In this document: positions 1 to 64,000 of the stretch, piece after piece | How the letters are laid out: the number at the start of each line of letters is the position of its first letter | Position numbering within the stretch: position 1 is the first letter of the stretch | Assembly (NCBI RefSeq): GCF_018617485.1 | Contig: NZ_JACSKH010000002.1 | Location: 124,001-188,000, forward strand | Source: Exiguobacterium sp. s124 | GTDB taxonomy: Bacteria > Bacillota > Bacilli > Exiguobacteriales > Exiguobacteriaceae | Length of the DNA stretch: 64,000 nucleotides | Direction of reading: 5' to 3' | Program-made: the position numbers and the translations under genes | Notes under the pieces: model-generated | The model's database searches: none | Told to the model about the DNA's origin: nothing | The model's input: only the letters and a program-made list of their open reading frames with translations

Positions 1-2
1 AT

Positions 3-743
3 GACAACATCAAACGGCCGATTGGACTTTTGACATCGGGAATCGAACAGATGGAGTCAGGACGACTCCAAAAAATCGAAAATCCCTATTTAGACGAGTT
101 CGCCCAATTGATCGGTGGCTTCAACCAAATGGTTGAGACGGTGAACGCTCGAGAACAAGAGAATGCGCAACTGCTAGATAGCCTCTTCATTTTGTTTGCC
201 GCAACACTCGATGCACGTGACCCATATACAGCAGGTCATTCGGAACGTGTAGCGATGTACTCGGTGGAACTTGCCCGTGCCCTTGATTTGCCAAAAGAAC
301 AAATCGATTTACTCAATAAGTCAGCACTGCTTCATGACATCGGGAAAATCGGAATTCGCGACGATGTCCTGTTAAAAGAGGGGAAGTTGACAGACGAAGA
401 GTTTTCAAAGATTCAGGAACATCCGACAATCGGCATTCATATTTTGAGTCAAATCCATTTGCCGGCATCCCTTCAACCCATTTTAGCCGGAGTTCGATCC
501 CATCATGAACGAATCGATGGAAAGGGTTATCCGGATCGCCTAAGTGAAGTCGATATTCCTCTATTCGGGAGAATCATGGCCATTGCCGATGCTTATGATG
601 CCATGACATCAGACCGACCTTATCGATCGGGAATGCCGGTTGAGAAGGCACTCTCTATTTTAGAGAGCGGTCGTGGGACACAATGGGACGCCGAATTCGT
701 AGACGTCTTTGTACGACTTCGGCGACAAGCCATCTCCGCATGA
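3..743 (+). CDS. HD-GYP domain protein with HAMP-like linker, 5' end cut by the window
   Basis: The reading frame is already open at the first bases, so the true start lies upstream and a sensor or membrane part is probably missing. The visible N-terminal part (RPIGLLTSGIEQMESG... then a charged helix) looks like a HAMP linker. It is followed by an HD-GYP domain with HSERV, the metal pair HDIGK and the signature HHERIDGKGYPD. HD-GYP domains of this type hydrolyse cyclic di-GMP, and the metal ligands appear intact. Which signal it senses cannot be told from this fragment. The gene ends in a hairpin shared with the convergent azlD. Confidence 0.85.
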   Translation, partial: DNIKRPIGLLTSGIEQMESGRLQKIENPYLDEFAQLIGGFNQMVETVNAREQENAQLLDSLFILFAATLDARDPYTAGHSERVAMYSVELARALDLPKEQIDLLNKSALLHDIGKIGIRDDVLLKEGKLTDEEFSKIQEHPTIGIHILSQIHLPASLQPILAGVRSHHERIDGKGYPDRLSEVDIPLFGRIMAIADAYDAMTSDRPYRSGMPVEKALSILESGRGTQWDAEFVDVFVRLRRQAISA

Positions 744-776
744 AAAAGGAGCCGCACCTCGTGTGCGACTCCTTTT
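744..776. terminator. Bidirectional terminator between HD-GYP gene and azlD
   Basis: AAAAGGAG pairs with CTCCTTTT around an inner GCAC/GTGC stem. The outer arms give T-runs on both strands, and the hairpin reaches the azlD stop codon. Confidence 0.8.
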
Positions 777-1077
777 ACAATAAGGTTTGGAAGGCGTAAA
801 CACCGAACACGGCTCCTATGACGACAACGACGAGATTAACGCGAAGTAGCGCGAGCGTCGTAGCAACCACCCCTCCGAATAAGGCGGACGTCGTCGTCGT
901 TGTGGAGGATAAGACCCCCGGAAAGATCAAACTGGCCAATACCGCATAAGGGATGAAAGAGAGAAATCGTTTCATATATGCCGGTAACGCCAAGTCCTTT
1001 AACCACAGTAGCGGAATGACGCGAGGGAGGTACGTGACAAGAGCCAACCCTAGGACGAGCAGAAACAAAGATATCAT
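775..1077 (-). CDS. azlD: AzlD family branched-chain amino acid transport subunit
   Basis: A 100-residue protein with about three hydrophobic segments, the usual size for AzlD. AzlC and AzlD together export branched-chain amino acids or analogues (known for azlBCD of Bacillus subtilis). Its ATG overlaps the azlC stop in an ATGA, so the two subunits are translationally coupled in the usual order. No regulator gene such as azlB or lrp lies next to it. Confidence 0.85.
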   Translation of the reverse strand: MISLFLLVLGLALVTYLPRVIPLLWLKDLALPAYMKRFLSFIPYAVLASLIFPGVLSSTTTTTSALFGGVVATTLALLRVNLVVVVIGAVFGVYAFQTLL

Positions 1078-1805
1078 GTTACCTGTTCCTCCTTAAATAC
1101 AAAAGCACCGATTCCGGCTGCAACAACGGTCGCGATGATGATTCGGATGCCGTCTGAGATTGGAAAGAACGGTGTGATGCCCCAATGAAGCATCGCTTGA
1201 ATCATGATGGCGAAACTTGCGACAAAAAAGACGGGACGAGTCGTCAATGAAGGGACGAGTAACCCGATAAACATCGCATATAGCGCAATGCCCATGCTCG
1301 CCTGTAACGTGCCGGGAAGACCGAAGGCTAGGAAGACGCCAATCCATGTACCGATATTCCAAGCGAGAAAGGCAATTGTATTTAACCCGAGGACGAACAG
1401 ACCAGAACGTGCCTCTTTTCTGGTGGACGCAATGCTGAACGTTTCATCCGTCACCCCGAAGGCGATGGTTGCTAATAGTTTTCGAGACGTCGTTTCGATT
1501 CGTTGTGACAACGAGGCGGACATTAAAAAGTGTCGCGAGTTTAGAATGAACGTGGTCAGAATGATTTCCCAATACATCGAACCGGTCATCAGCAATTGCA
1601 CGGTAATGAACTGACTCGCTCCCGCAAAGATGAAAAACGACATAGATAACGTGATGGCGTTTGGAAGATCAAACGATTTTGCTAAAAGCCCAAAGGCGAT
1701 GGCGATCGGGATGTATCCAATTGCAACGGGAATACCTGCCCGAAGGCCGGCACGAAATGTCGATTGTTGTGAAGATGGGGATGTGGATTGAATCGAAGTC
1801 GCCAT
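1074..1805 (-). CDS. azlC: AzlC family branched-chain amino acid permease
   Basis: A 243-residue membrane protein with the AzlC pattern: RAGLRAGIPVAIGYIPIAIA near residues 17-36, then FAGASQF and the ILNSRHFLMSAS motif around residues 87-98. The ATG at 1805 follows a strong GGAGGG at 5-6 nt spacing. It is the large subunit of the AzlCD exporter and forms a two-gene operon with azlD. The substrate is assigned by family only. Confidence 0.88.
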   Translation of the reverse strand: MATSIQSTSPSSQQSTFRAGLRAGIPVAIGYIPIAIAFGLLAKSFDLPNAITLSMSFFIFAGASQFITVQLLMTGSMYWEIILTTFILNSRHFLMSASLSQRIETTSRKLLATIAFGVTDETFSIASTRKEARSGLFVLGLNTIAFLAWNIGTWIGVFLAFGLPGTLQASMGIALYAMFIGLLVPSLTTRPVFFVASFAIMIQAMLHWGITPFFPISDGIRIIIATVVAAGIGAFVFKEEQVT

Positions 1806-1867
1806 GACAGCCCTCCTTAAGAATCAAGATGATTTCTATGTCATTCGGGATGAATGAACGGTTTCCT

Positions 1868-1892
1868 GCTCAAACGATGAAAAAGAGGGTAT
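1868..1892 (+). promoter_or_regulatory. Weak sigma-B-like promoter candidate before the HEPN-CBS gene
   Basis: GGGTAT at 1887-1892 matches the sigma-B -10 box. GCTCAA lies 13 nt upstream and matches GTTTAA at only four of six positions. The spacing is right but the -35 is poor, so this is a weak candidate. Confidence 0.3.
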
Positions 1893-1919
1893 ACATGTAT
1901 CGTTAAGGAGGGTGGTCAC

Positions 1920-2621
1920 ATGAGTCGTGCTGAAGAATTTTTGGCCTCTTATCATCGAATCGAGGACTACTTGAGTCGAGAGATGGGAGATGGACAACAT
2001 TTCAGCTTTAGCAACATGGTGAATCGGTTAGCGAAACAAAACCCGATCATCGACCGTTATAAAGAAGATTTACATCAAATGAGTCAACTGCGAAATGCCA
2101 TCGTCCATGAGCGACGAGAACCTGATTTTATTATCGCGGAACCACACGAATCGCTCGTTGAATTGATTTTAGAGGTGGAACGGGAGCTACTTCATCCCCG
2201 TCTCGTCATCCCATTGTTTGCGAAATCCGTGGTGACGTTTCAGTCAGAAGACTTTTTGACGGAGGTGCTACGCGAGATTCGCGATAAAAATTACTCGCAG
2301 TTTCCGGTATATCACGACAATGGCTCGTGGCGTGGTCTACTGACGAAAAAAGGAGTGACGAGTTGGCTGGCCGAGACAATCGACGGAACCAACTTATCAC
2401 TCAAAGGAGTCCGCGTGAAGCATGTGCTTCACCATGATCCACATATGCATCGTTATCGATTCATTCGAAAAGATGCTACGGTCATAGAGGCACAACATTG
2501 CTTCACACAAATGAAAGAGGGCGCACGATACGACGCCCTCCTGATTACGAATACCGGTAGCCCGGATGAAACGTTACTTGGAATCATTCGCCCTCAAGAT
2601 TTACTGAACGCGCTCCGTTGA
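1920..2621 (+). CDS. HEPN-like domain fused to a CBS domain pair
   Basis: A 233-residue soluble protein with an AAGGAGG ribosome site 8-9 nt before its ATG. Residues 1-93 are helical and end in RNAIVH (R58 to H63), an R-x4-H motif typical of HEPN domains, many of which are RNases. Residues about 96-155 (FPVYHDNGSWRGLLT) and 165-233 (DALLITNTG...LLGIIRPQDLL) form two CBS repeats, which usually bind adenine nucleotides. The arrangement suggests a nucleotide-gated HEPN module, but RNase activity is inferred only from the motif. Its 3' end overlaps the convergent monooxygenase gene by 21 nt. Confidence 0.7.
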   Translation: MSRAEEFLASYHRIEDYLSREMGDGQHFSFSNMVNRLAKQNPIIDRYKEDLHQMSQLRNAIVHERREPDFIIAEPHESLVELILEVERELLHPRLVIPLFAKSVVTFQSEDFLTEVLREIRDKNYSQFPVYHDNGSWRGLLTKKGVTSWLAETIDGTNLSLKGVRVKHVLHHDPHMHRYRFIRKDATVIEAQHCFTQMKEGARYDALLITNTGSPDETLLGIIRPQDLLNALR

Positions 2622-2939
2622 GGTGAGGTGTTCAATGGCAACCTCATATTGGGTGACGGTGTTGCCGAGGACGATTGGTTTCACTTCGGACGTCCCGTCA
2701 TCCCGTTTTTTATGGGCGTGTTTGTAGGCGTTGCTGTCACGCCAGTTCTCAAAGCTTTCCGCATCACGCCATGTTGTCATGATGACCACATGATCCATTG
2801 CCGCATCAGACGTATCTGTCAACACTTGCATACGGACAAAGCCATCCATCGCTTCGATTCCTTTTGTCGTTTCGAAGCGTGCTTTGACCGCATCGACCTT
2901 TCCTTTTTCAACATCTAGTTTGTTCATCACGATCCACAT
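2601..2939 (-). CDS. Antibiotic biosynthesis monooxygenase / heme-degrading monooxygenase-like protein
   Basis: A 112-residue protein starting MWIVMNKLDVEKG. This ATG has an AGGGGGAA ribosome site about 8 nt away; longer in-frame starts upstream lack one. The small ABM fold is recognisable from the HVVIMTTWRDAESFENWRDS motif, where IsdG/HmoA-type heme oxygenases carry the catalytic N/W and helix. HmoA/HmoB of Bacillus subtilis release iron from heme. The key Asn and His are not certain by eye, so heme degradation is a family-level guess. A TATAAT box precedes the gene on the minus strand. Confidence 0.7.
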   Translation of the reverse strand: MWIVMNKLDVEKGKVDAVKARFETTKGIEAMDGFVRMQVLTDTSDAAMDHVVIMTTWRDAESFENWRDSNAYKHAHKKRDDGTSEVKPIVLGNTVTQYEVAIEHLTSTERVQ

Positions 2940-3015
2940 CACGCATTTCCCCCTATACGAATAAGATGACTCCATTATAACGTGAACGGAGAAATGCCTG
3001 AAAAAGGATGCTCAC

Positions 3016-3855
3016 TCAACGTTTGATCCACCATTCTTCAAACGCCCAATTCTTTTGCTTCATCATCGTTGCTTCATTGACCCCGACATAACGCAAATGC
3101 CATGGTTCATAATTGTAGCCTGTGATCTTTTCTTTTCCTTTCGGATAACGGACGATGAAGCCGTAAAGATGTGCGTTTTGGATCATCCACTTTCCTTCAG
3201 GCGATTGGTCAAAGGATTCATATAACCCTAGTTTCATTCGTTGACTCGTCATATCTACGGCTAACCCGGTTTGATGCTCACTATGACCGGGACGGGCGAC
3301 ATATTTTGAAGCGTATGAAACTCCGCGTGTATTGACCCAGTAAGTGTATAGCGATTTTTGGGTCGAATAGGAGCGATACGCGCTGAGTGCGTACAACGTA
3401 TGACCTTGCTTCCGACCTGCGTAATACAATTTCGCCAATGCGTAAGCGGCTTCCGCTGTCATCAGTGTACGTTCACTTCCTTTTTGATAGACAGTTGGGA
3501 CGGTTAAGGTCACAAGTTGTGGGGAACGATAAGTGGACGGGAGTCCATACGTTTTATTGACAAGTCGTAACCGATCGGCCGTAGGCATTTTAGGGATACC
3601 GGCTTTCAAGTTAGCGGTCGGAGTGAAGTACTTTGCACTTCCGATATAAACGTTTGACCAACTCCGGTTATAGGTCGTGTAGCGGACCGGGACGTTCGTT
3701 CGTAGCGTCTTAAGAATTGGAGAAGATTGCATGGCACGACCGTACAAATACGTCGTTTTAATCGTATAACCTGGTTGTGGGGACGAGGATGCCGCTGTCA
3801 CCGGCGACATCTGAAACAAGAGCAGACAAATGATCAAGATACGCAGGGATTTCAT
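3016..3855 (-). CDS. VanY-type D-alanyl-D-alanine carboxypeptidase, secreted
   Basis: A 279-residue protein. The ATG at 3855 is preceded by GAGGAGG at 8 nt and starts a clean signal peptide (MKSLRILIICLLLFQ). Residues roughly 30-90 resemble a bacterial SH3-like wall-binding segment (YLYGRAMQSSPILKTL). The C-terminal half holds the VanY zinc motifs: SAYRSYSTQ, PGHSEHQTGLAVDM and EPWHLRYVG. It should trim the terminal D-Ala of peptidoglycan stem peptides outside the cell. A vancomycin-resistance role is unlikely because no vanHAX-type genes are present. Confidence 0.85.
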   Translation of the reverse strand: MKSLRILIICLLLFQMSPVTAASSSPQPGYTIKTTYLYGRAMQSSPILKTLRTNVPVRYTTYNRSWSNVYIGSAKYFTPTANLKAGIPKMPTADRLRLVNKTYGLPSTYRSPQLVTLTVPTVYQKGSERTLMTAEAAYALAKLYYAGRKQGHTLYALSAYRSYSTQKSLYTYWVNTRGVSYASKYVARPGHSEHQTGLAVDMTSQRMKLGLYESFDQSPEGKWMIQNAHLYGFIVRYPKGKEKITGYNYEPWHLRYVGVNEATMMKQKNWAFEEWWIKR

Positions 3856-4028
3856 GGCAAACGCCTCCTCTTGGGTTAGGTGATGTTCCTTTTCCCGTTT
3901 TCTTGATGGACTGAGCATCTTTTATCCATCCTTAGGTCGGATGAGGATACAGCTTGGGTCCGATGAAGCGAGACACTAAATCCGGTACAATAAACATAAC
4001 GAATGAGATCGTAGAAAGGAGTGAGCGA

Positions 4029-4247
4029 ATGGAAGTCTTATTTGGATTACCACTGTTGTTGCTCGTCCTGTTCTTTGCCTTTTTATACTTTAATATCAAA
4101 GGGCTATCGAATATGTGGAAGGACTACAATCGAACGAAATCGATGATTCCGCTTGGGTTCTTCATCGTCGGGATTGTTGGGATTTTTACAGGGGTATGGA
4201 CGTGGCTCGTCATTTTGATTTACTACGTCGTCCGACCGAAAGACTAA
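4029..4247 (+). CDS. Small two-helix membrane protein, unknown function
   Basis: A 72-residue protein. The ATG at 4029 follows AAAGGAG at 7-8 nt, which decides this start over an upstream in-frame codon. Two hydrophobic segments (about residues 4-22 and 43-67) flank a basic loop NMWKDYNRTKS. No family is recognised. It ends in its own terminator and is followed by another small membrane-protein gene. Confidence 0.6.
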   Translation: MEVLFGLPLLLLVLFFAFLYFNIKGLSNMWKDYNRTKSMIPLGFFIVGIVGIFTGVWTWLVILIYYVVRPKD

Positions 4248-4277
4248 ACACTGTATGCAGACGCATACGGTGTTTTT
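4246..4277 (+). terminator. Terminator after the 72-residue membrane protein
   Basis: AAACAC plus GTATGC pair with GCATAC plus GTGTTT, followed by a T-run. Confidence 0.75.
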
Positions 4278-4302
4278 GCTATACTAAGGACGAGGTGTTG
4301 AG

Positions 4303-4770
4303 ATGGAGAAGTTAATAAAAGCATGGTTTATCGTGACGTTGATCGCGTTTGGGATCTTCAAGCTTGGTGAAGTGATGACAACCCCTTATTCGGAAACGCC
4401 GAGTGAAGGGAATGTATACTGGATTGTGCTCTTAATCGGGTGGCCGTTTCTATTATTATTCATTTGGATTACGATCCGGATGACACGTCGGGTCACAGCA
4501 TCCGTGCGACCGATGGGGAGAATCGTATTAGGTTTGGGTAGTCTCATCATGGCCGGGATTGCTTGGGTGACCAATCAATCGCAAGCGACGTCTCTTCGGG
4601 AAGGAATTCGTTTATCTACGAACGAGTCTTTCGCAGAAGGATGGAACCAATTCACGAATATTATTTATATGAACCAACTGACTTTCTTTTTCCTAACAGT
4701 CGGTTGTATGGGGATTGGAGTTGTCCTTTCGTTTCTCCCGACTAAAAAACAGCGAGAAGAAGCCGTGTGA
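4303..4770 (+). CDS. Hypothetical membrane protein with about four helices
   Basis: A 155-residue protein with hydrophobic stretches near residues 8-22, 40-60, 75-92 and 123-145, a basic cytoplasmic loop RMTRRVTASVRP, and a charged tail. The ATG has a GAGGTGTT ribosome site. No family is recognised. Its last codons form one arm of the terminator shared with gldA. Confidence 0.55.
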   Translation: MEKLIKAWFIVTLIAFGIFKLGEVMTTPYSETPSEGNVYWIVLLIGWPFLLLFIWITIRMTRRVTASVRPMGRIVLGLGSLIMAGIAWVTNQSQATSLREGIRLSTNESFAEGWNQFTNIIYMNQLTFFFLTVGCMGIGVVLSFLPTKKQREEAV

Positions 4771-4788
4771 GCTTCTTCTCGCTGTTTT
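4746..4788. terminator. Long bidirectional terminator overlapping two gene ends
   Basis: An 18-bp perfect stem (4746-4763 with 4771-4788) carries AAAA on one arm and TTTT on the other. It lies in the last codons of the upstream membrane-protein gene and touches the gldA stop. Confidence 0.85.
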
Positions 4789-5903
4789 CATAAACGCTCT
4801 TGATAAAGACGGGCATATCGGTCGGCCGCGATGATCGCGTCTGCCACTTCTTCAGGCGAGACATCAAAACCGCTATGAATGGTTTCACCTTCTGCCGTGG
4901 CAGCTTTTCCGACTTTCAAGATATCTTCTCGGGATGCATCTTTCAATTTAATATCTTCGAGTGTGACCGGTAAATCGAGTGCCATATAAAAGGCAACGTA
5001 CTGCTCGAATTCTTCTTGAGGACGTCCTTCGAGTGCGAGTTGTACGAGTGTTCCGAATGCAACTTTTTCGCCGTGCGTCAAATGGTGGATGTCCCCCTCT
5101 AACGCGGTGAATCCATTGTGAATGGCGTGGGCAGCAGCCAAGCCACCACTTTCAAAGCCTAGACCGCTCAATAGGGTGTTGGCTTCAACGATGGCTTCGA
5201 GCGCAGGTGTGACGACTTTTGCTTTGACGGATTCATACGCCTGAATGCCGTACGTGAACAGCACCTCTTCACACCGTTCGGCAATCGCTTCCGCCGCAAG
5301 CGTCGGGACACCACCGGCCATCGTTTTCCCTCCAAATGAAAGAACGCTTCGCACTTCAACCCACGTCGCTAAAGCATCGGCAATTCCTGATGCAAGGAAG
5401 CGTGGCGGTGCCTGTGCAATCAACTCGGTGTCCACTAAAACGAGGTCTGGATTCTTTTTATAAAAACGATAGCTTTCGAAATTGCCTTCATCTGTATAAA
5501 TGACTGAAAGTGCGCTCGTCGGTGCGTCTGTCGAGGCAATCGTCGGTACGATGACGATGCGCGCATCCAATTCATCTGCGACCGCCTTTGCCGTATCGAG
5601 CGTCTTACCGCCACCGAGACCGATCACAAATGCTGTACCGCTCTCTTTGGCGTCTGTGGCGATTCGAGTAATCTCATGTTTCGATGCCTCTCCGACAAAA
5701 TCTGCTTTCGTCGACTCAAGATTGCTCGTCTCTAGCGACGTTGTCACACGCGAACCGATTAAATCCCACACGACGTCATCGGCGATGAGTAAAGCTTTTG
5801 AACCGAAGTGGGCGACGAATTCTCCGATACGATCAATCGTCTGTTTCCCTTGCACATACTTAGCCGGACTGATGAAAATACGTTCTGACATAGTGAAATT
5901 CAT
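4788..5903 (-). CDS. gldA: Glycerol dehydrogenase (NAD-dependent)
   Basis: A 371-residue iron/zinc-dependent alcohol dehydrogenase of the GldA type, oxidising glycerol to dihydroxyacetone. The NAD-binding motif [13 protein letters not shown] and the metal-site regions HAIHNG and [12 protein letters not shown] are visible, with [12 protein letters not shown] typical of GldA. Two ATGs compete: 5903 has its GGAAAGG almost touching, and 5891 (MSERIF) has it 12 nt away, so the start is uncertain by four residues. No dihydroxyacetone kinase is adjacent. A cre-like palindrome sits just upstream, suggesting CcpA repression. Confidence 0.9.
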
Positions 5904-5921
5904 CCTTTCCTATTGGGTTTG

Positions 5922-5937
5922 TTGTAAGTGCTTACAA
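5922..5937. promoter_or_regulatory. cre-like palindrome upstream of gldA
   Basis: TTGTAAG-TG-CTTACAA has perfect 7-bp arms. The inner TGTAAGTGCTTACA differs from the CcpA consensus TGNAANCGNWWNCA at one position. It lies 19-34 nt upstream of the first gldA start codon, a placement suited to repression. Confidence 0.6.
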
Positions 5938-5977
5938 CGCCATCATACTACAGTTTGTGAAGGAATGTCCGTGAAGA

Positions 5978-6070
5978 TTACATGAAGATCTTCAACTGAC
6001 CGAGCACAAGCAACAAGATGATGATGGCAACAACAGCGAGAAACCCCCAGTCATTCATTCGTTTCGTCAT
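5978..6070 (-). CDS. 30-residue single-helix membrane peptide
   Basis: The ORF begins MTKRMNDWGF, continues with about 16 hydrophobic residues (LAVVAIIILLLVLG) and ends QLKIFM. An AGGGGAT ribosome site lies about 7 nt before the ATG. The basic N-terminus and single transmembrane helix resemble the tiny membrane peptides common in Bacillales. It stands alone between gldA and the DJ-1/PfpI gene. The function is unknown. Confidence 0.55.
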   Translation of the reverse strand: MTKRMNDWGFLAVVAIIILLLVLGQLKIFM

Positions 6071-6200
6071 ACGAGATATCCCCTTCATTGTTCAGAGTGA
6101 CGATTCATCCTCAGTATAGAAGGATATACAAAAGAGGTAGGCTGAATAAATCACCAGGTCAAAAAAAGAAACACCTCATGATGTCGAGACAGTTCATCAG

Positions 6201-6225
6201 GTTTAACGGATGATGAATCGGGAAC
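6201..6225 (+). promoter_or_regulatory. Sigma-B-like promoter of the DJ-1/PfpI gene
   Basis: GTTTAA (6201-6206), 13 nt, GGGAAC (6220-6225). The -35 is a perfect match to the Bacillus sigma-B consensus and the -10 is close. The same two hexamers and spacing recur at 61522-61546 before another stress gene. Confidence 0.6.
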
Positions 6226-6264
6226 AATAGTGTCGTATGTTGATTATTGAAGGAGGAATTGAGT

Positions 6265-6924
6265 ATGTCGAAACATGTACTGATTGTCACAACGTCAGCG
6301 AATGAATTATCAAATGGCCATGCAACTGGACTTTGGCTTGAAGAGTTTGCCGTTCCTTACTTGTTGTTTGAAAAAGAAGGGTACAAAGTGACGGTCGCAA
6401 GTATCGAAGGTGGAGACGTGCCAATCGATGCGAATAGTTTAGAGGATGGCTTGTCGGAAGATATTTTAAATACACGCGAGTTGCTCAAAGACACAGCGCG
6501 TCTCAATCAAGTCGCAGACGAGTCATACGACGCAATCTACTTGCCTGGTGGTCACGGGACAGTCGTCGATTTCCCAGAAAATGAAACGCTACAGCGCGTG
6601 ATTCGCAACGTATACGAAAGTGGAAACATTGTTGGAGCGGTTTGCCATGGACCGATTGGATTGGTCAATGTGAAGCTTAGTAACAATGAACCACTCGTCA
6701 AAGATAAACAGGTGACAGGATTCACCGACGCAGAAGAAAAAGAAATGCAACTTGATTCAGCTGTACCGTTCTTATTGGAGACGGGACTTCGCAATCAAGG
6801 CGGACAGTTCAAAGGAGCCGACAACTGGGCGGTGAATGTGGCAGTGGACGATCGACTCGTCACAGGTCAAAACCCTCAGTCTTCTGAAGCGGTCGGGAAA
6901 GAACTCGTCAAATTGCTCGGATAA
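6265..6924 (+). CDS. Type 1 glutamine amidotransferase-like DJ-1/PfpI protein (Hsp31-like)
   Basis: A 219-residue protein starting at the ATG after AAGGAGGAA. The nucleophile elbow GAVCHGPIGL (Cys near residue 128) and the preceding YLPGGHGTVVDFP are the hallmarks of the DJ-1/PfpI family. The long N-terminal insertion and the ending NPQSSEAV match the Hsp31/YDR533C-like subgroup, linked to glyoxalase, deglycase or chaperone activity. The sigma-B-like promoter fits a general stress role. It is monocistronic with a terminator of its own. Confidence 0.85.
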   Translation: MSKHVLIVTTSANELSNGHATGLWLEEFAVPYLLFEKEGYKVTVASIEGGDVPIDANSLEDGLSEDILNTRELLKDTARLNQVADESYDAIYLPGGHGTVVDFPENETLQRVIRNVYESGNIVGAVCHGPIGLVNVKLSNNEPLVKDKQVTGFTDAEEKEMQLDSAVPFLLETGLRNQGGQFKGADNWAVNVAVDDRLVTGQNPQSSEAVGKELVKLLG

Positions 6925-6932
6925 ACATGATG

Positions 6933-6966
6933 AAGCAACTTCGATCATTCGAAGTTGCTTTTTATT
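6933..6966 (+). terminator. Terminator after the DJ-1/PfpI gene
   Basis: A perfect 12-bp stem (6933-6944 with 6949-6960), loop TCAT, followed by TTTATTTTT. Confidence 0.9.
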
Positions 6967-7034
6967 TTTGGACATATGTCCTATTCAAACTGTCATTCTT
7001 TTTGTACAGTCAGACAAAGAGAGAGGGGAATGAC

Positions 7035-7460
7035 ATGGGAGTTATATTTGCCATACTATCTGGCACGTTTATCGCGTTACAAGGAATTTTTAATGCCAAA
7101 CTAGGAGATGCAGTAGGGGCATGGATGTCTGTCACAATCGTCCATTTCGTCGGACTTCTGTTAGCGCTCGTCATTTACTTTTTCAAACGAGATGCTGACA
7201 TGACGGCCTTCAAACGTGTCCCTTGGTATTATAGTTTAGGTGGACTGTTTGGTGTATTCGTCGTGTTCGGTGAACTGACAGCGATTCAACAACTTGGTGT
7301 GACGTGGGCAATCTGTGTCCTGCTTGTGGCACAATTGGTAGGAGCCTTTATCATCGATTTGAACGGCTGGTTTGGTGTCAAACGGAAGCCGATGAATACG
7401 GGACAGGTCATGGGACTCGTCTTGATGGTCGTCGGTATCGGAATTTATACATTCGCGTAA
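7035..7460 (+). CDS. DMT-type transporter, DUF606 family (first of two)
   Basis: A 141-residue protein with about five hydrophobic helices. The start ATG follows GAGAGGGGAATGAC. Features shared with the second copy at 8161 include QGIFNAKLG near the N-terminus (QAAVNAKM there), GGLFGV, the central helix ending in VAQL and DLNGWFG. DUF606 proteins are half-sized drug/metabolite transporters that often occur in pairs and may assemble as dimers. Only 14 nt separate it from the regulator gene. The substrate is unknown. Confidence 0.8.
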   Translation: MGVIFAILSGTFIALQGIFNAKLGDAVGAWMSVTIVHFVGLLLALVIYFFKRDADMTAFKRVPWYYSLGGLFGVFVVFGELTAIQQLGVTWAICVLLVAQLVGAFIIDLNGWFGVKRKPMNTGQVMGLVLMVVGIGIYTFA

Positions 7461-7474
7461 GGAGTTCAATTCCA

Positions 7475-8149
7475 ATGATGAATATTATGGATGCACTGAC
7501 ACGTTTGCAGTGGGATCATCTTTTTTCTAACGAAACGCTCGAAGCTTCTTCTTTAGTCACTTATGAATCCGGGACAATGCTTTGTTCGAACAATCAACAT
7601 ATTGAATGCTTGTTTGTCGTTCTCGAAGGACGTGTCAAAATTTATACGCTGAGTGAAGAAGGGAAGTTGCGCTTGCTTCGTTTAAAAGCTGCACCTACCC
7701 TGATTGGTGACATCGAATATGCGAGTGGTCGTAACGTGTTGCATACCGTCGAGGCGGTTGGCCCGGTAATATGTTTACGTATTCCGTTCGAGGTACTTCG
7801 TCGTCATAATCGTACGGTCGAATTTACGGAACATCTATTGCGCGGGGTGTCCGAAAAGCTGTTCATCGAGGCGAACGCCTCATCCAATCATCTCATGTCG
7901 ACACTTGAAGAACGGTTGGCTGGTTATTTGATCTCGCTTAGCGAGTCGGGTAATGAGCTGTTTCAAGCTGAGATGAGTCAACTGAAGCGTAAAGAAGTCG
8001 CCGAATGGCTTGGGACGAGTTATCGTCATTTGAATCGAACGTTGCAGGCGTTCGTCGATGAAGGATTGGTCACACGAACGAGAAAAGAAGTTGTCATTTT
8101 AAATAGTGAACGATTGAAGGAACGTGCGAATGGCATGTTTTATGAGTGA
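7475..8149 (+). CDS. Crp/Fnr family regulator, YeiL-like
   Basis: A 224-residue protein: a cyclic-nucleotide-binding-type beta barrel at about residues 25-120 (LFVVLEGRVKIYTLSEEGK, LIGDIEYASG), a dimer helix, then a Crp helix-turn-helix at about 165-200 (LKRKEVAEWLGTSYRHLNR). It resembles the YeiL subgroup, whose ligand is poorly known. The N-terminal cysteine cluster of classical Fnr is not apparent, although three cysteines lie within the barrel. Its position between two DUF606 transporter genes in one transcription unit suggests it controls them. The ATG at 7475 is chosen for GGAG 10 nt away; ATGs at 7478 and 7487 are possible. Confidence 0.8.
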   Translation: MMNIMDALTRLQWDHLFSNETLEASSLVTYESGTMLCSNNQHIECLFVVLEGRVKIYTLSEEGKLRLLRLKAAPTLIGDIEYASGRNVLHTVEAVGPVICLRIPFEVLRRHNRTVEFTEHLLRGVSEKLFIEANASSNHLMSTLEERLAGYLISLSESGNELFQAEMSQLKRKEVAEWLGTSYRHLNRTLQAFVDEGLVTRTRKEVVILNSERLKERANGMFYE

Positions 8150-8160
8150 GGAGCGATTAC

Positions 8161-8634
8161 ATGGTTTTTGGAATCATCTGTTCAGCAGTGGCCGGGGCAT
8201 TTATTAGTGTCCAGGCAGCGGTCAATGCAAAAATGAATACAAATTTAGGAGCTTGGGCGACAACGGTACTGGTCTTTATCGTCGGTCTGGTCGGATCCAT
8301 CATCCCGTTGTTACTATTCGGAGGCAATCTTTCCGGATTACGTGACGTGTCTCCAATTTATTGGCTCGGTGGATTGCTTGGTGTTGGTGTTGTGTATTGT
8401 GTCATGCGTAGCATCCAATTGCTTGGTCCAACGTTGTCCGTGTCACTCATTCTCGTGTCGCAACTCATTTGGGCGTTACTCGTCGATTTGTACGGCGCCT
8501 TCGGAATGCCTCAAATCACCTTGTCGTCTGGACAAGTGGTCGGGCTTACGGTCCTGCTCGTCGGGGTGATTCTCTTTAAGCAGTCCCAAACCGCGGCCAT
8601 CGCCAAACAAGCTGTCAACGAAGCCACTTCTTGA
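8161..8634 (+). CDS. DMT-type transporter, DUF606 family (second of two)
   Basis: A 157-residue paralogue of the protein at 7035 with the same helix order (QAAVNAKMN, GGLLGVGVVY, VSQLIWALLVDLYGAFG). It starts 11 nt after the regulator stop with GAGGAG as ribosome site. The two copies differ mainly in a short C-terminal hydrophilic tail here. Together they could form a heterodimeric exporter. The last codons form part of the terminator stem. Confidence 0.8.
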   Translation: MVFGIICSAVAGAFISVQAAVNAKMNTNLGAWATTVLVFIVGLVGSIIPLLLFGGNLSGLRDVSPIYWLGGLLGVGVVYCVMRSIQLLGPTLSVSLILVSQLIWALLVDLYGAFGMPQITLSSGQVVGLTVLLVGVILFKQSQTAAIAKQAVNEATS

Positions 8635-8650
8635 GGAGTGGCTATTTTTC
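8622..8650 (+). terminator. Terminator of the DUF606-YeiL-DUF606 operon
   Basis: AGCCACT pairs with AGTGGCT around the stop codon, followed by ATTTTT. Confidence 0.75.
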
Positions 8651-8732
8651 TGACAAAACGGGTACAGGTTGGTAACGATTTTTTGATAAAATGAAGCGGT
8701 ATGGTTTAAAAATTAGCTGAGGTGATAAAAAA

Positions 8733-10052
8733 GTGGATTCTTCCATAGTGATTGATTTGTTGATTGTTTTGTTTTTGATTGTGTTGAACGGGATTTTTGC
8801 GATGACAGAAATTGCGCTCATCTCATCGAAACCTGCAAAACTTGAGGTTGAAGCAAATCGAGGGAAACGAAGTGCGAAGATTGCGCTTCACTATTCGAAA
8901 GACCCGACAGATTTGTTGTCGACCGTTCAAGTCGGAATCACATTGATTGGGATTATTAACGGGGCCTACGGGGGTGCGCGCTTCTCGGCTCCGCTCGCAT
9001 CGGCGTTTGAACAAGCCGGGATGAGTACGCAGTATGCCGGGACGGTTGCTTATGTGGCCGTCGTTACAATCATTACGTATTTGTCGCTCATCATTGGAGA
9101 ATTGGTACCGAAACGGATTGCGCTCGTCTCGCCTGAGAAAGTCACGATGGCGATTATTCCTTCGCTTGATCTATTCAGCAAGGTGATGAAGCCGTTCATT
9201 TGGATTTTATCGAAATCGACGCTCTTCTTGTTTAAATTATTAGGGTTGAAGGCGGAACAGACGAGTGGGGAGACCGAACTCGAAATCAAACAACTCTTAT
9301 TTGAAGGAGCTCAGCAAGGTCAGTTCGCCCATGAAGAAGTACGACAGGTCGAACGGGTCTTTGCTTTTCATGATCAATTGATTTATGAACTCATGCAACC
9401 GCGGACGACGCTCGAATGGGTCGATTTAGAAGATGACATGGATGATATCAAGAAGTCGATCTATGAAAGTAAACATAACAAGTTACCGGTCGGTCGCGAC
9501 TCGCTCGACGATTTTGTCGGCTATATCGACGTACGTGACATTTTGACGTTACCGACATTGCGTGAACCGTCACAGATTTTAAAACGCATCAAGCAACCGC
9601 TTATCGTTCCGAAACAGCGAGAGGCGAGCCAAGTGCTTCAAATGATGCAGAAAAATGGTGTCGAGATTGCATTCGTTTTAGATGAATATGGCGGATTCCT
9701 TGGCATGGTCACCTTGTTCGATATTTTGGAAGAAATCGTCGGAGAGGTCATGATTGAAGAGGATACACCGGAAGTGGTGCGTCGTGAAGATGGGTCGTAT
9801 TTAGCGGACGGGTTACTCGGAATCGAAGATTTGAAGCGAACGTTTGAGATTCGGGATGACCGATTCGATGAAGGACGCAACTCCTATCACACGCTCGCGG
9901 GACTCGTCATTTATGCCCTCGGTGATTTTCCGAAGCGGGGCGATGTGGTCGAAGCGTATGGTCTTCGTTTTGAAGTCGTGGATATGGACGGTAAGCGTGT
10001 CGACCAAGTGCTTGTCTCAGAACTACAAGAACCAATCACAGAAGAGGACTGA
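8733..10052 (+). CDS. CNNM/CorC-type membrane protein (DUF21-CBS-CorC_HlyC)
   Basis: A 439-residue protein starting at GTG behind GAGGTGAT. The DUF21 membrane domain covers about residues 1-190 (LIVLNGIFAMTEIALISS, NGAYGGARFS, LIIGELVPKRIA). Two CBS motifs follow (about 215-335) and then a CorC_HlyC domain (GSYLADGLLGIEDL). Proteins of this layout export or regulate Mg2+/Co2+; the old label hemolysin C is historical. A single gene with its own terminator. Confidence 0.88.
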   Translation: MDSSIVIDLLIVLFLIVLNGIFAMTEIALISSKPAKLEVEANRGKRSAKIALHYSKDPTDLLSTVQVGITLIGIINGAYGGARFSAPLASAFEQAGMSTQYAGTVAYVAVVTIITYLSLIIGELVPKRIALVSPEKVTMAIIPSLDLFSKVMKPFIWILSKSTLFLFKLLGLKAEQTSGETELEIKQLLFEGAQQGQFAHEEVRQVERVFAFHDQLIYELMQPRTTLEWVDLEDDMDDIKKSIYESKHNKLPVGRDSLDDFVGYIDVRDILTLPTLREPSQILKRIKQPLIVPKQREASQVLQMMQKNGVEIAFVLDEYGGFLGMVTLFDILEEIVGEVMIEEDTPEVVRREDGSYLADGLLGIEDLKRTFEIRDDRFDEGRNSYHTLAGLVIYALGDFPKRGDVVEAYGLRFEVVDMDGKRVDQVLVSELQEPITEED

Positions 10053-10075
10053 TGCGATGCATCAGCCCTCTTTTT
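10044..10075. terminator. Terminator between CNNM gene and the M20 amidohydrolase
   Basis: GAGG and CTGATGC pair with GCATCAG and CCTC, with TTTTT following. It overlaps the end of the convergent gene and so can serve both. Confidence 0.75.
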
Positions 10076-11246
10076 CGTGTGCCGTCCATGTTCGTTGTAA
10101 AGCGCCTAACAAGATGTGAGCCGTGTGTAACATCGCCCGTTCATCTACATCGAAACGAGGATGGTGATGAGGGAAGATTGCCGCAAGCTCGGGGTTACCG
10201 GCTCCCGTGAAGAAGAAGCTACCGGGCACTTGTTCTACATAGTAGGCGAAGTCTTCGCCGACCATGAGCGGTGCCATCTCGATAACACCATCTGAACCGA
10301 CGACGTCGATTGCGCTTTGCCGGACGTGTTCCGTTTCCGTCACATGATTGACGACAGCAGGATACCCTTTTATATAGTCGAGCTCGTACTCGGCATCGCT
10401 CGCAGCACAGACGGAACGGATGATGCGTTCCATATCCGTGATCATCTTTTCTTGCGTCTCATGGGTGAACGTACGCACGGTTCCAGATAACTTCGCTTCT
10501 TCGGCTATCACGTTGAACGCTTGACCGGAATGGAGAGTCCCGATGGTGAGAACGGCTGGTTCGAGCGGGTCAACGCGTCGACTGACCACTTGTTGGAGAT
10601 GATTGGCCACGTTCACGGCGACCATGAGCGCATCGACCGTATGTTGCGGAATCGCGCCATGTCCACCTTTTCCTGTAATGGTCAATTCAAATCGATCGGC
10701 TGCAGCCATGACGGGACCTGTTTTCACGCCAATGGTACCGAAGGGGAGGGGCGTCCAAATGTGTGCGCCGTATACATAATCTACGTTGTCGAGACACCCG
10801 TCTTCAATCATCGGTTTGGCACCCCCTGGAGCCAACTCTTCAGCGAACTGATGAATCAACACGACGTCTCCCGGAAGGTCCATCTTGGTCAACACTTTCG
10901 CTAGGACGAGAAGTGTAGCCGTATGGGCATCGTGTCCGCAAGCATGCATGACCCCATTTACTTTTGAACGATAGGGGACATCTTTCACATCTTGGATCGG
11001 AAGCGCATCAAAATCGGCACGTAACGCGATGGTCGGGCCGTCACCGCCTTTGATTCGACCGACGACACCATTACCGCCAACGTGTTCACGCACCTCGATT
11101 CCAAGCGCACGGAGATAAGAGGCAATCATCTTTGGCGTTTCGACTTCTTGAAAGGACAGCTCTGGATATTGGTGAAAATGGCGCCTTAGTGACACCATCT
11201 CTTCGAACAACTCTGTCAAACGTACTTCGGCATGCGTGACGATCAT
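10062..11246 (-). CDS. M20 family metallo-amidohydrolase (HipO/AmhX-like)
   Basis: A 394-residue M20D peptidase with the typical order of zinc-site motifs: LRRHFHQYPELSFQE, ALRADFDALPI, MHACGHDAHTA, QFAEELAPGGA, GKGGHGAIPQ and MVGEDFAYY. The ATG at 11246 follows GGAG at about 8 nt and removes three residues from the longest frame. Relatives hydrolyse N-acyl amino acids such as hippurate, N-acetyl-cysteine or N-acyl-diaminopimelate; the exact substrate cannot be told. Monocistronic. Confidence 0.88.
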   Translation of the reverse strand: MIVTHAEVRLTELFEEMVSLRRHFHQYPELSFQEVETPKMIASYLRALGIEVREHVGGNGVVGRIKGGDGPTIALRADFDALPIQDVKDVPYRSKVNGVMHACGHDAHTATLLVLAKVLTKMDLPGDVVLIHQFAEELAPGGAKPMIEDGCLDNVDYVYGAHIWTPLPFGTIGVKTGPVMAAADRFELTITGKGGHGAIPQHTVDALMVAVNVANHLQQVVSRRVDPLEPAVLTIGTLHSGQAFNVIAEEAKLSGTVRTFTHETQEKMITDMERIIRSVCAASDAEYELDYIKGYPAVVNHVTETEHVRQSAIDVVGSDGVIEMAPLMVGEDFAYYVEQVPGSFFFTGAGNPELAAIFPHHHPRFDVDERAMLHTAHILLGALQRTWTAHEKEG

Positions 11247-11374
11247 TGCGAACACTCCTTTGTGATTACCGTGTCAAGAAATGAATCCATTTACAAATTG
11301 TTATGAAAGTTAAGCTTATCTTATACGAGTAAAGGGAATTAATACAGGAGAAAATGAAGAAATGAGGTGACAAC

Positions 11375-11923
11375 ATGGGGTGGATTATTGCGATTGTAGC
11401 GGTTGTCGTGCTCGTACTCATCTATTTTTCGATGTACAACGGGCTCGTCAAATATCGGAACTGGGTCGATGAGGCATGGGCTCAAATCGATGTTCAGTTG
11501 AAGCGGCGGTATGATTTGATTCCGAACTTGGTCGAGACGGTGAAAGGGTATGCGAAACACGAGCAAGAGACGCTCGCGAAGGTCGTTGAACTGAGAAATC
11601 AGCTTGGTGAGAAGTCGAATCGTCAAGATCAGATGGCGGTGAACGACCAACTGAGCGGGGCGTTGAAAAATCTGTTCGCGCTTCGTGAAGCGTATCCAGA
11701 CTTGAAGGCGAACGAGAACTTCAAAATGTTGCAGGAAGAATTGACGCAGACTGAAAACAAGGTCGCGTACTCGCGTCAGCTCTATAACAATACGGTCATG
11801 AAGTACAATACAAAAATCGAATCGGTACCGACGAATATCATCGCGTCCGTCCATCATTTCGAAAAACGCGACATGCTTGAAGCACGTGCTGAAGAGCGCG
11901 AAAACGTTCGCGTGTCGTTTTGA
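11375..11923 (+). CDS. lemA: LemA family protein
   Basis: A 182-residue protein with one N-terminal transmembrane helix (GWIIAIVAVVVLVLIYFSMY) followed by the LemA signature YNGLVKYRNWVDEAWAQID and RRYDLIPNLVETVKGY. The rest is a helical bundle ending in an R/E-rich tail. LemA proteins often pair with HtpX-like M48 proteases, as here (18 nt gap). The ribosome site is GAGGTGACAAC. Confidence 0.92.
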   Translation: MGWIIAIVAVVVLVLIYFSMYNGLVKYRNWVDEAWAQIDVQLKRRYDLIPNLVETVKGYAKHEQETLAKVVELRNQLGEKSNRQDQMAVNDQLSGALKNLFALREAYPDLKANENFKMLQEELTQTENKVAYSRQLYNNTVMKYNTKIESVPTNIIASVHHFEKRDMLEARAEERENVRVSF

Positions 11924-11941
11924 TGAATCGAGGTGGCAGCT

Positions 11942-12829
11942 ATGCTCCTCTATGAACAGATTCGAAAGAATAAAGTAAAGACCGTTTTCATCGTCACGGG
12001 GTTCGTCTTATTCGTTCTTCTCGTGGGGGCGGCCATCTCCTACGTCAACTACGGGGACGCAATCCCGGGGTTGATTTTCACACCCATCTTCTCGTTGTTT
12101 TATGTCGGCATCGTCATCATGTCGAGCACGAACATCGTCATGAAGATGAATCGGGCGCAAGAGGTGACCTCGGTCGAAGAGCATCGCTTTTTATGGCATA
12201 CGGTCGAAAACATGGCAATGGTCGCGAGGATACCGATGCCTCGTGTCTTTATCATCAACGATTCGTCACCGAACGCATTTGCGACGGGACTGAAGCCGGA
12301 AAAGGCGGCCGTCGCCGTCACGACGGGACTACTAGAACGATTGTCTCGCGAAGAAGTAGAAGGTGTGATTGCGCATGAGGTCGCACATATTAAGAATTAT
12401 GATGTGCGGCTCTCGACGGTCACGCTCGCACTTGTATCGGTCATTGCCATCATGAGCGACATCGGGTCACGTATGTTATTTTTCCGAAGCATCAGTGGAG
12501 GGAGACGCGATCAAAACCAGAATCCAATCTTTCTCATCATCGGACTCGTCTTATTGGTATTGGCCCCGCTCATCGCGATGCTCATTAATATGGCGATTTC
12601 ACGAAATCGTGAGTTCTTGGCAGATGCGAGTGGAGCGGAACTGACCCGTAACCCGGATGCCCTCGCCTCAGCGCTTGAGAAGATTGCAAACGTCGAGACA
12701 CCGGTCGAGCAAGCGTCGAGTGCCTCGGCCCCACTTTACTTCTCCGACCCACTCAAGAAGAAAGTAAGTGGTCTCTTCTCGACGCACCCTGATCCAGTCG
12801 AGCGGATTTCCCGACTTCGTCAAATGTAA
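11942..12829 (+). CDS. htpX: HtpX-like M48 membrane metalloprotease
   Basis: A 295-residue protein with two N-terminal transmembrane helices (about 15-35 and 42-62), the zinc motif HEVAH at residues 145-149, two more helices (about 159-175 and 198-218) and the third ligand region SRNREFLADASG. HtpX degrades misfolded membrane proteins. The ATG at 11942 is preferred over an in-frame GTG nine nt upstream because GAGGTGG sits at a usable distance. It forms an operon with lemA. Confidence 0.92.
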   Translation: MLLYEQIRKNKVKTVFIVTGFVLFVLLVGAAISYVNYGDAIPGLIFTPIFSLFYVGIVIMSSTNIVMKMNRAQEVTSVEEHRFLWHTVENMAMVARIPMPRVFIINDSSPNAFATGLKPEKAAVAVTTGLLERLSREEVEGVIAHEVAHIKNYDVRLSTVTLALVSVIAIMSDIGSRMLFFRSISGGRRDQNQNPIFLIIGLVLLVLAPLIAMLINMAISRNREFLADASGAELTRNPDALASALEKIANVETPVEQASSASAPLYFSDPLKKKVSGLFSTHPDPVERISRLRQM

Positions 12830-12830
12830 G

Positions 12831-12862
12831 AAGAGCCTGCCCGGTTGCGGCAGGCTCTTTAT
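12831..12862 (+). terminator. Terminator of the lemA-htpX operon
   Basis: An 11-bp stem AAGAGCCTGCC / GGCAGGCTCTT followed by TTATGTT. Confidence 0.85.
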
Positions 12863-12898
12863 GTTACACTGAACTGGGAAAATAAGGAGGTGGATGAG

Positions 12899-13099
12899 TT
12901 GGATAAAAAGATATACATAGGTTTAGGAGTCGCTTTACTAGTCGTATTATTTTTATTTGGGCTAGGACCATATATTGTGCATACAGTACTTAAGGTCTTC
13001 ATGTGGCTCACGCAATACATCTTACCGTGGATCTTTCTCTACTATTTCATTCAATTTTATAAACAATATGCACAAAAACAAGAAAAGCCACCTGAATGA
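12899..13099 (+). CDS. Small membrane protein of 66 residues
   Basis: The TTG start at 12899 is placed by AAGGAGG 8 nt upstream and gives MDKKIYIGLGVALLV. Two hydrophobic helices (about 5-25 and 30-52) are followed by a basic, Lys/Gln-rich tail (YKQYAQKQEKPPE). An in-frame GTG four codons earlier is possible but sits inside the ribosome site. No family recognised. It shares a terminator with the convergent PTS gene. Confidence 0.55.
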   Translation: MDKKIYIGLGVALLVVLFLFGLGPYIVHTVLKVFMWLTQYILPWIFLYYFIQFYKQYAQKQEKPPE

Positions 13100-13108
13100 G
13101 GTGGCTTT
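13084..13108. terminator. Bidirectional terminator between the 66-residue gene and the EIICB gene
   Basis: AAAGCCACCT / AGGTGGCTTT with loop GAATG; a perfect 10-bp stem. Confidence 0.85.
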
Positions 13109-13114
13109 CGACGT

Positions 13115-14605
13115 TTATCCGGCGCGGTGGCTACGGATTTTTTCAATCTCATCGAGGACGAACTGAACGTTTGTGCCGACGATGACTTGGATATGATTCG
13201 GGCTGACGACTTTAACGCCAGGGATACCAGCTTTTTTGATTTGATCTTGGTTAACGGTATCCATGTCTTTGACATCAACGCGTAGGCGTGTGATACAAGA
13301 CTCGATTCCTGTGACGTTGCTGTCACCGCCGAGACCATCATAGATCATGTTCGCCATCGCTGAGAATTCGTTGCCAGAGGCAGATGCGACCGGCGCCACT
13401 TTCGTTTCGCCGTCTGTCGTTTCACTTGCGACTGCATCAACGACTTCATCTGATTCGCGGCCTGGCGTCATTAAGTTAAACTTCACAATCATGAAGCGGA
13501 AGATGGCATAGTAGATGACTGCAAATACGAGACCTTGCACAATGAGCATGTACGGCTGATTGGCAAGAGGTAATCTTGAACTGAGGAAGAAGTCAACGAG
13601 ACCAGCACTGAATGTAAAGCCGGCTGTCCATTGGAACGTTGCCGCGATAAAGAGCGAGATTCCTGTAAGGACTGCGTGTACAAGGTAAAGAACAGGTGCG
13701 AGGAACATGAATGAGAACTCGAGTGGTTCAGTTACACCTGTAAAGAACGAAGCGAACGCTGCTGCGAATAGTAGTGATGCAGCTTGTTTCTTCCGTTTTG
13801 TCTTCGCTGTATGGTACATCGCAAGTGCTGCGGCTGGGAGACCGAACATCATGATTGGGAAGAATCCGGCTTGATACATTCCTGTCACACCTTTTTCACC
13901 TTCACCCGACCAGAACTTTCCGATATCGTTAATGTCGGCGACATCGAACCAGAATACCGAGTTGAGGGCATGGTGAAGACCAGTTGGAATCAAGAGACGG
14001 TTAAAGAATCCATAAAGCCCGGCACCGAATGCGCCAAGTTTTGAAATCGATTCCCCGAATCCAACAAGACCTGTAAAGACGACCGGCCAGATGAAGTAAA
14101 GCGCGACTGATACGAGAATCATCGAGAAGGCTGTCATGATTGGAACGAGACGCTTCCCACTAAAGAATGCGAGGGCGTCCGGTAGTTTGACGTGACTGAA
14201 GCGGTTGTACATACTAGCGGCAATTAATCCTGATAAAATACCGATAAATGCATTTTCAATTCTCGAGAACGCCGGGTTGACGGCTTCGACGTCAATTCCT
14301 TGGAACAAGGCGACCGTTCCGGCTGCCAAAAGTGTCGTGACGGTCAAATAAGCCACGAGTCCACTGAGTGCAGCTGAACCGTCTCGGTTTTTTGACATTC
14401 CAAGACCTACCCCGACTGCGAAAAGAATTGGGATGTTATCGATAATCGCGGCCCCTGCTTTAATTAAGAATGCAGCGGCAATGTTTCCTGACCCCCAACC
14501 AGATGGATCAATCCAGTAACCAATCCCCATGAGAATGGCGGCAGCCGGAAGTACGGCGACCGGTAACATAAGGGAACGTCCGAGACGTTGCAAATAATTC
14601 ATCAT
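13115..14605 (-). CDS. PTS EIICB permease, N-acetylglucosamine/glucose family (NagE/NagP-type)
   Basis: A 496-residue protein. EIIC covers about residues 1-390 (MLPVAVLPAAAILMGIGYW, NRLLIPTGLHHALNSVFWF, FFTGVTEPLEFSFMF). After an acidic, Ala/Thr-rich linker, EIIB carries the phosphorylation site GIESCITRLRVD with Cys about 437. The IIC sequence looks most like the N-acetylglucosamine carriers NagE/NagP, though glucose PtsG proteins are close relatives. EIIA is supplied by the separate gene at 15471. It is the last gene of the operon and starts only 2 nt after the antiterminator gene. Confidence 0.88.
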   Translation of the reverse strand: MMNYLQRLGRSLMLPVAVLPAAAILMGIGYWIDPSGWGSGNIAAAFLIKAGAAIIDNIPILFAVGVGLGMSKNRDGSAALSGLVAYLTVTTLLAAGTVALFQGIDVEAVNPAFSRIENAFIGILSGLIAASMYNRFSHVKLPDALAFFSGKRLVPIMTAFSMILVSVALYFIWPVVFTGLVGFGESISKLGAFGAGLYGFFNRLLIPTGLHHALNSVFWFDVADINDIGKFWSGEGEKGVTGMYQAGFFPIMMFGLPAAALAMYHTAKTKRKKQAASLLFAAAFASFFTGVTEPLEFSFMFLAPVLYLVHAVLTGISLFIAATFQWTAGFTFSAGLVDFFLSSRLPLANQPYMLIVQGLVFAVIYYAIFRFMIVKFNLMTPGRESDEVVDAVASETTDGETKVAPVASASGNEFSAMANMIYDGLGGDSNVTGIESCITRLRVDVKDMDTVNQDQIKKAGIPGVKVVSPNHIQVIVGTNVQFVLDEIEKIRSHRAG

Positions 14606-14607
14606 TG

Positions 14608-15450
14608 TTAATGTCCTCCTTTTTGGTGGTGTTGATCTTGTAGACGTTGAATGTGGAGCGTAATATAGCCAAGTTCTGACTCGGGCAAGACGATGCCATA
14701 TGTCTCTTCCATTTCTTTTGCGACATCAGATGCGCACGCATAGGCAGACGTGAATTTCGTCTGAATCATGCGGAGCATGTCTTCATCAATCGTGTGATGA
14801 TCGTAATGGTTGACCCGATCCATGACGAACCGTAAATGGGTTAATAATCGTTGGTAGGATAAGTCATCTTCTTCAATGGATACATCAAGTCGTCGTGAAA
14901 TCGATTGAATCATGTCGCGGACAATCGTTGTCTGTTTGACCGTCTTGCGTAAATCACCTCCTTTCACTTTCATCGTATGGATATGAAGCGCGATGAACGC
15001 AGCTTCGTCTTTCGGCATTTTCACGTTGAGCTTTTCAGCGATATGTTCAATCGCCCATAGCCCAATCTCGTATTCATTCCGATAGAGGATTTTAATCTCG
15101 TTCAACAGTTTGTTGCGCAATAAGATGCCATCCATTTCTCGTTCGATGGCGAACGAGATGTGGTCGGTCAAGACGATGTGGATGTGTTCGTTGAATGAAG
15201 TCTCGAGACGTTTTTCCGCATAGGAGATGATATCCTCGGAAACGGTGAAGTGTTCAACGGGAATCCGGCTCAGTAACTGTTGGAACTTGTCATTTTCCGG
15301 CATGATGAACAACTTTTCGATTTTATGGGGATTCACGATGTCGTTCTTCGTCTTTTTAAAGGCGACGCCAGGACCAATCGCAATCTTTTCTTCTCCATCG
15401 TCCGAGACGATGACCGCATTGTTATTTAGAATCTTTTTGATCTTAATCAT
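14608..15450 (-). CDS. BglG-family transcriptional antiterminator, GlcT-like
   Basis: A 280-residue protein: an RNA-binding CAT domain (KIKKILNNNAVIV to about residue 60) and two PRD domains with the phosphorylatable histidines (NEHIHIVLTDH, FIALHIHTMK, HLRFVMDRVNHYDHH, YITLHIQRL). The PRD1 motif is closer to GlcT than to LicT. The start at 15450 follows AGGAGG. It probably binds the RAT element in its own operon leader at 16025-16053 and lets transcription proceed when the sugar is present. It sits between EIIA and EIICB genes. Confidence 0.88.
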   Translation of the reverse strand: MIKIKKILNNNAVIVSDDGEEKIAIGPGVAFKKTKNDIVNPHKIEKLFIMPENDKFQQLLSRIPVEHFTVSEDIISYAEKRLETSFNEHIHIVLTDHISFAIEREMDGILLRNKLLNEIKILYRNEYEIGLWAIEHIAEKLNVKMPKDEAAFIALHIHTMKVKGGDLRKTVKQTTIVRDMIQSISRRLDVSIEEDDLSYQRLLTHLRFVMDRVNHYDHHTIDEDMLRMIQTKFTSAYACASDVAKEMEETYGIVLPESELGYITLHIQRLQDQHHQKGGH

Positions 15451-15470
15451 GTGTCCTCCTTGTTCCGGAG

Positions 15471-15959
15471 TCACGCTTCCACTCGGGCGACGACCGTCTT
15501 ACCTGGGACGGCTTCCTTCGTAAATGTGAAGGCATAGTGATGGGCAAGCGTTCCACCATTCGTCACGACCATCGGCGTGACGGTGTCTTTACCAGCTTGA
15601 TGGATTTGTGCCAAGTCCGCTGTGAGTAGCAGCTGCCCCGTTTTCACATGGTCACCCACATCGACACGGAGATCGAATGGTCGACCTTCGAGTTCGACGG
15701 TGTCGAGTCCAACGTGAATCAAAATCTCAGCACCATCCTCGGTCCGAATGCCGATGGCGTGCTTTGTCGGAGCGATTTGTACGATTTCTCCGTCAGCTGG
15801 TGAGACGACTGCTCCGTCTGTCGGTGTGATCGCGATGCCATCGCCCATCATTTTTTCGCTAAAGACCGGATCGGCTACTTGTTCGAGTGGAATGACGTCT
15901 CCTTCCATTGGCGAGTGTAGTGTCGGTTTGTGTCGATTCATTAACTTATTCCATAGCAT
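15471..15959 (-). CDS. PTS glucose-type EIIA protein
   Basis: A 162-residue EIIA with the active-site region EILIHVGLDTVEL (His about 82), the supporting His in PTKHAIGIRT (about 67) and the family start HSPMEGDVIPLEQV. It receives phosphate from HPr and passes it to EIIB. As a free-standing EIIA encoded first in the operon it likely feeds the EIICB at 13115 and perhaps other glucose-family permeases. The leader upstream contains a terminator with an overlapping RAT. Confidence 0.9.
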   Translation of the reverse strand: MLWNKLMNRHKPTLHSPMEGDVIPLEQVADPVFSEKMMGDGIAITPTDGAVVSPADGEIVQIAPTKHAIGIRTEDGAEILIHVGLDTVELEGRPFDLRVDVGDHVKTGQLLLTADLAQIHQAGKDTVTPMVVTNGGTLAHHYAFTFTKEAVPGKTVVARVEA

Positions 15960-15989
15960 ATCTTCTACATCCTTTCTTAAAACAAAACG

Positions 15990-16055
15990 CGGAAAAACAA
16001 AACAGGCATGGAGTATAGACGGGTGGCATGCACCGTACGTCTTACCCCATGCCTG
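15990..16055 (-). terminator. Leader terminator of the PTS operon
   Basis: On the minus strand CAGGCATGG (16055-16047) pairs with CCATGCCTG (16011-16003), followed by TTTTGTTTTT. It stands before the EIIA start and should stop transcription unless the antiterminator forms. Confidence 0.8.
16025..16053 (-). promoter_or_regulatory. RAT-like antiterminator hairpin for the GlcT-like protein
   Basis: GGCATG (16053-16048) pairs with CATGCC (16030-16025), giving a 29-nt hairpin with an internal loop. The 5' arm is the same segment used by the terminator, so the two structures exclude each other. That is the RAT layout of GlcT/LicT systems. Confidence 0.7.
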
Positions 16056-16098
16056 ATCGAATCAGTCACATGTGATCGCTATTCGTTTCTTCACGTAC

Positions 16099-16127
16099 AA
16101 CATAACATGTGTTGATTTGAGACACAA
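16099..16127 (-). promoter_or_regulatory. Sigma-A-type promoter of the PTS operon
   Basis: Minus-strand TTGTGT (16127-16122), 17 nt, TATGTT (16104-16099). This puts the RNA start roughly 40 nt before the RAT. Confidence 0.5.
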
Positions 16128-16136
16128 GTCTTTTTT

Positions 16137-16150
16137 TGAAAGCGTTCTCT
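16137..16150. promoter_or_regulatory. cre-like site between the PTS operon and the mutS2-like leader
   Basis: TGAAAGCGTTCTCT keeps the CcpA core TGAAAGCGTT and deviates at two outer positions. It lies just upstream of both divergent promoters, so either or both could respond to carbon catabolite control. Confidence 0.45.
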
Positions 16151-16155
16151 AAAAA

Positions 16156-16184
16156 TTTACAAGGTGATGAATCTATTGTATAGT
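16156..16184 (+). promoter_or_regulatory. Promoter of the mutS2-like leader
   Basis: TTTACA (16156-16161), 17 nt, TATAGT (16179-16184); a good sigma-A promoter. The RNA would start near 16191. Confidence 0.7.
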
Positions 16185-16214
16185 TAAGGCGAATCTATTG
16201 AAGAAAGGTGTTGC

Positions 16215-16244
16215 ATGTTGATGAGTGAGGTTGTATCTGCCTAA
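16215..16244 (+). CDS. Nine-codon leader peptide MLMSEVVSA
   Basis: ATG at 16215 with AAAGGTG at about 6 nt spacing; the frame reads MLMSEVVSA and stops at TAA 16242-16244. An internal ATG at 16221 would give MSEVVSA with about 12 nt spacing. Its codons 7-9 form the 5' arm of the long leader stem, so ribosome position can decide folding. It looks like the leader peptides that govern attenuators of ribosome-protection and erm genes. Translation is inferred, not shown. Confidence 0.5.
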   Translation: MLMSEVVSA

Positions 16245-16344
16245 CGAACTGAAAAATGTCGGATGACACGTCTTTTTGTCATGCCGTCATGTTCCGTTAC
16301 AGATACCGCCCATCAAAAACTGCCAGACACCGGTCTGTCTTTTT

Positions 16345-16374
16345 GCGTTGGTCGTCATCGACCAACGCTTTTTT
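16345..16374 (+). terminator. Strong terminator in the mutS2-like leader
   Basis: A perfect 10-bp stem GCGTTGGTCG / CGACCAACGC, loop TCAT, then six T. It ends 42 nt before the mutS2-like start codon, with no other gene between, so the gene needs readthrough or antitermination. Confidence 0.85.
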
Positions 16375-16416
16375 GTTTGCGCGGTATCTCGATTCTACAT
16401 TTGAGGAGAGAGACAT

Positions 16417-18333
16417 ATGAACGAACAAACATTTGAAAAATTACAATACAACGAATTGATGACGAAAGTAGAGCGCTTCTGCATCAGCGGATTCGGGCGA
16501 CGGTTACTCAAACAACAACGTCCGACGAGCCATATTGCGACGGTGAAGAAGCGTCTGCAGGAAACGTCTGAAGCACGAGCGATTTTAGATGCGACGTCAC
16601 ACGTCCCATTCATCGGGGTTTCTGATATGGAAACAATCATCGGAAAACTACAACGAGGCATCCAACTCGAAGCAACAGAACTTGAAGCGGTCGCTGAATT
16701 TTTACGAGGAGCACGTAAACTGAAGCGATTCATGCTCGAACATGAATTCTTTGCACCGCTCCTGTCCGCGTATGCTGCTGGAATGGGCGAATGGCGGACA
16801 CTAGAAGAAGACATCACGCAAGCGATTCGAGCTGGACAAGTCGTCGATGAGGCGTCGAAAGAGTTGAAGCGGATCCGAAAACAAGTCGACATTCTCGAAG
16901 GGCGAATCGAGGAGCGGTTGGCCAAGTTTTTGAAGAGCGCCGCCAATCGCGAGATGATTCAAGACGGATTCGTCACGAAAAAACAGGATCGCTTCACCAT
17001 CCCAATCAAAGCTTCATACAAGCATAAAGTAGCGGGTACGATTGTAGACACATCGAATCGTGGGACAACGGTCTTTATCGAACCGGAGGCTATTTCGAAA
17101 TTGAATGCAGAACTCGTCATTAAACGCACGGAAGAAGCGGTAGAAGTGTATCAAGTGTTAGCGACCTTGACCGGAGCGGTGACAGAAGTCCTTTCTGACA
17201 TCGAGGCAACACTCGATGTCATCGCGCAGTACGATATGGTCTTCGCCAAAGGGAAGTACAGTCAGTCGATTGATGGCGTGACACCGCATGTGAATGCGAC
17301 CGGTCGAATCCAATTGAAGCAAGTGCGTCATCCGCTCTTAGAAAGTGCCGTTCCACTCGATTTTGCCATCGGTACAGACTATCGTGGCTTGATTATCACT
17401 GGACCGAATGCTGGTGGAAAGACGGTCGTCTTGAAAACGATTGGACTCCTCAGTTTGATGACGATGACGGGGCTGCATATCCCGGCACACACCGATACGG
17501 TCATCTCCACATTCGATGAGGTGTTCGTCGATATCGGAGATAATCAGGACTTGGAGTCGGCACTCAGTACGTTCTCGGCGCATATGCACAATGTGGCGAA
17601 AATCATGCAAACTGCTGGAAAACGGTCACTGCTGCTATTCGATGAGATTGGAAGCGGGACGGAACCGAATGAAGGAGCCGCTCTGGCGATTGCCATTTTA
17701 GAAGCGGCTTATAAACGTGGATCAATCGTTGTGGCGTCGACGCATTATGGAGAAATCAAATCGTATTCTGAAGCGCATCCGGATTTCATGAACGCAGCGA
17801 TGCAGTTTGATCCGGAAACGCTCGAACCGAAATACCGACTGCTCATGGGGCAGTCTGGCGACAGTAATGCTTTGTTTATCGCTCGGAAGATGAAGTTGCC
17901 GGAAGCGATTTTGAAACAGGCATCTCGTTATATGAACGAGAAAACGTATGACACCACGAAAGTCGATGATGCTAAAATCGCTCGCGAAGTGGAAGTGGTT
18001 CCTCTTGAAGAGGCGGAACGCTTTGAAAAAGGTGACCGTGTCCGGTTGTTAGAGACAAATCAAGTCGGGCTTGTCTATTCGTTTGATGCATCGCGTCGGC
18101 ATGTCCGGGTGTTCGTGAATGACGATTATGTTGAGCTACCGAGTCGTCGTGTCCGGCTAGAGGCGCGTGCCATAGAACTCTATCCGGCTGACTATGATTT
18201 GGATACGTTATTCACGACGTATCAGGAGCGTAAGGAAGCACACGACTTTGCGCGAGGGTCGAAAAAAGCGTTACGACGAGTGGAGAAAGAGATTCGGGAA
18301 AGAAAGAAACAAGAGCAATCAAATCGAAAGTGA
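16417..18333 (+). CDS. MutS2-like ATPase lacking the Smr domain
   Basis: A 638-residue protein starting at ATG behind GAGGAGAG. It has an N-terminal core/clamp region (1-300), the MutS-type ATPase with Walker A GPNAGGKT (329-336), Walker B LLLFDEIGSGTEP (405-417) and the H-loop region STHYGEIKSY, then a KOW-like domain (about 536-585, FEKGDRVRLLETNQVGLVY). Canonical MutS2 is about 780 residues with a long coiled coil between ATPase and KOW and a C-terminal Smr nuclease. Here the coiled coil is nearly absent and Smr is replaced by a short Lys/Arg tail. MutS2 of Bacillus subtilis acts on collided ribosomes. This short paralogue sits behind an attenuator-like leader, so a translation-stress role is possible. 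A DNA-recombination role is the alternative. Confidence 0.8.
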   Translation: MNEQTFEKLQYNELMTKVERFCISGFGRRLLKQQRPTSHIATVKKRLQETSEARAILDATSHVPFIGVSDMETIIGKLQRGIQLEATELEAVAEFLRGARKLKRFMLEHEFFAPLLSAYAAGMGEWRTLEEDITQAIRAGQVVDEASKELKRIRKQVDILEGRIEERLAKFLKSAANREMIQDGFVTKKQDRFTIPIKASYKHKVAGTIVDTSNRGTTVFIEPEAISKLNAELVIKRTEEAVEVYQVLATLTGAVTEVLSDIEATLDVIAQYDMVFAKGKYSQSIDGVTPHVNATGRIQLKQVRHPLLESAVPLDFAIGTDYRGLIITGPNAGGKTVVLKTIGLLSLMTMTGLHIPAHTDTVISTFDEVFVDIGDNQDLESALSTFSAHMHNVAKIMQTAGKRSLLLFDEIGSGTEPNEGAALAIAILEAAYKRGSIVVASTHYGEIKSYSEAHPDFMNAAMQFDPETLEPKYRLLMGQSGDSNALFIARKMKLPEAILKQASRYMNEKTYDTTKVDDAKIAREVEVVPLEEAERFEKGDRVRLLETNQVGLVYSFDASRRHVRVFVNDDYVELPSRRVRLEARAIELYPADYDLDTLFTTYQERKEAHDFARGSKKALRRVEKEIRERKKQEQSNRK

Positions 18334-18396
18334 ATGTAGCATACAGCGAACGGGTAAGAGCACATAGAGAGAAGTCTTAATGTGGGAGGGACTTAC

Positions 18397-19104
18397 GTGT
18401 TCGAATTAAGTTTTTGGTTTGCGCTCGGCTTTGCGGTGATTCACTTTTTTTCAGGAAAGCTCATTCATGTGCGTGAAGTGCCGAGGAGTCGCTTTTTATC
18501 AGTGGCTGGCGGGATTGCCGTTGCTTATGTATTCCTTCATCTGTTACCAGAGTTAAATGAATATCAACGTGAACTCGAAGGAGAGATTGGAAATAACGTC
18601 TTCGCTTCCCTCGAGAACCATATCTTGATTATCAGTATGTTAGGACTGGCTGTCTTTTATGGGCTCGAGCGATTCGCGACAGCCAATAAGCGCAAACAAA
18701 AACCATATGTATTTTGGATTCATATTGGTTCATTCACGCTTTATACGTTTAGCATCGGGTATGTGCTCGCAGAAAGTGAATTTCAGTCAAATGGCACGAT
18801 GTTCCTCTATTTTGTAGCGCTCGGCATACACTTTGTCACGGTCGATCAAGGATTGCGTCAGCATCACCAGCAACTTTATGATCGACAAGGGCGCATCTTC
18901 TTGGCGCTTGCTGTACTCATAGGGTGGGCAGTTGGTACATTTGCAGAAGTGAATGAACTTGGCTTGTCCATCGTTGTCGCCTTTTTAGCAGGTGGCGTCA
19001 TCTTGAACGTCATGAAAGAAGAATTGCCTGCTGAACGTGAGAGTAGTTTTGGTGCGTTTTTAGTTGGACTATTAAGTTATGCGTTGTTATTACTCGTCAT
19101 ATGA
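18397..19104 (+). CDS. ZIP-like multi-pass membrane protein
   Basis: A 235-residue protein with about seven to eight hydrophobic helices. A GTG start at 18397 is placed by GGGAGGG 6 nt upstream; the longer frame would start inside that site. AYVFLHLLPELNEY and GVILNVMKEELPAE recall the metal-binding helices of ZIP metal transporters, and the order of helices fits, but the full His pattern is missing. Best described as ZIP-like, function unproven. It shares a terminator with the convergent DUF2680 gene. Confidence 0.6.
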   Translation: MFELSFWFALGFAVIHFFSGKLIHVREVPRSRFLSVAGGIAVAYVFLHLLPELNEYQRELEGEIGNNVFASLENHILIISMLGLAVFYGLERFATANKRKQKPYVFWIHIGSFTLYTFSIGYVLAESEFQSNGTMFLYFVALGIHFVTVDQGLRQHHQQLYDRQGRIFLALAVLIGWAVGTFAEVNELGLSIVVAFLAGGVILNVMKEELPAERESSFGAFLVGLLSYALLLLVI

Positions 19105-19136
19105 AAAGGCAGCCACGTGCGTCGTGGCTGCCTTTT
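19104..19136. terminator. Bidirectional terminator, 14-bp stem
   Basis: AAAAGGCAGCCACG (19104-19117) pairs with CGTGGCTGCCTTTT (19123-19136). Confidence 0.9.
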
Positions 19137-19139
19137 GAC

Positions 19140-19691
19140 TTATAAGCTTGAACTTTGATTCTCTACGTTGCTGTCGCTCTCTGTTGAAGCATCGTCATGA
19201 TGCGGTCCGTGACCGTGGCCATGGCGACCACCTTCTCGTCCGCCGCGCATACCGCGAGCATCTTCTAAGTCATCATAACTTGTCACATCAGCAAAACGCT
19301 CTTCGTGATCCGCAAGGATTTGATCGGCTTCTTCTTGTGTCACGTTTCCTTCTTCTACAGCGGTCGCCAGTTTTTCTTCATGCGATGTCATGATCGCATC
19401 GATGAATGCTTCAATCGAAATGCCTTTTTCCTCCGCGAGCTCAGGAAGTGACTGTCCATTTTCACGTGCAGCGTCCACTTCCTCTTCCGTTAAACCAAGC
19501 GCTTTGATGAGAGCGGCATGACCTGCTTCCCGATCACCAAACATACCAGGACCTCGTTCGCCTCGTTCACATTGGGTGGATGCTGTCGTTGTCGATTCGT
19601 CTGTCGCCGTGTCATTCGTCGCGGCATATACCCCAGTGCCTGAGACGGCTAATAGACCGGCCAAGGCGATTGCAAGTTTCGTTGATTTCAT
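19140..19691 (-). CDS. Secreted DUF2680-type protein with His-rich tail
   Basis: A 183-residue protein. The ATG at 19691 (GGAGGAG upstream) opens a signal peptide MKSTKLAIALAGLLAVSGTGVYA. The mature part contains two helix-turn units, ALIKALGLTEEEVDAARENG and EGNVTQEEADQILADHEERF, typical of DUF2680 proteins, and ends in Gly/His-rich HGHGHGPHHDD and an acidic Ser-rich tail. The His run could bind metal ions. It is divergent from the response regulator gene and may be a target of that two-component system. Confidence 0.75.
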   Translation of the reverse strand: MKSTKLAIALAGLLAVSGTGVYAATNDTATDESTTTASTQCERGERGPGMFGDREAGHAALIKALGLTEEEVDAARENGQSLPELAEEKGISIEAFIDAIMTSHEEKLATAVEEGNVTQEEADQILADHEERFADVTSYDDLEDARGMRGGREGGRHGHGHGPHHDDASTESDSNVENQSSSL

Positions 19692-19835
19692 GTGTATCTC
19701 CTCCTTTTGATACTCCAAGTGTAGATCTGAAGGTGAGGAAAGTTGTGAGGGAGTTGCAAGATTTCTGCAAATTGTCTTTGGGAAACGGTGGGACATTCGA
19801 TGTGTGCGATATAATGGGTGTGGAGGCGATATGAG

Positions 19836-20486
19836 ATGAACGTACTCGTTGTGGAAGATGAACAAAAACTGGCGGAGGGCATGTCTCGTTTTTTAACGTA
19901 TGCCGGATTTGATGTGACCGTGGCGACGACTCTCGGTGAGGCGAAGCGACAGCTACATCAACGATTTGATGCGGTGTTATTAGATGTTCGTTTGCCTGAC
20001 GGGGAAGGTTGGACCTTGATCCCGACATTAAAAGCGCAACAACCATCGCCCGCCATCATCTTGACGACCGCACGTGGTGAGGCGGATGACCGTGTATTTG
20101 GATTGGAACTCGGGGCGGACGATTACTTAGTCAAACCGATTGTCTTGAAAGAGTTGGAGATTCGTTTGAAACGTCTCGTGAAACAGACTGATTTGATTCA
20201 ATTCGGGGCACTCACCATTGACATCAAGTCGAGGATGGTACAAGAGAACGGACAACCGCTCCGACTGACGAACAAAGAGTATGAATTGCTTTTGTACTTA
20301 TGGAAGCACGTCGGGGAGGCGTTAGATCGGAACCGCCTGCTCGACGATGTATGGGATTATACGTTTGTCGGAGATACGCGTACGGTCGACACCCATATCA
20401 AGCAATTACGTGACAAATCACCGACATTAAAAGAACAGCTGAAGACCGTTCACCGGGTCGGTTATCGATTAGAGGGACTGTCATGA
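19836..20486 (+). CDS. OmpR-family response regulator
   Basis: A 216-residue protein: a receiver domain with VVEDEQ and the phospho-acceptor Asp50 (LLDVRLPDGEGW), Lys near 100 (DDYLVKPI), and a winged-helix DNA-binding domain (LRLTNKEYELLLYLWKHVGEALDR, GDTRTVDTHIKQLRDK). The ATG at 19836 follows GGAGG at 8 nt. A TATAAT box lies at 19810-19815 without a good -35. The stop overlaps the kinase start in ATGA. Confidence 0.92.
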   Translation: MNVLVVEDEQKLAEGMSRFLTYAGFDVTVATTLGEAKRQLHQRFDAVLLDVRLPDGEGWTLIPTLKAQQPSPAIILTTARGEADDRVFGLELGADDYLVKPIVLKELEIRLKRLVKQTDLIQFGALTIDIKSRMVQENGQPLRLTNKEYELLLYLWKHVGEALDRNRLLDDVWDYTFVGDTRTVDTHIKQLRDKSPTLKEQLKTVHRVGYRLEGLS

Positions 20487-21751
20487 ACCGTCTGATGAAG
20501 AAACTATTATGGACGGCTATCCTACCGCTTGCTGTGATGGCGGTTTTGACCTTCGGACTCACATCCTTATTAATCGGACGTTTCGCAGAAGATGAGACGT
20601 ATGCACAATTGGAGCGCGAGGCGGCGATTGTATATGAAGCCATTCAGGAAGGACGCGGGATTCCAGGTCAATTAGACGTACTTTTATTTCAAGACGGGCA
20701 ACGCATCGAGCTAGAGCGGGGTGGTCGGATGCACCGCATGATGCCGATTACCCTCGATCCGAATGATTTAGCAGTTCAAGACGAAGTGAGTGTGAATGGG
20801 ACCCGTTTCTTGACGTACTTACAAGAAGAAGGGGACGTCCAAATCGTGACGTACAGCCCGGTGCCGTTTTCAAATCCACAGTTCCAACAAATCTATCTCA
20901 TCTTAGCGGGTGGGTTTATTCTGGCACTGTTGGTTGCCATCGGTGTTACGTTTTGGATGAGTCGTCGACTCACGCAACCGCTTGTGGAATTAAAACAGGC
21001 GACTACCTCGATTATGGAAGGGCGACACGACATTACACTTCCGAATGTGACGAACGATGAGATTGGAGATTTGACCGTTACGGTCGGTCAAATGAACGAA
21101 TCACTTCAAGAAAAAGAAGCACTCCAAAAATCATTTATCTCCGGAGTGACGCATGATGTGCGTACACCGCTCGCCATCGTTCGAAACGAGGCAGAAATGT
21201 TGGAGCTGGGTGTCGTGAAGGCGTCAGAGGTTTCTACGACCGGGAAAAGTATTACCGAGGAAGTAGATCGTATCGATCGACTCGTCAATCAGATGCTCGA
21301 ATATTCAAAGTTGTCCACCGGTACGATTCCGCTCGAAATGGAGTCGCTACAACTAGACGACTTGATTCGTCGATTGACGTCAAGCATGTCTGAATGGTTC
21401 CGAAAAAAAGATGTGACCCTAGACTTACAACTCGAACCGGTATCGATTCAAGCTGATCGACTCGCAATGGAACGGGTACTCTCGAACTTCATTAGAAATG
21501 CGTATGAGGCGAGCCCTACTGGCGGAAAGATTACCATCAAACTGACACCACATCGACTGTCCGTGACAGACGAAGGGGACGGGATTGACCCTTCCATTGG
21601 GCATTCGATTTGGGATATGTACGTGAAGGGTGATCGTTCAAATGGTCATGGCTTAGGTCTCGCCATCACGAAGCTCTTACTTGAAGCGCAAGGATTCTCG
21701 TACGGGGTCGATTCACATAAGGGGGCGACATTTTGGATCGAATGGACATGA
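20483..21751 (+). CDS. Sensor histidine kinase
   Basis: A 422-residue kinase: transmembrane helix 1 (about 9-31), a roughly 105-residue extracytoplasmic sensor, helix 2 (138-158), HAMP (160-210), a DHp helix with SGVTHDVRTPLA (His224) and an HATPase domain with N-box NFIRNAYEAS, DEGDGIDP and GHGLGLAITK. It partners the response regulator upstream through an ATGA overlap and overlaps the ATPase gene downstream in the same way. The stimulus is unknown. Because a secreted His-rich protein is encoded divergently, metal or envelope stress is a reasonable guess. Confidence 0.92.
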   Translation: MNRLMKKLLWTAILPLAVMAVLTFGLTSLLIGRFAEDETYAQLEREAAIVYEAIQEGRGIPGQLDVLLFQDGQRIELERGGRMHRMMPITLDPNDLAVQDEVSVNGTRFLTYLQEEGDVQIVTYSPVPFSNPQFQQIYLILAGGFILALLVAIGVTFWMSRRLTQPLVELKQATTSIMEGRHDITLPNVTNDEIGDLTVTVGQMNESLQEKEALQKSFISGVTHDVRTPLAIVRNEAEMLELGVVKASEVSTTGKSITEEVDRIDRLVNQMLEYSKLSTGTIPLEMESLQLDDLIRRLTSSMSEWFRKKDVTLDLQLEPVSIQADRLAMERVLSNFIRNAYEASPTGGKITIKLTPHRLSVTDEGDGIDPSIGHSIWDMYVKGDRSNGHGLGLAITKLLLEAQGFSYGVDSHKGATFWIEWT

Positions 21752-22485
21752 CATTATTTTTACGTGGGATACGGTTAGAGAGAGAACGCATTCGTTCGAC
21801 AGGATATCCATACTCGCTACCAATCTTTCAGACCCTCGATGAACTGACGTTTCATCATCCGGTCACGTTTCTCGTCGGAGAGAACGGGAGTGGAAAATCG
21901 ACTTTAATTGAAGGGATGGCTGTAGCGGCGGGCTTCAACCCAGAAGGCGGAGCACCGTCCTTCCAATTTGAAACAGAGGCGACGCATAGTTCCTTGTATG
22001 AAGCGTTGCGTCCGATTCGTGGTCCGTATCGACCGAAAGATGGTTTTTTCTTACGTGCCGAGACAGCATACCAACTATCGAGTTATGTGGATGAGATGGC
22101 GAAATCAGGGCGTGATCCTGAACGGTTTTATGCGTCATACGGCGGACGTTCCCTTCATGAACAATCGCACGGTGAAGCGTTCCTCTCTCTCATGTTGCAT
22201 CGATTCCGTGAAAGAGGGCTCTATATTTTGGATGAGCCAGAAGCCGCATTGTCACCGATGCGACAACTGACCATGCTCGCGCGTATGCATGAACTTGTAC
22301 AATCCGGAAGTCAATTCATCATCGCGAGTCACTCACCCATCTTGATGTCATATCCAGGCGCGGTCATTTTGCAAGTAGAGACCGGGCTATCCCCGACGGC
22401 GTTTGACGATTTGGAGCATGTACGGGTTATGCGTGACTATTTAGAGGCGCCAGAACGCATGCAACGAATCTTGTTTGATGAATAA
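21742..22485 (+). CDS. AAA/ABC-type ATPase (COG3910-like)
   Basis: A 247-residue stand-alone ATPase: Walker A VGENGSGKST near residue 50, signature-like SHGEAFLSL, Walker B LYILDEPEAALSP and the switch His in IASHSPILM. It has no membrane partner in the neighbourhood and resembles the predicted AAA ATPases of COG3910. Start alternatives are ATG 21742 or 21748; the latter forms an ATGA overlap with the kinase stop. Coupling to a two-component system is unusual for this family and suggests a shared stress response, function unknown. Confidence 0.75.
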   Translation: MDMTLFLRGIRLERERIRSTGYPYSLPIFQTLDELTFHHPVTFLVGENGSGKSTLIEGMAVAAGFNPEGGAPSFQFETEATHSSLYEALRPIRGPYRPKDGFFLRAETAYQLSSYVDEMAKSGRDPERFYASYGGRSLHEQSHGEAFLSLMLHRFRERGLYILDEPEAALSPMRQLTMLARMHELVQSGSQFIIASHSPILMSYPGAVILQVETGLSPTAFDDLEHVRVMRDYLEAPERMQRILFDE

Positions 22486-22515
22486 AACGGTCACGATGTA
22501 AGCGTTTTATTTTTA
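22482..22515 (+). terminator. Terminator after the two-component/ATPase operon
   Basis: ATAAAACG / CGTTTTAT with a 13-nt loop, followed by TTTTT. Confidence 0.65.
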
Positions 22516-22517
22516 TG

Positions 22518-22546
22518 TTGACGTCAAGATTTCTAGGGAGTATGCT
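22518..22546 (+). promoter_or_regulatory. Promoter of the beta-glucoside operon
   Basis: TTGACG (22518-22523), 17 nt, TATGCT (22541-22546). The RNA would start about 20 nt before the first RAT. Confidence 0.65.
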
Positions 22547-22574
22547 TATATCGAAAAGAAGAAAATCCACTTTG

Positions 22575-22603
22575 GGATTGTTACTGGTGATGCAGGCAAA
22601 ACC
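22575..22603 (+). promoter_or_regulatory. LicT-type RAT upstream of licT
   Basis: GGATTGTTACTG ... GCAGGCAAAACC closely follows the RAT consensus of the LicT/SacT/SacY family. It overlaps the 5' arm of the next terminator. Confidence 0.9.
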
Positions 22604-22657
22604 TAAATTGATGCCATGACTCCATGTTGGACTCTGGTGTGAATTTAGGTTTTTTTC
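22600..22657 (+). terminator. RAT-controlled terminator upstream of licT
   Basis: AACCTAAAT pairs with ATTTAGGTT across a 34-nt loop, followed by a T-run. Its 5' arm is shared with the RAT. Confidence 0.85.
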
Positions 22658-22695
22658 TTTTCAGTTCAGTTGAATGAGAGCGAGGTGAGGAGACC

Positions 22696-23547
22696 ATGCA
22701 TATTTCAAAAGTGTTCAACAACAATGTCGTAGCCATCGATGCGAACGGTCAAGAGCAGGTCGTGATGGGACGTGGGATTGCGTTTCAAAAACGACCGGGC
22801 GATCAGATCGATCAGACACGAATCGAAAAAATCTTTACGCTCGAGAGTAAAGAGAGCTATGAGCGTTTCGTTCACTTTTTAAATGAAATGCCGACAGCTG
22901 AGATGGAAACGGTGAAGCAGATTGTCAGATTGGCCGAACAGCGATTGGACCAACCCATCCATGACTCACTATATGTGACGCTGGCTGACCACCTTCATTT
23001 TGCACTCAGTCGGTACCAAGATGGAATCCAAATTCGAAATCCTCTCGTTTGGGAAGTGAAACGATTTTATGCCCCAGAGTTCGTTATCGGGAAAGAAGCG
23101 GTTAACCTGATCAATGAGCGACATGAGGTCAAACTTGATGAGGACGAGGCAGTGGCAATCGCCTTACACCTCGTCAATGCGACGATGTCTGGTGTTAAAG
23201 GTGAGAATCTTCATCTCGTCACCGAGATGACGAGAGCTACGCAAGCGATTCTGACGATCATCACGTATCACTTTCAAATCGAATTGGACGAGGAATCATA
23301 CGCTTATGCACGCTTTTTGACCCATCTAAAATATTTTGTGCAGCGTCTCGCATCTGGAGAGAAGGTCAAATCAACGGGTGACGAAACTTTGTTCCTGATG
23401 GTGAAGCAAAGATATCCGGAAGCATTTGAATGTGTCGAAAAGATCGCCGGGTTGATTGCGACGAAATATCATTACGATGTATCGATGGACGAACGGCTGT
23501 ACATGATGATTCATATCGAAAACTTAATGAAAGAACGTCGATCCTAA
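22696..23547 (+). CDS. licT: BglG-family antiterminator LicT
   Basis: A 283-residue protein: a CAT RNA-binding domain (MHISKVFNNNVVAIDANGQEQ...) and two PRDs with conserved histidines (DSLYVTLADHLHFAL, AIALHLVNA, FLTHLKYFVQRL, YMMIHIENL). The start follows GAGGTGAGGAG. Located between two RAT/terminator switches, it controls its own expression and that of bglP/bglA. It becomes active when beta-glucosides drain phosphate from PRD1 and when HPr-P phosphorylates PRD2. Confidence 0.92.
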   Translation: MHISKVFNNNVVAIDANGQEQVVMGRGIAFQKRPGDQIDQTRIEKIFTLESKESYERFVHFLNEMPTAEMETVKQIVRLAEQRLDQPIHDSLYVTLADHLHFALSRYQDGIQIRNPLVWEVKRFYAPEFVIGKEAVNLINERHEVKLDEDEAVAIALHLVNATMSGVKGENLHLVTEMTRATQAILTIITYHFQIELDEESYAYARFLTHLKYFVQRLASGEKVKSTGDETLFLMVKQRYPEAFECVEKIAGLIATKYHYDVSMDERLYMMIHIENLMKERRS

Positions 23548-23576
23548 GGATGGTTACTGATGATGCAGGCCAAACC
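23548..23576 (+). promoter_or_regulatory. Second LicT-type RAT, upstream of bglP
   Basis: GGATGGTTACTG ... GCAGGCCAAACC, a near copy of the first RAT. It begins right after the licT stop codon. Confidence 0.88.
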
Positions 23577-23617
23577 TAAATGACTACACAATTTTTTGTG
23601 TGGTGATTTAGGTTTTT
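23572..23617 (+). terminator. RAT-controlled terminator upstream of bglP
   Basis: AAACCTAAAT pairs with ATTTAGGTTT, with an inner ACACA/TGTGT stem, followed by a T-run; the 5' arm overlaps the RAT. Confidence 0.88.
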
Positions 23618-23637
23618 CTTTTTACCTAAAATGATGA

Positions 23638-26961
<3,324 letters not shown>

Positions 26962-26962
<1 letters not shown>

Positions 26963-26987
26963 AAAAAGCGGCCTCGGCCGCTTTTTT
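26962..26987. terminator. Bidirectional terminator after bglA
   Basis: AAAAAAGCGGC / GCCGCTTTTTT with loop CTCG; it also serves the convergent small genes. Confidence 0.9.
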
Positions 26988-27079
26988 CATGCTTTCGTGA
27001 TTTTTCGCAATAAGATGATCGCGAGACTAATGCCCCCAGCAATCAACATATACATAATAATTTCCATCCATGTGCTCAT
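26987..27079 (-). CDS. 30-residue membrane peptide coupled to the 145-residue protein
   Basis: MSTWMEIIMYML... followed by a hydrophobic stretch (IAGGISLAIILL) and a basic end RKITKA. The ATG overlaps the stop of the upstream gene in ATGA, so translation is coupled. One transmembrane helix, no recognised family. A paired soluble/membrane-peptide unit is implied. Confidence 0.6.
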   Translation of the reverse strand: MSTWMEIIMYMLIAGGISLAIILLRKITKA

Positions 27080-27513
27080 TCGTCGTCTCCATCCGCAAAG
27101 ATTGCGAGCTCGCCTTGTGGCATCGCGACCAACAGATAGGCGTCTCCACCAAGTGGTCTCGCGTCTCCTGCTTGCCAGCACTCAAAGTGTTCTTGGTATC
27201 CGTTGATGAATAGTAGAGAACCGGATTCGAATTGAAGTTCGAGATGCGGGTGATCGTCTCCGAGTCGTACGTGATGGATGCGTTCACGACGGAGCCGCAT
27301 GAGTTGTTCGAGTTGTTCGCCTTCGTCAAATGTGTCTTGTGTGGCATGGACATGCCAAGGTCCCTCGATTGAGATCCATGATTCCAGTCCTTGGCGGCTA
27401 AAATAGAGGAGATGATGATTAGGGCCAGAACCAAAATCGATTCCGACGAAGGAGGAGGCGGTAAAGAGGTGGTGCAAAATAGATGTCGCTTGTTCGTACT
27501 CGGTGGTAGACAC
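27076..27513 (-). CDS. Hypothetical 145-residue acidic protein
   Basis: A soluble protein of unknown family with a GTG start behind GAGGTGA. It is rich in aromatic and His residues (HHLLYFSRQGLESWISIEGPWHVHA, EHFECW) and ends in an acidic ADGDDE. The alternation suggests a compact beta-rich fold. Upstream on this strand lies a partial Fur-box-like sequence. A 30-residue membrane peptide follows with ATGA coupling. Confidence 0.6.
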   Translation of the reverse strand: MSTTEYEQATSILHHLFTASSFVGIDFGSGPNHHLLYFSRQGLESWISIEGPWHVHATQDTFDEGEQLEQLMRLRRERIHHVRLGDDHPHLELQFESGSLLFINGYQEHFECWQAGDARPLGGDAYLLVAMPQGELAIFADGDDE

Positions 27514-27532
27514 GCCGTCACCTCACTTTAAA

Positions 27533-27553
27533 GAGTTGTTATCATTATCATTC
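27533..27553 (-). promoter_or_regulatory. Partial Fur-box-like sequence
   Basis: The minus strand reads GATAATGATAAC followed by a degenerate third hexamer; about 14 of 19 positions fit the Fur consensus. It lies 20-40 nt before the 145-residue gene. Weak. Confidence 0.3.
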
Positions 27554-27732
27554 CACGTTACCACGCTAAAGTAAACGAATCTCACTCAACCTTCAGAAAA
27601 AAATAATCGTGAGTGATGCATGAAGAGACCGCTTCAACCGGAGTGTCTATCATCTGTTCAGATTATTTGGGTTATACTGGGATAAGGCGAAAGGAATGAT
27701 GCTCGATTTCGTTCTAAATAGGGGGAAAAGAG

Positions 27733-28407
27733 ATGATCGTAGCAATCGAAAAGGCAGGATACGAGATAAACGAACCTGTCATTCAAAGCATTGCGTTCGA
27801 AGTGCGGACTGGTGAAATTTTAGGGGTGATTGGGTCGAACGGAGCGGGAAAAACGACGACCATTGCCTGTCTGACAGGGACGATTCCTTGGATGAAAGGG
27901 ACAGTCGAGTTGGAACGCTATGCGTACATCCCGGAGCAACCGGTCTACTACGATTATTTGACACTATCTGAACATATCGCGCTCGTCCAAGAATTGACGG
28001 GCGTGGATTCGACAGAAAAGACAGAGGCGTTGCTGCAGCTTTTCCGACTAGAATATGTGACAGACCGCTATCTTTCTTCATTTTCAAAAGGGATGAAACA
28101 GAAGGCGATGATTTTATTGGCGCTCATCCAAGAAGCGCATGTATTGATTGTCGATGAACCGTTTATCGGGTTGGATGCAACGACGACGATTCAGCTACTT
28201 CGACTGTTAGAAGCGGAGCGCATGAGGGGAGCCGCTGTCTTATTGGTTACGCACGTTCTTGATACGGCCGAGCGGTTATGCGACCGGTTCGTATGGATTG
28301 ATGACGGACAACTGCTGGCGAGTGGGACGAAAGCAGAGATTCGAGAAACGCTCAAAACAGAAGGGATGACCTTGTTCGATATGATGGAAGATGTGGCGCT
28401 CCGATGA
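27733..28407 (+). CDS. ecsA: ABC transporter ATPase, EcsA-type
   Basis: A 224-residue ATPase with Walker A GSNGAGKTT, signature SSFSKGMKQK, Walker B VLIVDEPFIGLD and H-loop VTHV. The layout, with the EcsB-like membrane protein overlapping by ATGA, identifies the Ecs exporter. In Bacillus subtilis Ecs affects secretion and membrane protein processing; its substrate is debated. The ATG follows GGGGGAAAAGAG. Confidence 0.85.
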   Translation: MIVAIEKAGYEINEPVIQSIAFEVRTGEILGVIGSNGAGKTTTIACLTGTIPWMKGTVELERYAYIPEQPVYYDYLTLSEHIALVQELTGVDSTEKTEALLQLFRLEYVTDRYLSSFSKGMKQKAMILLALIQEAHVLIVDEPFIGLDATTTIQLLRLLEAERMRGAAVLLVTHVLDTAERLCDRFVWIDDGQLLASGTKAEIRETLKTEGMTLFDMMEDVALR

Positions 28408-29411
28408 TTGCGAAACGACTATTTTGGATGCGTGTTTCCCGTTATATGAAGCAACAGTGGAAGACAGTCCGATTGATTGTCGATTGGACGATTTTTTTAT
28501 ATGGGGTAGTCCCTCTGCTCATATGGGCAGGCTATTCCTACTGGCGTATATGGCAAGGTGATTTTGACTGGATGCGTGATGTACCTTACCTGTTATGGAC
28601 AATCCTGTTCGGGTGGGTGATGTGGCAAGATCGTATTTTTGTCTGGGTGGAGCGCGCCGACATCATCCTCGTGTCTGACCGGAGCATGATTCGACAGTTG
28701 AAATGGTATTCTGTTTCATATCATCTCGTTCAACATGTCATTCAATACGGATTCTATCTTTTATTGATTACGCCGATTCTTCACATGAAGGGAAGAAGTG
28801 CTGTCGAGATTCTCGCATTCGGAGCCTCACTTTTCCTGCTTGCCTGGTGTCATGCGTGGATTCAATATCAACTTCGCCTCCGACATGCCCACCTTACGAA
28901 GCGATTCTTGATCATACTCCTTGCTTTCGTAGGCGTGTATGCGCTATTGATTGAGTCGGTGTTACTCGGTGTATTGATTGGAAGCGTGATGGTCACCTTT
29001 GCATTATACGTCGGGGAAGGCTGGGTGTCGCGACATCCGAGTATCGGTCGCGAGATTGAGATTGGGGAACGTGAACGTGCCTCGTTCGACCGTATGCTAC
29101 TGACAACCTCAGGTGCCATCGAAAAGACGAGTGAGCGAAAACGTCCCTTGTATCGACCGAGACCGAATCGCTTTGGAACCGTCAGACGGACGATGGCACT
29201 CCTTATGTACTTTAGAACGCCGAGTCATCGGAATTTATGGTTTCGACTCATTCCGCTCGGGGTCACGAGCGTGATTCTCCTTCCGAGCTGGTTCAAAGTG
29301 TTGGTTCCGATTTATCTATTGTATGTCGCCTATCAGGAGCATACGTCGTTCACGAGGGAGATGGAGCGGCATCCATTCTTCCAATCCATTCAAGAAAGAG
29401 GTTCATCATGA
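28404..29411 (+). CDS. ecsB: ABC transporter permease, EcsB-type
   Basis: A 335-residue membrane protein with about six to eight helices, overlapping the ATPase gene by ATGA. A cytoplasmic loop with EIGERERASFDRML and KRPLYRPRPN and the end YQEHTSFTREMERHPFFQSI are typical of EcsB. It forms the membrane part of the exporter. Its stop overlaps the methyltransferase start. Confidence 0.82.
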   Translation: MIAKRLFWMRVSRYMKQQWKTVRLIVDWTIFLYGVVPLLIWAGYSYWRIWQGDFDWMRDVPYLLWTILFGWVMWQDRIFVWVERADIILVSDRSMIRQLKWYSVSYHLVQHVIQYGFYLLLITPILHMKGRSAVEILAFGASLFLLAWCHAWIQYQLRLRHAHLTKRFLIILLAFVGVYALLIESVLLGVLIGSVMVTFALYVGEGWVSRHPSIGREIEIGERERASFDRMLLTTSGAIEKTSERKRPLYRPRPNRFGTVRRTMALLMYFRTPSHRNLWFRLIPLGVTSVILLPSWFKVLVPIYLLYVAYQEHTSFTREMERHPFFQSIQERGSS

Positions 29412-30019
29412 ACGAACAGCAATATGAGCACCTATTACACATCCAGACGGCTAAACCTCAGCAGGGATTCCCGTCGTCGGCGGAATATCACCGTTATGAA
29501 CCGACTCCTTACGAAGCGCTCGATTTGCTTCGAGATGCGTATCCGCTAGAGTCCACAGATACCATCGTGGATTTCGGTTCGGGCAAGGGGCGTCTGCCGT
29601 TCTATTTGGCGTATACGTTTCGTGTGCGGGCAATTGGTGTCGAGATGGACGGTGGGTTCCACGAAGAGGCGCTTCAAAATTTAGTGAGTTATACGAAGAA
29701 ACACCGGACCCGAGGAAGTGTTCAATTGGAACAAGGACTGGCAGAACAATTTACGATTCCGAAAGAGGCGAACCGCTTCTACTTCTTTAATCCGTTCTCG
29801 GTAAACATCTTTCGACAAGTCATTTCAAATATCATAGCATCCGTTGAAACAGATCCTCGTCCAGTCGATGTGATTCTGTATTATCCGACAGATGCGTATC
29901 TCCATTATTTGAACGACGAGACACCTTTTCACTATTTGAAGACCGTTCGACTACCCCTCAAGAATCTTCATGAGCGATTTTTGATTTATCGTTTTGATAT
30001 GATGGAATCATCTTGGTGA
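29408..30019 (+). CDS. SAM-dependent methyltransferase-like protein
   Basis: A 203-residue class I methyltransferase fold: motif I IVDFGSGKGRLPFY (about residues 50-63), acidic end of strand 2 AIGVEMD, and FYFFNPFS in the motif IV position. Start by ATGA overlap with ecsB; the longer upstream frame is rejected. The place of classical ecsC is taken by this gene. The substrate is unknown. Confidence 0.75.
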   Translation: MNEQQYEHLLHIQTAKPQQGFPSSAEYHRYEPTPYEALDLLRDAYPLESTDTIVDFGSGKGRLPFYLAYTFRVRAIGVEMDGGFHEEALQNLVSYTKKHRTRGSVQLEQGLAEQFTIPKEANRFYFFNPFSVNIFRQVISNIIASVETDPRPVDVILYYPTDAYLHYLNDETPFHYLKTVRLPLKNLHERFLIYRFDMMESSW

Positions 30020-30035
30020 TGGAGGAGTGAGTACG

Positions 30036-30698
30036 ATGAAAAAGAAAGACATTTTAGAGGCGTATCGTTGGCGTCAAGCGACGAAAGTATTCGATGCGGA
30101 CCGTAAAATCAAAGAAGAGGACATGGAGTTCATTTTAGAGACAGGACGTCTTTCCCCGAGTTCGTTCGGGTTTGAGCCGTGGCAGTTTGTCGTGGTCCGT
30201 CGGGAAGATTTACTCCAAAAAATTAAAGATCACGCATGGGGAGCGCAAGGTCAGGCTTTGACTGCGAGTCACTTCGTGTTAATTCTCGCAAGAACACCGA
30301 AAGCGATGCGTTACGATGCGGACTATATTCGTCATATCGTGACGGGCGTACAAGGTCGCACGGAAGAAGAATACGCACAACGCGTGAAACGGGTACAGGA
30401 GTTTCAAGAGAACGATTATCGTCTATTAGACGATGAGCGCGTCTTCCAAGAATGGATCAAGCGTCAGACATATATCCCACTTGGGAACATGATGACGGCG
30501 GCCGCACAAATCGAGATTGATTCATGCCCGATTGAAGGGTTTAATCAAGAGGAAATCGATGAGTTGCTCATCTCAGAAGGTGTCATGGAACGAGGCGAAT
30601 GGTCGCTTTCGGTCATGGTCGCATTTGGGTACCGGGCGCGCGATTTTGCCCCGAAAACACGTCGTGACTTTAACGAAGTCGTCAAATATATCGGATGA
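30036..30698 (+). CDS. Nitroreductase-family NAD(P)H oxidoreductase (YfkO-like)
   Basis: A 220-residue FMN-dependent enzyme: YRWRQATKVFD near the N-terminus, RLSPSSFGFEPWQFVVV and the C-terminal GYRARD. It is similar to YfkO-type nitroreductases that reduce nitroaromatics and quinones. The start follows GGAGGAGTGAGTACG. A bidirectional terminator separates it from the second, distinct nitroreductase. Confidence 0.85.
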   Translation: MKKKDILEAYRWRQATKVFDADRKIKEEDMEFILETGRLSPSSFGFEPWQFVVVRREDLLQKIKDHAWGAQGQALTASHFVLILARTPKAMRYDADYIRHIVTGVQGRTEEEYAQRVKRVQEFQENDYRLLDDERVFQEWIKRQTYIPLGNMMTAAAQIEIDSCPIEGFNQEEIDELLISEGVMERGEWSLSVMVAFGYRARDFAPKTRRDFNEVVKYIG

Positions 30699-30700
30699 AA

Positions 30701-30734
30701 AAAGGGTACATCGCCTCGGCGATGTACCCTTTTG
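30701..30734. terminator. Bidirectional terminator between two nitroreductase genes
   Basis: AAAAGGGTACATCGCC / GGCGATGTACCCTTTT, a perfect 16-bp stem. Confidence 0.92.
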
Positions 30735-30736
30735 AA

Positions 30737-31372
30737 TTATTTCCAATCTGTGATGCGGTCGACTGGGAAGCGTACTGATGGATATCCTTCTTCTGCTGCT
30801 TTTCCGATTGAGAGAAGCATGACTGGAAGGTAACGTTCTTTGTCGAGGCCGAACGCTTCAGCGATGTTCGCTTTATCGTATCCGCCGATTGGGTTTGTGT
30901 CGTAACCATGTGCACGTGCGACGAGCATGAGTTGCATCGCAACGAGACCTGAATCAAGCATGATGCTGTCTTTAATCATTTCTTTCGGTGCGTCTTTGAA
31001 GATGCCTTTGATCATGTCGACTTGACGGTCACGGACCTCGGCCGGCATCATCCCGCGTTCTACCGCTGTATCGAAAATCTCTTCTGTGTAGTCTGCCATT
31101 TGATAGTCAGCGAAGAGTGCGATGACCGCTGAAGACGTTTCGACTTGGCGTTTGTTGAAGCTTGCGAGTGGAAGGAGTGTTTCTTTTCCTTCTGCGCTAT
31201 CGATGACGACGAAGCGCCATGGTTGTAGGTTAAGTGATGAAGGTGCTGTCGTCGCCTCTTCAAGAATTTGTGTCATTTCTTCTTTTGAGATTTTGACGTT
31301 CTCATCGTATACACGAATCGAACGGCGTCCTTTGACAATCTCCATAAAGTCTTTTTGTGTAGCAGTGTTCAT
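30737..31372 (-). CDS. Nitroreductase-family protein, MhqN/YdfN-like
   Basis: A 211-residue FMN-dependent nitroreductase: VKGRRSIRVYDENVKI, TTAPSSLNLQPWRFVVI, and GLVAMQLMLVARAHGYDTNPIGGYD. It is close to Bacillus MhqN/YdfN, which detoxify quinones and are repressed by the MarR-type MhqR. Here a MarR gene directly precedes it, overlapping by ATGA. Confidence 0.85.
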   Translation of the reverse strand: MNTATQKDFMEIVKGRRSIRVYDENVKISKEEMTQILEEATTAPSSLNLQPWRFVVIDSAEGKETLLPLASFNKRQVETSSAVIALFADYQMADYTEEIFDTAVERGMMPAEVRDRQVDMIKGIFKDAPKEMIKDSIMLDSGLVAMQLMLVARAHGYDTNPIGGYDKANIAEAFGLDKERYLPVMLLSIGKAAEEGYPSVRFPVDRITDWK

Positions 31373-31815
31373 ATTGTTGTCTTCCTTTCATGGTCAATTG
31401 TATCTTGTAACATCGTCAAAGATGTTAATAACTGTTGTTGATCCTCTACCTTCATGTTGACAAAAAGTCGGTCCGTTAAGCACTCTTTTTGCTCAGTCCA
31501 ATGTGCAATTTGTTCACGACCATCGTCTGTCAACTCGACATAGATGACACGGTTGTCCTGTTCACAACGTCTACGCGTGATAAGTCCTTGTGTCTCTAGC
31601 TGTTTCAGGTGTCGGGTGATAGCCGCATGATCGACATCAACGCGTTGTTGCAATTCACGTTGCCGCAATGGACCGACGTGATACAGGTTGCTTAAAATGT
31701 CATAGCGACTTAAGCTGAGCCCGCCCATTTCGGAGTCGAATAATTGCCCCAATTCTTTTTGTACGGTGATGATGTGATAGAGAATTTGATCACGAAGCGA
31801 GCAAGAATCTCGCAT
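31369..31815 (-). CDS. MarR-family regulator, likely redox or quinone sensing
   Basis: A 148-residue winged-helix protein starting MRDSCSLRDQ; this ATG has GAGGAGG at 8 nt, whereas the ATG six nt upstream nearly touches it. The helix-turn-helix is LRQRELQQRVDVDHAAITRHLKQLE and the wing RRRCEQDNRVIYVEL. Cys5 near the N-terminus recalls YodB-type quinone sensors; a further Cys lies in the wing. It likely represses itself and the nitroreductase through the repeats at 31833-31857. Confidence 0.85.
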   Translation of the reverse strand: MRDSCSLRDQILYHIITVQKELGQLFDSEMGGLSLSRYDILSNLYHVGPLRQRELQQRVDVDHAAITRHLKQLETQGLITRRRCEQDNRVIYVELTDDGREQIAHWTEQKECLTDRLFVNMKVEDQQQLLTSLTMLQDTIDHERKTTI

Positions 31816-31832
31816 GCACATCGCCTCCTCAA

Positions 31833-31857
31833 ATCATTGATGACTCAATCATTGATG
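31833..31857. promoter_or_regulatory. Repeat operator upstream of the MarR gene
   Basis: Two direct copies of ATCATTGATG (31833-31842, 31848-31857), with an inner inverted repeat ATTGA-TGAC-TCAAT (31836-31849), lie just upstream of the ribosome site. A likely MarR-family operator. Confidence 0.5.
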
Positions 31858-31921
31858 GGTCACACAATGTATAGTAAACCCATCTTGAGGAGATTTCAAA
31901 TAAAAAGTTTTAAGAAATGGG

Positions 31922-31972
31922 TTGTCAAACTGTTATATAATAGTCTATATTGTAATCAACTGATATATAACA
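31922..31972 (+). promoter_or_regulatory. Malate synthase promoter with inverted TGTTATATA / TATATAACA
   Basis: TTGTCA (31922-31927), 18 nt, TATATT (31946-31951) forms a plausible promoter. TGTTATATA (31931-31939) lies in its spacer and the inverse TATATAACA (31964-31972) lies downstream. The same sequence occurs as one fused palindrome before aceA. Confidence 0.5.
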
Positions 31973-31995
31973 ATGATTAAGGAGGATGTGAGCGC

Positions 31996-34179
31996 TTGGA
32001 ACATTACGAACGGCTAAATACGTACCATGTTCATGAGAAGCTGTTTGAATTCGTGAATACAAACGTACTTGAACCCCATGAAATCAACGATTTTTGGGAA
32101 GGTGTTGAATCGCTTCTAGAGCGTTTCATTCCAGTGAATCAGATGCTTCTAGAAAAGCGTGCGACATACGAACGATTGTTACAGGAGTGGTACAGTCAGC
32201 AAGACGAAGTCGACCCGATCGAATATGAGACGTTTTTAACGTCAATCGGCTATATCGAACCGGTCGTCGAAGATTTCAACATTGACGTGTCGAATGTTGA
32301 CCGAGAAATCGCGCATCAAGCCGGTCCGCAACTCGTCGTACCATTAGACAATGCTAGATATGCACTCAACGCCGCCAATGCCAGATGGGGAAGTCTTTAC
32401 GACGCCCTTTATGGAACAGACATGATTGAAGAGACGGACGGTACGGAAAAAGGGCCGGGATACAATCCCATTCGCGGCAATGAAGTCATTCGATTGGCAA
32501 AACAGTTTCTAGATGACACGTTCCCTTTGCCGTCAGGATCGCACGGGGAAGTGACACGTTACTTCGTTCGTGATGATGTCGCCTACGCGGTGATTGGGGA
32601 AGATGAGCACGCATTCGCACATGATTCCTTCGTCGGTTATACCGGGGACTTGAACAATTTGAAAACATTGATGCTCCAGCACCATGCCTTACACGTTGAA
32701 CTGCAATTCGACCGTGAACATCCGGTCGGGAAAGTCGACCCTGCTGGACTGATGGACATCGAGCTCGAATCAGCCCTATCCGCAATCGTGGATTGTGAGG
32801 ACTCGGTCGCAGCCGTTTGTGCGAAAGACAAAGTTCATCTGTATCGCAATTGGCTTGGCCTCATGGATGGGACGCTTGAAGCATCGTTCGAAAAGAACGG
32901 GAAGCGACTCTCACGACATTTGAATGAGGATAAGCGTTTAATCGGAAAAGGTGGAGCGGAAGTCGTCCTCCCGGGACGCGCGCTCTTATTCATTCGGAAC
33001 GTCGGACACTTGATGACGACAGACTTGATGCTTGATGCAGAAGGTCGCGAGGTACCAGAAGGTATAGTAGACGCCATCTTTACTTCACTGATTGCGAGTC
33101 GACATCTACATCGCAACCTTAACTCTCGGGAAGGGTCCATCTATATCGTCAAGCCAAAAATGCATGGATCTGAAGAAGTGGCATTCAGCAACGACTTGTT
33201 TGACGCCGTGGAAGATCGATTGAGCCTTCCTCGCCATACGTTAAAAGTCGGCGTGATGGATGAAGAGAGACGAACGTCGCTCAATTTAAAAAACTGTATC
33301 GCTCAAGTGAAAGATCGGGTCGTCTTCATCAACACGGGCTTCCTCGACCGGACGGGGGACGAGATTCATTCCTCGATGACACTTGGACCAATGCGTCGAA
33401 AAGGAGAGATGAAGACGTCTCCTTGGCTCGCTGCATACGAACAATTGAATGTATCGACTGGTCTCGAGAGCGGATTCCATCACCGTGCACAAATCGGGAA
33501 AGGGATGTGGGCGATGCCTGATCAGATGCAGGACATGATGCGTGAAAAAATTGCGCACGTACGGTCCGGGGCGACAACGGCGTGGGTGCCTTCCCCAACG
33601 GCAGCGACGCTCCATGCGATGCACTATCATCAACTCGACGCTTTTGCTGTGCAGCGACAATTGATGCAGCAACCTGCTTTGGAAAATGAACGACAACAAC
33701 TCCTCGATATTCCGCTTGCGACAGGCATCTATTCGCAAGACGAAATCAGAGAAGAGCTCGAGAACAACTTGCAAGGATTGCTCGGATACGTCGTTCGCTG
33801 GGTCGAACAAGGTGTTGGTTGTTCGAAAGTGCCAGATATTCATCATATTGGGCTAATGGAAGACCGGGCAACACTTCGTATTTCAAGCCAGCACGTGGCC
33901 AACTGGTTGCATCATGGCATCTGTTCAGCAGATCAAGTCGAAGTCACACTCTATCGAATGGCACAGGTCGTCGATGAACAAAACGAGGCAGATCCAAATT
34001 ATCGACCGATGACACCGAACGTCGATCAATCGATCGCTTATCAAGCTGCGCATGAACTCGTGTTTCATGGGTTGAAACAACCGAACGGGTACACAGAACC
34101 GATCTTACATCGCCGTCGCCGTGAATTTATGAAACGACAAACTATGGAGTTAAACCTTAAAGGAGGAACCTCATCATGA
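31996..34179 (+). CDS. glcB: Malate synthase G
   Basis: A 727-residue protein, the size of malate synthase G rather than the shorter malate synthase A. It condenses glyoxylate and acetyl-CoA to malate. Family motifs include GPQLVVPLDNARYALNAANARWGSLYDALYG (described, positions about 108-138), DCEDSVAA, HLHRNLNSREGSIYIVKPKM in outline, and NTGFLDRTGDEIHSSM. The TTG start is fixed by AAGGAGG 10 nt upstream. With isocitrate lyase downstream it completes the glyoxylate shunt, allowing growth on acetate or fatty acids. The next gene overlaps by ATGA. Confidence 0.92.
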   Translation: MEHYERLNTYHVHEKLFEFVNTNVLEPHEINDFWEGVESLLERFIPVNQMLLEKRATYERLLQEWYSQQDEVDPIEYETFLTSIGYIEPVVEDFNIDVSNVDREIAHQAGPQLVVPLDNARYALNAANARWGSLYDALYGTDMIEETDGTEKGPGYNPIRGNEVIRLAKQFLDDTFPLPSGSHGEVTRYFVRDDVAYAVIGEDEHAFAHDSFVGYTGDLNNLKTLMLQHHALHVELQFDREHPVGKVDPAGLMDIELESALSAIVDCEDSVAAVCAKDKVHLYRNWLGLMDGTLEASFEKNGKRLSRHLNEDKRLIGKGGAEVVLPGRALLFIRNVGHLMTTDLMLDAEGREVPEGIVDAIFTSLIASRHLHRNLNSREGSIYIVKPKMHGSEEVAFSNDLFDAVEDRLSLPRHTLKVGVMDEERRTSLNLKNCIAQVKDRVVFINTGFLDRTGDEIHSSMTLGPMRRKGEMKTSPWLAAYEQLNVSTGLESGFHHRAQIGKGMWAMPDQMQDMMREKIAHVRSGATTAWVPSPTAATLHAMHYHQLDAFAVQRQLMQQPALENERQQLLDIPLATGIYSQDEIREELENNLQGLLGYVVRWVEQGVGCSKVPDIHHIGLMEDRATLRISSQHVANWLHHGICSADQVEVTLYRMAQVVDEQNEADPNYRPMTPNVDQSIAYQAAHELVFHGLKQPNGYTEPILHRRRREFMKRQTMELNLKGGTSS

Positions 34180-34472
34180 CTACGAAAAAAATGGAAAGCG
34201 AACAGTTGATTGAACGTTGGGTCGTCCGCCGCATCGTATCTGGAGAATCGACAGCTTCTTTGGCGAATACAGCATTCGTATACGGGAACGACTTGATGCG
34301 TCTCGTCTTGGACCGGGCAGATGGATCACTTCAAATCATGAAGGAACCGATTGATGAAGTCGTCGTCTTCCGCAAACCGGAAGATCGGGACGAAGAGAAC
34401 GTCTGTCGTTGCTGTGGAATGGAACACTCGACGTTCAAAGCGGCATTGGAGTGCTGTGCTTACCTTGACTAA
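34176..34472 (+). CDS. Small Cys-rich protein between glcB and aceA
   Basis: A 98-residue protein starting in an ATGA overlap with glcB and having its own AAAGGAGG. The C-terminus holds CRCCGMEHSTFKAALECC, five cysteines and a histidine that could form a zinc site. The N-terminal part is helical, then beta-like (LQIMKEPIDEVVVFRKPED). No family recognised. The fixed place between the two glyoxylate enzymes suggests a regulatory or assembly role, which is inference. Confidence 0.65.
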   Translation: MTTKKMESEQLIERWVVRRIVSGESTASLANTAFVYGNDLMRLVLDRADGSLQIMKEPIDEVVVFRKPEDRDEENVCRCCGMEHSTFKAALECCAYLD

Positions 34473-34504
34473 CCCATTTATTTTGCACTATCTGTTATAT
34501 AACA
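34465..34504 (+). promoter_or_regulatory. aceA promoter region with TGTTATATAACA palindrome
   Basis: TTGACT (34465-34470) with a weak -10 TATCTG 18 nt later, and a perfect 12-bp palindrome TGTTATATAACA at 34493-34504 around the expected RNA start. It matches the split half-sites before glcB. Confidence 0.55.
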
Positions 34505-34547
34505 AATCTAATTTATTGAAATTAATATAATACAGGAGGGTTTATTG

Positions 34548-35816
34548 ATGAAACAACGCGAACAATTGATGGATAGCTGGAAGTCGGAACGATTTGAAGG
34601 GGTAGAACGTCCATATTCCGTAGAAGATGTTATGAAATTACGAGGATCGATTGTGATTGAACAGACGCTCGCGACAAAGGGGGCGGAACGCTTATGGCAA
34701 TTGATGCACGAGCGTGACTACGTGCATGCACTCGGCGCGTTGACAGGAAACCAAGCCATTCAGCAAGTGAAGGCAGGACTTGAAGCGATTTACTTGAGCG
34801 GCTGGCAAGTAGCGGCAGACGCTAACCTGTCAGGTCACATGTATCCGGACCAAAGTTTATATCCGGCCAACTCGGTTCCAAGTGTCGTCAAACGAATCAA
34901 TCAGGCGCTCCAACGTGCCGATCAAATTCAAACGGCAGAAGGAAAAGGTGACACACATTGGTTCGCACCGATTGTCGCGGATATGGAAGCCGGGTTCGGT
35001 GGTGTCCTCAACGTATTCGAATTGACGAAGGCGATGATCGAAGCGGGAGCTGCTGGCGTTCACCTCGAAGACCAGCTCTCGTCTGAGAAGAAATGTGGTC
35101 ACCTCGGTGGGAAGGTGTTACTCCCAACCCAGACGGCTGTGAAAAACTTGATCTCGGCTCGACTCGCGGCAGACGTCATGGGCGTCCCGACCATCATCGT
35201 AGCGCGGACAGATGCGCATGCGGCGAACTTGATCACGAGCGACATCGATCCAATCGATCACCCGTTCATCATTGGAGAGCGTACACCGGAAGGCTTCTAT
35301 CGGACGGAAGCTGGTATCGAGCAAGCGATCGCTCGTGGTCTCGCTTATGCGCCATATGCAGACCTCGTCTGGTGTGAGACGTCTGAACCTGATTTGGCAG
35401 AGGCACGTCAATTTGCTGAAGCGATTCATGCGAAGTATCCAGGCAAACTTCTCGCTTACAACTGTTCGCCATCATTTAACTGGAAGAAGAAGCTATCAGA
35501 TGAAGAGATTGCGACGTTCCAACAAGAAATCGGCGCAATGGGATACAAGTTCCAGTTCGTCACACTTGCTGGATTCCACGCCCTCAACTTCGGCATGTTC
35601 GAGCTCGCACGCGGGTATAAAGACCGTGGGATGGCAGCGTACTCGGAGTTACAACAAGCAGAATTTGCGGCTGAAGTACATGGTTACACGGCGACACGTC
35701 ACCAGCGAGAGGTCGGGACGGGTTACTTCGATGAAGTCTCACTCGTCATCTCAGGTGGGCAATCATCCACGACTGCACTTGCCGGTTCGACAGAAGCAGA
35801 GCAATTCACAAATTAA
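34548..35816 (+). CDS. aceA: Isocitrate lyase
   Basis: A 422-residue enzyme cleaving isocitrate to glyoxylate and succinate. The catalytic loop [10 protein letters not shown] (Cys183), the metal/substrate motif ADMEAGFGG and [10 protein letters not shown] are intact. The ATG at 34548 follows AGGAGGG. It is the last gene of the glyoxylate cluster and has its own promoter region with a palindromic operator and a terminator. Confidence 0.95.
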
Positions 35817-35826
35817 TCACACTTTG

Positions 35827-35856
35827 GAGACGCCGATTTGTTGGCGTCTCTTTATT
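35827..35856 (+). terminator. Terminator after aceA
   Basis: GAGACGCC / GGCGTCTC with a short loop, followed by TTTATTT. Confidence 0.85.
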
Positions 35857-35943
35857 TGTGTGAAAGTGTGTGAGTCGGTTCAGTAAATATGTGAAAAAAA
35901 GATGAATTGAAGTTCATTTTCACTTCTCCAATTCGACGAATAG

Positions 35944-35959
35944 TTGTCACAATTGACAA
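35944..35959. promoter_or_regulatory. Palindrome upstream of the PepSY gene
   Basis: TTGTCA-CAAT-TGACAA, perfect 6-bp arms, about 75 nt before the start codon and 24 nt before a TATACT box (35983-35988). A possible operator of unknown regulator. Confidence 0.4.
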
Positions 35960-36032
35960 GAATAAACCGTTTCCATTCCTTGTATACTCAATCTGTTCAC
36001 AAGTTGGACACAATGATAAAGGGGGAAGCATC

Positions 36033-37358
36033 ATGCAGGGGGAACGGTTAAAGAAACGCAACGCTTGGTATCAAGCGGTTTGGCGTTGGCACTTTTATGC
36101 AGGTCTTATTTTTGCGCCGATTTTCATTATCCTGGCTGTGACGGGCAGCATTTATTTATTTGAACCGCAATTAACGAAAATGCAATACAGAGACATGATG
36201 ACGGCATCATTTGCCGAAGAACAACCGATTGAAGTCCAAAAAGAATCATTCCTGGCAGAACATCCGGAGGCGATGATCACATCGATCCGTTTGCCAGGTG
36301 AAGGAGAATCGACTCGAATCGGTTGGATGAACAATGACGAGATGATGTATACATATATTCATCCAGAAACGGCAGAAGTTTTAGGAACACGAACTGCCGA
36401 AAGCAGCATGGATCTATTAGTTTTGATTCATGGCACACTATTAGGTGGTCAAATCGGGAACTGGGTCGTCGAACTCGCGGCGTCCTGGGCGATCATTCTT
36501 CTTATTACGGGGACATTCTTATTCTGGCCACGTGGGAAAAACCCGATTCGGATGCTTATGCCGAAGCTCGGGAAAGGGCGGCAGTGGTGGAAGCAAATGC
36601 ACGGTAGCGTCGCTTTATGGTCATCGTTAGGACTTGTCATCATCATCAGTTCAGGATTGGCCTGGTCATCCGTGTCGGGTGCGATGTTGCAATGGGTTTC
36701 CTCATCGACAAACACCGGAACACCGATGTACGCGTATGCGTTCGGTGCTAAACCTGAATCAACCGTGACCACGAAAGATGTGGCAGAAGACGTGCCTTGG
36801 GCGACACAAGCAGACCTCGTCCCAGCGTCTTCACCGAGTTCGCTATTGCCAATTGATTTAAATCGTGTGGTGAGTGAAGTTTCGATTGAGCGCCCGTATA
36901 CCGTTTCTTTGCCACAAGGTGAGACAGGCGTATACACTGTCACATCGGCAGCAGGACACCCGTTCAAAGAAGCAACGGTGAACTTAGATCAATATAGTGG
37001 TGAGACACTTAGTTCTGTGACGTATGCGGATTACGGGATTCTCGGAAAACTGATTACGGTCGGAATCGCATTCCATGAAGGTCGCCTATTCGGATTACTC
37101 AATCAATTGGTTGGAGTCGCGCTTTGTCTAGGTCTTATTTTTGTCGTCATCAGCTCATTCGTGATGTGGCGCAAACGGAAAGTCGGATCCATCGAACAAA
37201 TGAAGCGGTTTGAAGACGAACGAATCAAACGAATCGTCGGTATCTTGATTTTACTTCTCGGTGTCACATTACCGCTCGCAGGGATCAGTATCCTCGTCGT
37301 TCTTGTATTTGATTGGTTTATTGGCCGTCGAAAGTTGAAAGCGGAGGTGGCAGCATGA
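36033..37358 (+). CDS. PepSY-associated transmembrane protein (PiuB-like)
   Basis: A 441-residue protein with four main transmembrane helices: about 20-43 (WHFYAGLIFAPIFIILAVTG), 140-165, 190-215 (WKQMHGSVALWSSLGLVIIISSG) and near the end (FGLLNQLVGVALCLGLIFVV plus a last helix). Between them lie PepSY-like extracytoplasmic parts. Conserved His residues in helices (WHFYAG, LIHGTLLGGQIG, QMHGSVALW, AFHEGRLFG) resemble heme-binding or ferric-reductase-like positions. Such proteins occur with iron or copper uptake functions. The ATG at 36033 has GGGGGAA. It overlaps the next gene by ATGA. Confidence 0.8.
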   Translation: MQGERLKKRNAWYQAVWRWHFYAGLIFAPIFIILAVTGSIYLFEPQLTKMQYRDMMTASFAEEQPIEVQKESFLAEHPEAMITSIRLPGEGESTRIGWMNNDEMMYTYIHPETAEVLGTRTAESSMDLLVLIHGTLLGGQIGNWVVELAASWAIILLITGTFLFWPRGKNPIRMLMPKLGKGRQWWKQMHGSVALWSSLGLVIIISSGLAWSSVSGAMLQWVSSSTNTGTPMYAYAFGAKPESTVTTKDVAEDVPWATQADLVPASSPSSLLPIDLNRVVSEVSIERPYTVSLPQGETGVYTVTSAAGHPFKEATVNLDQYSGETLSSVTYADYGILGKLITVGIAFHEGRLFGLLNQLVGVALCLGLIFVVISSFVMWRKRKVGSIEQMKRFEDERIKRIVGILILLLGVTLPLAGISILVVLVFDWFIGRRKLKAEVAA

Positions 37359-37792
37359 AACGATTCATCCAAGTCATTCCTGTCATCATGACGACACTTT
37401 GGTTAGGAGCGTGTCAGCTTCAAACGGTCGACCGCTCGATTGATCCGATCGGCATTCAATTGATTGTACCTGAACGTGTAGAGGTTGGATCGACGACGCT
37501 TGCGATGAAAGTATCGAATGACGAACGTGTGACGGAAAGTCATATTCAAGTCACACCTTACGAGTCGGAAGAGACACGGACGTACGAAGTAACCGAAAAA
37601 GATGGATATCTCGTGACGAGCGTGAAGCTCGATCAAGGCATCTATCAAGTGAACGGCATGGTGCATGAAGGGCAGAAAGTGTATACACCGACCACATGGA
37701 TGATTGTCGGTGATGTACCACAAGATCAAATTGATCAGATTGAACAATCGACAGTTCAGTCACATGGTCACGGTGGTGGACATCATCACTAA
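37355..37792 (+). CDS. YtkA/FixH-like lipoprotein with His-rich tail
   Basis: A 145-residue lipoprotein: signal and lipobox TTLWLGACQLQ, an Ig-like YtkA/FixH domain (LIVPERVEVGSTTLAMKV ... YQVNGMVHEGQKV), and a C-terminal HGHGGGHHH. It overlaps the PepSY gene by ATGA, so both products are likely made together at the membrane. The His tail suggests metal binding (Cu, Ni or Zn), which is inference. Confidence 0.75.
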   Translation: MKRFIQVIPVIMTTLWLGACQLQTVDRSIDPIGIQLIVPERVEVGSTTLAMKVSNDERVTESHIQVTPYESEETRTYEVTEKDGYLVTSVKLDQGIYQVNGMVHEGQKVYTPTTWMIVGDVPQDQIDQIEQSTVQSHGHGGGHHH

Positions 37793-37822
37793 AAAAACCG
37801 CTGCACGCGCAGCGGTTTTTTT
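37791..37822. terminator. Bidirectional terminator, PepSY/YtkA operon versus deacetylase
   Basis: AAAAAAACCGCTGC / GCAGCGGTTTTTTT with loop ACGC. Confidence 0.92.
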
Positions 37823-37835
37823 AGTTTGAGTACTG

Positions 37836-39032
37836 TTACTTTGGAATGGTCAACACTTGTCCGACACTGATGAGGTTAACGTTCGTGATGTTGTTGGCGG
37901 CTGCGATTTTTGCGACAGTCGTATTGTACATTGTCGCAATCTTATACAGTGTGTCCCCAGATTTCACCGTATATTTCACGGTTGTCGTAGGAGGTGGTGT
38001 GACGGTCGTTCCTGGAATGATGAGCACCTGTCCGACACTGATAAGGTTGACGTTTGTGATATTGTTAGCGGCTGCGATTTTTGCGACAGTCGTATTGTAC
38101 ATTGTCGCAATCTTGTAGAGCGTGTCACCCGATTTCACGGTATATTTCACGGTCGTTGTAGGTGGTGGTGTGACGGTTGTTCCTGGAATGATGAGCACTT
38201 GTCCAACATAGATCAAGTTATAGTTCGTGATATTGTTTGCGGCAGCAAGAGCCGATACGGTGACACCGTATGTCCGTGCAATACTGTACAACGTGTCACC
38301 GGATTTCACGGTATACGTTTTGTTCGTTGACGTGTTTTGATAGGCGAGTAATTGCGAAACCGTGACAAATTTGTACCCTTTTGCTTTGAGTTGCGAAATC
38401 ATCGTTGGTAATGCGAGTGGGGTGCCCGGTGCCCCCGCACCTGTGTGCATCAAAACGATGGAACCCGGTTTAATATTGGTTTGTACTTTCGTATTGATTT
38501 GACTCGCGGTCAATCCTTTCCAGTCAATTGTATCGATGTTCCATTGAATCGTGTATCCATATCCGGCGGCGCCGACGCCGTTCAATACGGCACTATTGAC
38601 GGCTCCGAACGGTGCTCTAAAAAGTGGTTTCGTCGTTTTGCCAGTCAACGATTTAATCAAAGCTTCCGTGCGGTCGAGTTCGGATTTCATTTGAGTGGCA
38701 GTCAGTTTGGTGAAATCAGGATGCGTATACGAGTGATTACCGAGCTGATGTCCTTTTGTAGCGATGTTTTTAATGTATTGGGGATGATTGTTCGCACCCG
38801 ATCCGGTTAAAAAGAAGGTCGCTTTCACGTTGTTTTTTGCCAAAATGTCTAAAATCTTGTTCGTGTTCGCACCGTCTGCCCCGTCATCAAATGTCAACGC
38901 GACAACCTTGCTCGTCGTGTTCACACTCGTGATAAATTTTGAAGCGGCGGCACTGACGGAAATCGATTGTGTGATCACCATCGCCAATAAGATGAAAAAT
39001 GCCATCGCCCCACGAATGACCCTACGTTTCAT
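37836..39032 (-). CDS. Polysaccharide deacetylase with three LysM domains
   Basis: A 398-residue secreted protein: signal peptide (to about residue 30, SVSAAASK), a NodB deacetylase domain (about 40-230) with [15 protein letters not shown] and RAPFG, and an end LMHTG. Three LysM modules follow, each [11 protein letters not shown]...VGQVLIIPG, linked by [11 protein letters not shown]. It should bind peptidoglycan by LysM and remove N-acetyl groups from peptidoglycan or chitin-like polymers. Here the catalytic domain comes first and the binding modules last. Modules two and three are almost identical. Confidence 0.9.
37843..38320 (-). repeat. Tandem LysM-coding repeats, 171-bp unit
   Basis: The same GGAATG... 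segment starts at 37843, 38014 and 38185, exactly 171 bp apart, i.e. 57 codons per LysM plus Pro/Thr linker. The two copies nearest the gene's 3' end are nearly identical, the third is diverged, which points to a recent duplication. Confidence 0.85.
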
Positions 39033-39084
39033 CTGAATTCGCCTCCATTCATGATGTCATCCTCTTGATGTTAAGACTTTCCAA

Positions 39085-39285
39085 ATGCACACCCTATATA
39101 GTTTTTATATACCCCTTTTTAGAAATGATGGACTAAAATTCGGAAATGCACACGATAAATTTTCAATTAATCATATGTGTGAAATTTGTGAGAACGTATC
39201 GTGGGATATATCACAGAATGCTCACACTCTTTCTGGAAAGGGATGGTATCATGAAGAATGTGTGAAAGATGTAAGCGATTTATAA
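39085..39285 (+). CDS. Possible small zinc-finger-like ORF
   Basis: The frame ends in MCEICENVSWDI... GKGWYHEECVKDVSDL: a C-x2-C and an H-x2-C pair about 22 residues apart, the spacing of a treble-clef or LIM-like finger. The stop lies five bases before the ribosome site of the lipoprotein gene. Neither the ATG at 39085 nor the one at 39175 has a convincing ribosome site, so this may be a remnant or chance frame. Confidence 0.3.
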   Translation: MHTLYSFYIPLFRNDGLKFGNAHDKFSINHMCEICENVSWDISQNAHTLSGKGWYHEECVKDVSDL

Positions 39286-39297
39286 GGAGGACTTATG

Positions 39298-40047
39298 ATG
39301 AAAAAGATGATGACACGGTTTGGGGTCGTGTTTGGACTCATCGGCCTGTTCGTACTCGGTGCATGCGGCACGGAAAAAGAAGCGGAAAGCGCAGCTGTTC
39401 CACAATCGATGGAACCTGTTGAAGCAGAGTTGACGGTGGCGGCGACGGCAGAAAAAGAAGAAACAGTACCTTTATCTGTAAAAGTCACGCAAGACGGTCA
39501 GCCTGTAGACGATGCGGATGAGATTAAATTCGAAGTGTGGAAGAACGGTGCGAAAGAAGAGAGCGACATGATTAAGGCGACGCTCACGAAAGATGGCGTC
39601 TATGAAGCGGAGACGACGTTCGCTGAAGAGGCAGTCTACACGGTCCAAGTTCACGTGACGGCTCGTTCGATGCACACGATGCCGACGACGAACGTGACAG
39701 TCGGACATCCAGAAACGGCTGCCGAAGCGGAAGAGGATAGTGACCATCATCACCACGCTGGAGCGGATATCACGCTTGACCCAAAAGAGGCGACAGCAGG
39801 TGAAGAACAACCGTTCATGGTGCACGTTATGATTGAAGAGGAGATGCTCGCGGGAGCAGACGTACAACTCGAAATCTTCCAAGACGGGGCAGAAAAGCAT
39901 GAGTGGGTGAAGTTGGAAGAGGCAGAGGCAGGAATGTATAAAGGATCGTACACCTTTACTGAATCTGGCGCATACAACGTTCAAGTCCATGTCACGAAAG
40001 GTCATGACATTCATGAACACGTGATGGAGACGGTAGACGTTAAATAA
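39298..40047 (+). CDS. Lipoprotein with two YtkA/FixH-like domains
   Basis: A 249-residue lipoprotein with lipobox VLGACG. Two Ig-like repeats of about 90 residues both contain the pattern ...VYTVQVHVT / YNVQVHVTKGHD. A His cluster SDHHHHAGAD lies between them. The second ATG (39298) is preferred because AAGGAGG is then 7 nt away. It is related in domain type to the lipoprotein at 37355, 1.5 kb away. Likely metal-related and exported; the partner is unknown. Confidence 0.75.
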   Translation: MKKMMTRFGVVFGLIGLFVLGACGTEKEAESAAVPQSMEPVEAELTVAATAEKEETVPLSVKVTQDGQPVDDADEIKFEVWKNGAKEESDMIKATLTKDGVYEAETTFAEEAVYTVQVHVTARSMHTMPTTNVTVGHPETAAEAEEDSDHHHHAGADITLDPKEATAGEEQPFMVHVMIEEEMLAGADVQLEIFQDGAEKHEWVKLEEAEAGMYKGSYTFTESGAYNVQVHVTKGHDIHEHVMETVDVK

Positions 40048-40078
40048 AAAAATCGGCTCGCGTTTGAGCCGATTTTTT
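40047..40078. terminator. Bidirectional terminator before the ABC-F gene end
   Basis: AAAAATCGGCTC / GAGCCGATTTTT, 12-bp stem. Confidence 0.9.
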
Positions 40079-40079
40079 A

Positions 40080-41705
40080 TTATGCGTTTTGGTAGAGTGA
40101 TTCAACTTGTTGTTGAAGCGCTTCGTTCTCCAAGTACTCATCGTACGTTGCTTCTTTATCCACGATGCCGTTCGGTGTCACTTCGATGATGCGTGTCGCA
40201 ATCGTCGAGATGAGCTGATGGTCATGTGAGCTGAAGAGAAGCACGCCTTTGAACGACTCGAGACCGTTGTTAAGTGCAGTGATTGATTCAAGATCCAAGT
40301 GGTTCGTTGGATCGTCGAGGACGAGCACGTTCGAGTTCGAGAGCATCATCTTCGAGAGCATGCAGCGTACTTTTTCTCCCCCTGAGAGGACAGACGCTTT
40401 CTTCATGACTTCTTCACCTGAGAAGAGCATGCGACCAAGGAATCCGCGAAGGAACGTATCTGACTCATCGGCTGGTGAGAACTGACGCAACCAGTCCAAA
40501 ATACTCTTTTCCGAGCCCTCAAAGTATTCCGAGTTGTCTTTCGGGAAGTACGACTGAGTCGTCGTCACGCCCCATTTGACCGAACCTGTATCTGGTTCCA
40601 TCTCACCCATAAGAATTTTGAAGAGTGTCGTGATGGCAACGTCCGAACGACCGACGAATGCGACTTTGTCCGTCTTGTTGAGTGAGAACGTGACATTGTC
40701 GAGTACTTTTACGCCATCGATCGTCTTCGATACGTTGTCGACATAGAGAACATCGTTCCCGATCTCGCGTTCCATCGTGAATCCGACGAACGGATAACGA
40801 CGTGATGACGGACGAATGTCATCGAGTGTGATCTTATCGAGCAACTTCTTACGTGACGTTGCTTGACGCGCCTTTGAGGCGTTCGAGCTGAAACGTGCGA
40901 TGAAGTTTTGAAGTTCTTTGATTTTCTCTTCTTTTTTCTTGTTCTGGTCTGAAGCCATACGTGAAGCAAGTTGGCTTGACTCATACCAGAAGTCGTAGTT
41001 CCCGACGTACAATTGGATTTTTCCAAAGTCGAGGTCTGCCATATGCGTACAGACTTTGTTCAAGAAGTGACGGTCGTGGGAAACGACGATGACTGTGTTT
41101 TCAAAGTTGATCAAAAACTCTTCCAACCATTGAATTGCTTTTAGGTCAAGTCCGTTGGTCGGCTCGTCCAAAAGCAAGATGTCTGGTTTACCGAAGAGTG
41201 CTTGGGCAAGAAGGACTTTGACTTTCTCGCCACCTGTGAGTTCGCTCATTTGTTTCTGGTGAAGCGCTTCTGTAATGCCGAGACCTTGAAGAACCATCGA
41301 CGCCTCCGACTCTGCTTCCCAACCGTTCAACTCGGCGAATTCACCTTCGAGTTCAGCTGCGCGCATGCCGTCTTCGTCTGAGAAATCTTCTTTCATATAA
41401 ATCGCGTCTTTTTCTTTCATGACGCTATAAAGACGCTCGTGACCCATGATGACGGTCTCGAGAACAGCACTGTCCTCATACGCATAGTGGTCCTGTTTGA
41501 GGACGGCGAGACGCTCACCCGGTGTGATGCTCACATCACCCGTCGTCGTATCTTGCTCACCTGATAAAATCTTTAAGAATGTCGATTTACCGGCACCGTT
41601 TGCACCGATTAATCCGTAACAGTTGCCTGGTGTGAACTTGATGTTCACGTCTTCGAACAACTTGCGGCCGCCAAATTGTAGGCTGACGTTATTTACTGTA
41701 ATCAT
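40080..41705 (-). CDS. ABC-F family ATPase (YkpA/YbiT type)
   Basis: A 541-residue protein with two ABC cassettes and no membrane segments: Walker A GANGAGKST, signatures LTGGEKVKVL and LSGGEKVRCM, Walker B LLLDEPTNGLD and VLDDPTNHLD, and the interdomain linker rich in Lys/Arg (KKKEEKIKELQNFIARF). The second Walker A is altered (GRSDVAITT), as in the YkpA/YbiT subgroup. ABC-F proteins of this type act on the ribosome during translation. Monocistronic, with a -10-like TACAAT upstream. Confidence 0.9.
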   Translation of the reverse strand: MITVNNVSLQFGGRKLFEDVNIKFTPGNCYGLIGANGAGKSTFLKILSGEQDTTTGDVSITPGERLAVLKQDHYAYEDSAVLETVIMGHERLYSVMKEKDAIYMKEDFSDEDGMRAAELEGEFAELNGWEAESEASMVLQGLGITEALHQKQMSELTGGEKVKVLLAQALFGKPDILLLDEPTNGLDLKAIQWLEEFLINFENTVIVVSHDRHFLNKVCTHMADLDFGKIQLYVGNYDFWYESSQLASRMASDQNKKKEEKIKELQNFIARFSSNASKARQATSRKKLLDKITLDDIRPSSRRYPFVGFTMEREIGNDVLYVDNVSKTIDGVKVLDNVTFSLNKTDKVAFVGRSDVAITTLFKILMGEMEPDTGSVKWGVTTTQSYFPKDNSEYFEGSEKSILDWLRQFSPADESDTFLRGFLGRMLFSGEEVMKKASVLSGGEKVRCMLSKMMLSNSNVLVLDDPTNHLDLESITALNNGLESFKGVLLFSSHDHQLISTIATRIIEVTPNGIVDKEATYDEYLENEALQQQVESLYQNA

Positions 41706-41893
41706 GTATGGTATCCCTCGTTTTTCTGATTAGTTTACGACGTGTATTGTATCACGTTTTTAAAAATCGCGCAGTGTCACGTCATGATTCACAAACGTTA
41801 AAGATCAACTTGTGCATCATGATAGAGGATTCTACACCGTAAGATGGAAATATTATGTAGAACGAAATGAACGTGAATAAAATGGGGGATACT

Positions 41894-42535
41894 ATGAAAC
41901 AAATTAGACTTTGGTTGATCATCCTGTTCGTTGTGGTCAGTTCAAATATCGTGAATTCGCTATTGAAGAGTGAACTTCAAGCGTTTGAGGTGGGGAAGTT
42001 TGAGTTTGGGAAATATGATGATTTTGACGAGGCGTTGGCTAAGGGTCTCACTTATGACATGAATAAATTGATTTATACAACCCGTCACGATGGGGTGACC
42101 ATCGTCATGTACACGACGATTCCAGATCCAGCAGAGTTCCAAGATGTCATAGAGTTTCAAGATAATAGTGAGTTTCAAAATAAGATGGAGGCACTAGTCG
42201 TCCAGTTCTTTGAGGGGAATAACGAGGAAGGGTGGGAGCTTCTTGGACCAAGAGGGTGGACGCACTATGAAAACGACAATTTCACCTCATATAGCACATT
42301 TTTACGAGAATACGATGAAGCCGGAAACGTCGAACATTCTTTCAATGTGGGATTTGGAGAAGTGAACAATCCAGAAATCGATACGATTGAAACGAAATCT
42401 CATCATGACAATACGTTCACCGAGGCAACGGTGATTCAAAAAGGCCCGTACCGATATTATTTTCAAATTGGAGAAGACGCGGTTGTACGAGGAATTTCTG
42501 TGAACGGTGAGATTGTCGATCAACAAGGCAGCTGA
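41894..42535 (+). CDS. Hypothetical secreted or membrane-anchored protein
   Basis: A 213-residue protein. The ATG at 41894 has GGGGGAT and opens a hydrophobic segment (LWLIILFVVVSSNIVNSLL) that may be a signal peptide or anchor. The rest is soluble, acidic and aromatic, with several short tyrosine- and glutamate-rich segments (EGWELLGPRGWTHYEN). No family recognised. Ends in a terminator shared with the OsmC gene. Confidence 0.6.
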   Translation: MKQIRLWLIILFVVVSSNIVNSLLKSELQAFEVGKFEFGKYDDFDEALAKGLTYDMNKLIYTTRHDGVTIVMYTTIPDPAEFQDVIEFQDNSEFQNKMEALVVQFFEGNNEEGWELLGPRGWTHYENDNFTSYSTFLREYDEAGNVEHSFNVGFGEVNNPEIDTIETKSHHDNTFTEATVIQKGPYRYYFQIGEDAVVRGISVNGEIVDQQGS

Positions 42536-42551
42536 TACTTCGATGCACAGA

Positions 42552-42576
42552 AAAAGCCATCATCACGATGGCTTTA
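42552..42576. terminator. Bidirectional terminator between hypothetical and OsmC genes
   Basis: AAAGCCATC / GATGGCTTT around loop ATCAC. Confidence 0.75.
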
Positions 42577-43020
42577 GTCGACTCGTACAACGGTCGTATT
42601 CAATTCAAACGCCACATTTCCTGCGAGCGCGCGTGAAATCATACATTGATCTTTCGCTTTTTTCGCGATGCGCTCGACTAGCGTGATTTCTCGATCCGTC
42701 ATCTCTGCAGGTACTTGAATCGTTGTCACATAGCGAATCGTCTCATAGGTGAAGATGCCGTTCGTCACATCGACGATGCCTTCCGCATCAATCGTGATGC
42801 CACGGTGAGTCAAGTCACTTCGTCCGAGTACGGCTGCGAGTGTGATGATATAACACGTGGCCGCGGCTCCGAGTAACATCTCATCCGGATTCGTACCGAC
42901 TCCGGGACCGTCCATTTCGGGTGGGATTGAAATCTGTGTCTTTAACCGCTCGGCCTCGAGGGTACCGACGTCATTTCGTCCGCCATCCCAGCCGAGGTTC
43001 ATGCTAAATGTATGTTTCAT
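42574..43020 (-). CDS. OsmC family peroxidase-like protein
   Basis: A 148-residue OsmC/Ohr-type protein with one clear redox cysteine in GAAATCYIITLAAV (about residue 57) and a second in KDQCMISRAL (about 125). OsmC proteins reduce organic hydroperoxides using paired cysteines. The ATG at 43020 follows GGAGGCG. Confidence 0.85.
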   Translation of the reverse strand: MKHTFSMNLGWDGGRNDVGTLEAERLKTQISIPPEMDGPGVGTNPDEMLLGAAATCYIITLAAVLGRSDLTHRGITIDAEGIVDVTNGIFTYETIRYVTTIQVPAEMTDREITLVERIAKKAKDQCMISRALAGNVAFELNTTVVRVD

Positions 43021-43075
43021 CAAAAATCGCCTCCAATGTCTCTAGTGTAAAAGAGAACGATTGGAGGCGCATTTG

Positions 43076-44314
43076 TTATGCTTGTGCACGCTTCGCGAAT
43101 GTGCGAAGTGTTTCGATGATGACGGTTGTTGCTTTTTCCATATTGTTCACAGAGATATATTCAAACTTCCCGTGATAGTTTTCGCCACCCGTGAAAATGT
43201 TTGGTGTCGGAAGACCCATGTAAGAAAGTTGCGATCCGTCTGTTCCACCACGAATCGGTTCAATCTTCGGTTCGATGCCAAGGCCGCGCATGACGTCAGC
43301 GACGGTATCGACGATGTGTTTCACGGGTTCGATTTTCTCGGCCATGTTGTAATACTGATCTTCCATCTTGAGCTCAATCCGCTCTTCCCCGTATTTTTGT
43401 TTCCATTCGAGGACAAGTTTCTCCATCAATGCTTTACGTGCTTCGAACTTCTGTTTGTCGTGATCGCGAATGATGTATTGAAGTGTCGTCTTCTCCACAT
43501 CCCCATTGAAGCCGTTCAAATGGAAGAATCCTTCGTAGTTGCTCGTACGCTCTGGTGCCTCATCAGCCGGTAAACGGTTTTGGAAAGCCATCGCGAGCTT
43601 CATCGAGTTCACCATCTTGTTTTTCGCGCTACCTGGGTGTACGTTCGTTCCGTGGAAGGTGACGGTCGCACCGGCTGCGTTGAAGCTTTCATACTGCAAC
43701 TCGCCGAGCGGTCCCCCATCCATCGTGTAAGCGAAGTCCGCATTAAAACGGGCGACATCGAATTTATGTGGTCCACGTCCGATTTCTTCATCTGGTGTGA
43801 AGGCAATGCGAACCGTCCCGTGTGGAATCTCAGGGTGGGCCAATAAGTATTCGACAGCTGTGACGATTTCAGCGATCCCTGCTTTATCATCCGCACCGAG
43901 GAGTGTCGTGCCGTCGGTTGTCATGAGCGTATGCCCGATATACCCATCAAGTTCCGGGAAGTCCTTTGGTGATAAGACGACATTCAATGACTCGTTTAAG
44001 ACAATGTCGCCACCTTCATAATGCTCAACGAGTTGAGGTGACACGTTCGTTCCTGTGAAGTCGGTCGCTGTATCCACGTGAGCAAGGAATCCGATTGTCG
44101 GGACGTCATAATCGACGTTACTTGGAAGTGTGGCGAATAGATAGCCGTATTCATCCGTCTCGACATCTGTCAGTCCGAGTTCTTTTAATTCTTTCTCCAA
44201 ATGACGAATCAAATCCCATTGTTTAGCCGTCGATGGTGTTGTCGTACTCGTGAAGTCAGACTGTGTATCGATCTTCGCGTAAGTCATTAAGCGTTCAATT
44301 AATTTTTCTTGCAT
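43076..44314 (-). CDS. pepT: Peptidase T (tripeptide aminopeptidase)
   Basis: A 412-residue M20B metallopeptidase: [47 protein letters not shown] and [21 protein letters not shown] are the zinc-site motifs of PepT. It removes N-terminal residues from tripeptides in the cytoplasm. A single gene with a normal family length. Confidence 0.95.
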
Positions 44315-44373
44315 GGATTGCCCTCCTCTAAAAGTTTCATCTTCATTAGTTTATCACGAGCGCTCGAAGTCGA

Positions 44374-44412
44374 AACAAAAAAGTCACACCCATCGATGAA
44401 GTGGGCGTGACC
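44374..44412 (-). terminator. Terminator after lrgB
   Basis: On the minus strand GTCACgCCCAC pairs with GGGTGTGAC, followed by TTTTTTG. It lies immediately after the lrgB stop. Confidence 0.75.
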
Positions 44413-44415
44413 TGT

Positions 44416-45090
44416 TCAAAAGAGAAACGGATATAGAATGGGTAAGATGAACGATGTGAAGATGGCGGTCAATCCCATCGCAGCACCACCTGTTGCACCA
44501 GACAGCGGATGTTCAGTCGCTGCCTGAGCGGTTCCAATCCCGTGACTGATGGTGCCGAGCGTAAGTCCACGCGTGAACGGGTCGTCCATGCGGATCCACG
44601 TCAACAAGACCGGTCCGAGCATCGCACCTAAAATACCGCAGGCGACGGCAATTGAGGCGGCAAGTGTCGCATCCCCCTCTAGTTGTCGAGCCAACTCGAG
44701 GGCGATCGGAGACGTGGCCGACTTGACCGATAGCGCAATCAACACGTTTTCGGTAAACGAAAACAACTTCCCGAAGAGCACAGCGACAAAAATCGTGGAG
44801 AGAGACCCGATAACAATCGCACTTAATGCTCGCTTTGCCCGAGCGAGTAACACAGGTAGGTTGCGATAGAGTGGCAATCCGAGGGCGACCGTCGCTGGAC
44901 CGAGTAAGATCGTGATGAGATCGGTAGCCGGTTTATACGTATCATAGGACTGTCCCGTCACGAGTAACAAGAGAATCAAAATGGCTGTACTTAAGAAGAC
45001 GACATTGGTGAACGGGGATGCCCATTTTTTAGAGAGTTGCCGACTAAGCGTATACACGAGAATCGTCAATCCAATCCAAACGTATGTCAT
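44416..45090 (-). CDS. lrgB: LrgB/CidB family membrane protein
   Basis: A 224-residue protein with about seven helices and the LrgB motifs LLGPATVALGLPLY, ALSVKSATSPIALELA, GILGAMLGPVLLTW and GTISHGIGTAQA. LrgAB/CidAB resemble holin-like or metabolite (pyruvate) exporters. It overlaps lrgA by ATGA. Confidence 0.9.
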   Translation of the reverse strand: MTYVWIGLTILVYTLSRQLSKKWASPFTNVVFLSTAILILLLLVTGQSYDTYKPATDLITILLGPATVALGLPLYRNLPVLLARAKRALSAIVIGSLSTIFVAVLFGKLFSFTENVLIALSVKSATSPIALELARQLEGDATLAASIAVACGILGAMLGPVLLTWIRMDDPFTRGLTLGTISHGIGTAQAATEHPLSGATGGAAMGLTAIFTSFILPILYPFLF

Positions 45091-45440
45091 GATGCCTCAC
45101 CTTCTTTCCCGGAAACGAGCGCCGTCACAATCATTCCGACCGCCATGCTGGCGAGTAACGTGAGGAGAAGCGGGATGCCGGCGGCCTTTAACAACGTACC
45201 GTACGCCATGAGACCGACGGCAATCGGGATGAAGAAGAAGGCGAGATGCTTCGTCAAATATCCAGCGCTGTCTTCAATCCACTCCACGCGAATGACTTTT
45301 GTCAGTAAGAGGACGAGCAAGAGCACCATGCCGATGACACTGCCCGGTACTTTCCAGGAGAACGTTTCAACGATCCAGTTGCCGAGCGTGCTCAACCCAA
45401 ACAAGAGTGAGAGTCCGATGATCCATTTAAATAATTTCAT
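45087..45440 (-). CDS. lrgA: LrgA/CidA family holin-like protein
   Basis: A 117-residue protein with four helices and the CidA/LrgA motif KVPGSVIGMVLLLVLL followed by HLAFFFIPIAVGLM. The start follows AAAGGAAG. Together with lrgB it forms an operon. No LytSR-type regulator is nearby. Confidence 0.88.
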   Translation of the reverse strand: MKLFKWIIGLSLLFGLSTLGNWIVETFSWKVPGSVIGMVLLLVLLLTKVIRVEWIEDSAGYLTKHLAFFFIPIAVGLMAYGTLLKAAGIPLLLTLLASMAVGMIVTALVSGKEGEAS

Positions 45441-45589
45441 TTATATGACTTCCTTTCGCTTCATTCAAAACGTATGAATCTTCTCAAATTCATCGTTATT
45501 GGTCAAGAAAAGGGTATAACAAAAAAGATAAGGGGTACATACGTTCGGGATGCTATACTACATCTATCATAAACAAGCGGGGTGTCGAG

Positions 45590-46326
45590 ATGGAACTAAA
45601 AACGATTGAGCAATTATTCAAGAGCATGGATTACAAAACGGAGAAGACATTTTACGTGCGTTCACGAAGCGGGTCAATTTGACGCTTGTACCACGAACCA
45701 CACGAGAAGAGGTGCCAATCGGCCATTCAAAGTTTGGTGGGTATCCTGATTTGCCAAATGCTGACTCGCACCCTGGGGAGAATATGACGTGTTTAGCTCA
45801 GTTCCGTTTAAGTGATTTAGCTGAGTTCGAATCCGTGGATGCACTCCCGAAAGAAGGTTTGTTGTCTTTCTTCTATGACTTGGAAGAACAACCTTGGGGA
45901 GATGAAAATCAACGTCATCTTTGGCGTGTCTTGTATACGGAAGAAACGCAACTTGAGCGAGTGCGAGTTGGAGAAGCATTGAATGAACGTGCCGTTTCTT
46001 TCAAAGAGAGTTATGCGGAGAATGGGTATGATTTGTACGATTTGCTCGGTGACGACATGTACGAAACGCTCGTCGAACAATTCGATCAAGAAGAACTCCA
46101 CGCAATCGGTGGACATCCGAATGAAGTACAGAATGACGTATTTGAAGAAGTGCAAGAAACATATGGGGAACGATTCGATGATCCATTCCTGTTGTTTCAA
46201 ATGGACACATCTGAAGAGTTAGATGTCATGTTCGGGGATGCGGGTATTCTCTATTTTCTTATCCCAGAAGATGCCCTCCGTGCCGAACGATTTGAAGAAA
46301 CCGAAATCATCATGCAGTGTTATTGA
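45590..46326 (+). pseudogene. DUF1963 (YwqG-like) gene with a frameshift near 45620
   Basis: The long frame starts only at a TTG (45679) without ribosome site, inside the domain. Upstream an ATG at 45590 with GGGGTG opens MELKTIEQLFK. In the other frame the sequence continues HGLQNGEDILRAFTKRVNLTLVP straight into the long ORF. Restoring one base, probably a lost G at AAG(G)AGCAT near 45620-45624, joins them. The remainder (GGYPDLP, LLSFFYDLEEQPWGD, LLFQMDTSEELDVMFGDAGILYFLI) is a complete DUF1963 protein. It is either a real inactivating deletion or a sequencing error. Confidence 0.75.
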
Positions 46327-46331
46327 ACGAA

Positions 46332-46368
46332 AAAAGAGAGTCGACTTATTAAAAGTCAACTCTCTTTT
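46332..46368. terminator. Bidirectional terminator between DUF1963 gene and swrC
   Basis: AAAAGAGAGT and GACTT pair with AAGTC and ACTCTCTTTT. Confidence 0.85.
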
Positions 46369-46370
46369 GT

Positions 46371-49300
46371 TTACGCTTGTTTTTTCTTACGGAATCGTGC
46401 GAAGAACTCATAGACGATCGGTACGATAAGCAACGTGAGGAGCGTCGAACTTGTGAGTCCGCCGATCACGGTGACACCGAGACCTTTCGAGATGAGTGCG
46501 CCACCCTCGAGACCGAGTGCGAGCGGTGCGAGTGCACCGATTGTCGCGAGTGCGGTCATCAAGATTGGGCGAAGGCGTGTGCCTGCTGCTTCAAGTAACG
46601 CTTCACGTGTTGATAAACCGGCTTCTTCTTTATGAATGACGCGGTCGATCAAGACGATGGCGTTTGTGACGACAATCCCAATCAACATGAGTGCTCCGAT
46701 CAAGGCAGATACCGAAATTGTTTCACCTGTGATGAGAAGGGCGACGAGTCCTCCGATAATCGCATACGGAAGTGAGAACAACACGACGAATGGCGTGACT
46801 GCCCCGCCGAATGTGATGACGAGAACCAAGTACACGATGGCGATCGCAGCGAGCATCGCAAGACCGAGCTGCGTGAACGATTCTTGAATCTGTTCCGTTA
46901 CCCCACCGACATCATACGATACGCCAGAAGGGAGTTCGATGTCTGATACGCGTTCTTCAATCGCGGCAGATGCTTCTGTCGCTTTATCCGTGCTGAGTTC
47001 AACACTTACTTGGGCGAGCAGTTTTCCGTCGCGCTCGACGAGTGTGTCCGGCGTCGTGCCTTCTTCGATTTCAATGAAGTCTGAGATCGGACGTGGACCG
47101 AACGGTGTTGTGATTTCTTGTGCTTGTAAGTCATCTACACTGCCATACGTCACTTGTTCGTTCGGGATGATGACGTCTAACTGTTTATCATCTACCGTCA
47201 CGCTCGCAAGTGGGCTTTCTGGTGCCTGGAATTGGCTGATCACTTGTGCGATTTGACCTGCTGACACACCAGCTTCCGCTGCGGCCTGTTGGTCGACGTT
47301 GAACGTATATTGTACATATGACTCACGTAAGTCTGACGTTGCCTGACGCACGTAGTCTGTCTCTTCTTCAATCGTTTCGATGAAGGTCGGCACGATCGCT
47401 TCTAAATCTTCAAGTGTGTTGGCATAGACGTTATACGTCACACCGCTCGTCGCGCCGCCACCTGAGAAGTCTTGTTCTTTCCACTCACCGTTTGAAGCGA
47501 GTTCATTCAACTTCTCGATATCAGCCAACTTCACATCTGCGAAATCTTCCGTATCCGGGTCATACTGGACGATGAAGATTCCTTGTTTATTGTTTCCTGG
47601 ATTCAGCGGATTCTCTCCACCGACTGTAAATTGAACGTCCGTTGCGTTCGGTTGTTCGTCCATGAAGTATTCTTCTGCCACTTCTGCTGCAGCAATCGAA
47701 TCTTCAAGCGTTTGGCCCGGTTCTGGGTCGAACGTGACATATAGTGTCTTATCTGCTTCTTGATTTAAGAAGTTCACGCCAATCGCTGGAACAAGAGCGA
47801 AACTACCGATGAGAAGGGCAGTCGCGAGTCCAAAGACGACGAGTTTATGGTTGAGTGACCAGTTCAAGACACCGCGATACCAATCTGCGAGTTTCCCTGG
47901 ACCTTCTTCCGGCTTCAACTTGTCACGGTTCTTAAAGAACGAGTCGGCCATCATCGGAACGACCGTAATCGCCACGAGCAACGAAGCGAGAAGGGCGAAG
48001 ACGACAGTCAAGGCGAACGGCAAGAACAACTCACCAACGAATCCTGTGACAAAACCGAGTGGCAAGAATACTGCAATCGTGACAATCGTCGACGAGGCGA
48101 TTGGGATGAACACTTCTTTTGTCGCCGCGATAATCAGTTCTTTTCCGCGAAGTGGTTCGTTCGCCCGTGTGAGTCGACGGTAAATGTTCTCGATGACGAC
48201 GATGGAGTCATCGACGACACGTCCAATCGCGACGGTCATCGCACCGAGTGTCATGATGTTCAACGTGATGTCCAATTGTTTCAACACGATGAGTGCCATG
48301 AGAAGCGACAACGGGATCGAGATGACAGCGATGATTGTCGATCGGAAGTTGCGCAAGAACACTAAGATGATCAGGATGGCGAATAAACCACCGAGCAATG
48401 CTTTCGATAACATCGTCTCGACCGATTCTTCAATCGGTTGTCCTTGGTCAAGTGTGATCGATACATTCGCTGTATCGTATTCTGCCTCGAAGTCAGCCAA
48501 AATGTCTTTGACAGCGTTGACGACATCGACCGTGTTTGCGTCTTGTGTCTTCGTTACTTGTAAACCGATTGAGCGTTCGCCGTTTGAGCGAGAAATCGAT
48601 TCTTCGATTCCTTTGTCTTCGATGGTAGCAAGCTCACTCAACGCGACAGTCGGAACTGTCGTTGGGACGTTCGGTGGCAATGCCGATGGTGCTTCCGTCG
48701 GGACCTCTGTCGGCACGTCTGGTGTTTGACCAGGTGGCAATTCCGTCGGAGCAGACGGTGTCGCCGGTGCTGATTGTGCTGGTGAGTAAGGGATTTGGAT
48801 ATCGCGGAACGCTTCGAGTGTCTCCGACTTTCCGTCGATGACGACGGCTTGCTCCGTGTCACCCAACTCATACAAACCGAGGGCGATTCGCGCATCGTTC
48901 GCTTGAATCAATTGTTTGACCGTGTCTTCTGTCAAATTGTATTCAGCGAGCGCTTCTTGGTCGAATTGAAGTTCGACGCGGCGAATCTCTTGTCCCGCAA
49001 TCTGGACCGTTTGTGCACCTTCTACACCTTCAAGCGCAGGTTGGACTTCTTCCTCGACGAGTTTCGTCAATTCTGCCAAATCAAGACTCTCATCCGAGAT
49101 GGCAGCCCCGATTACCGGGAAAGCGTCGAAACTGAGACGTGACACTTGAGGTTCTTGTGCCGACTCCGGTAGTTCGACGTTACTTAACGCGTCTTTGACT
49201 TGCTGTTCCGCTTCATCCATATCTGTACTGAAATCGTAATCGATTTGGATGTTCGAAGCGTTTTGGAACGATGAAGAACGGACTTGTTCCACACCATTTA

Positions 49301-49523
49301 AACTTTGAAGCCGGTCTTCTAGAACGGTACTGACTTCTTCGAGCACTTGCTCAGGGGATGCACCTGGGTAAATGGTTGTAACCGAGACGGTCGGTGTCGT
49401 AATGTCCGGTAACGTCTCAAGCTTCATCGTCAAACCGGCGAAAAGACCGGCGGCCGTCAAAATGATCGTCATCAACCAGACGGCGAACTTGTTGTTAACG
49501 GAGAAGGATGTGATTTTCTGCAT
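46371..49523 (-). CDS. swrC: RND efflux transporter, SwrC-type
   Basis: A 1050-residue RND transporter with the classical twelve-helix plan: N-terminal helix, a large extracytoplasmic loop, helices 2-6 (about 370-540), helix 7 after GKLADWYRGVLNWSLNHKLV, a second large loop and helices 8-12. Motifs VDDSIVVIENIYRR and IGIVVTNAIVLIDRV are typical. SwrC of Bacillus exports surfactin-like lipopeptides and other amphiphiles. A Pro/Thr-rich segment at about residues 247-291 is inserted in the first loop. It is downstream of tetR, 32 nt apart. Confidence 0.92.
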   Translation of the reverse strand: MQKITSFSVNNKFAVWLMTIILTAAGLFAGLTMKLETLPDITTPTVSVTTIYPGASPEQVLEEVSTVLEDRLQSLNGVEQVRSSSFQNASNIQIDYDFSTDMDEAEQQVKDALSNVELPESAQEPQVSRLSFDAFPVIGAAISDESLDLAELTKLVEEEVQPALEGVEGAQTVQIAGQEIRRVELQFDQEALAEYNLTEDTVKQLIQANDARIALGLYELGDTEQAVVIDGKSETLEAFRDIQIPYSPAQSAPATPSAPTELPPGQTPDVPTEVPTEAPSALPPNVPTTVPTVALSELATIEDKGIEESISRSNGERSIGLQVTKTQDANTVDVVNAVKDILADFEAEYDTANVSITLDQGQPIEESVETMLSKALLGGLFAILIILVFLRNFRSTIIAVISIPLSLLMALIVLKQLDITLNIMTLGAMTVAIGRVVDDSIVVIENIYRRLTRANEPLRGKELIIAATKEVFIPIASSTIVTIAVFLPLGFVTGFVGELFLPFALTVVFALLASLLVAITVVPMMADSFFKNRDKLKPEEGPGKLADWYRGVLNWSLNHKLVVFGLATALLIGSFALVPAIGVNFLNQEADKTLYVTFDPEPGQTLEDSIAAAEVAEEYFMDEQPNATDVQFTVGGENPLNPGNNKQGIFIVQYDPDTEDFADVKLADIEKLNELASNGEWKEQDFSGGGATSGVTYNVYANTLEDLEAIVPTFIETIEEETDYVRQATSDLRESYVQYTFNVDQQAAAEAGVSAGQIAQVISQFQAPESPLASVTVDDKQLDVIIPNEQVTYGSVDDLQAQEITTPFGPRPISDFIEIEEGTTPDTLVERDGKLLAQVSVELSTDKATEASAAIEERVSDIELPSGVSYDVGGVTEQIQESFTQLGLAMLAAIAIVYLVLVITFGGAVTPFVVLFSLPYAIIGGLVALLITGETISVSALIGALMLIGIVVTNAIVLIDRVIHKEEAGLSTREALLEAAGTRLRPILMTALATIGALAPLALGLEGGALISKGLGVTVIGGLTSSTLLTLLIVPIVYEFFARFRKKKQA

Positions 49524-49555
49524 GGGTTTTTAATCTCCTCATATATGTTGTTTTT

Positions 49556-50122
49556 TTATGATTGACGATCGATATCGTGCGCCCGCTCAATCAATCGGGC
49601 AATAATCGCTTGTTTGAGCTCGGCAGGGGGAACACCGACACCAAAATGTTCTGACATCATCATGCCTTCGAGCGCATAACGAATGATCATCGTTTCAACC
49701 GGGTCGGCTGTTTTTTGGAACTGGGCGAAGAACGTATCTAAATCTTGCTTCCATCGATCTGCATACTCTTGGTCGACGGCGAACAGCGTGAGAAATGCGA
49801 TCATTTTCTCGACATCGATGTGAATGGCGGAACGTTCGGGATGCAGGTTCGTCTCGTCGAACAGACGAACGAACGCTTCGACTGGACCGTGACCTTCTTG
49901 TTGAAGTGAGGCATACAGTTCATTCTGCTCTTGTTGCAACCGCTCAACGATTGCGGTCATTAGCGCTTCTTTTGAAGCATAGTGATAGAGAAGTCCACCT
50001 TTGGAAACACCGGCTGTTTTGGCTACTTCGTCTAACGTAAGTTGATGCACACCTTGATTCATGATGATGTCCGTTGCCGCATCGAGTAGCTTTTGTTTTG
50101 TGACGTTCGATCGGTTTGTCAT
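49556..50122 (-). CDS. TetR-family regulator of the SwrC-type pump
   Basis: A 188-residue regulator with an N-terminal TetR helix-turn-helix (GVHQLTLDEVAKTAGVSKGGLLYHYASKEAL) and a helical ligand-binding domain. The start follows GGGGTGG. It is cotranscribed with swrC and probably represses both through the ACCG-N6-CGGT site upstream. Confidence 0.9.
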   Translation of the reverse strand: MTNRSNVTKQKLLDAATDIIMNQGVHQLTLDEVAKTAGVSKGGLLYHYASKEALMTAIVERLQQEQNELYASLQQEGHGPVEAFVRLFDETNLHPERSAIHIDVEKMIAFLTLFAVDQEYADRWKQDLDTFFAQFQKTADPVETMIIRYALEGMMMSEHFGVGVPPAELKQAIIARLIERAHDIDRQS

Positions 50123-50140
50123 ATTTCCACCCCTTTCTGT

Positions 50141-50154
50141 ACCGACCAGACGGT
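50141..50154. promoter_or_regulatory. TetR operator candidate
   Basis: ACCGACCAGACGGT is an imperfect palindrome of the ACCG-N6-CGGT type common for TetR regulators of efflux pumps. It lies about 19 nt upstream of the tetR start. Confidence 0.55.
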
Positions 50155-50266
50155 TTGTTTGATTTCACTATATCGTCCGCATTCTTTTGAAGTCAAGAAA
50201 TGATAACCTCAAAACTGTCACAAATCGTACATTCAATGTGATAGCGATTGCAGAAAAACCTTGACG

Positions 50267-50310
50267 TGAGAATGATTATCAGTGATGATAGGTACTGAGA
50301 GTAATTATCA
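50267..50310 (+). promoter_or_regulatory. Two Fur boxes at the ferric iron operon promoter
   Basis: TGAGAATGATTATCA (50267-50281) matches the 7-1-7 Fur consensus TGATAATNATTATCA at all but one position. TGAGAGTAATTATCA (50296-50310) has two mismatches. TTGACG lies directly upstream (50261-50266). Iron repression by Fur is expected. Confidence 0.8.
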
Positions 50311-50351
50311 TTACCAAAGAGAGAAATCAATTGAACGTGGGGGAATGACAG

Positions 50352-51413
50352 ATGAACAAAAAATATGCAGCTTTAGGAATTTCAGCAGCACTAACGACAT
50401 CGCTCCTTGCCGCTTGTGCAAGCACAGATGAGACAACTTCAAATGAAGGCTCAGACGATTCGAACGTCGTCAATGTTTACTCGAGTCGCCACTACGATGT
50501 CGATCAACAATTATATAAGCAGTTTGAAGAAGAAACGGGCATCAAGGTAAACGTCGTGGAAGGTAAGAGTGACGAACTCCTCGAGCGTTTAAACACTGAA
50601 GGCGAGAGCACAGAAGCTGACCTCTTCATTACGGCAGATGCCGGTAACTTGTACCAAGCGAAAGAAGCAGGACATCTCCAAGCGGTCGATAGCGATGAGC
50701 TTGAGTCGAACATTCCTGCCAAATATCGTGACACGGACAACGAATGGTTCGGTTTGACGAAACGTGCACGTGTCATCGTGTACTCGAAAGATCGCGTGAA
50801 ACCAGAAGAGTTGTCGACGTATGAAGCGTTGACAGAAGAACAGTGGAACGGCAAAGTACTCGTCCGTCCGTCTGAAAACATGTACAACATCTCACTCCTC
50901 GCATCATTCATCGAAGTGAACGGTGTCGATGAAGCGAAAGAGTGGGCGAAAGGCTTAGTGAACAACATGGCACGTGACCCACAAGGGAACGACCGTGACC
51001 AAGCGAAAGCAGTCGTCGCCGGTGAAGGGGATGTCGCCATCATGAACACGTACTACATGGGTCTCATGTTGAATTCTGAGGACGAAGAAGAGAAGAAAGT
51101 CGCTGAAGAGCTCGGTGTCTTCTTCCCGAACCAGGATACAACAGGCACACACGTGAACATTTCTGGTATCGCGATGACAAAAGCATCGAAAAACACAGAA
51201 AACGCTCAGAAGTTGATGGAGTTCATGTCAGAACCGTCAGCTCAAGAGAAATTTGCGAGTGTGAACTACGAATACCCAGTCAACGAATCGGTTGAACCGA
51301 ACGAGCTTCTTCAATCATGGGGCGAGTTCAAAGAGCAAGACATCAACCTCTCAGTACTTGGTGAAAACCAACAAGAAGCAATCCGTATCTTTAACGAAGT
51401 GGGTTGGAAGTAA
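50352..51413 (+). CDS. Ferric iron ABC transporter substrate-binding lipoprotein (FutA-like)
   Basis: A 353-residue lipoprotein: lipobox SLLAACAS, then an extracellular solute-binding domain beginning VVNVYSSRHYDVDQ. The Y/H-rich start, FGLTKRARVIVYSKD and the tyrosine pair NTYYMG are typical of bacterial ferric-binding proteins (FutA/FbpA). It delivers Fe(III) to the permease encoded downstream. Two Fur boxes precede it and a partial terminator follows it. Confidence 0.9.
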   Translation: MNKKYAALGISAALTTSLLAACASTDETTSNEGSDDSNVVNVYSSRHYDVDQQLYKQFEEETGIKVNVVEGKSDELLERLNTEGESTEADLFITADAGNLYQAKEAGHLQAVDSDELESNIPAKYRDTDNEWFGLTKRARVIVYSKDRVKPEELSTYEALTEEQWNGKVLVRPSENMYNISLLASFIEVNGVDEAKEWAKGLVNNMARDPQGNDRDQAKAVVAGEGDVAIMNTYYMGLMLNSEDEEEKKVAEELGVFFPNQDTTGTHVNISGIAMTKASKNTENAQKLMEFMSEPSAQEKFASVNYEYPVNESVEPNELLQSWGEFKEQDINLSVLGENQQEAIRIFNEVGWK

Positions 51414-51417
51414 GATG

Positions 51418-51454
51418 ACTTCGGCTTGAACGAGAGTTCAGGCCGGAGGTTTTT
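51418..51454 (+). terminator. Intra-operon terminator after the iron-binding protein gene
   Basis: CTTCGGCTTGAAC / GTTCAGGCCGGAG, 13 bp with two G-U pairs, then GTTTTT. As it separates the binding protein from the permease, partial readthrough would give an excess of binding protein. Confidence 0.65.
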
Positions 51455-51545
51455 GCGTTTCTAACACCTAAGCGCTACACGGGACACGTAGAAACTGATA
51501 TGATGGGACAGGAATTGATTGTTTATAGAACGGGAGCGGTACGAC

Positions 51546-53183
51546 ATGAACTGGCACGCGGTTAAAAGACAACTGAATGGATGGGCGATCCTTAGCTTTC
51601 TCGCGATTTTATTGATCGTCTTGCCGGGAGTCGTCGTGCTCGTCGAATTGTTCGCACCGGTCAACGAGAACTGGCAGCACATTCAAGAGTATTTGTTGCC
51701 CCGTTACGTACGGAACACGTTGTTCATCATGTTGGCCACTGGTCTTCTGACGACAGTGATCGGAACGAGCCTCGCTTGGTTCGTGACCGTCTATGATTTT
51801 CCGTTCCGTCGCTTCTTTAAATGGGCACTCATCTTGCCGCTGGCGATCCCGCCTTATATCGGGGCGTATACGTATCACGGCATCTTAAACTATACGGGTG
51901 TGATTCAAACGACGTTACGGAACCAGTTCGGCATCACCGTCGATCAATCGTACTTCAATATCATGTCGATTCAGGGAACAGTGTTTATCTTCACCTTGTT
52001 CCTGTATCCATACATCTATACGATTACACGAGCGTTCCTGCATAACCAGTCGTCCTCGATGATTGAGAACGCACGGATTCTCGGGCGTGGGTCGTGGGAT
52101 ATTTTCTTCACCGTCGTCATTCCGATTTCCCGAGTCGCTATTATCGGTGGTGTCAGTCTCGTCTTGATGGAAGTACTCAACGATTATGGCGTCGTAAAAT
52201 ATTTCGGGATTCAGACGTTCAGTACCGCTATTTTTAGCACATGGTTCGGGATGAAAGACACGTCGTCGGCATTGAAGCTAGCGGGTACCCTGATGATTCT
52301 TGTCATCGCCATCTTGACGATGGAACGGCTCGTACGGGGACGAAAGCAGTTCAGTTACGCTTCGACGAAAGTGAAGCCGCTCAAACCGAGACCGCTTCAA
52401 GGATGGCATCGCTACGCAGTATTCGCCTACGTCTCAATCGTCTTTGCAATCGCATTCGTCATTCCGTTCACGCAGTTGACGGCTTGGACGTTCCTGACGT
52501 TCGATACGGTCTTCACGGAAGAATTTTGGCAACTCGTTTGGAATACGGTTCGTGTCGCTTTTATCGCAACGGTGATCATCCTGTTGTTCGCACTCATCAT
52601 TGCGAACTATACGCGACTATTCCCGTCGAACATGACACGCGTCATTTCAAAGGTGACGACGCTTGGGTATTCGATTCCGGGAGCAGCGATCGCGATTGCG
52701 GTCATCACGCTCTTCTTATGGCTCGATGACAAAGTGCTCGACATGGCTAAGGCGCTCGACTTGAGTCAGACGTTCGTGTTTCGTACGACGCTCATCATGC
52801 TCATCTTTGCCTACGTCATCCGCTTCCTCGCTATCGGATACAACTCGATTGAGAGCGGGTTCGAGAAGGTCGGAAAATCGTTCACGGAAGCATCCCGCAT
52901 GCTTGGTTGGAACACGGTCCAAACGTTCTTCCGCGTGGATATCCCGATGATCAAAGGCGCTATCATGAGCGCGTTTATCCTCGTCTTTATTGATATTATG
53001 AAAGAGTTACCATTGACGCTCTTTTTACAACCATTTAACTTTTCGACGCTTGCGACACAGGCGTTCAAATATGTGAGTGATGAGAAGATTCACGAAGCGG
53101 CACTCGCTTCGATCGTCATCGTCCTCATGAGTGGACTGTTGATTTTCGTTTCCCACAAGGTGCTTGATAAGGAGGCCGACTAA
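51546..53183 (+). CDS. Ferric iron ABC transporter permease (FbpB-type, fused)
   Basis: A 545-residue permease with about twelve helices and two binding-protein-dependent transport motifs, one per half (ENARILGRGSWDIFFTVVIP and SRMLGWNTVQTFFRVDIPMI). This is the duplicated FbpB form. The ATG at 51546 follows GGGAGCGG. Its stop overlaps the ATPase start by one base. Confidence 0.9.
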   Translation: MNWHAVKRQLNGWAILSFLAILLIVLPGVVVLVELFAPVNENWQHIQEYLLPRYVRNTLFIMLATGLLTTVIGTSLAWFVTVYDFPFRRFFKWALILPLAIPPYIGAYTYHGILNYTGVIQTTLRNQFGITVDQSYFNIMSIQGTVFIFTLFLYPYIYTITRAFLHNQSSSMIENARILGRGSWDIFFTVVIPISRVAIIGGVSLVLMEVLNDYGVVKYFGIQTFSTAIFSTWFGMKDTSSALKLAGTLMILVIAILTMERLVRGRKQFSYASTKVKPLKPRPLQGWHRYAVFAYVSIVFAIAFVIPFTQLTAWTFLTFDTVFTEEFWQLVWNTVRVAFIATVIILLFALIIANYTRLFPSNMTRVISKVTTLGYSIPGAAIAIAVITLFLWLDDKVLDMAKALDLSQTFVFRTTLIMLIFAYVIRFLAIGYNSIESGFEKVGKSFTEASRMLGWNTVQTFFRVDIPMIKGAIMSAFILVFIDIMKELPLTLFLQPFNFSTLATQAFKYVSDEKIHEAALASIVIVLMSGLLIFVSHKVLDKEAD

Positions 53184-53890
53184 TGTTTGTTCAAATCAAT
53201 GATTTACATTTTAGCTATAAAGGTGCGCATGAAGAAACAATCAAAGGGTTCTCGATTTCGATTACAAAAGGCGAAATCGTCTCGCTTCTTGGGGATAGCG
53301 GTTCTGGGAAAAGTACGATTCTCCGATTGATCGCAGGACTCGAGATGCCGAACCAAGGCGTCGTCGTCGTGAACGACTGTGTCTGTTGCGACGATTGTCA
53401 GTTCATGCCGCCAGAAGATCGTGGCGTCGGGATGGTCTTCCAAGATTACGCACTCTTCCCGCACATGACTGTTGAAAAGAACATTCGATTCGGCCTTCAC
53501 AAGCTTAGTCGCAAGGAACGGAATGCGCGTGTCGAAGAGATGCTCGAACTCGTCAATTTGACGGAGTTCCGTCACCGTTATCCGTACGAACTTAGTGGAG
53601 GACAACAGCAACGTGTCGCACTCGCTCGTGCGCTTGCACCAAAACCGGCGTTGTTGATTCTAGACGAACCGTTCAGTAACTTGGATACGTCACTCCAACA
53701 TCGGATTCGCGACGACCTTCGCCGTCTTTTGAAGCAGACGGGCACGACGACGATTTTCGTGACACACGATGAGGAAGATGCTGAGGCGCTTGCTGACCGC
53801 ATCGTTTACCTCGGAGAAGGCAAAATTAAAAAGCAAGTCATGACGGAGAACAATAAGACGTTCAATCCGCAGATTCCTTGCTTCGTGTAA
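53183..53890 (+). CDS. Ferric iron ABC transporter ATPase (FbpC-type)
   Basis: A 235-residue ATPase with Walker A GDSGSGKST, Q-loop MVFQDYALFPHMTV, signature LSGGQQQRVALARAL, Walker B LLILDEPFSNLD and H-loop VTHDEEDA. It is shorter than FbpC proteins that carry a C-terminal regulatory domain. A cysteine pair CVCCDDC (about residues 68-74) lies near the Q-loop, which is unusual and could bind metal. It completes the iron uptake operon. Confidence 0.9.
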   Translation: MFVQINDLHFSYKGAHEETIKGFSISITKGEIVSLLGDSGSGKSTILRLIAGLEMPNQGVVVVNDCVCCDDCQFMPPEDRGVGMVFQDYALFPHMTVEKNIRFGLHKLSRKERNARVEEMLELVNLTEFRHRYPYELSGGQQQRVALARALAPKPALLILDEPFSNLDTSLQHRIRDDLRRLLKQTGTTTIFVTHDEEDAEALADRIVYLGEGKIKKQVMTENNKTFNPQIPCFV

Positions 53891-53895
53891 TAGAG

Positions 53896-53936
53896 AAGAC
53901 CCCTTATCCACTTCCAAAGTGAATAAGGGGTCTTTT
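53896..53936. terminator. Terminator between the iron operon and the sortase gene
   Basis: AAGACCCCTTAT / ATAAGGGGTCTT with an inner CACTT/AAGTG stem; it works on both strands. Confidence 0.9.
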
Positions 53937-53937
53937 G

Positions 53938-54837
53938 TCATTTGGTCATCTCAGAAGGTTTCGACTCGTTCCCGAGCTGGTCGATCGCAGTCACATAGTA
54001 GGATTTGGTGTTGTCACTTGCGACTTCGATACTCTTTCGCGCATGGGACGGGATGCTTTCGATATGAGTCGCTTTTCCGTCGACGACTTCATAGATGCGA
54101 TATCCGATCACGCTCTCTTGACGTACGGCATGCCATGTCAATAAGTTTCCTCTCAGTTCGACTGCCGTCGGTGTCTCGAGTTCGACAGTTTCGTTCAGCT
54201 CGGTATCCACTAGCTCTGTATATACGACGAATCGTTCATCGTAGCCCCCGTCCCCGAACGTACCCGAACAGGTGATCAAATTTAAATTACGATTTGATGT
54301 GGCACCGAAAATTTCTTCGATTGGCGCGGTTTTCGTATCATAGCGTTCTGTCTTTGTGACGCGGAACCGAAGGGTGTTCCCCGCCTCATCTTGAATCAGA
54401 ACGTCATCGCCTTTTGTAAGTTGATCGAGTTGATAAAAGATGGCTGGTCCGGTCTTACTATCGACATGACCGGCAATCACGGCGTTCCCTTTACTTCCAG
54501 GTGTGACACCGGGTTCGAACCACCCAACCTGATTTTCATCTTCTGGCACACCCATCTGTCCATTTTCCAGTACTCCGACTTGCTCGATGGCGGTATCGAC
54601 ATCAATTTTAGGAATTTGGATTTGAACAGGGGTAACGGCCTTGGCGTTTTCTTCTTCCTCAGCTAATCGTAATTTCTTCACCTCTTCCTGTAGAAGTGAG
54701 AATTCAGCCGTTAAATCCGGGCTCTCCTCTATTTGTTTTTCTTCTACAGGTGGTGACGACGATTCTTGGGCGCTCGTCCACGTCCAGAAGCTAAAACAAA
54801 AGAGAGAGAGCGCCAGAAACAAATGGCGCTTGTTCAT
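53938..54837 (-). CDS. Class F-like sortase with C-terminal Fn3-like domain
   Basis: A 299-residue exported protein: signal peptide, a coiled Glu/Lys-rich stretch (35-70), then a sortase domain (70-208) with catalytic His124 (AGHVDS), Cys190 (LITCSG) and Arg202 (DERFVVY). Residues 222-299 resemble a fibronectin type III domain (LTWHAVRQESVIGYRIYEV, KSYYVTAIDQLGNES), which is not usual for sortases. It is encoded 20 nt after the gene of an MPETG-anchored protein and probably attaches it to the wall. Confidence 0.8.
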   Translation of the reverse strand: MNKRHLFLALSLFCFSFWTWTSAQESSSPPVEEKQIEESPDLTAEFSLLQEEVKKLRLAEEEENAKAVTPVQIQIPKIDVDTAIEQVGVLENGQMGVPEDENQVGWFEPGVTPGSKGNAVIAGHVDSKTGPAIFYQLDQLTKGDDVLIQDEAGNTLRFRVTKTERYDTKTAPIEEIFGATSNRNLNLITCSGTFGDGGYDERFVVYTELVDTELNETVELETPTAVELRGNLLTWHAVRQESVIGYRIYEVVDGKATHIESIPSHARKSIEVASDNTKSYYVTAIDQLGNESKPSEMTK

Positions 54838-54856
54838 GGGGCTCCCTCCTTATTGA

Positions 54857-56197
54857 TTATTGTTCAGACACTTTACGTTTGCGAAGCGTTACGAAGGCGA
54901 GTAAGATTCCGCCAAGTACAGCTAATGCAGCGTAGAGGCTGTTCATTGATTGTTCTTGTGCACCACCGAGACCTGTTTCAGGCATCTCTTCAGGCATCAT
55001 TGTTTCTTCGAACTTGTCAGGCATTTGTGTCACGATTGCGTTACCGAGTGTTTCACCAACACCGAACATGAACGCATATCCTTCACGGAATGACATCCAA
55101 GCCGCTTCTGCATCGCCTGCGACATATTGATCAAATGTGTCGAGTACAAGCGCTTCGTGCTGTTTGATGGCTTCTTCACCGGCAGCTTGTGGTAAGTTAC
55201 CTTCTGTTGCTGCATCGAGGAATGTGCTGAAGTCGACAGCGAAAGTATCAAGTCGCATACGCGCATCTTCAATCATCGCTTCGTCACCTTCAAGTGTAGC
55301 GGCTACGATATCACCTTGTGCTGTGATGTGATCCGAGTTCCAAACTTTTTCGAACTGTGCAGCACCTTCGTCACCATATACAGATGCGATGGCCGCTTTA
55401 AAGTCGAGTGTGTTTTGGTCTTCTGCCCATGTCACGTAGTCATAGTCCTCTGCTTGGTCGTAACCTTTTTGCATACCGATTGCAGCGAGGGCGAAGTGCT
55501 CACCTGCAAGACTGTTCAATGTCGAGCGGAGTTCAACAGCTGGTGTGTCAGCTCCAGTCGTGAATTTGTCAGGCATTTGTGTGACGATTGCACCTGAGAG
55601 GGCTTTACTGATGTTGAACATGTGCTTGTAACCTTCACGGAACGTCATGTAAGCTTCTTCATAATCTCCTTCGACATAGTTATCGAATACAGAGAGGACT
55701 TGGTCTTCATGAAGTTCAAGTGCATCGGCTGCTGCGTCTTTCGGTAAGTTACCTTCCGTCGCTGCGTCGAGGAATGTTGAGAACTCATCTACGAATTCGT
55801 CAACTTCAGCTTCAGCTTCCATGCGTAACTCTTTGTCTTCTGATTTTGCTGCTTCAACGAAATCTGCTGAATAGTCGTTGTGACCACGGAAGATTTCTTC
55901 GAATTTCATCCCGCCTTCTTCTCCATAGATAGAAGAAATGGCTGGTGTCATGTCGAGTGCGTTTTGATCGAGTGCTTTCATCGATACTTCAGCGTCCGCT
56001 GCCTCGTCATATTCTTTCATCATCGATGTGACGGCTAATACGTAGTGCTCAGATAAGAGTTGATCGAGTGTGGCGCGAAGGTCACCTGCTGGTGTGCTTG
56101 CTGTCGGTGTGTGATCCGCCGCTTGTGCGTTGACCGGTACGAGTAGTCCTAAGGCTAGTGCCGGTGCTACGATTTTGTTTAACGTCTTCTTCTTCAT
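54857..56197 (-). CDS. Cell-wall-anchored protein with two His-rich helical repeats and MPETG sorting signal
   Basis: A 446-residue protein: signal peptide to about residue 27, two repeats of roughly 175 residues (38-213, 222-400), then EMPETG at 404-409, a hydrophobic helix and a basic tail RKRKVSEQ. Each repeat is all-helical with matching motifs: SEHYVLAV/GEHFALAA, DFSTFLDAATEGNLP, HEDQVLSVFDNYVEGD / HEALVLDTFDQYVAGD, and FREGYKHMF / FREGYAFMF. The conserved His and Glu residues suggest metal or heme binding, as in four-helix bundle proteins. Function unknown. It is transcribed together with the sortase. Confidence 0.8.
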   Translation of the reverse strand: MKKKTLNKIVAPALALGLLVPVNAQAADHTPTASTPAGDLRATLDQLLSEHYVLAVTSMMKEYDEAADAEVSMKALDQNALDMTPAISSIYGEEGGMKFEEIFRGHNDYSADFVEAAKSEDKELRMEAEAEVDEFVDEFSTFLDAATEGNLPKDAAADALELHEDQVLSVFDNYVEGDYEEAYMTFREGYKHMFNISKALSGAIVTQMPDKFTTGADTPAVELRSTLNSLAGEHFALAAIGMQKGYDQAEDYDYVTWAEDQNTLDFKAAIASVYGDEGAAQFEKVWNSDHITAQGDIVAATLEGDEAMIEDARMRLDTFAVDFSTFLDAATEGNLPQAAGEEAIKQHEALVLDTFDQYVAGDAEAAWMSFREGYAFMFGVGETLGNAIVTQMPDKFEETMMPEEMPETGLGGAQEQSMNSLYAALAVLGGILLAFVTLRKRKVSEQ

Positions 56198-56282
56198 GTG
56201 TAATCGCTCCTTTTCGTAAGTGAGTGTTGTCGTTATTTACACCCATCTAACGGAGCGGTTCAAAAAATGGATCACTCTTTTT

Positions 56283-57062
56283 TTATTTTTTTTCGTTTTT
56301 TTGTTGAAGAGTGCGATACACCCCTGGTGCTACGCCATATTTTCGTTTAAAAATTCTGTGGAAATATGGATAACTTCGAAATCCAGACAGTTCCGCAATC
56401 GTTTCTAACGAATGTTTTGTATAGCGCATTTGCTCTTCGGCAAGCTGTAGACGAATCGATTGTGCATATTCGATGATCGTCATCCCGGTCCCTTCTTTAA
56501 AGAGATGAACGGTTCTTGAAACGCTTAGTCCGACCTCTATAGCGACGTCTGCCACTTTGAAGTCACTCGTGACGTGGGCTTCGATAAAACGCATCATGCG
56601 TGAGACGACTGGAGGTCGTGCATGGGAATGAACGTCTTGGATGGCGCGATCGAGCATGAGTAAGAGCGCTTGGACGAGTGTTTCGATTAATCCAGTGCTC
56701 TGTTCAGAAGGCGGTCGACGCACTTCTTCCGTGATGTGTTGCCATAGCGATAGGAGACGGGAATCAATGGTGATGGAATACAGTCGCTCCCGTGGGATCG
56801 CATGCCACCATGTATCAATCGTGGATCCGGTACAAAAGATATGGTAGTCTCCGCTCGCGGGTGTGTCGACATGCATTTCATAGAAGTCACCCGGACGAAC
56901 AATCAATACGTCACCAGGTCGTGTGAATAGTGTTTCCTCATTGACGATCACCCGAGCCGTTCCTTCCGTCTGCAAGCGAATCAGATACGTATCGAGTAAG
57001 TTGGCAAATGGAAAAGTATAAGTCGTTGTATGATATGAATAGCCACAAAAGCCGATTTCCAT
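56283..57062 (-). CDS. AraC-family regulator with N-terminal cupin
   Basis: A 259-residue regulator. The start ATG at 57062 follows AAGAGGAG; the longer frame upstream is rejected because it would run into the divergent glucosidase gene. A cupin-type sugar-sensing domain (about 1-130, TRPGDVLIVRPGDFYEMHV) is followed by two AraC helix-turn-helix motifs (about 165-255, KVADVAIEVGLSVSRTVHLFK; IAELSGFRSYPYFHRIFK). It is divergent from the GH13 glucosidase and likely controls it. Confidence 0.88.
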   Translation of the reverse strand: MEIGFCGYSYHTTTYTFPFANLLDTYLIRLQTEGTARVIVNEETLFTRPGDVLIVRPGDFYEMHVDTPASGDYHIFCTGSTIDTWWHAIPRERLYSITIDSRLLSLWQHITEEVRRPPSEQSTGLIETLVQALLLMLDRAIQDVHSHARPPVVSRMMRFIEAHVTSDFKVADVAIEVGLSVSRTVHLFKEGTGMTIIEYAQSIRLQLAEEQMRYTKHSLETIAELSGFRSYPYFHRIFKRKYGVAPGVYRTLQQKNEKK

Positions 57063-57143
57063 AATAATCTCCTCTTTTAATAGCAAGATTGTACATATCT
57101 TAATCATATCATGGATGGTCATGCATACTTGAAGGCAGTACGA

Positions 57144-57157
57144 TGAAAGCGTTGAAA
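57144..57157. promoter_or_regulatory. Weak cre-like site in the araC-glucosidase intergenic region
   Basis: TGAAAGCGTTGAAA keeps the cre core but has two mismatches in the 3' half. It lies about 30 nt upstream of the glucosidase start. Confidence 0.4.
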
Positions 57158-57185
57158 CGGAAATGAACTTCAAGGAGGACGTAAC

Positions 57186-58835
57186 ATGAAACAATGGTGG
57201 AAAGAAGCGGTCGTATATCAAATTTATCCACGGAGCTTCAATGATTCGAACGGGGACGGAATCGGTGATATCCAAGGAATCACGGAGAAGATGTCTTACT
57301 TGGCAGAACTCGGGATTGATGTCATCTGGCTCTCGCCGGTGTATGACTCGCCGAACGATGACAACGGATACGACATCCGTGATTACCGTGCCATCATGGA
57401 TGAGTTCGGTACGATGCAAGACTTTGATGCGATGCTTGAGGAAGCGCATCGATATGGGATCAAAATCATGATGGACCTTGTCGTCAACCACTCTTCTGAC
57501 GAACACCAATGGTTCATAGAGTCGCGTTCTTCAAAAGAGAGCCTATATCGTGACTATTACATTTGGAAAAAAGGGAAAGACGGTCAGCCACCGACGAACT
57601 GGGGAGCTTTCTTCGGCGGAAGTGCTTGGCAGTATGATGAAGCAAGTGATGAGTATTATCTTCACCTCTTCAGTAAGAAACAACCGGATTTGAACTGGGA
57701 AAGTGAGACGCTTCGTCGTGAAGTGTATGACCTTATGACGTATTGGCTCGATAAAGGTGTCGACGGGTTCCGGATGGACGTCATCAATATGATCTCCAAA
57801 GATCCAAGCTATCCGGATGGTCAAACGCAAGGAACGGGCTACGGCGACGGTACGCCATTCTTCTTCAATGGACCACGCATCCATGAATTCATGCAAGAGA
57901 TGAATCGAGAAGTCTTATCGAAATACGACACCATCACGGTTGGTGAGATGCCAGGTGTCAGTGTGGAAGAAGCGAAGCTTTATACGGGGGAAGACCGTAA
58001 CGAACTGAACATGGTCTTTCATTTTGAGCACGTAGACGTCGGAAACGGCAGCTTCGGGAAATGGAATCCGACGGACTGGAAGTTGACCGAGTTAAAGACG
58101 ATCTTCTCACGTTGGCAAGAAGGACTGGAAGAGGAAGGGTGGAACAGCCTGTACTGGAGTAACCACGACCAGCCACGAGCCATCTCGCGCTTCGGAAACG
58201 ATTCACCGGAATATCGTGTCCGTTCTGGGAAGATGCTTGCGACCCTCCTTCATCTATTAAAAGGAACACCTTATATTTATCAAGGCGAAGAGTTTGGGAT
58301 GACGAACGTCGCGTTTGATTCGATTGATCAGTATCGGGATATTGAGACGTTGAACGCCTATCGTGATTACACATCAAAAGGGTTGTTAACGCACGACGAG
58401 ATTTTCCGTGGAATCCATGAGCGAGGACGTGACAATTCACGCACGCCGGTACAATGGTCGAACGAAGCGCACGGTGGATTTACGACGGGGACGCCTTGGA
58501 TTGAGGTCAATCCGAACTATGTCGACATCAATGCGGAAGCAGCACGGAAAGACCCGGAATCGTTATTCCATTACTACCGTCAGTTGATTGCGCTCCGTAA
58601 AGCCAATCCGCTCGTCGTCTATGGGAAGTATGAGCTCTTGCTCCCGGAAGATGAGGCGGTCTATGCGTTCACACGATCGTTCGAAGGAGAAACTTGGCTC
58701 GTGCTCTGTAACTTCTCAGGCGACACACAACAACGTGATTTACCATATGACGTCAAAGAACGCGTCATCGGCAACATGGAACCGATTGAACCGTTCACCC
58801 TTCGTCCTTACGAAGCACAAGTGTATAAACTGTGA
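57186..58835 (+). CDS. malL: Oligo-1,6-glucosidase / alpha-glucosidase (GH13)
   Basis: A 549-residue GH13 enzyme with catalytic Asp198 (DGFRMDVINM), Glu254 (VGEMPG) and Asp328 (SNHDQPR). The Val following Asp198 is the mark of alpha-1,6 specificity (isomaltose, panose), though many relatives also cleave maltose or sucrose. The start follows AAGGAGG. The divergent AraC regulator and a cre-like site suggest sugar induction and catabolite control. Confidence 0.88.
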   Translation: MKQWWKEAVVYQIYPRSFNDSNGDGIGDIQGITEKMSYLAELGIDVIWLSPVYDSPNDDNGYDIRDYRAIMDEFGTMQDFDAMLEEAHRYGIKIMMDLVVNHSSDEHQWFIESRSSKESLYRDYYIWKKGKDGQPPTNWGAFFGGSAWQYDEASDEYYLHLFSKKQPDLNWESETLRREVYDLMTYWLDKGVDGFRMDVINMISKDPSYPDGQTQGTGYGDGTPFFFNGPRIHEFMQEMNREVLSKYDTITVGEMPGVSVEEAKLYTGEDRNELNMVFHFEHVDVGNGSFGKWNPTDWKLTELKTIFSRWQEGLEEEGWNSLYWSNHDQPRAISRFGNDSPEYRVRSGKMLATLLHLLKGTPYIYQGEEFGMTNVAFDSIDQYRDIETLNAYRDYTSKGLLTHDEIFRGIHERGRDNSRTPVQWSNEAHGGFTTGTPWIEVNPNYVDINAEAARKDPESLFHYYRQLIALRKANPLVVYGKYELLLPEDEAVYAFTRSFEGETWLVLCNFSGDTQQRDLPYDVKERVIGNMEPIEPFTLRPYEAQVYKL

Positions 58836-58837
58836 CG

Positions 58838-58866
58838 AAAAGCTCGCCATTTGGCGAGCTTTTTTG
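58838..58866 (+). terminator. Terminator after malL
   Basis: AAAAGCTCGCC / GGCGAGCTTTT, loop ATTT, followed by a T-run. Confidence 0.92.
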
Positions 58867-58938
58867 AGTGCATACGTATCTTCTTTTCATGATTCGGGAA
58901 TAGAATAAATAACGTCTGACATGAAAAGAGGGAACGAC

Positions 58939-59445
58939 ATGGGTACTTTAATCGCTTACTCTTCGAGATATGGGACAAGTGAAAAAGTGGCGTCTCTACT
59001 CGCTGAACGGTTATCGGGAGACGTTCATGTCCAAAATATCGTGGAAGAGCCGATCGTCATGTGGGAGACAATCGATCACGTCATCGTCGGCAGCTCGATT
59101 CGGATGGGCACCATCCAGGACGAGATGAAGGAATGGTTGACCAATCATGAAGAACACTTGCTCGAGCGCCCCCTTGCTTTGTATTTGTGTGCCGGCACAC
59201 CGACAGAATCAGAGCGGATTCGTGAGTTAGAAGAAGCCTATCGTGCCACACTGCGCGAGCATGCCTATTTCGTCGAAGTCGTCGGCAGCGGGTATGACTT
59301 TGAACGAATGGGCTTTTTAGACAAAGCAATCGTCCGAATGATGGCCAAACAGAAAGAAAGCTCGCTTGAACTCGATGAGGACAAATTGGACCGGCTCGTG
59401 GAGGCGGCTCAAACGTTCGAACGCACCCGGTCTGAGAATCCGTAA
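58939..59445 (+). CDS. Flavodoxin-domain protein (HemG-like)
   Basis: A 168-residue flavodoxin: FMN-phosphate loop AYSSRYGTSEKVA (6-18), IVGSSIRMGTIQDEM and YLCAGTPT. The layout matches flavodoxin-domain proteins annotated as HemG-like protoporphyrinogen oxidases, but no heme genes are nearby. The ATG at 58939 has AGAGGG. Its 3' end overlaps the convergent beta-helix gene by 37 nt, and its terminator lies inside that gene. Confidence 0.8.
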   Translation: MGTLIAYSSRYGTSEKVASLLAERLSGDVHVQNIVEEPIVMWETIDHVIVGSSIRMGTIQDEMKEWLTNHEEHLLERPLALYLCAGTPTESERIRELEEAYRATLREHAYFVEVVGSGYDFERMGFLDKAIVRMMAKQKESSLELDEDKLDRLVEAAQTFERTRSENP

Positions 59446-61004
59446 GCGAGTAGATCTTGCACATCGATTGGGCTTTTCGTGGAGATGAGTACATCTCCAC
59501 TTTTTTTCTGCCCTTCGATTTGATGAAGTGCGATGTTTTCCAGCTGACGTCCTATTTTCAAAGCGATTGGCGCAGATTCGTGGCATCGCAAGTTTTCGAT
59601 GGTCACTTCATCGGTTCGGTTATCTCCCCCGAACAGCTCGAGATCAGCTCTCGAGGTTGTAAATCCGCGCACGGAGATGCGATGTAATTGAACGCGTCGA
59701 GACTTGTATTGAATCGCCAGTGCCGGATGTTGTTCATAATCGTAGGTCGGGTCACCGATGGCGGTCAATCCATGAATCAAGACATCCTGATACGCCGAGA
59801 CGACTAGACTTCTTGGAGAGGACTTCGCATAGAGCGGGCTTCGAATCGGTTCGATGGACACCAAGTTCGTACCAGACAGAAAGCGTGCCGTCGCCGAATC
59901 GGGGTCGTCCGCTAAATGATGACTGATGTGGCGGAAATTGAATGAGCGATTGTCGTGAACGGAGAGGTGTCCGAAGATATGGACGTCATGAGCGGCTGAC
60001 GAGGTGCCATGTGCCTTCACTTCGATTCCGCCAAAACAGCCTTCACTTTTATTGTTCACGAGCGTGACATGTCGAGATCCGTCGTCGATCTCAATGCCGT
60101 TCGAGTTTGAGAATCCGAGGGCATGCGTTCGACCATGAGGATGATGACAATAGCAGTTGGTAATATAGATAGCATCACTATGATGTGTCGTGATTCCGTC
60201 ATCGCCATAGTTCGTCGCCTCGAGGTGGTCGAGGTGGATGTAGCGACTGCCATTTGCGGCGCGGAGTCCATCTCCGAGATAATGATAGTGTGGAGACGTG
60301 ATATCGAACGCATGTAGTCCAGCATTTTTGGCCGTCACGTGATGCACCCAGCCATACGTCACGTGCGCAAACGTCAAAGCACTCGAAGATGTGTCACCGC
60401 TCGTCGTCCGTTTCACATCTCCTAAACGCGCAACGTTCCAATCGAGCGTCAGGTGACACACCTCGATATGATGATTTCCGACAAAAGGAGTGGCATTTCG
60501 TAATAGTCGTCGATGTCTTGGTGCGCGATCGGATAGTTTTAGAATCGTGACATCTTGACCGGCACCTTCTAGCACACAATTGGAAGGGAGGCGAATACCT
60601 CGAACGATATACACGCCTGCTGGGACAAAGACACGACGGTTGGAACGGAGAGCGAGACGAAAGGCGAGCGTACAATCCGTTTTACCATCTCCGACGGCCC
60701 CATAGTCCGTCACGTCGACGCGTTGTTCCGTGACCTGTATCAGATTCAAATATTCCGCATCGAGTCGCCGCATCCAAACAGGACGAACGATTCCATCGAT
60801 TTGTTCGAGCGGGAGTGATGTTTGGACAGGAGCAATGCGTTCCGTCAATGGAATTCGGCAAGGTATGGACAGTTGTTGCGCTGAGTAAGACTTTTCGCGT
60901 GTCGCTCGGTGCCACTCGAGTGATTGATGAATCAGGTCTTCAGACCAATCCGAGTAAGAAGCGATCATCGAGGCGATTGATTGTTGCTCTCTTGCGTTTT
61001 TCAT
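59409..61004 (-). CDS. Right-handed beta-helix protein, pectate-lyase superfamily
   Basis: A 531-residue protein: an N-terminal helical part of about 95 residues, then VTDYGAVGDGKTDCTLAF, the classical start of polygalacturonase/tailspike beta helices, and many short His/Asn/Asp-rich coils (DGITTHHSDAIYITNCYCHH). No signal peptide is evident. The start ATG follows AGGAGG at 7 nt. Relatives are glycan lyases/hydrolases or phage tailspike-like proteins; the active site is not identified. It appears isolated among unrelated genes. Confidence 0.75.
   Translation of the reverse strand: MKNAREQQSIASMIASYSDWSEDLIHQSLEWHRATREKSYSAQQLSIPCRIPLTERIAPVQTSLPLEQIDGIVRPVWMRRLDAEYLNLIQVTEQRVDVTDYGAVGDGKTDCTLAFRLALRSNRRVFVPAGVYIVRGIRLPSNCVLEGAGQDVTILKLSDRAPRHRRLLRNATPFVGNHHIEVCHLTLDWNVARLGDVKRTTSGDTSSSALTFAHVTYGWVHHVTAKNAGLHAFDITSPHYHYLGDGLRAANGSRYIHLDHLEATNYGDDGITTHHSDAIYITNCYCHHPHGRTHALGFSNSNGIEIDDGSRHVTLVNNKSEGCFGGIEVKAHGTSSAAHDVHIFGHLSVHDNRSFNFRHISHHLADDPDSATARFLSGTNLVSIEPIRSPLYAKSSPRSLVVSAYQDVLIHGLTAIGDPTYDYEQHPALAIQYKSRRVQLHRISVRGFTTSRADLELFGGDNRTDEVTIENLRCHESAPIALKIGRQLENIALHQIEGQKKSGDVLISTKSPIDVQDLLAYGFSDRVRSNV
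59479..59507 (+). terminator. Flavodoxin terminator located inside the antisense beta-helix CDS
   Basis: GTGGAGATG / CATCTCCAC, followed by seven T. It overlaps codons near the C-terminus of the beta-helix gene (SGDVLIST). Confidence 0.75.
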
Positions 61005-61079
61005 AATAGATCCTCCTAGCATCATCTTCTCTAGCATGTACCCGTTTCACCTTGTTTTTTAGCAATCAGAAGTATTTAC

Positions 61080-61108
61080 TAGACAGAAGCATCTAGTCGT
61101 GTTATATT
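61080..61108 (+). promoter_or_regulatory. Promoter of the cold-shock gene
   Basis: TAGACA (61080-61085), 17 nt, TATATT (61103-61108). It gives a leader of about 150 nt. A nearer TATAAC (61230-61235) lacks a -35. Confidence 0.5.
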
Positions 61109-61149
61109 CAATATGTGCTTAATTAAGAATAGCTGGAATCATAATTCAC

Positions 61150-61198
61150 AAGTGCTTGGGATTATTTTTCATTAGATAATCCAGAGGCTTGTATTTTT
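61150..61198 (+). promoter_or_regulatory. Terminator-like hairpin in the cold-shock 5' leader
   Basis: CAAG and GGATTAT (61159-61165) pair with ATAATCC (61176-61182) and CTTG, followed by TATTTTTTTT. It may be a thermosensitive attenuator in the csp leader, or the terminator of an upstream transcript. Confidence 0.5.
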
Positions 61199-61265
61199 TT
61201 TGGTCAAGTTTTTTCTAGTAAGGCACTACTATAACGCATAGCGTTTATTTCAGGAGGGTTCATTC

Positions 61266-61466
61266 ATGAACACAGGTAAAGTAAAATGGTTTAACTCAGA
61301 AAAAGGTTACGGCTTCATCGAAATGGAAGGCGGAGACGACGTATTCGTACACTTCTCAGCAATCCAAGGCGACGGCTTCAAGACACTTGAAGAAGGCCAA
61401 GAAGTAACTTTCGAAATCACAGACGGAGCTCGTGGACCACAAGCTTCTAACGTTGAAAAAATCTAA
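61266..61466 (+). CDS. cspB: Cold-shock protein (CspA/CspB family)
   Basis: A 66-residue OB-fold protein, the standard size, with RNP1 KGYGFIE and RNP2 VFVHFSA and the end QASNVEKI. It binds single-stranded RNA and DNA and acts as an RNA chaperone, itself an antiterminator in cold-shock transcripts. The ribosome site is AGGAGGGTT. The leader is about 150 nt long and structured, as is usual for csp genes. Confidence 0.95.
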
Positions 61467-61490
61467 TCTTCCTTTCTAAGGAATATGATA

Positions 61491-61519
61491 CCTGCTCGCA
61501 TCGGCGAGCAGGTTTTTTT
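61491..61519 (+). terminator. Terminator after the cold-shock gene
   Basis: CCTGCTCGC / GCGAGCAGG, followed by seven T. Confidence 0.92.
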
Positions 61520-61521
61520 GT

Positions 61522-61546
61522 GTTTAATCGTGTAGTTTGAGGGAAC
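61522..61546 (+). promoter_or_regulatory. Sigma-B-like promoter of the general stress protein gene
   Basis: GTTTAA (61522-61527), 13 nt, GGGAAC (61541-61546), the same arrangement as at 6201-6225. Confidence 0.65.
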
Positions 61547-61583
61547 AGTATACGAGCGACAAATCATGAAGGAGGAATTTGGA

Positions 61584-61997
61584 ATGAGTGCAAAAGAAAC
61601 AGCTTTGAAAATCCTAGATTCAAGTGATGTAGGGACGATGGCGACGGTATATAAGGTGAAGCCACATAGTCGATACATGACATTTTTCCATGATGATTTC
61701 ACGCTCTATACAGCAACTTCGAACGATACAGATAAGGTAGAGGAATTAGAGAAGAATCCATATACGCATATTTTGATTGGTTATGATGGAGATGGAGTGG
61801 GAGACACTTACTTAGAAATCTTAGGTAAAGCGACTGTGTCAGACGATGAATCGATGAAAGAAAAAGTGTGGAACGACAAACTCGAGGGCTGGTTTGATGG
61901 TCCGGACGATCCGAAATTGGTCATTCTCAAAATCGAACCAGAATCGATGCGTGTGATGAACAAAAAAGGGCAGCCACCTCAAGAAGTAACGTTGTAA
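61584..61997 (+). CDS. General stress protein of the pyridoxamine-phosphate-oxidase-like family (YdaG-like)
   Basis: A 137-residue split-barrel flavin-binding protein: DSSDVGTMATVYKVKPHSRYMTFFHDD, LYTATSNDTDKVEELEKNP, GKATVSDDES, and the end VMNKKGQPPQEVTL match general stress protein 26 (YdaG) of Bacillus. YdaG is a sigma-B target, which agrees with the promoter here. The ligand (flavin) is inferred from the family. The start follows AAGGAGG. Confidence 0.85.
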   Translation: MSAKETALKILDSSDVGTMATVYKVKPHSRYMTFFHDDFTLYTATSNDTDKVEELEKNPYTHILIGYDGDGVGDTYLEILGKATVSDDESMKEKVWNDKLEGWFDGPDDPKLVILKIEPESMRVMNKKGQPPQEVTL

Positions 61998-62004
61998 ACT
62001 CCTC

Positions 62005-62031
62005 AAAGACGCCTCGAGTAGGCGTCTTTTT
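62005..62031 (+). terminator. Terminator after the YdaG-like gene
   Basis: AAAGACGCCT / AGGCGTCTTT, loop CGAGT, followed by TT. Confidence 0.88.
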
Positions 62032-62120
62032 GCTGGATGTGAATAGAGTGTGACGTACATATGGACGAATCATGAACAAAGCAAAATACATATGTGAAAT
62101 AGTGAACATAGGTGTTATAT

Positions 62121-62136
62121 TGTGAATGTAATCACA
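62121..62136. promoter_or_regulatory. Crp/Fnr-type palindrome upstream of doxX
   Basis: TGTGA-ATGTAA-TCACA, perfect half-sites with N6 spacing, 40 nt before the doxX start and just downstream of a TATATT box. It fits a Crp/Fnr family site; the regulator is unknown. Confidence 0.5.
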
Positions 62137-62175
62137 TTATTCATTTATTCAACTTCTTGAAAGGGAGGAATCATC

Positions 62176-62682
62176 ATGTTCACGAAATTTTGGCAAAATC
62201 ATAACATCGCTACGGCAATCTTGACGGTGTTACGTGTCTGGCTCGGTTATCATTGGTTAACAGCAGGTTGGGGTAAAATCACAGGTGGCTTTGGAACGGA
62301 AGGTTTCTTAAACAACGCGGTGACGCTCGCGACTGGAGAGCATCCAGCCGTCGCGGGATGGTGGGCTGCATTCTTAGAAAACTTTGCGATTCCGAACGCC
62401 GGATTATTCGATGTCCTTATTCCTTATGGTGAATTTTTGGTCGGGTTAGGGTTATTGCTCGGTGCACTTACACGTAGCGCGGCGTTCTTCGGTCTTGTCA
62501 TGAACATGGCGTTCTTGCTCTCAGGGACGGTCAGTACGAACCCGACGATGTTGATCGTATCTGTATTGATTTTGGTTGCTGGACATAACGCAGGAAAAAT
62601 CGGAGTCGATGGCTTGTTCCTTCGCAACTTCGTCGAAACAAAAGTATTGCATCGTTCACCAAATCGTCAAATAGCCTCGTAA
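62176..62682 (+). CDS. DoxX family membrane protein
   Basis: A 168-residue protein with four helices and the DoxX pattern ILTVLRVWLGYHWLTAGWGKI near the N-terminus, PYGEFLVGLGLLLG and the AGHNAGKIGVDG end. DoxX proteins such as MhqP/CatD relatives occur in quinone and thiol stress responses. The start follows AAAGGGAGGAATC. Confidence 0.85.
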   Translation: MFTKFWQNHNIATAILTVLRVWLGYHWLTAGWGKITGGFGTEGFLNNAVTLATGEHPAVAGWWAAFLENFAIPNAGLFDVLIPYGEFLVGLGLLLGALTRSAAFFGLVMNMAFLLSGTVSTNPTMLIVSVLILVAGHNAGKIGVDGLFLRNFVETKVLHRSPNRQIAS

Positions 62683-62762
62683 CTTTTATGCACTCTCCTG
62701 TGACAAACCTCTCATGTTTCGGCTACGATAGATATAGCCTACAGAGATAAAGGAGAACGCAT

Positions 62763-63059
62763 ATGACTACGACTCATTTTAAATGGCTTGGCTACACAGA
62801 AGGTGTGTCCTTCTTGTTGTTACTGTTCATCGCGATGCCACTGAAATATATGGCGGGTATTCCACTCGCGGTCAGCATCGTCGGCGCTGCACATGGTTTC
62901 TTGTTTGTTGCCTACGTGCTCGCAGCCGTTTACATGGCATGGCGCTTCCGTTGGGGCTTCAAAGTTCTGACGCTTGCCGTCATGGCATCGGTCATCCCAT
63001 TCGGACCATTTTTATTAGAAAAACGGGTACTCCCGTCAACAGAGAAGACATCGAACTGA
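62763..63059 (+). CDS. DUF3817 family membrane protein
   Basis: A 98-residue protein with three helices and the DUF3817 motifs GYTEGVSFLLLLFIAMPLKY and VGAAHGFLFVAYV. Function unknown; often linked to transport or as a stand-alone gene. The start follows AAAGGAGAACGC. Confidence 0.8.
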   Translation: MTTTHFKWLGYTEGVSFLLLLFIAMPLKYMAGIPLAVSIVGAAHGFLFVAYVLAAVYMAWRFRWGFKVLTLAVMASVIPFGPFLLEKRVLPSTEKTSN

Positions 63060-63078
63060 TTCGTTCGATGTCTTTTTT
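63045..63078. terminator. Bidirectional terminator between DUF3817 and MFS genes
   Basis: AAGACATCGAAC / GTTCGATGTCTT, followed by TTTT. Confidence 0.88.
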
Positions 63079-63080
63079 CG

Positions 63081-64000
63081 TTACGAGATGCGTTCGATCG
63101 ACTGGACTTCTGCTCGTTCTGCTTGGATATCGTGACGGATGCGATGCATGGAAATCAAAGTGAGACTAAGCAAACAAATCATACAGATGGTGTAGAGAAG
63201 AGCGACTGGAATTAAATCGCTTAAAAACCCGAAAAGAATGAACCCAAGTGGTGTGATTCCCATTGCAAGTGACTCGAGGACTCCCATTACACGACCTAGA
63301 TAATTGGGATCTGTGTTCGTTTGTAAATACATCTGAATCGGAATATTGGCTCGAATAACGAAGAGGCCACTCAATAAAGCGAAAAATGAAAAGAATAAGA
63401 TAGCGGGCAATACGTTGAATGTAAAGTAAAGTGGGATGGCTGGACCGATAAAAAGTAAGCTTAAAGCAATTAAGGCACTTCTCATCGTTGAAAGTCGGTA
63501 CTTAATTTTGAAGAATGGTAATGCATGTAGTAATGAAGCGACTAAAAACCCAATGGCGAACATACTTTCTAAAAATCCGAACTGAAGAGGTGATACCCCG
63601 ATTTCTTGTAAGGCAGCAATAGGGAATAAGACTTCGGATGCGACAAAAAAGAAATTAAGAAAAGTAGCGAGGAGCGCAATGGTCCATAAAACACGCTGTT
63701 TTTTAAGATATTGAAACCCGGATTGTACTTCTTTCCAAGTCGACTGAGACGTTTCTTGAATATCGCGGGTTTGAAATTTAAGTTGAGTGGCGACTAATCC
63801 TGCGATGAAAAATAATACAGCTGAACTGAACAAGAATACGGAAATCGGTAGAATTTTAAATAAAGCTCCGGCCAATAAAGGTGTGCCGATACTTGAAAAT
63901 GAGATGATACTTTGGATTAATGAGTTTGTCCGTTGTAACTCTTCTTCCTTAAACAAAAGAGGGATTGAGCTAGATAAAGTCACGGATAGGAAAGTTGAAA
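63081..64000 (-). CDS. MFS transporter (drug exporter-like), N-terminus beyond the window
   Basis: The minus-strand frame stays open to the window edge; the apparent GTG start at 63983 is internal, since in-frame codons for STFLS precede it. About nine helices remain, with SIPLLFKEEELQRTNSLIQSI, typical of the DHA3 macrolide-efflux-type MFS proteins, and FVIRANIPIQMYLQ in the second half. Probably exports drugs or metabolites. Confidence 0.75.
   Translation of the reverse strand, partial: STFLSVTLSSSIPLLFKEEELQRTNSLIQSIISFSSIGTPLLAGALFKILPISVFLFSSAVLFFIAGLVATQLKFQTRDIQETSQSTWKEVQSGFQYLKKQRVLWTIALLATFLNFFFVASEVLFPIAALQEIGVSPLQFGFLESMFAIGFLVASLLHALPFFKIKYRLSTMRSALIALSLLFIGPAIPLYFTFNVLPAILFFSFFALLSGLFVIRANIPIQMYLQTNTDPNYLGRVMGVLESLAMGITPLGFILFGFLSDLIPVALLYTICMICLLSLTLISMHRIRHDIQAERAEVQSIERIS

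Follow-up and report, generated by a model that had tools for sequence, protein, structure and literature searches.

The HEPN-CBS gene and its surroundings

The window, a stretch of 64,000 nucleotides from Exiguobacterium sp. s124, contains a gene for a 233-amino acid protein in which a putative HEPN domain precedes a pair of CBS domains. It is a single gene, with azlCD divergent on one side and a gene encoding an ABM domain convergent on the other, and promoter- and terminator-like sites around it occur at chance level only. The features of the gene are as follows.

1920..2621, + strand: open reading frame of the HEPN-CBS protein, 233 aa
1905..1912, + strand: ribosome-binding site AAGGAGGG, 7 nt 5' of the ATG
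1920..2198, + strand: predicted compact HEPN domain, residues 1-93, with four main helices and a short one
2088..2108, + strand: catalytic-type motif L57-R58-N59-A-I-V-H63, placed by conservation and by alignment to HepT SO_3166
2214..2384, + strand: CBS domain 1, approximately residues 99-155, with the best PF00571 stretch at 102-151
2451..2618, + strand: CBS domain 2, approximately residues 178-233, the second PF00571 stretch, with bounds taken from the secondary structure of the model

By Pfam, the five neighbors tested encode HAMP/HD, AzlD, AzlC, ABM, and VanY proteins. A first-pass annotation, made from the sequence alone, had placed the gene in a housekeeping region without an antitoxin neighbor, and as far as these five genes are concerned both descriptions hold: the families are ordinary ones, none of them an antitoxin, and the locus is kept across Exiguobacterium. 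The same annotation had reported R58-N-A-I-V-H63 in the reading frame, where it lies exactly as described, and tandem CBS modules after the N-terminus, which agrees with a PF00571 match of 41.3 bits (cut-off 24) over two stretches. When the full protein is searched, Pfam recognizes the CBS pair alone and leaves the HEPN part uncalled; relatives on four plasmids are annotated merely as “CBS domain-containing protein.”

The predicted fold of the N-terminal domain

The first-pass annotation described the N-terminus as all-helical and HEPN-like. In an AF2 model of residues 1-95 alone (pLDDT 87, pTM 0.80) this region is predicted to be helical throughout, with five helices at residues 3-22, 30-38, 42-46, 48-61, and 77-91. 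The full-length model has a pLDDT of 77 and a pTM of 0.50, and its structural search is uninformative on the HEPN part because CBS structures occupy the whole list. The HEPN-only model was re-aligned to the 131 chains ranked highest by Foldseek, and rows 1-17 were all HEPN proteins, by title or by their known family, with Z from 8.8 to 4.7, while the first other fold had a Z of 3.3. The matches include 1wwp (Z 8.8, rmsd 3.8, 86 residues aligned), 8xeh (Z 8.0, 3.3, 87), the HepT RNase 7ae2 (Z 7.6, 2.9, 91), and 2hsb (Z 7.5, 3.1, 89), together with a second HepT RNase, 5yep, Csm6 5yjc (Z 5.0), and AbiV 9bj7 (Z 4.7). We take 1wwp, 2jpu, 2q00, and Csm6 5yjc to be HEPN proteins. Foldseek alone returned E-values of 0.77 or worse for this model, the first seven rows being HepT or other HEPN toxins. 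A small helical bundle could reach a Z near 8 merely through a common arrangement of helices; because the Foldseek E-values are weak and the Z scores ambiguous, the case for a HEPN domain rests on the fold, the register of the motif, and the invariance of the motif together.

Searches with the sequence of residues 1-93 point in the same direction at low scores. Five Pfam families were matched, all below their cut-offs: DUF4145 (20.5 bits, cut-off 23.1), HepT-like (16.1, cut-off 23.5), DUF3644 (14.9, cut-off 27.6), Cthe_2314 HEPN (13.3, cut-off 27.1), and the unrelated Podovirus_Gp16 (12.8, cut-off 25); DUF4145 and DUF3644 are presumably HEPN-like families. The best NCBIfam match was HepT (NF047751), with 17.8 bits against a cut-off of 60, and no HEPN model of Pfam or NCBIfam exceeded its cut-off on the protein. 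The profile search of residues 1-93 proposed in the first-pass annotation therefore did reach HEPN families, but every match remained below its cut-off. PADLOC gave three weak matches to the protein, one of them to a CARF-HEPN model, and the best PHROGs match (E 0.02) was to a family of unknown function.

A narrow family profile (A7), compared with 177,635 PDB sequences, had HepT toxins as its best three matches (E 0.07-0.14). The result of a broader profile (A8) is weaker, since an unrelated chain, TrwJ, came first (E 0.2) and HepT toxins ranked second, third, and fifth. The printed alignment sets LRNA-x-x-H onto LRNIAVH of the HepT toxin SO_3166, so that the motifs are in register. When profiles were compared locally, the match to 21 HepT proteins was weak (E 0.002, probability 13.5%, score 23.6); the controls scored no more than 19.8 in 20 column shuffles and 16.3 with the reversed profile. 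Loci of DUF4145, in which many reading frames are long or cut, were left out of the profile comparison. At the level of prediction, residues 1-93 are confirmed as a compact helical HEPN domain joined to the CBS pair.

Conservation of the motif

A lone R-x4-H in a protein says little, but its conservation is informative. Relatives of the HEPN-CBS protein occur in 76 of 398 Bacilli genomes, in one of them as a degraded fragment. After the removal of 14 identical copies, 93 loci yielded 79 distinct proteins, which were aligned as 60 divergent homologues outside the Exiguobacterium orthologue group and 19 Exiguobacterium orthologues; a degraded match in genome G175 was left out. L57, R58, N59, and H63 are kept in 60/60 divergent homologues, and the LRNxxxH motif, including R58, N59, and H63, is also kept in 19/19 orthologues. 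Only seven of the 233 columns are invariant among the divergent rows (F7, L57, R58, N59, H63, A73, and P129), and the motif supplies four of these. The first-pass annotation had staked its HEPN reading on the N-terminus not having some other fold and on R58 and H63 being conserved in homologues; the predicted HEPN fold, with rows 1-17 of the re-alignment, and the alignment counts bear it out on both points. A second check found LRNxxxH in 32/32 loci, at least four of which repeat sequences already counted. These loci span one viral contig, one Chloroflexota plasmid, and two Rhodococcus plasmids, and the copy on one of the latter was matched over residues 40-179 only.

Set A1 consists of 40 of the 60 divergent rows (22-45% identical to the window protein), the proteins of contigs L094 and L095, and the window protein. 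Pfam finds CBS in 43/43 of these members; the next commonest names are HepT-like (9), RiboL-PSP HEPN (8), and Apea HEPN (5), with many unrelated single matches mixed in. Three divergent members (L090, L092, and L093), from genomes of about 2 Mb in family f26, carry the motif as RNLMVH; one gene beside them resembles dCMP deaminase and another an M42 peptidase (named by eye in L090). Two others (L081 and L082) have reading frames with about 150-170 additional N-terminal residues, taking the start codons as predicted, and these extensions match no Pfam family at E 0.01.

By sequence, no HEPN proteins are closer than the HepT toxins, which also rank among the closest by structure, so a HepT-type toxin of a type VII HEPN-MNT toxin-antitoxin pair has to be considered. 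In HepT the histidine is followed by one residue and then a tyrosine, Y104, which is the AMPylation site. The title of PDB entry 6m6w names Y104A. The likeness to HepT SO_3166 (5yep) lies in the compact HEPN RNase domain and in the R(N)x4H motif in register, and the differences are that the HEPN-CBS protein carries a CBS pair in the same chain, lacks the tyrosine of the HxY motif, and has no MNT gene among the five neighbors tested. Residue 65, at the position of the HepT tyrosine, is R, K, Q, T, S, H, or M and is tyrosine in 0/79 rows, and the tyrosine two residues after the histidine is also absent in the 32 loci of the later check. With the NCBIfam HepT score far below its cut-off as well, the HepT identity was rejected and is regarded as highly improbable.

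A second alternative is that the HEPN domain is not a nuclease, but binds RNA, a nucleotide, or a protein, with the CBS pair regulating the binding. Some HEPN domains are inactive adaptors, including that of sacsin, and the sacsin domain is among the structural matches; RNxxxH could be retained for binding, and no report of activity was found for any member of the HEPN-CBS family. However, R or H is usually missing from inactive HEPN domains, and here R, N, and H are all invariant in 79 rows, which leaves a purely binding role quite unlikely.

The CBS pair and its possible ligand

CBS pairs dimerize and bind adenine nucleotides. CBS2 carries G221-I-I-R224-P-Q-D227, which retains most of a motif of the nucleotide-ribose type (GxxT/SxxD). 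D227 is present in 59/60 divergent rows, where position 224 is T in 52, R in 6, and S in 2; in the window protein and in 19/19 Exiguobacterium orthologues it is R, not T. CBS1 has GLLT at 139-142 without an aspartate three residues past T142, and of the 60 divergent rows 44 have G at position 145 and 2 have D, the aspartate being mostly absent. The lack of this aspartate in CBS1 and the presence of R224 count against the reading of the protein as a gated RNase.

The structures closest to the CBS pair are human CBS with SAM, AcuB with AMP/ADP/ATP/Ap4A, and DarB with c-di-AMP, tied at Z of about 12-13. The ligand cannot be called, because the pair resembles modules that bind AMP/ADP/ATP/Ap4A, c-di-AMP, and SAM about equally. 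DarB/CbpB (c-di-AMP) and AcuB (AMP, ADP, ATP, Ap4A) share the fold of the CBS pair (Z about 12); to our knowledge neither has a HEPN domain. Membership of the window protein in CbpB/DarB was rejected (NF041630, 13 bits against a cut-off of 125). The CBS proteins of PDB entries 9znf, 9zng, and 9zni are also among the closest CBS matches to the family profile. The titles of 9znf and 9zni name the Methanosarcina ribosome with SriA/SriB and SriC/SriD, and a literature search on the CBS proteins of the three entries found no paper. The available part of a paper on the OLE ribonucleoprotein holds no link to the HEPN-CBS protein.

A resident gene in Exiguobacterium and in an Enterococcaceae-like family

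The HEPN-CBS gene is present in 19/19 genomes of the genus of the window and in 1/18 of the sister genus g2. At 14 named Exiguobacterium loci the surroundings are largely the same, with the ABM gene at 14/14, azlC at 13/14, the HD gene at 13 (one locus being truncated), and vanY at 12. Substitution rates against the window gene were computed for 10 of the 14 loci. The dN of the HEPN part ranges from 0.005 to 0.073, and in six of these comparisons identity is 64-69% over the CBS part but 89-95% over the HEPN part. Where defined, dN/dS is 0.007-0.019 for the HEPN part and 0.017-0.16 for the CBS part, with dS often saturated. The HEPN part is under strong purifying selection.

In family f34, a match was found in 104/105 genomes and in 16/17 genera, one copy (G445) being in two pieces. 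The gene for lspA lies directly downstream on the same strand, followed by rluD, in 20/20 loci from 16 genera. The fhs, HEPN-CBS, lspA, and rluD proteins of one genome of this family (G398) are 100% identical to those of contig L094, whose host is E. faecalis, and f34 is therefore taken to be Enterococcaceae. Family f3 has a strong match (E ≤3e-55) in 68/121 genomes, one of them (G517) split by a stop; the raw tally was 82/121, and the matches beyond the 68 are CBS-only or broken. Since the gene is found in 1/18 genomes of g2 and 68/121 of f3, it is not universally core.

Two of the sequences, L094 (OR846607.1) and L095 (OR849199.1), were deposited as Enterococcus and Listeria phages, yet carry bacterial core chromosome with the order HEPN-CBS-lspA-rluD; L094 also holds fhs-like and pyr-like genes. 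In the Listeria-labelled OR849199 the HEPN-CBS relative adjoins lspA, which does not equate it with Lmo0553, the Listeria form of the c-di-AMP receptor CbpA.

From adjacency, gene order, and annotation, and not from its own record, we infer that EF1724 is the E. faecalis orthologue of the HEPN-CBS gene. In the available parts of PMC7701990, EF1724 is reported as important for fitness of E. faecalis in broth (dVal 0.020) and as conserved in 100% of 24 enterococcal species. This Tn-seq effect could be polar on lspA/rluD. Among the matches listed in the open-licence literature, no paper calls either the HEPN-CBS family or EF1724 a HEPN protein.

Relatives in defence surroundings

Two Exiguobacterium genomes (G003 and G005) have an additional HEPN-CBS paralogue with 36-37% identity, in each case in a defence island. 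The paralogue in G003 seems to belong to an operon, overlapping or adjoining genes for a UvrD-like helicase and a PDC-S18 (NucS_C/DUF5655) protein, with DrmA adjacent, while that in G005 adjoins type III restriction-modification genes and the helicase-nuclease MTES_1575. On a Chlorohelix plasmid the HEPN-CBS gene overlaps one that matches an Eco57I-type methylase, and on a Rhodococcus plasmid it comes after an HNH gene. From these neighbors it follows that the HEPN-CBS architecture is found in defence surroundings too. At locus L068 (620-8025, − strand), in an Exiguobacterium defence island beside DrmA, an apparent five-gene operon encodes a 777-aa unknown protein, a HEPN-CBS paralogue, a 409-aa unknown protein, a UvrD-like helicase, and PDC-S18 (NucS_C/DUF5655); it is possibly an uncharacterized defence system.

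A defence system of the same composition has been reported. DS-11, from DefensePredictor (2026), is an antiphage system of one protein with CBS and HEPN, and according to the available parts of PMC13092281 its protection against phage requires the CBS residue Y157 as well as the HEPN catalytic residues. The window protein could likewise be an antiphage or abortive-infection effector, with the CBS pair detecting a nucleotide signal that arises or changes during infection and switching on the HEPN RNase to halt translation; besides DS-11 itself, the paralogues in defence islands and the two plasmid relatives beside methylase and HNH genes favor this reading. DS-11 is alike in having CBS and HEPN in one protein, but it is a defence gene, whereas the window HEPN-CBS gene is resident at conserved loci. 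Membership in DS-11 was rejected: its model, NF053863, gives 20.7 bits against a cut-off of 260, over the CBS stretch 102-155 only. Across the genome of the window NF053863 matches CBS stretches only, and it exceeds its cut-off in 0/348 sampled Bacillota genomes.

Against an antiphage role stand also the five ordinary neighbors of the window copy, its presence in 19/19 genomes of the genus, the strong purifying selection on its HEPN part, the adjacency to lspA in 20/20 loci of the Enterococcaceae-like family, and the importance of EF1724, the orthologue proposed above, for fitness in broth (PMC7701990). Pattern scans of viral contigs, which used few short patterns and had limited sensitivity, found one distant relative (L101). 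Overall, an antiphage function for the window protein is judged unlikely. A phage origin of the gene was rejected on the same single viral relative and on the phage records: the phages collection gave three, of which two were inspected (the third being OR847038), and those two carry bacterial genes of the lspA locus.

Proposed mechanism and relation to known systems

The reading preferred here is that the window protein is probably a chromosomal RNase of the HEPN superfamily, controlled in cis by its CBS (Bateman) pair, with the activity, the ligand, and the gating all proposed from the comparisons above. The active site of HEPN RNases is shared between the two subunits of a dimer. The CBS pair would dimerize and bind an adenine nucleotide (AMP/ADP/ATP, Ap4A, or c-di-AMP) at a putative site containing D227, and binding would alter the packing of the two HEPN domains. 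The altered packing may form or break a shared active site composed of R58, N59, and H63 of both subunits, and the gated RNase would then trim or degrade RNA according to the energy or second-messenger state. In Exiguobacterium and in the Enterococcaceae-like family, the role would be physiological regulation, not that of a poison-antidote pair.

Ligand-controlled assembly of the HEPN active site is suggested by analogy with CARF-HEPN nucleases, and the ligand may be an on-switch or an off-switch alike. The RNases of the Csm6 type resemble the protein in having a nucleotide-sensing domain fused to HEPN; unlike them, the HEPN-CBS protein has a CBS pair in place of CARF, its HEPN domain is N-terminal, and no cas gene is among the five neighbors tested. 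HEPN-CBS fusions themselves were noted by Anantharaman et al. in 2013, who proposed nucleotide-controlled RNA stability (PMC3710099, available passages). The proteins named there are alr3009, with HD, and a Pelobacter protein, and those passages are silent on chromosomal conservation and fitness. The existence of HEPN-CBS fusions and of the antiphage DS-11 is thus already known, and what is new is the resident conservation at fixed loci. Neither the earlier fusions, DS-11 included, nor the near-universality in one Enterococcaceae-like family appeared in the first-pass annotation.

Most of what is known of HEPN nucleases concerns toxins and defence effectors. In some bacterial groups, the HEPN-CBS gene is a resident chromosomal gene and not a roaming toxin. 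A more tentative proposal is that the family includes a growth-supporting HEPN RNase, gated by a second messenger or by energy state, that needs no antitoxin, serves everyday RNA control, and is resident in the Enterococcaceae-like family and in one Exiguobacterium lineage; the versions in defence islands may have been recruited from this resident form, or the reverse. A resident HEPN domain within a “CBS domain-containing protein” would mean that, in normal physiology, the sensing of a nucleotide is coupled directly to the cutting of RNA. For EF1724, which is probably a HEPN-CBS protein, an unannotated gene of relevance to fitness would gain a mechanism that can be tested at defined positions, namely R58, N59, H63, and D227.
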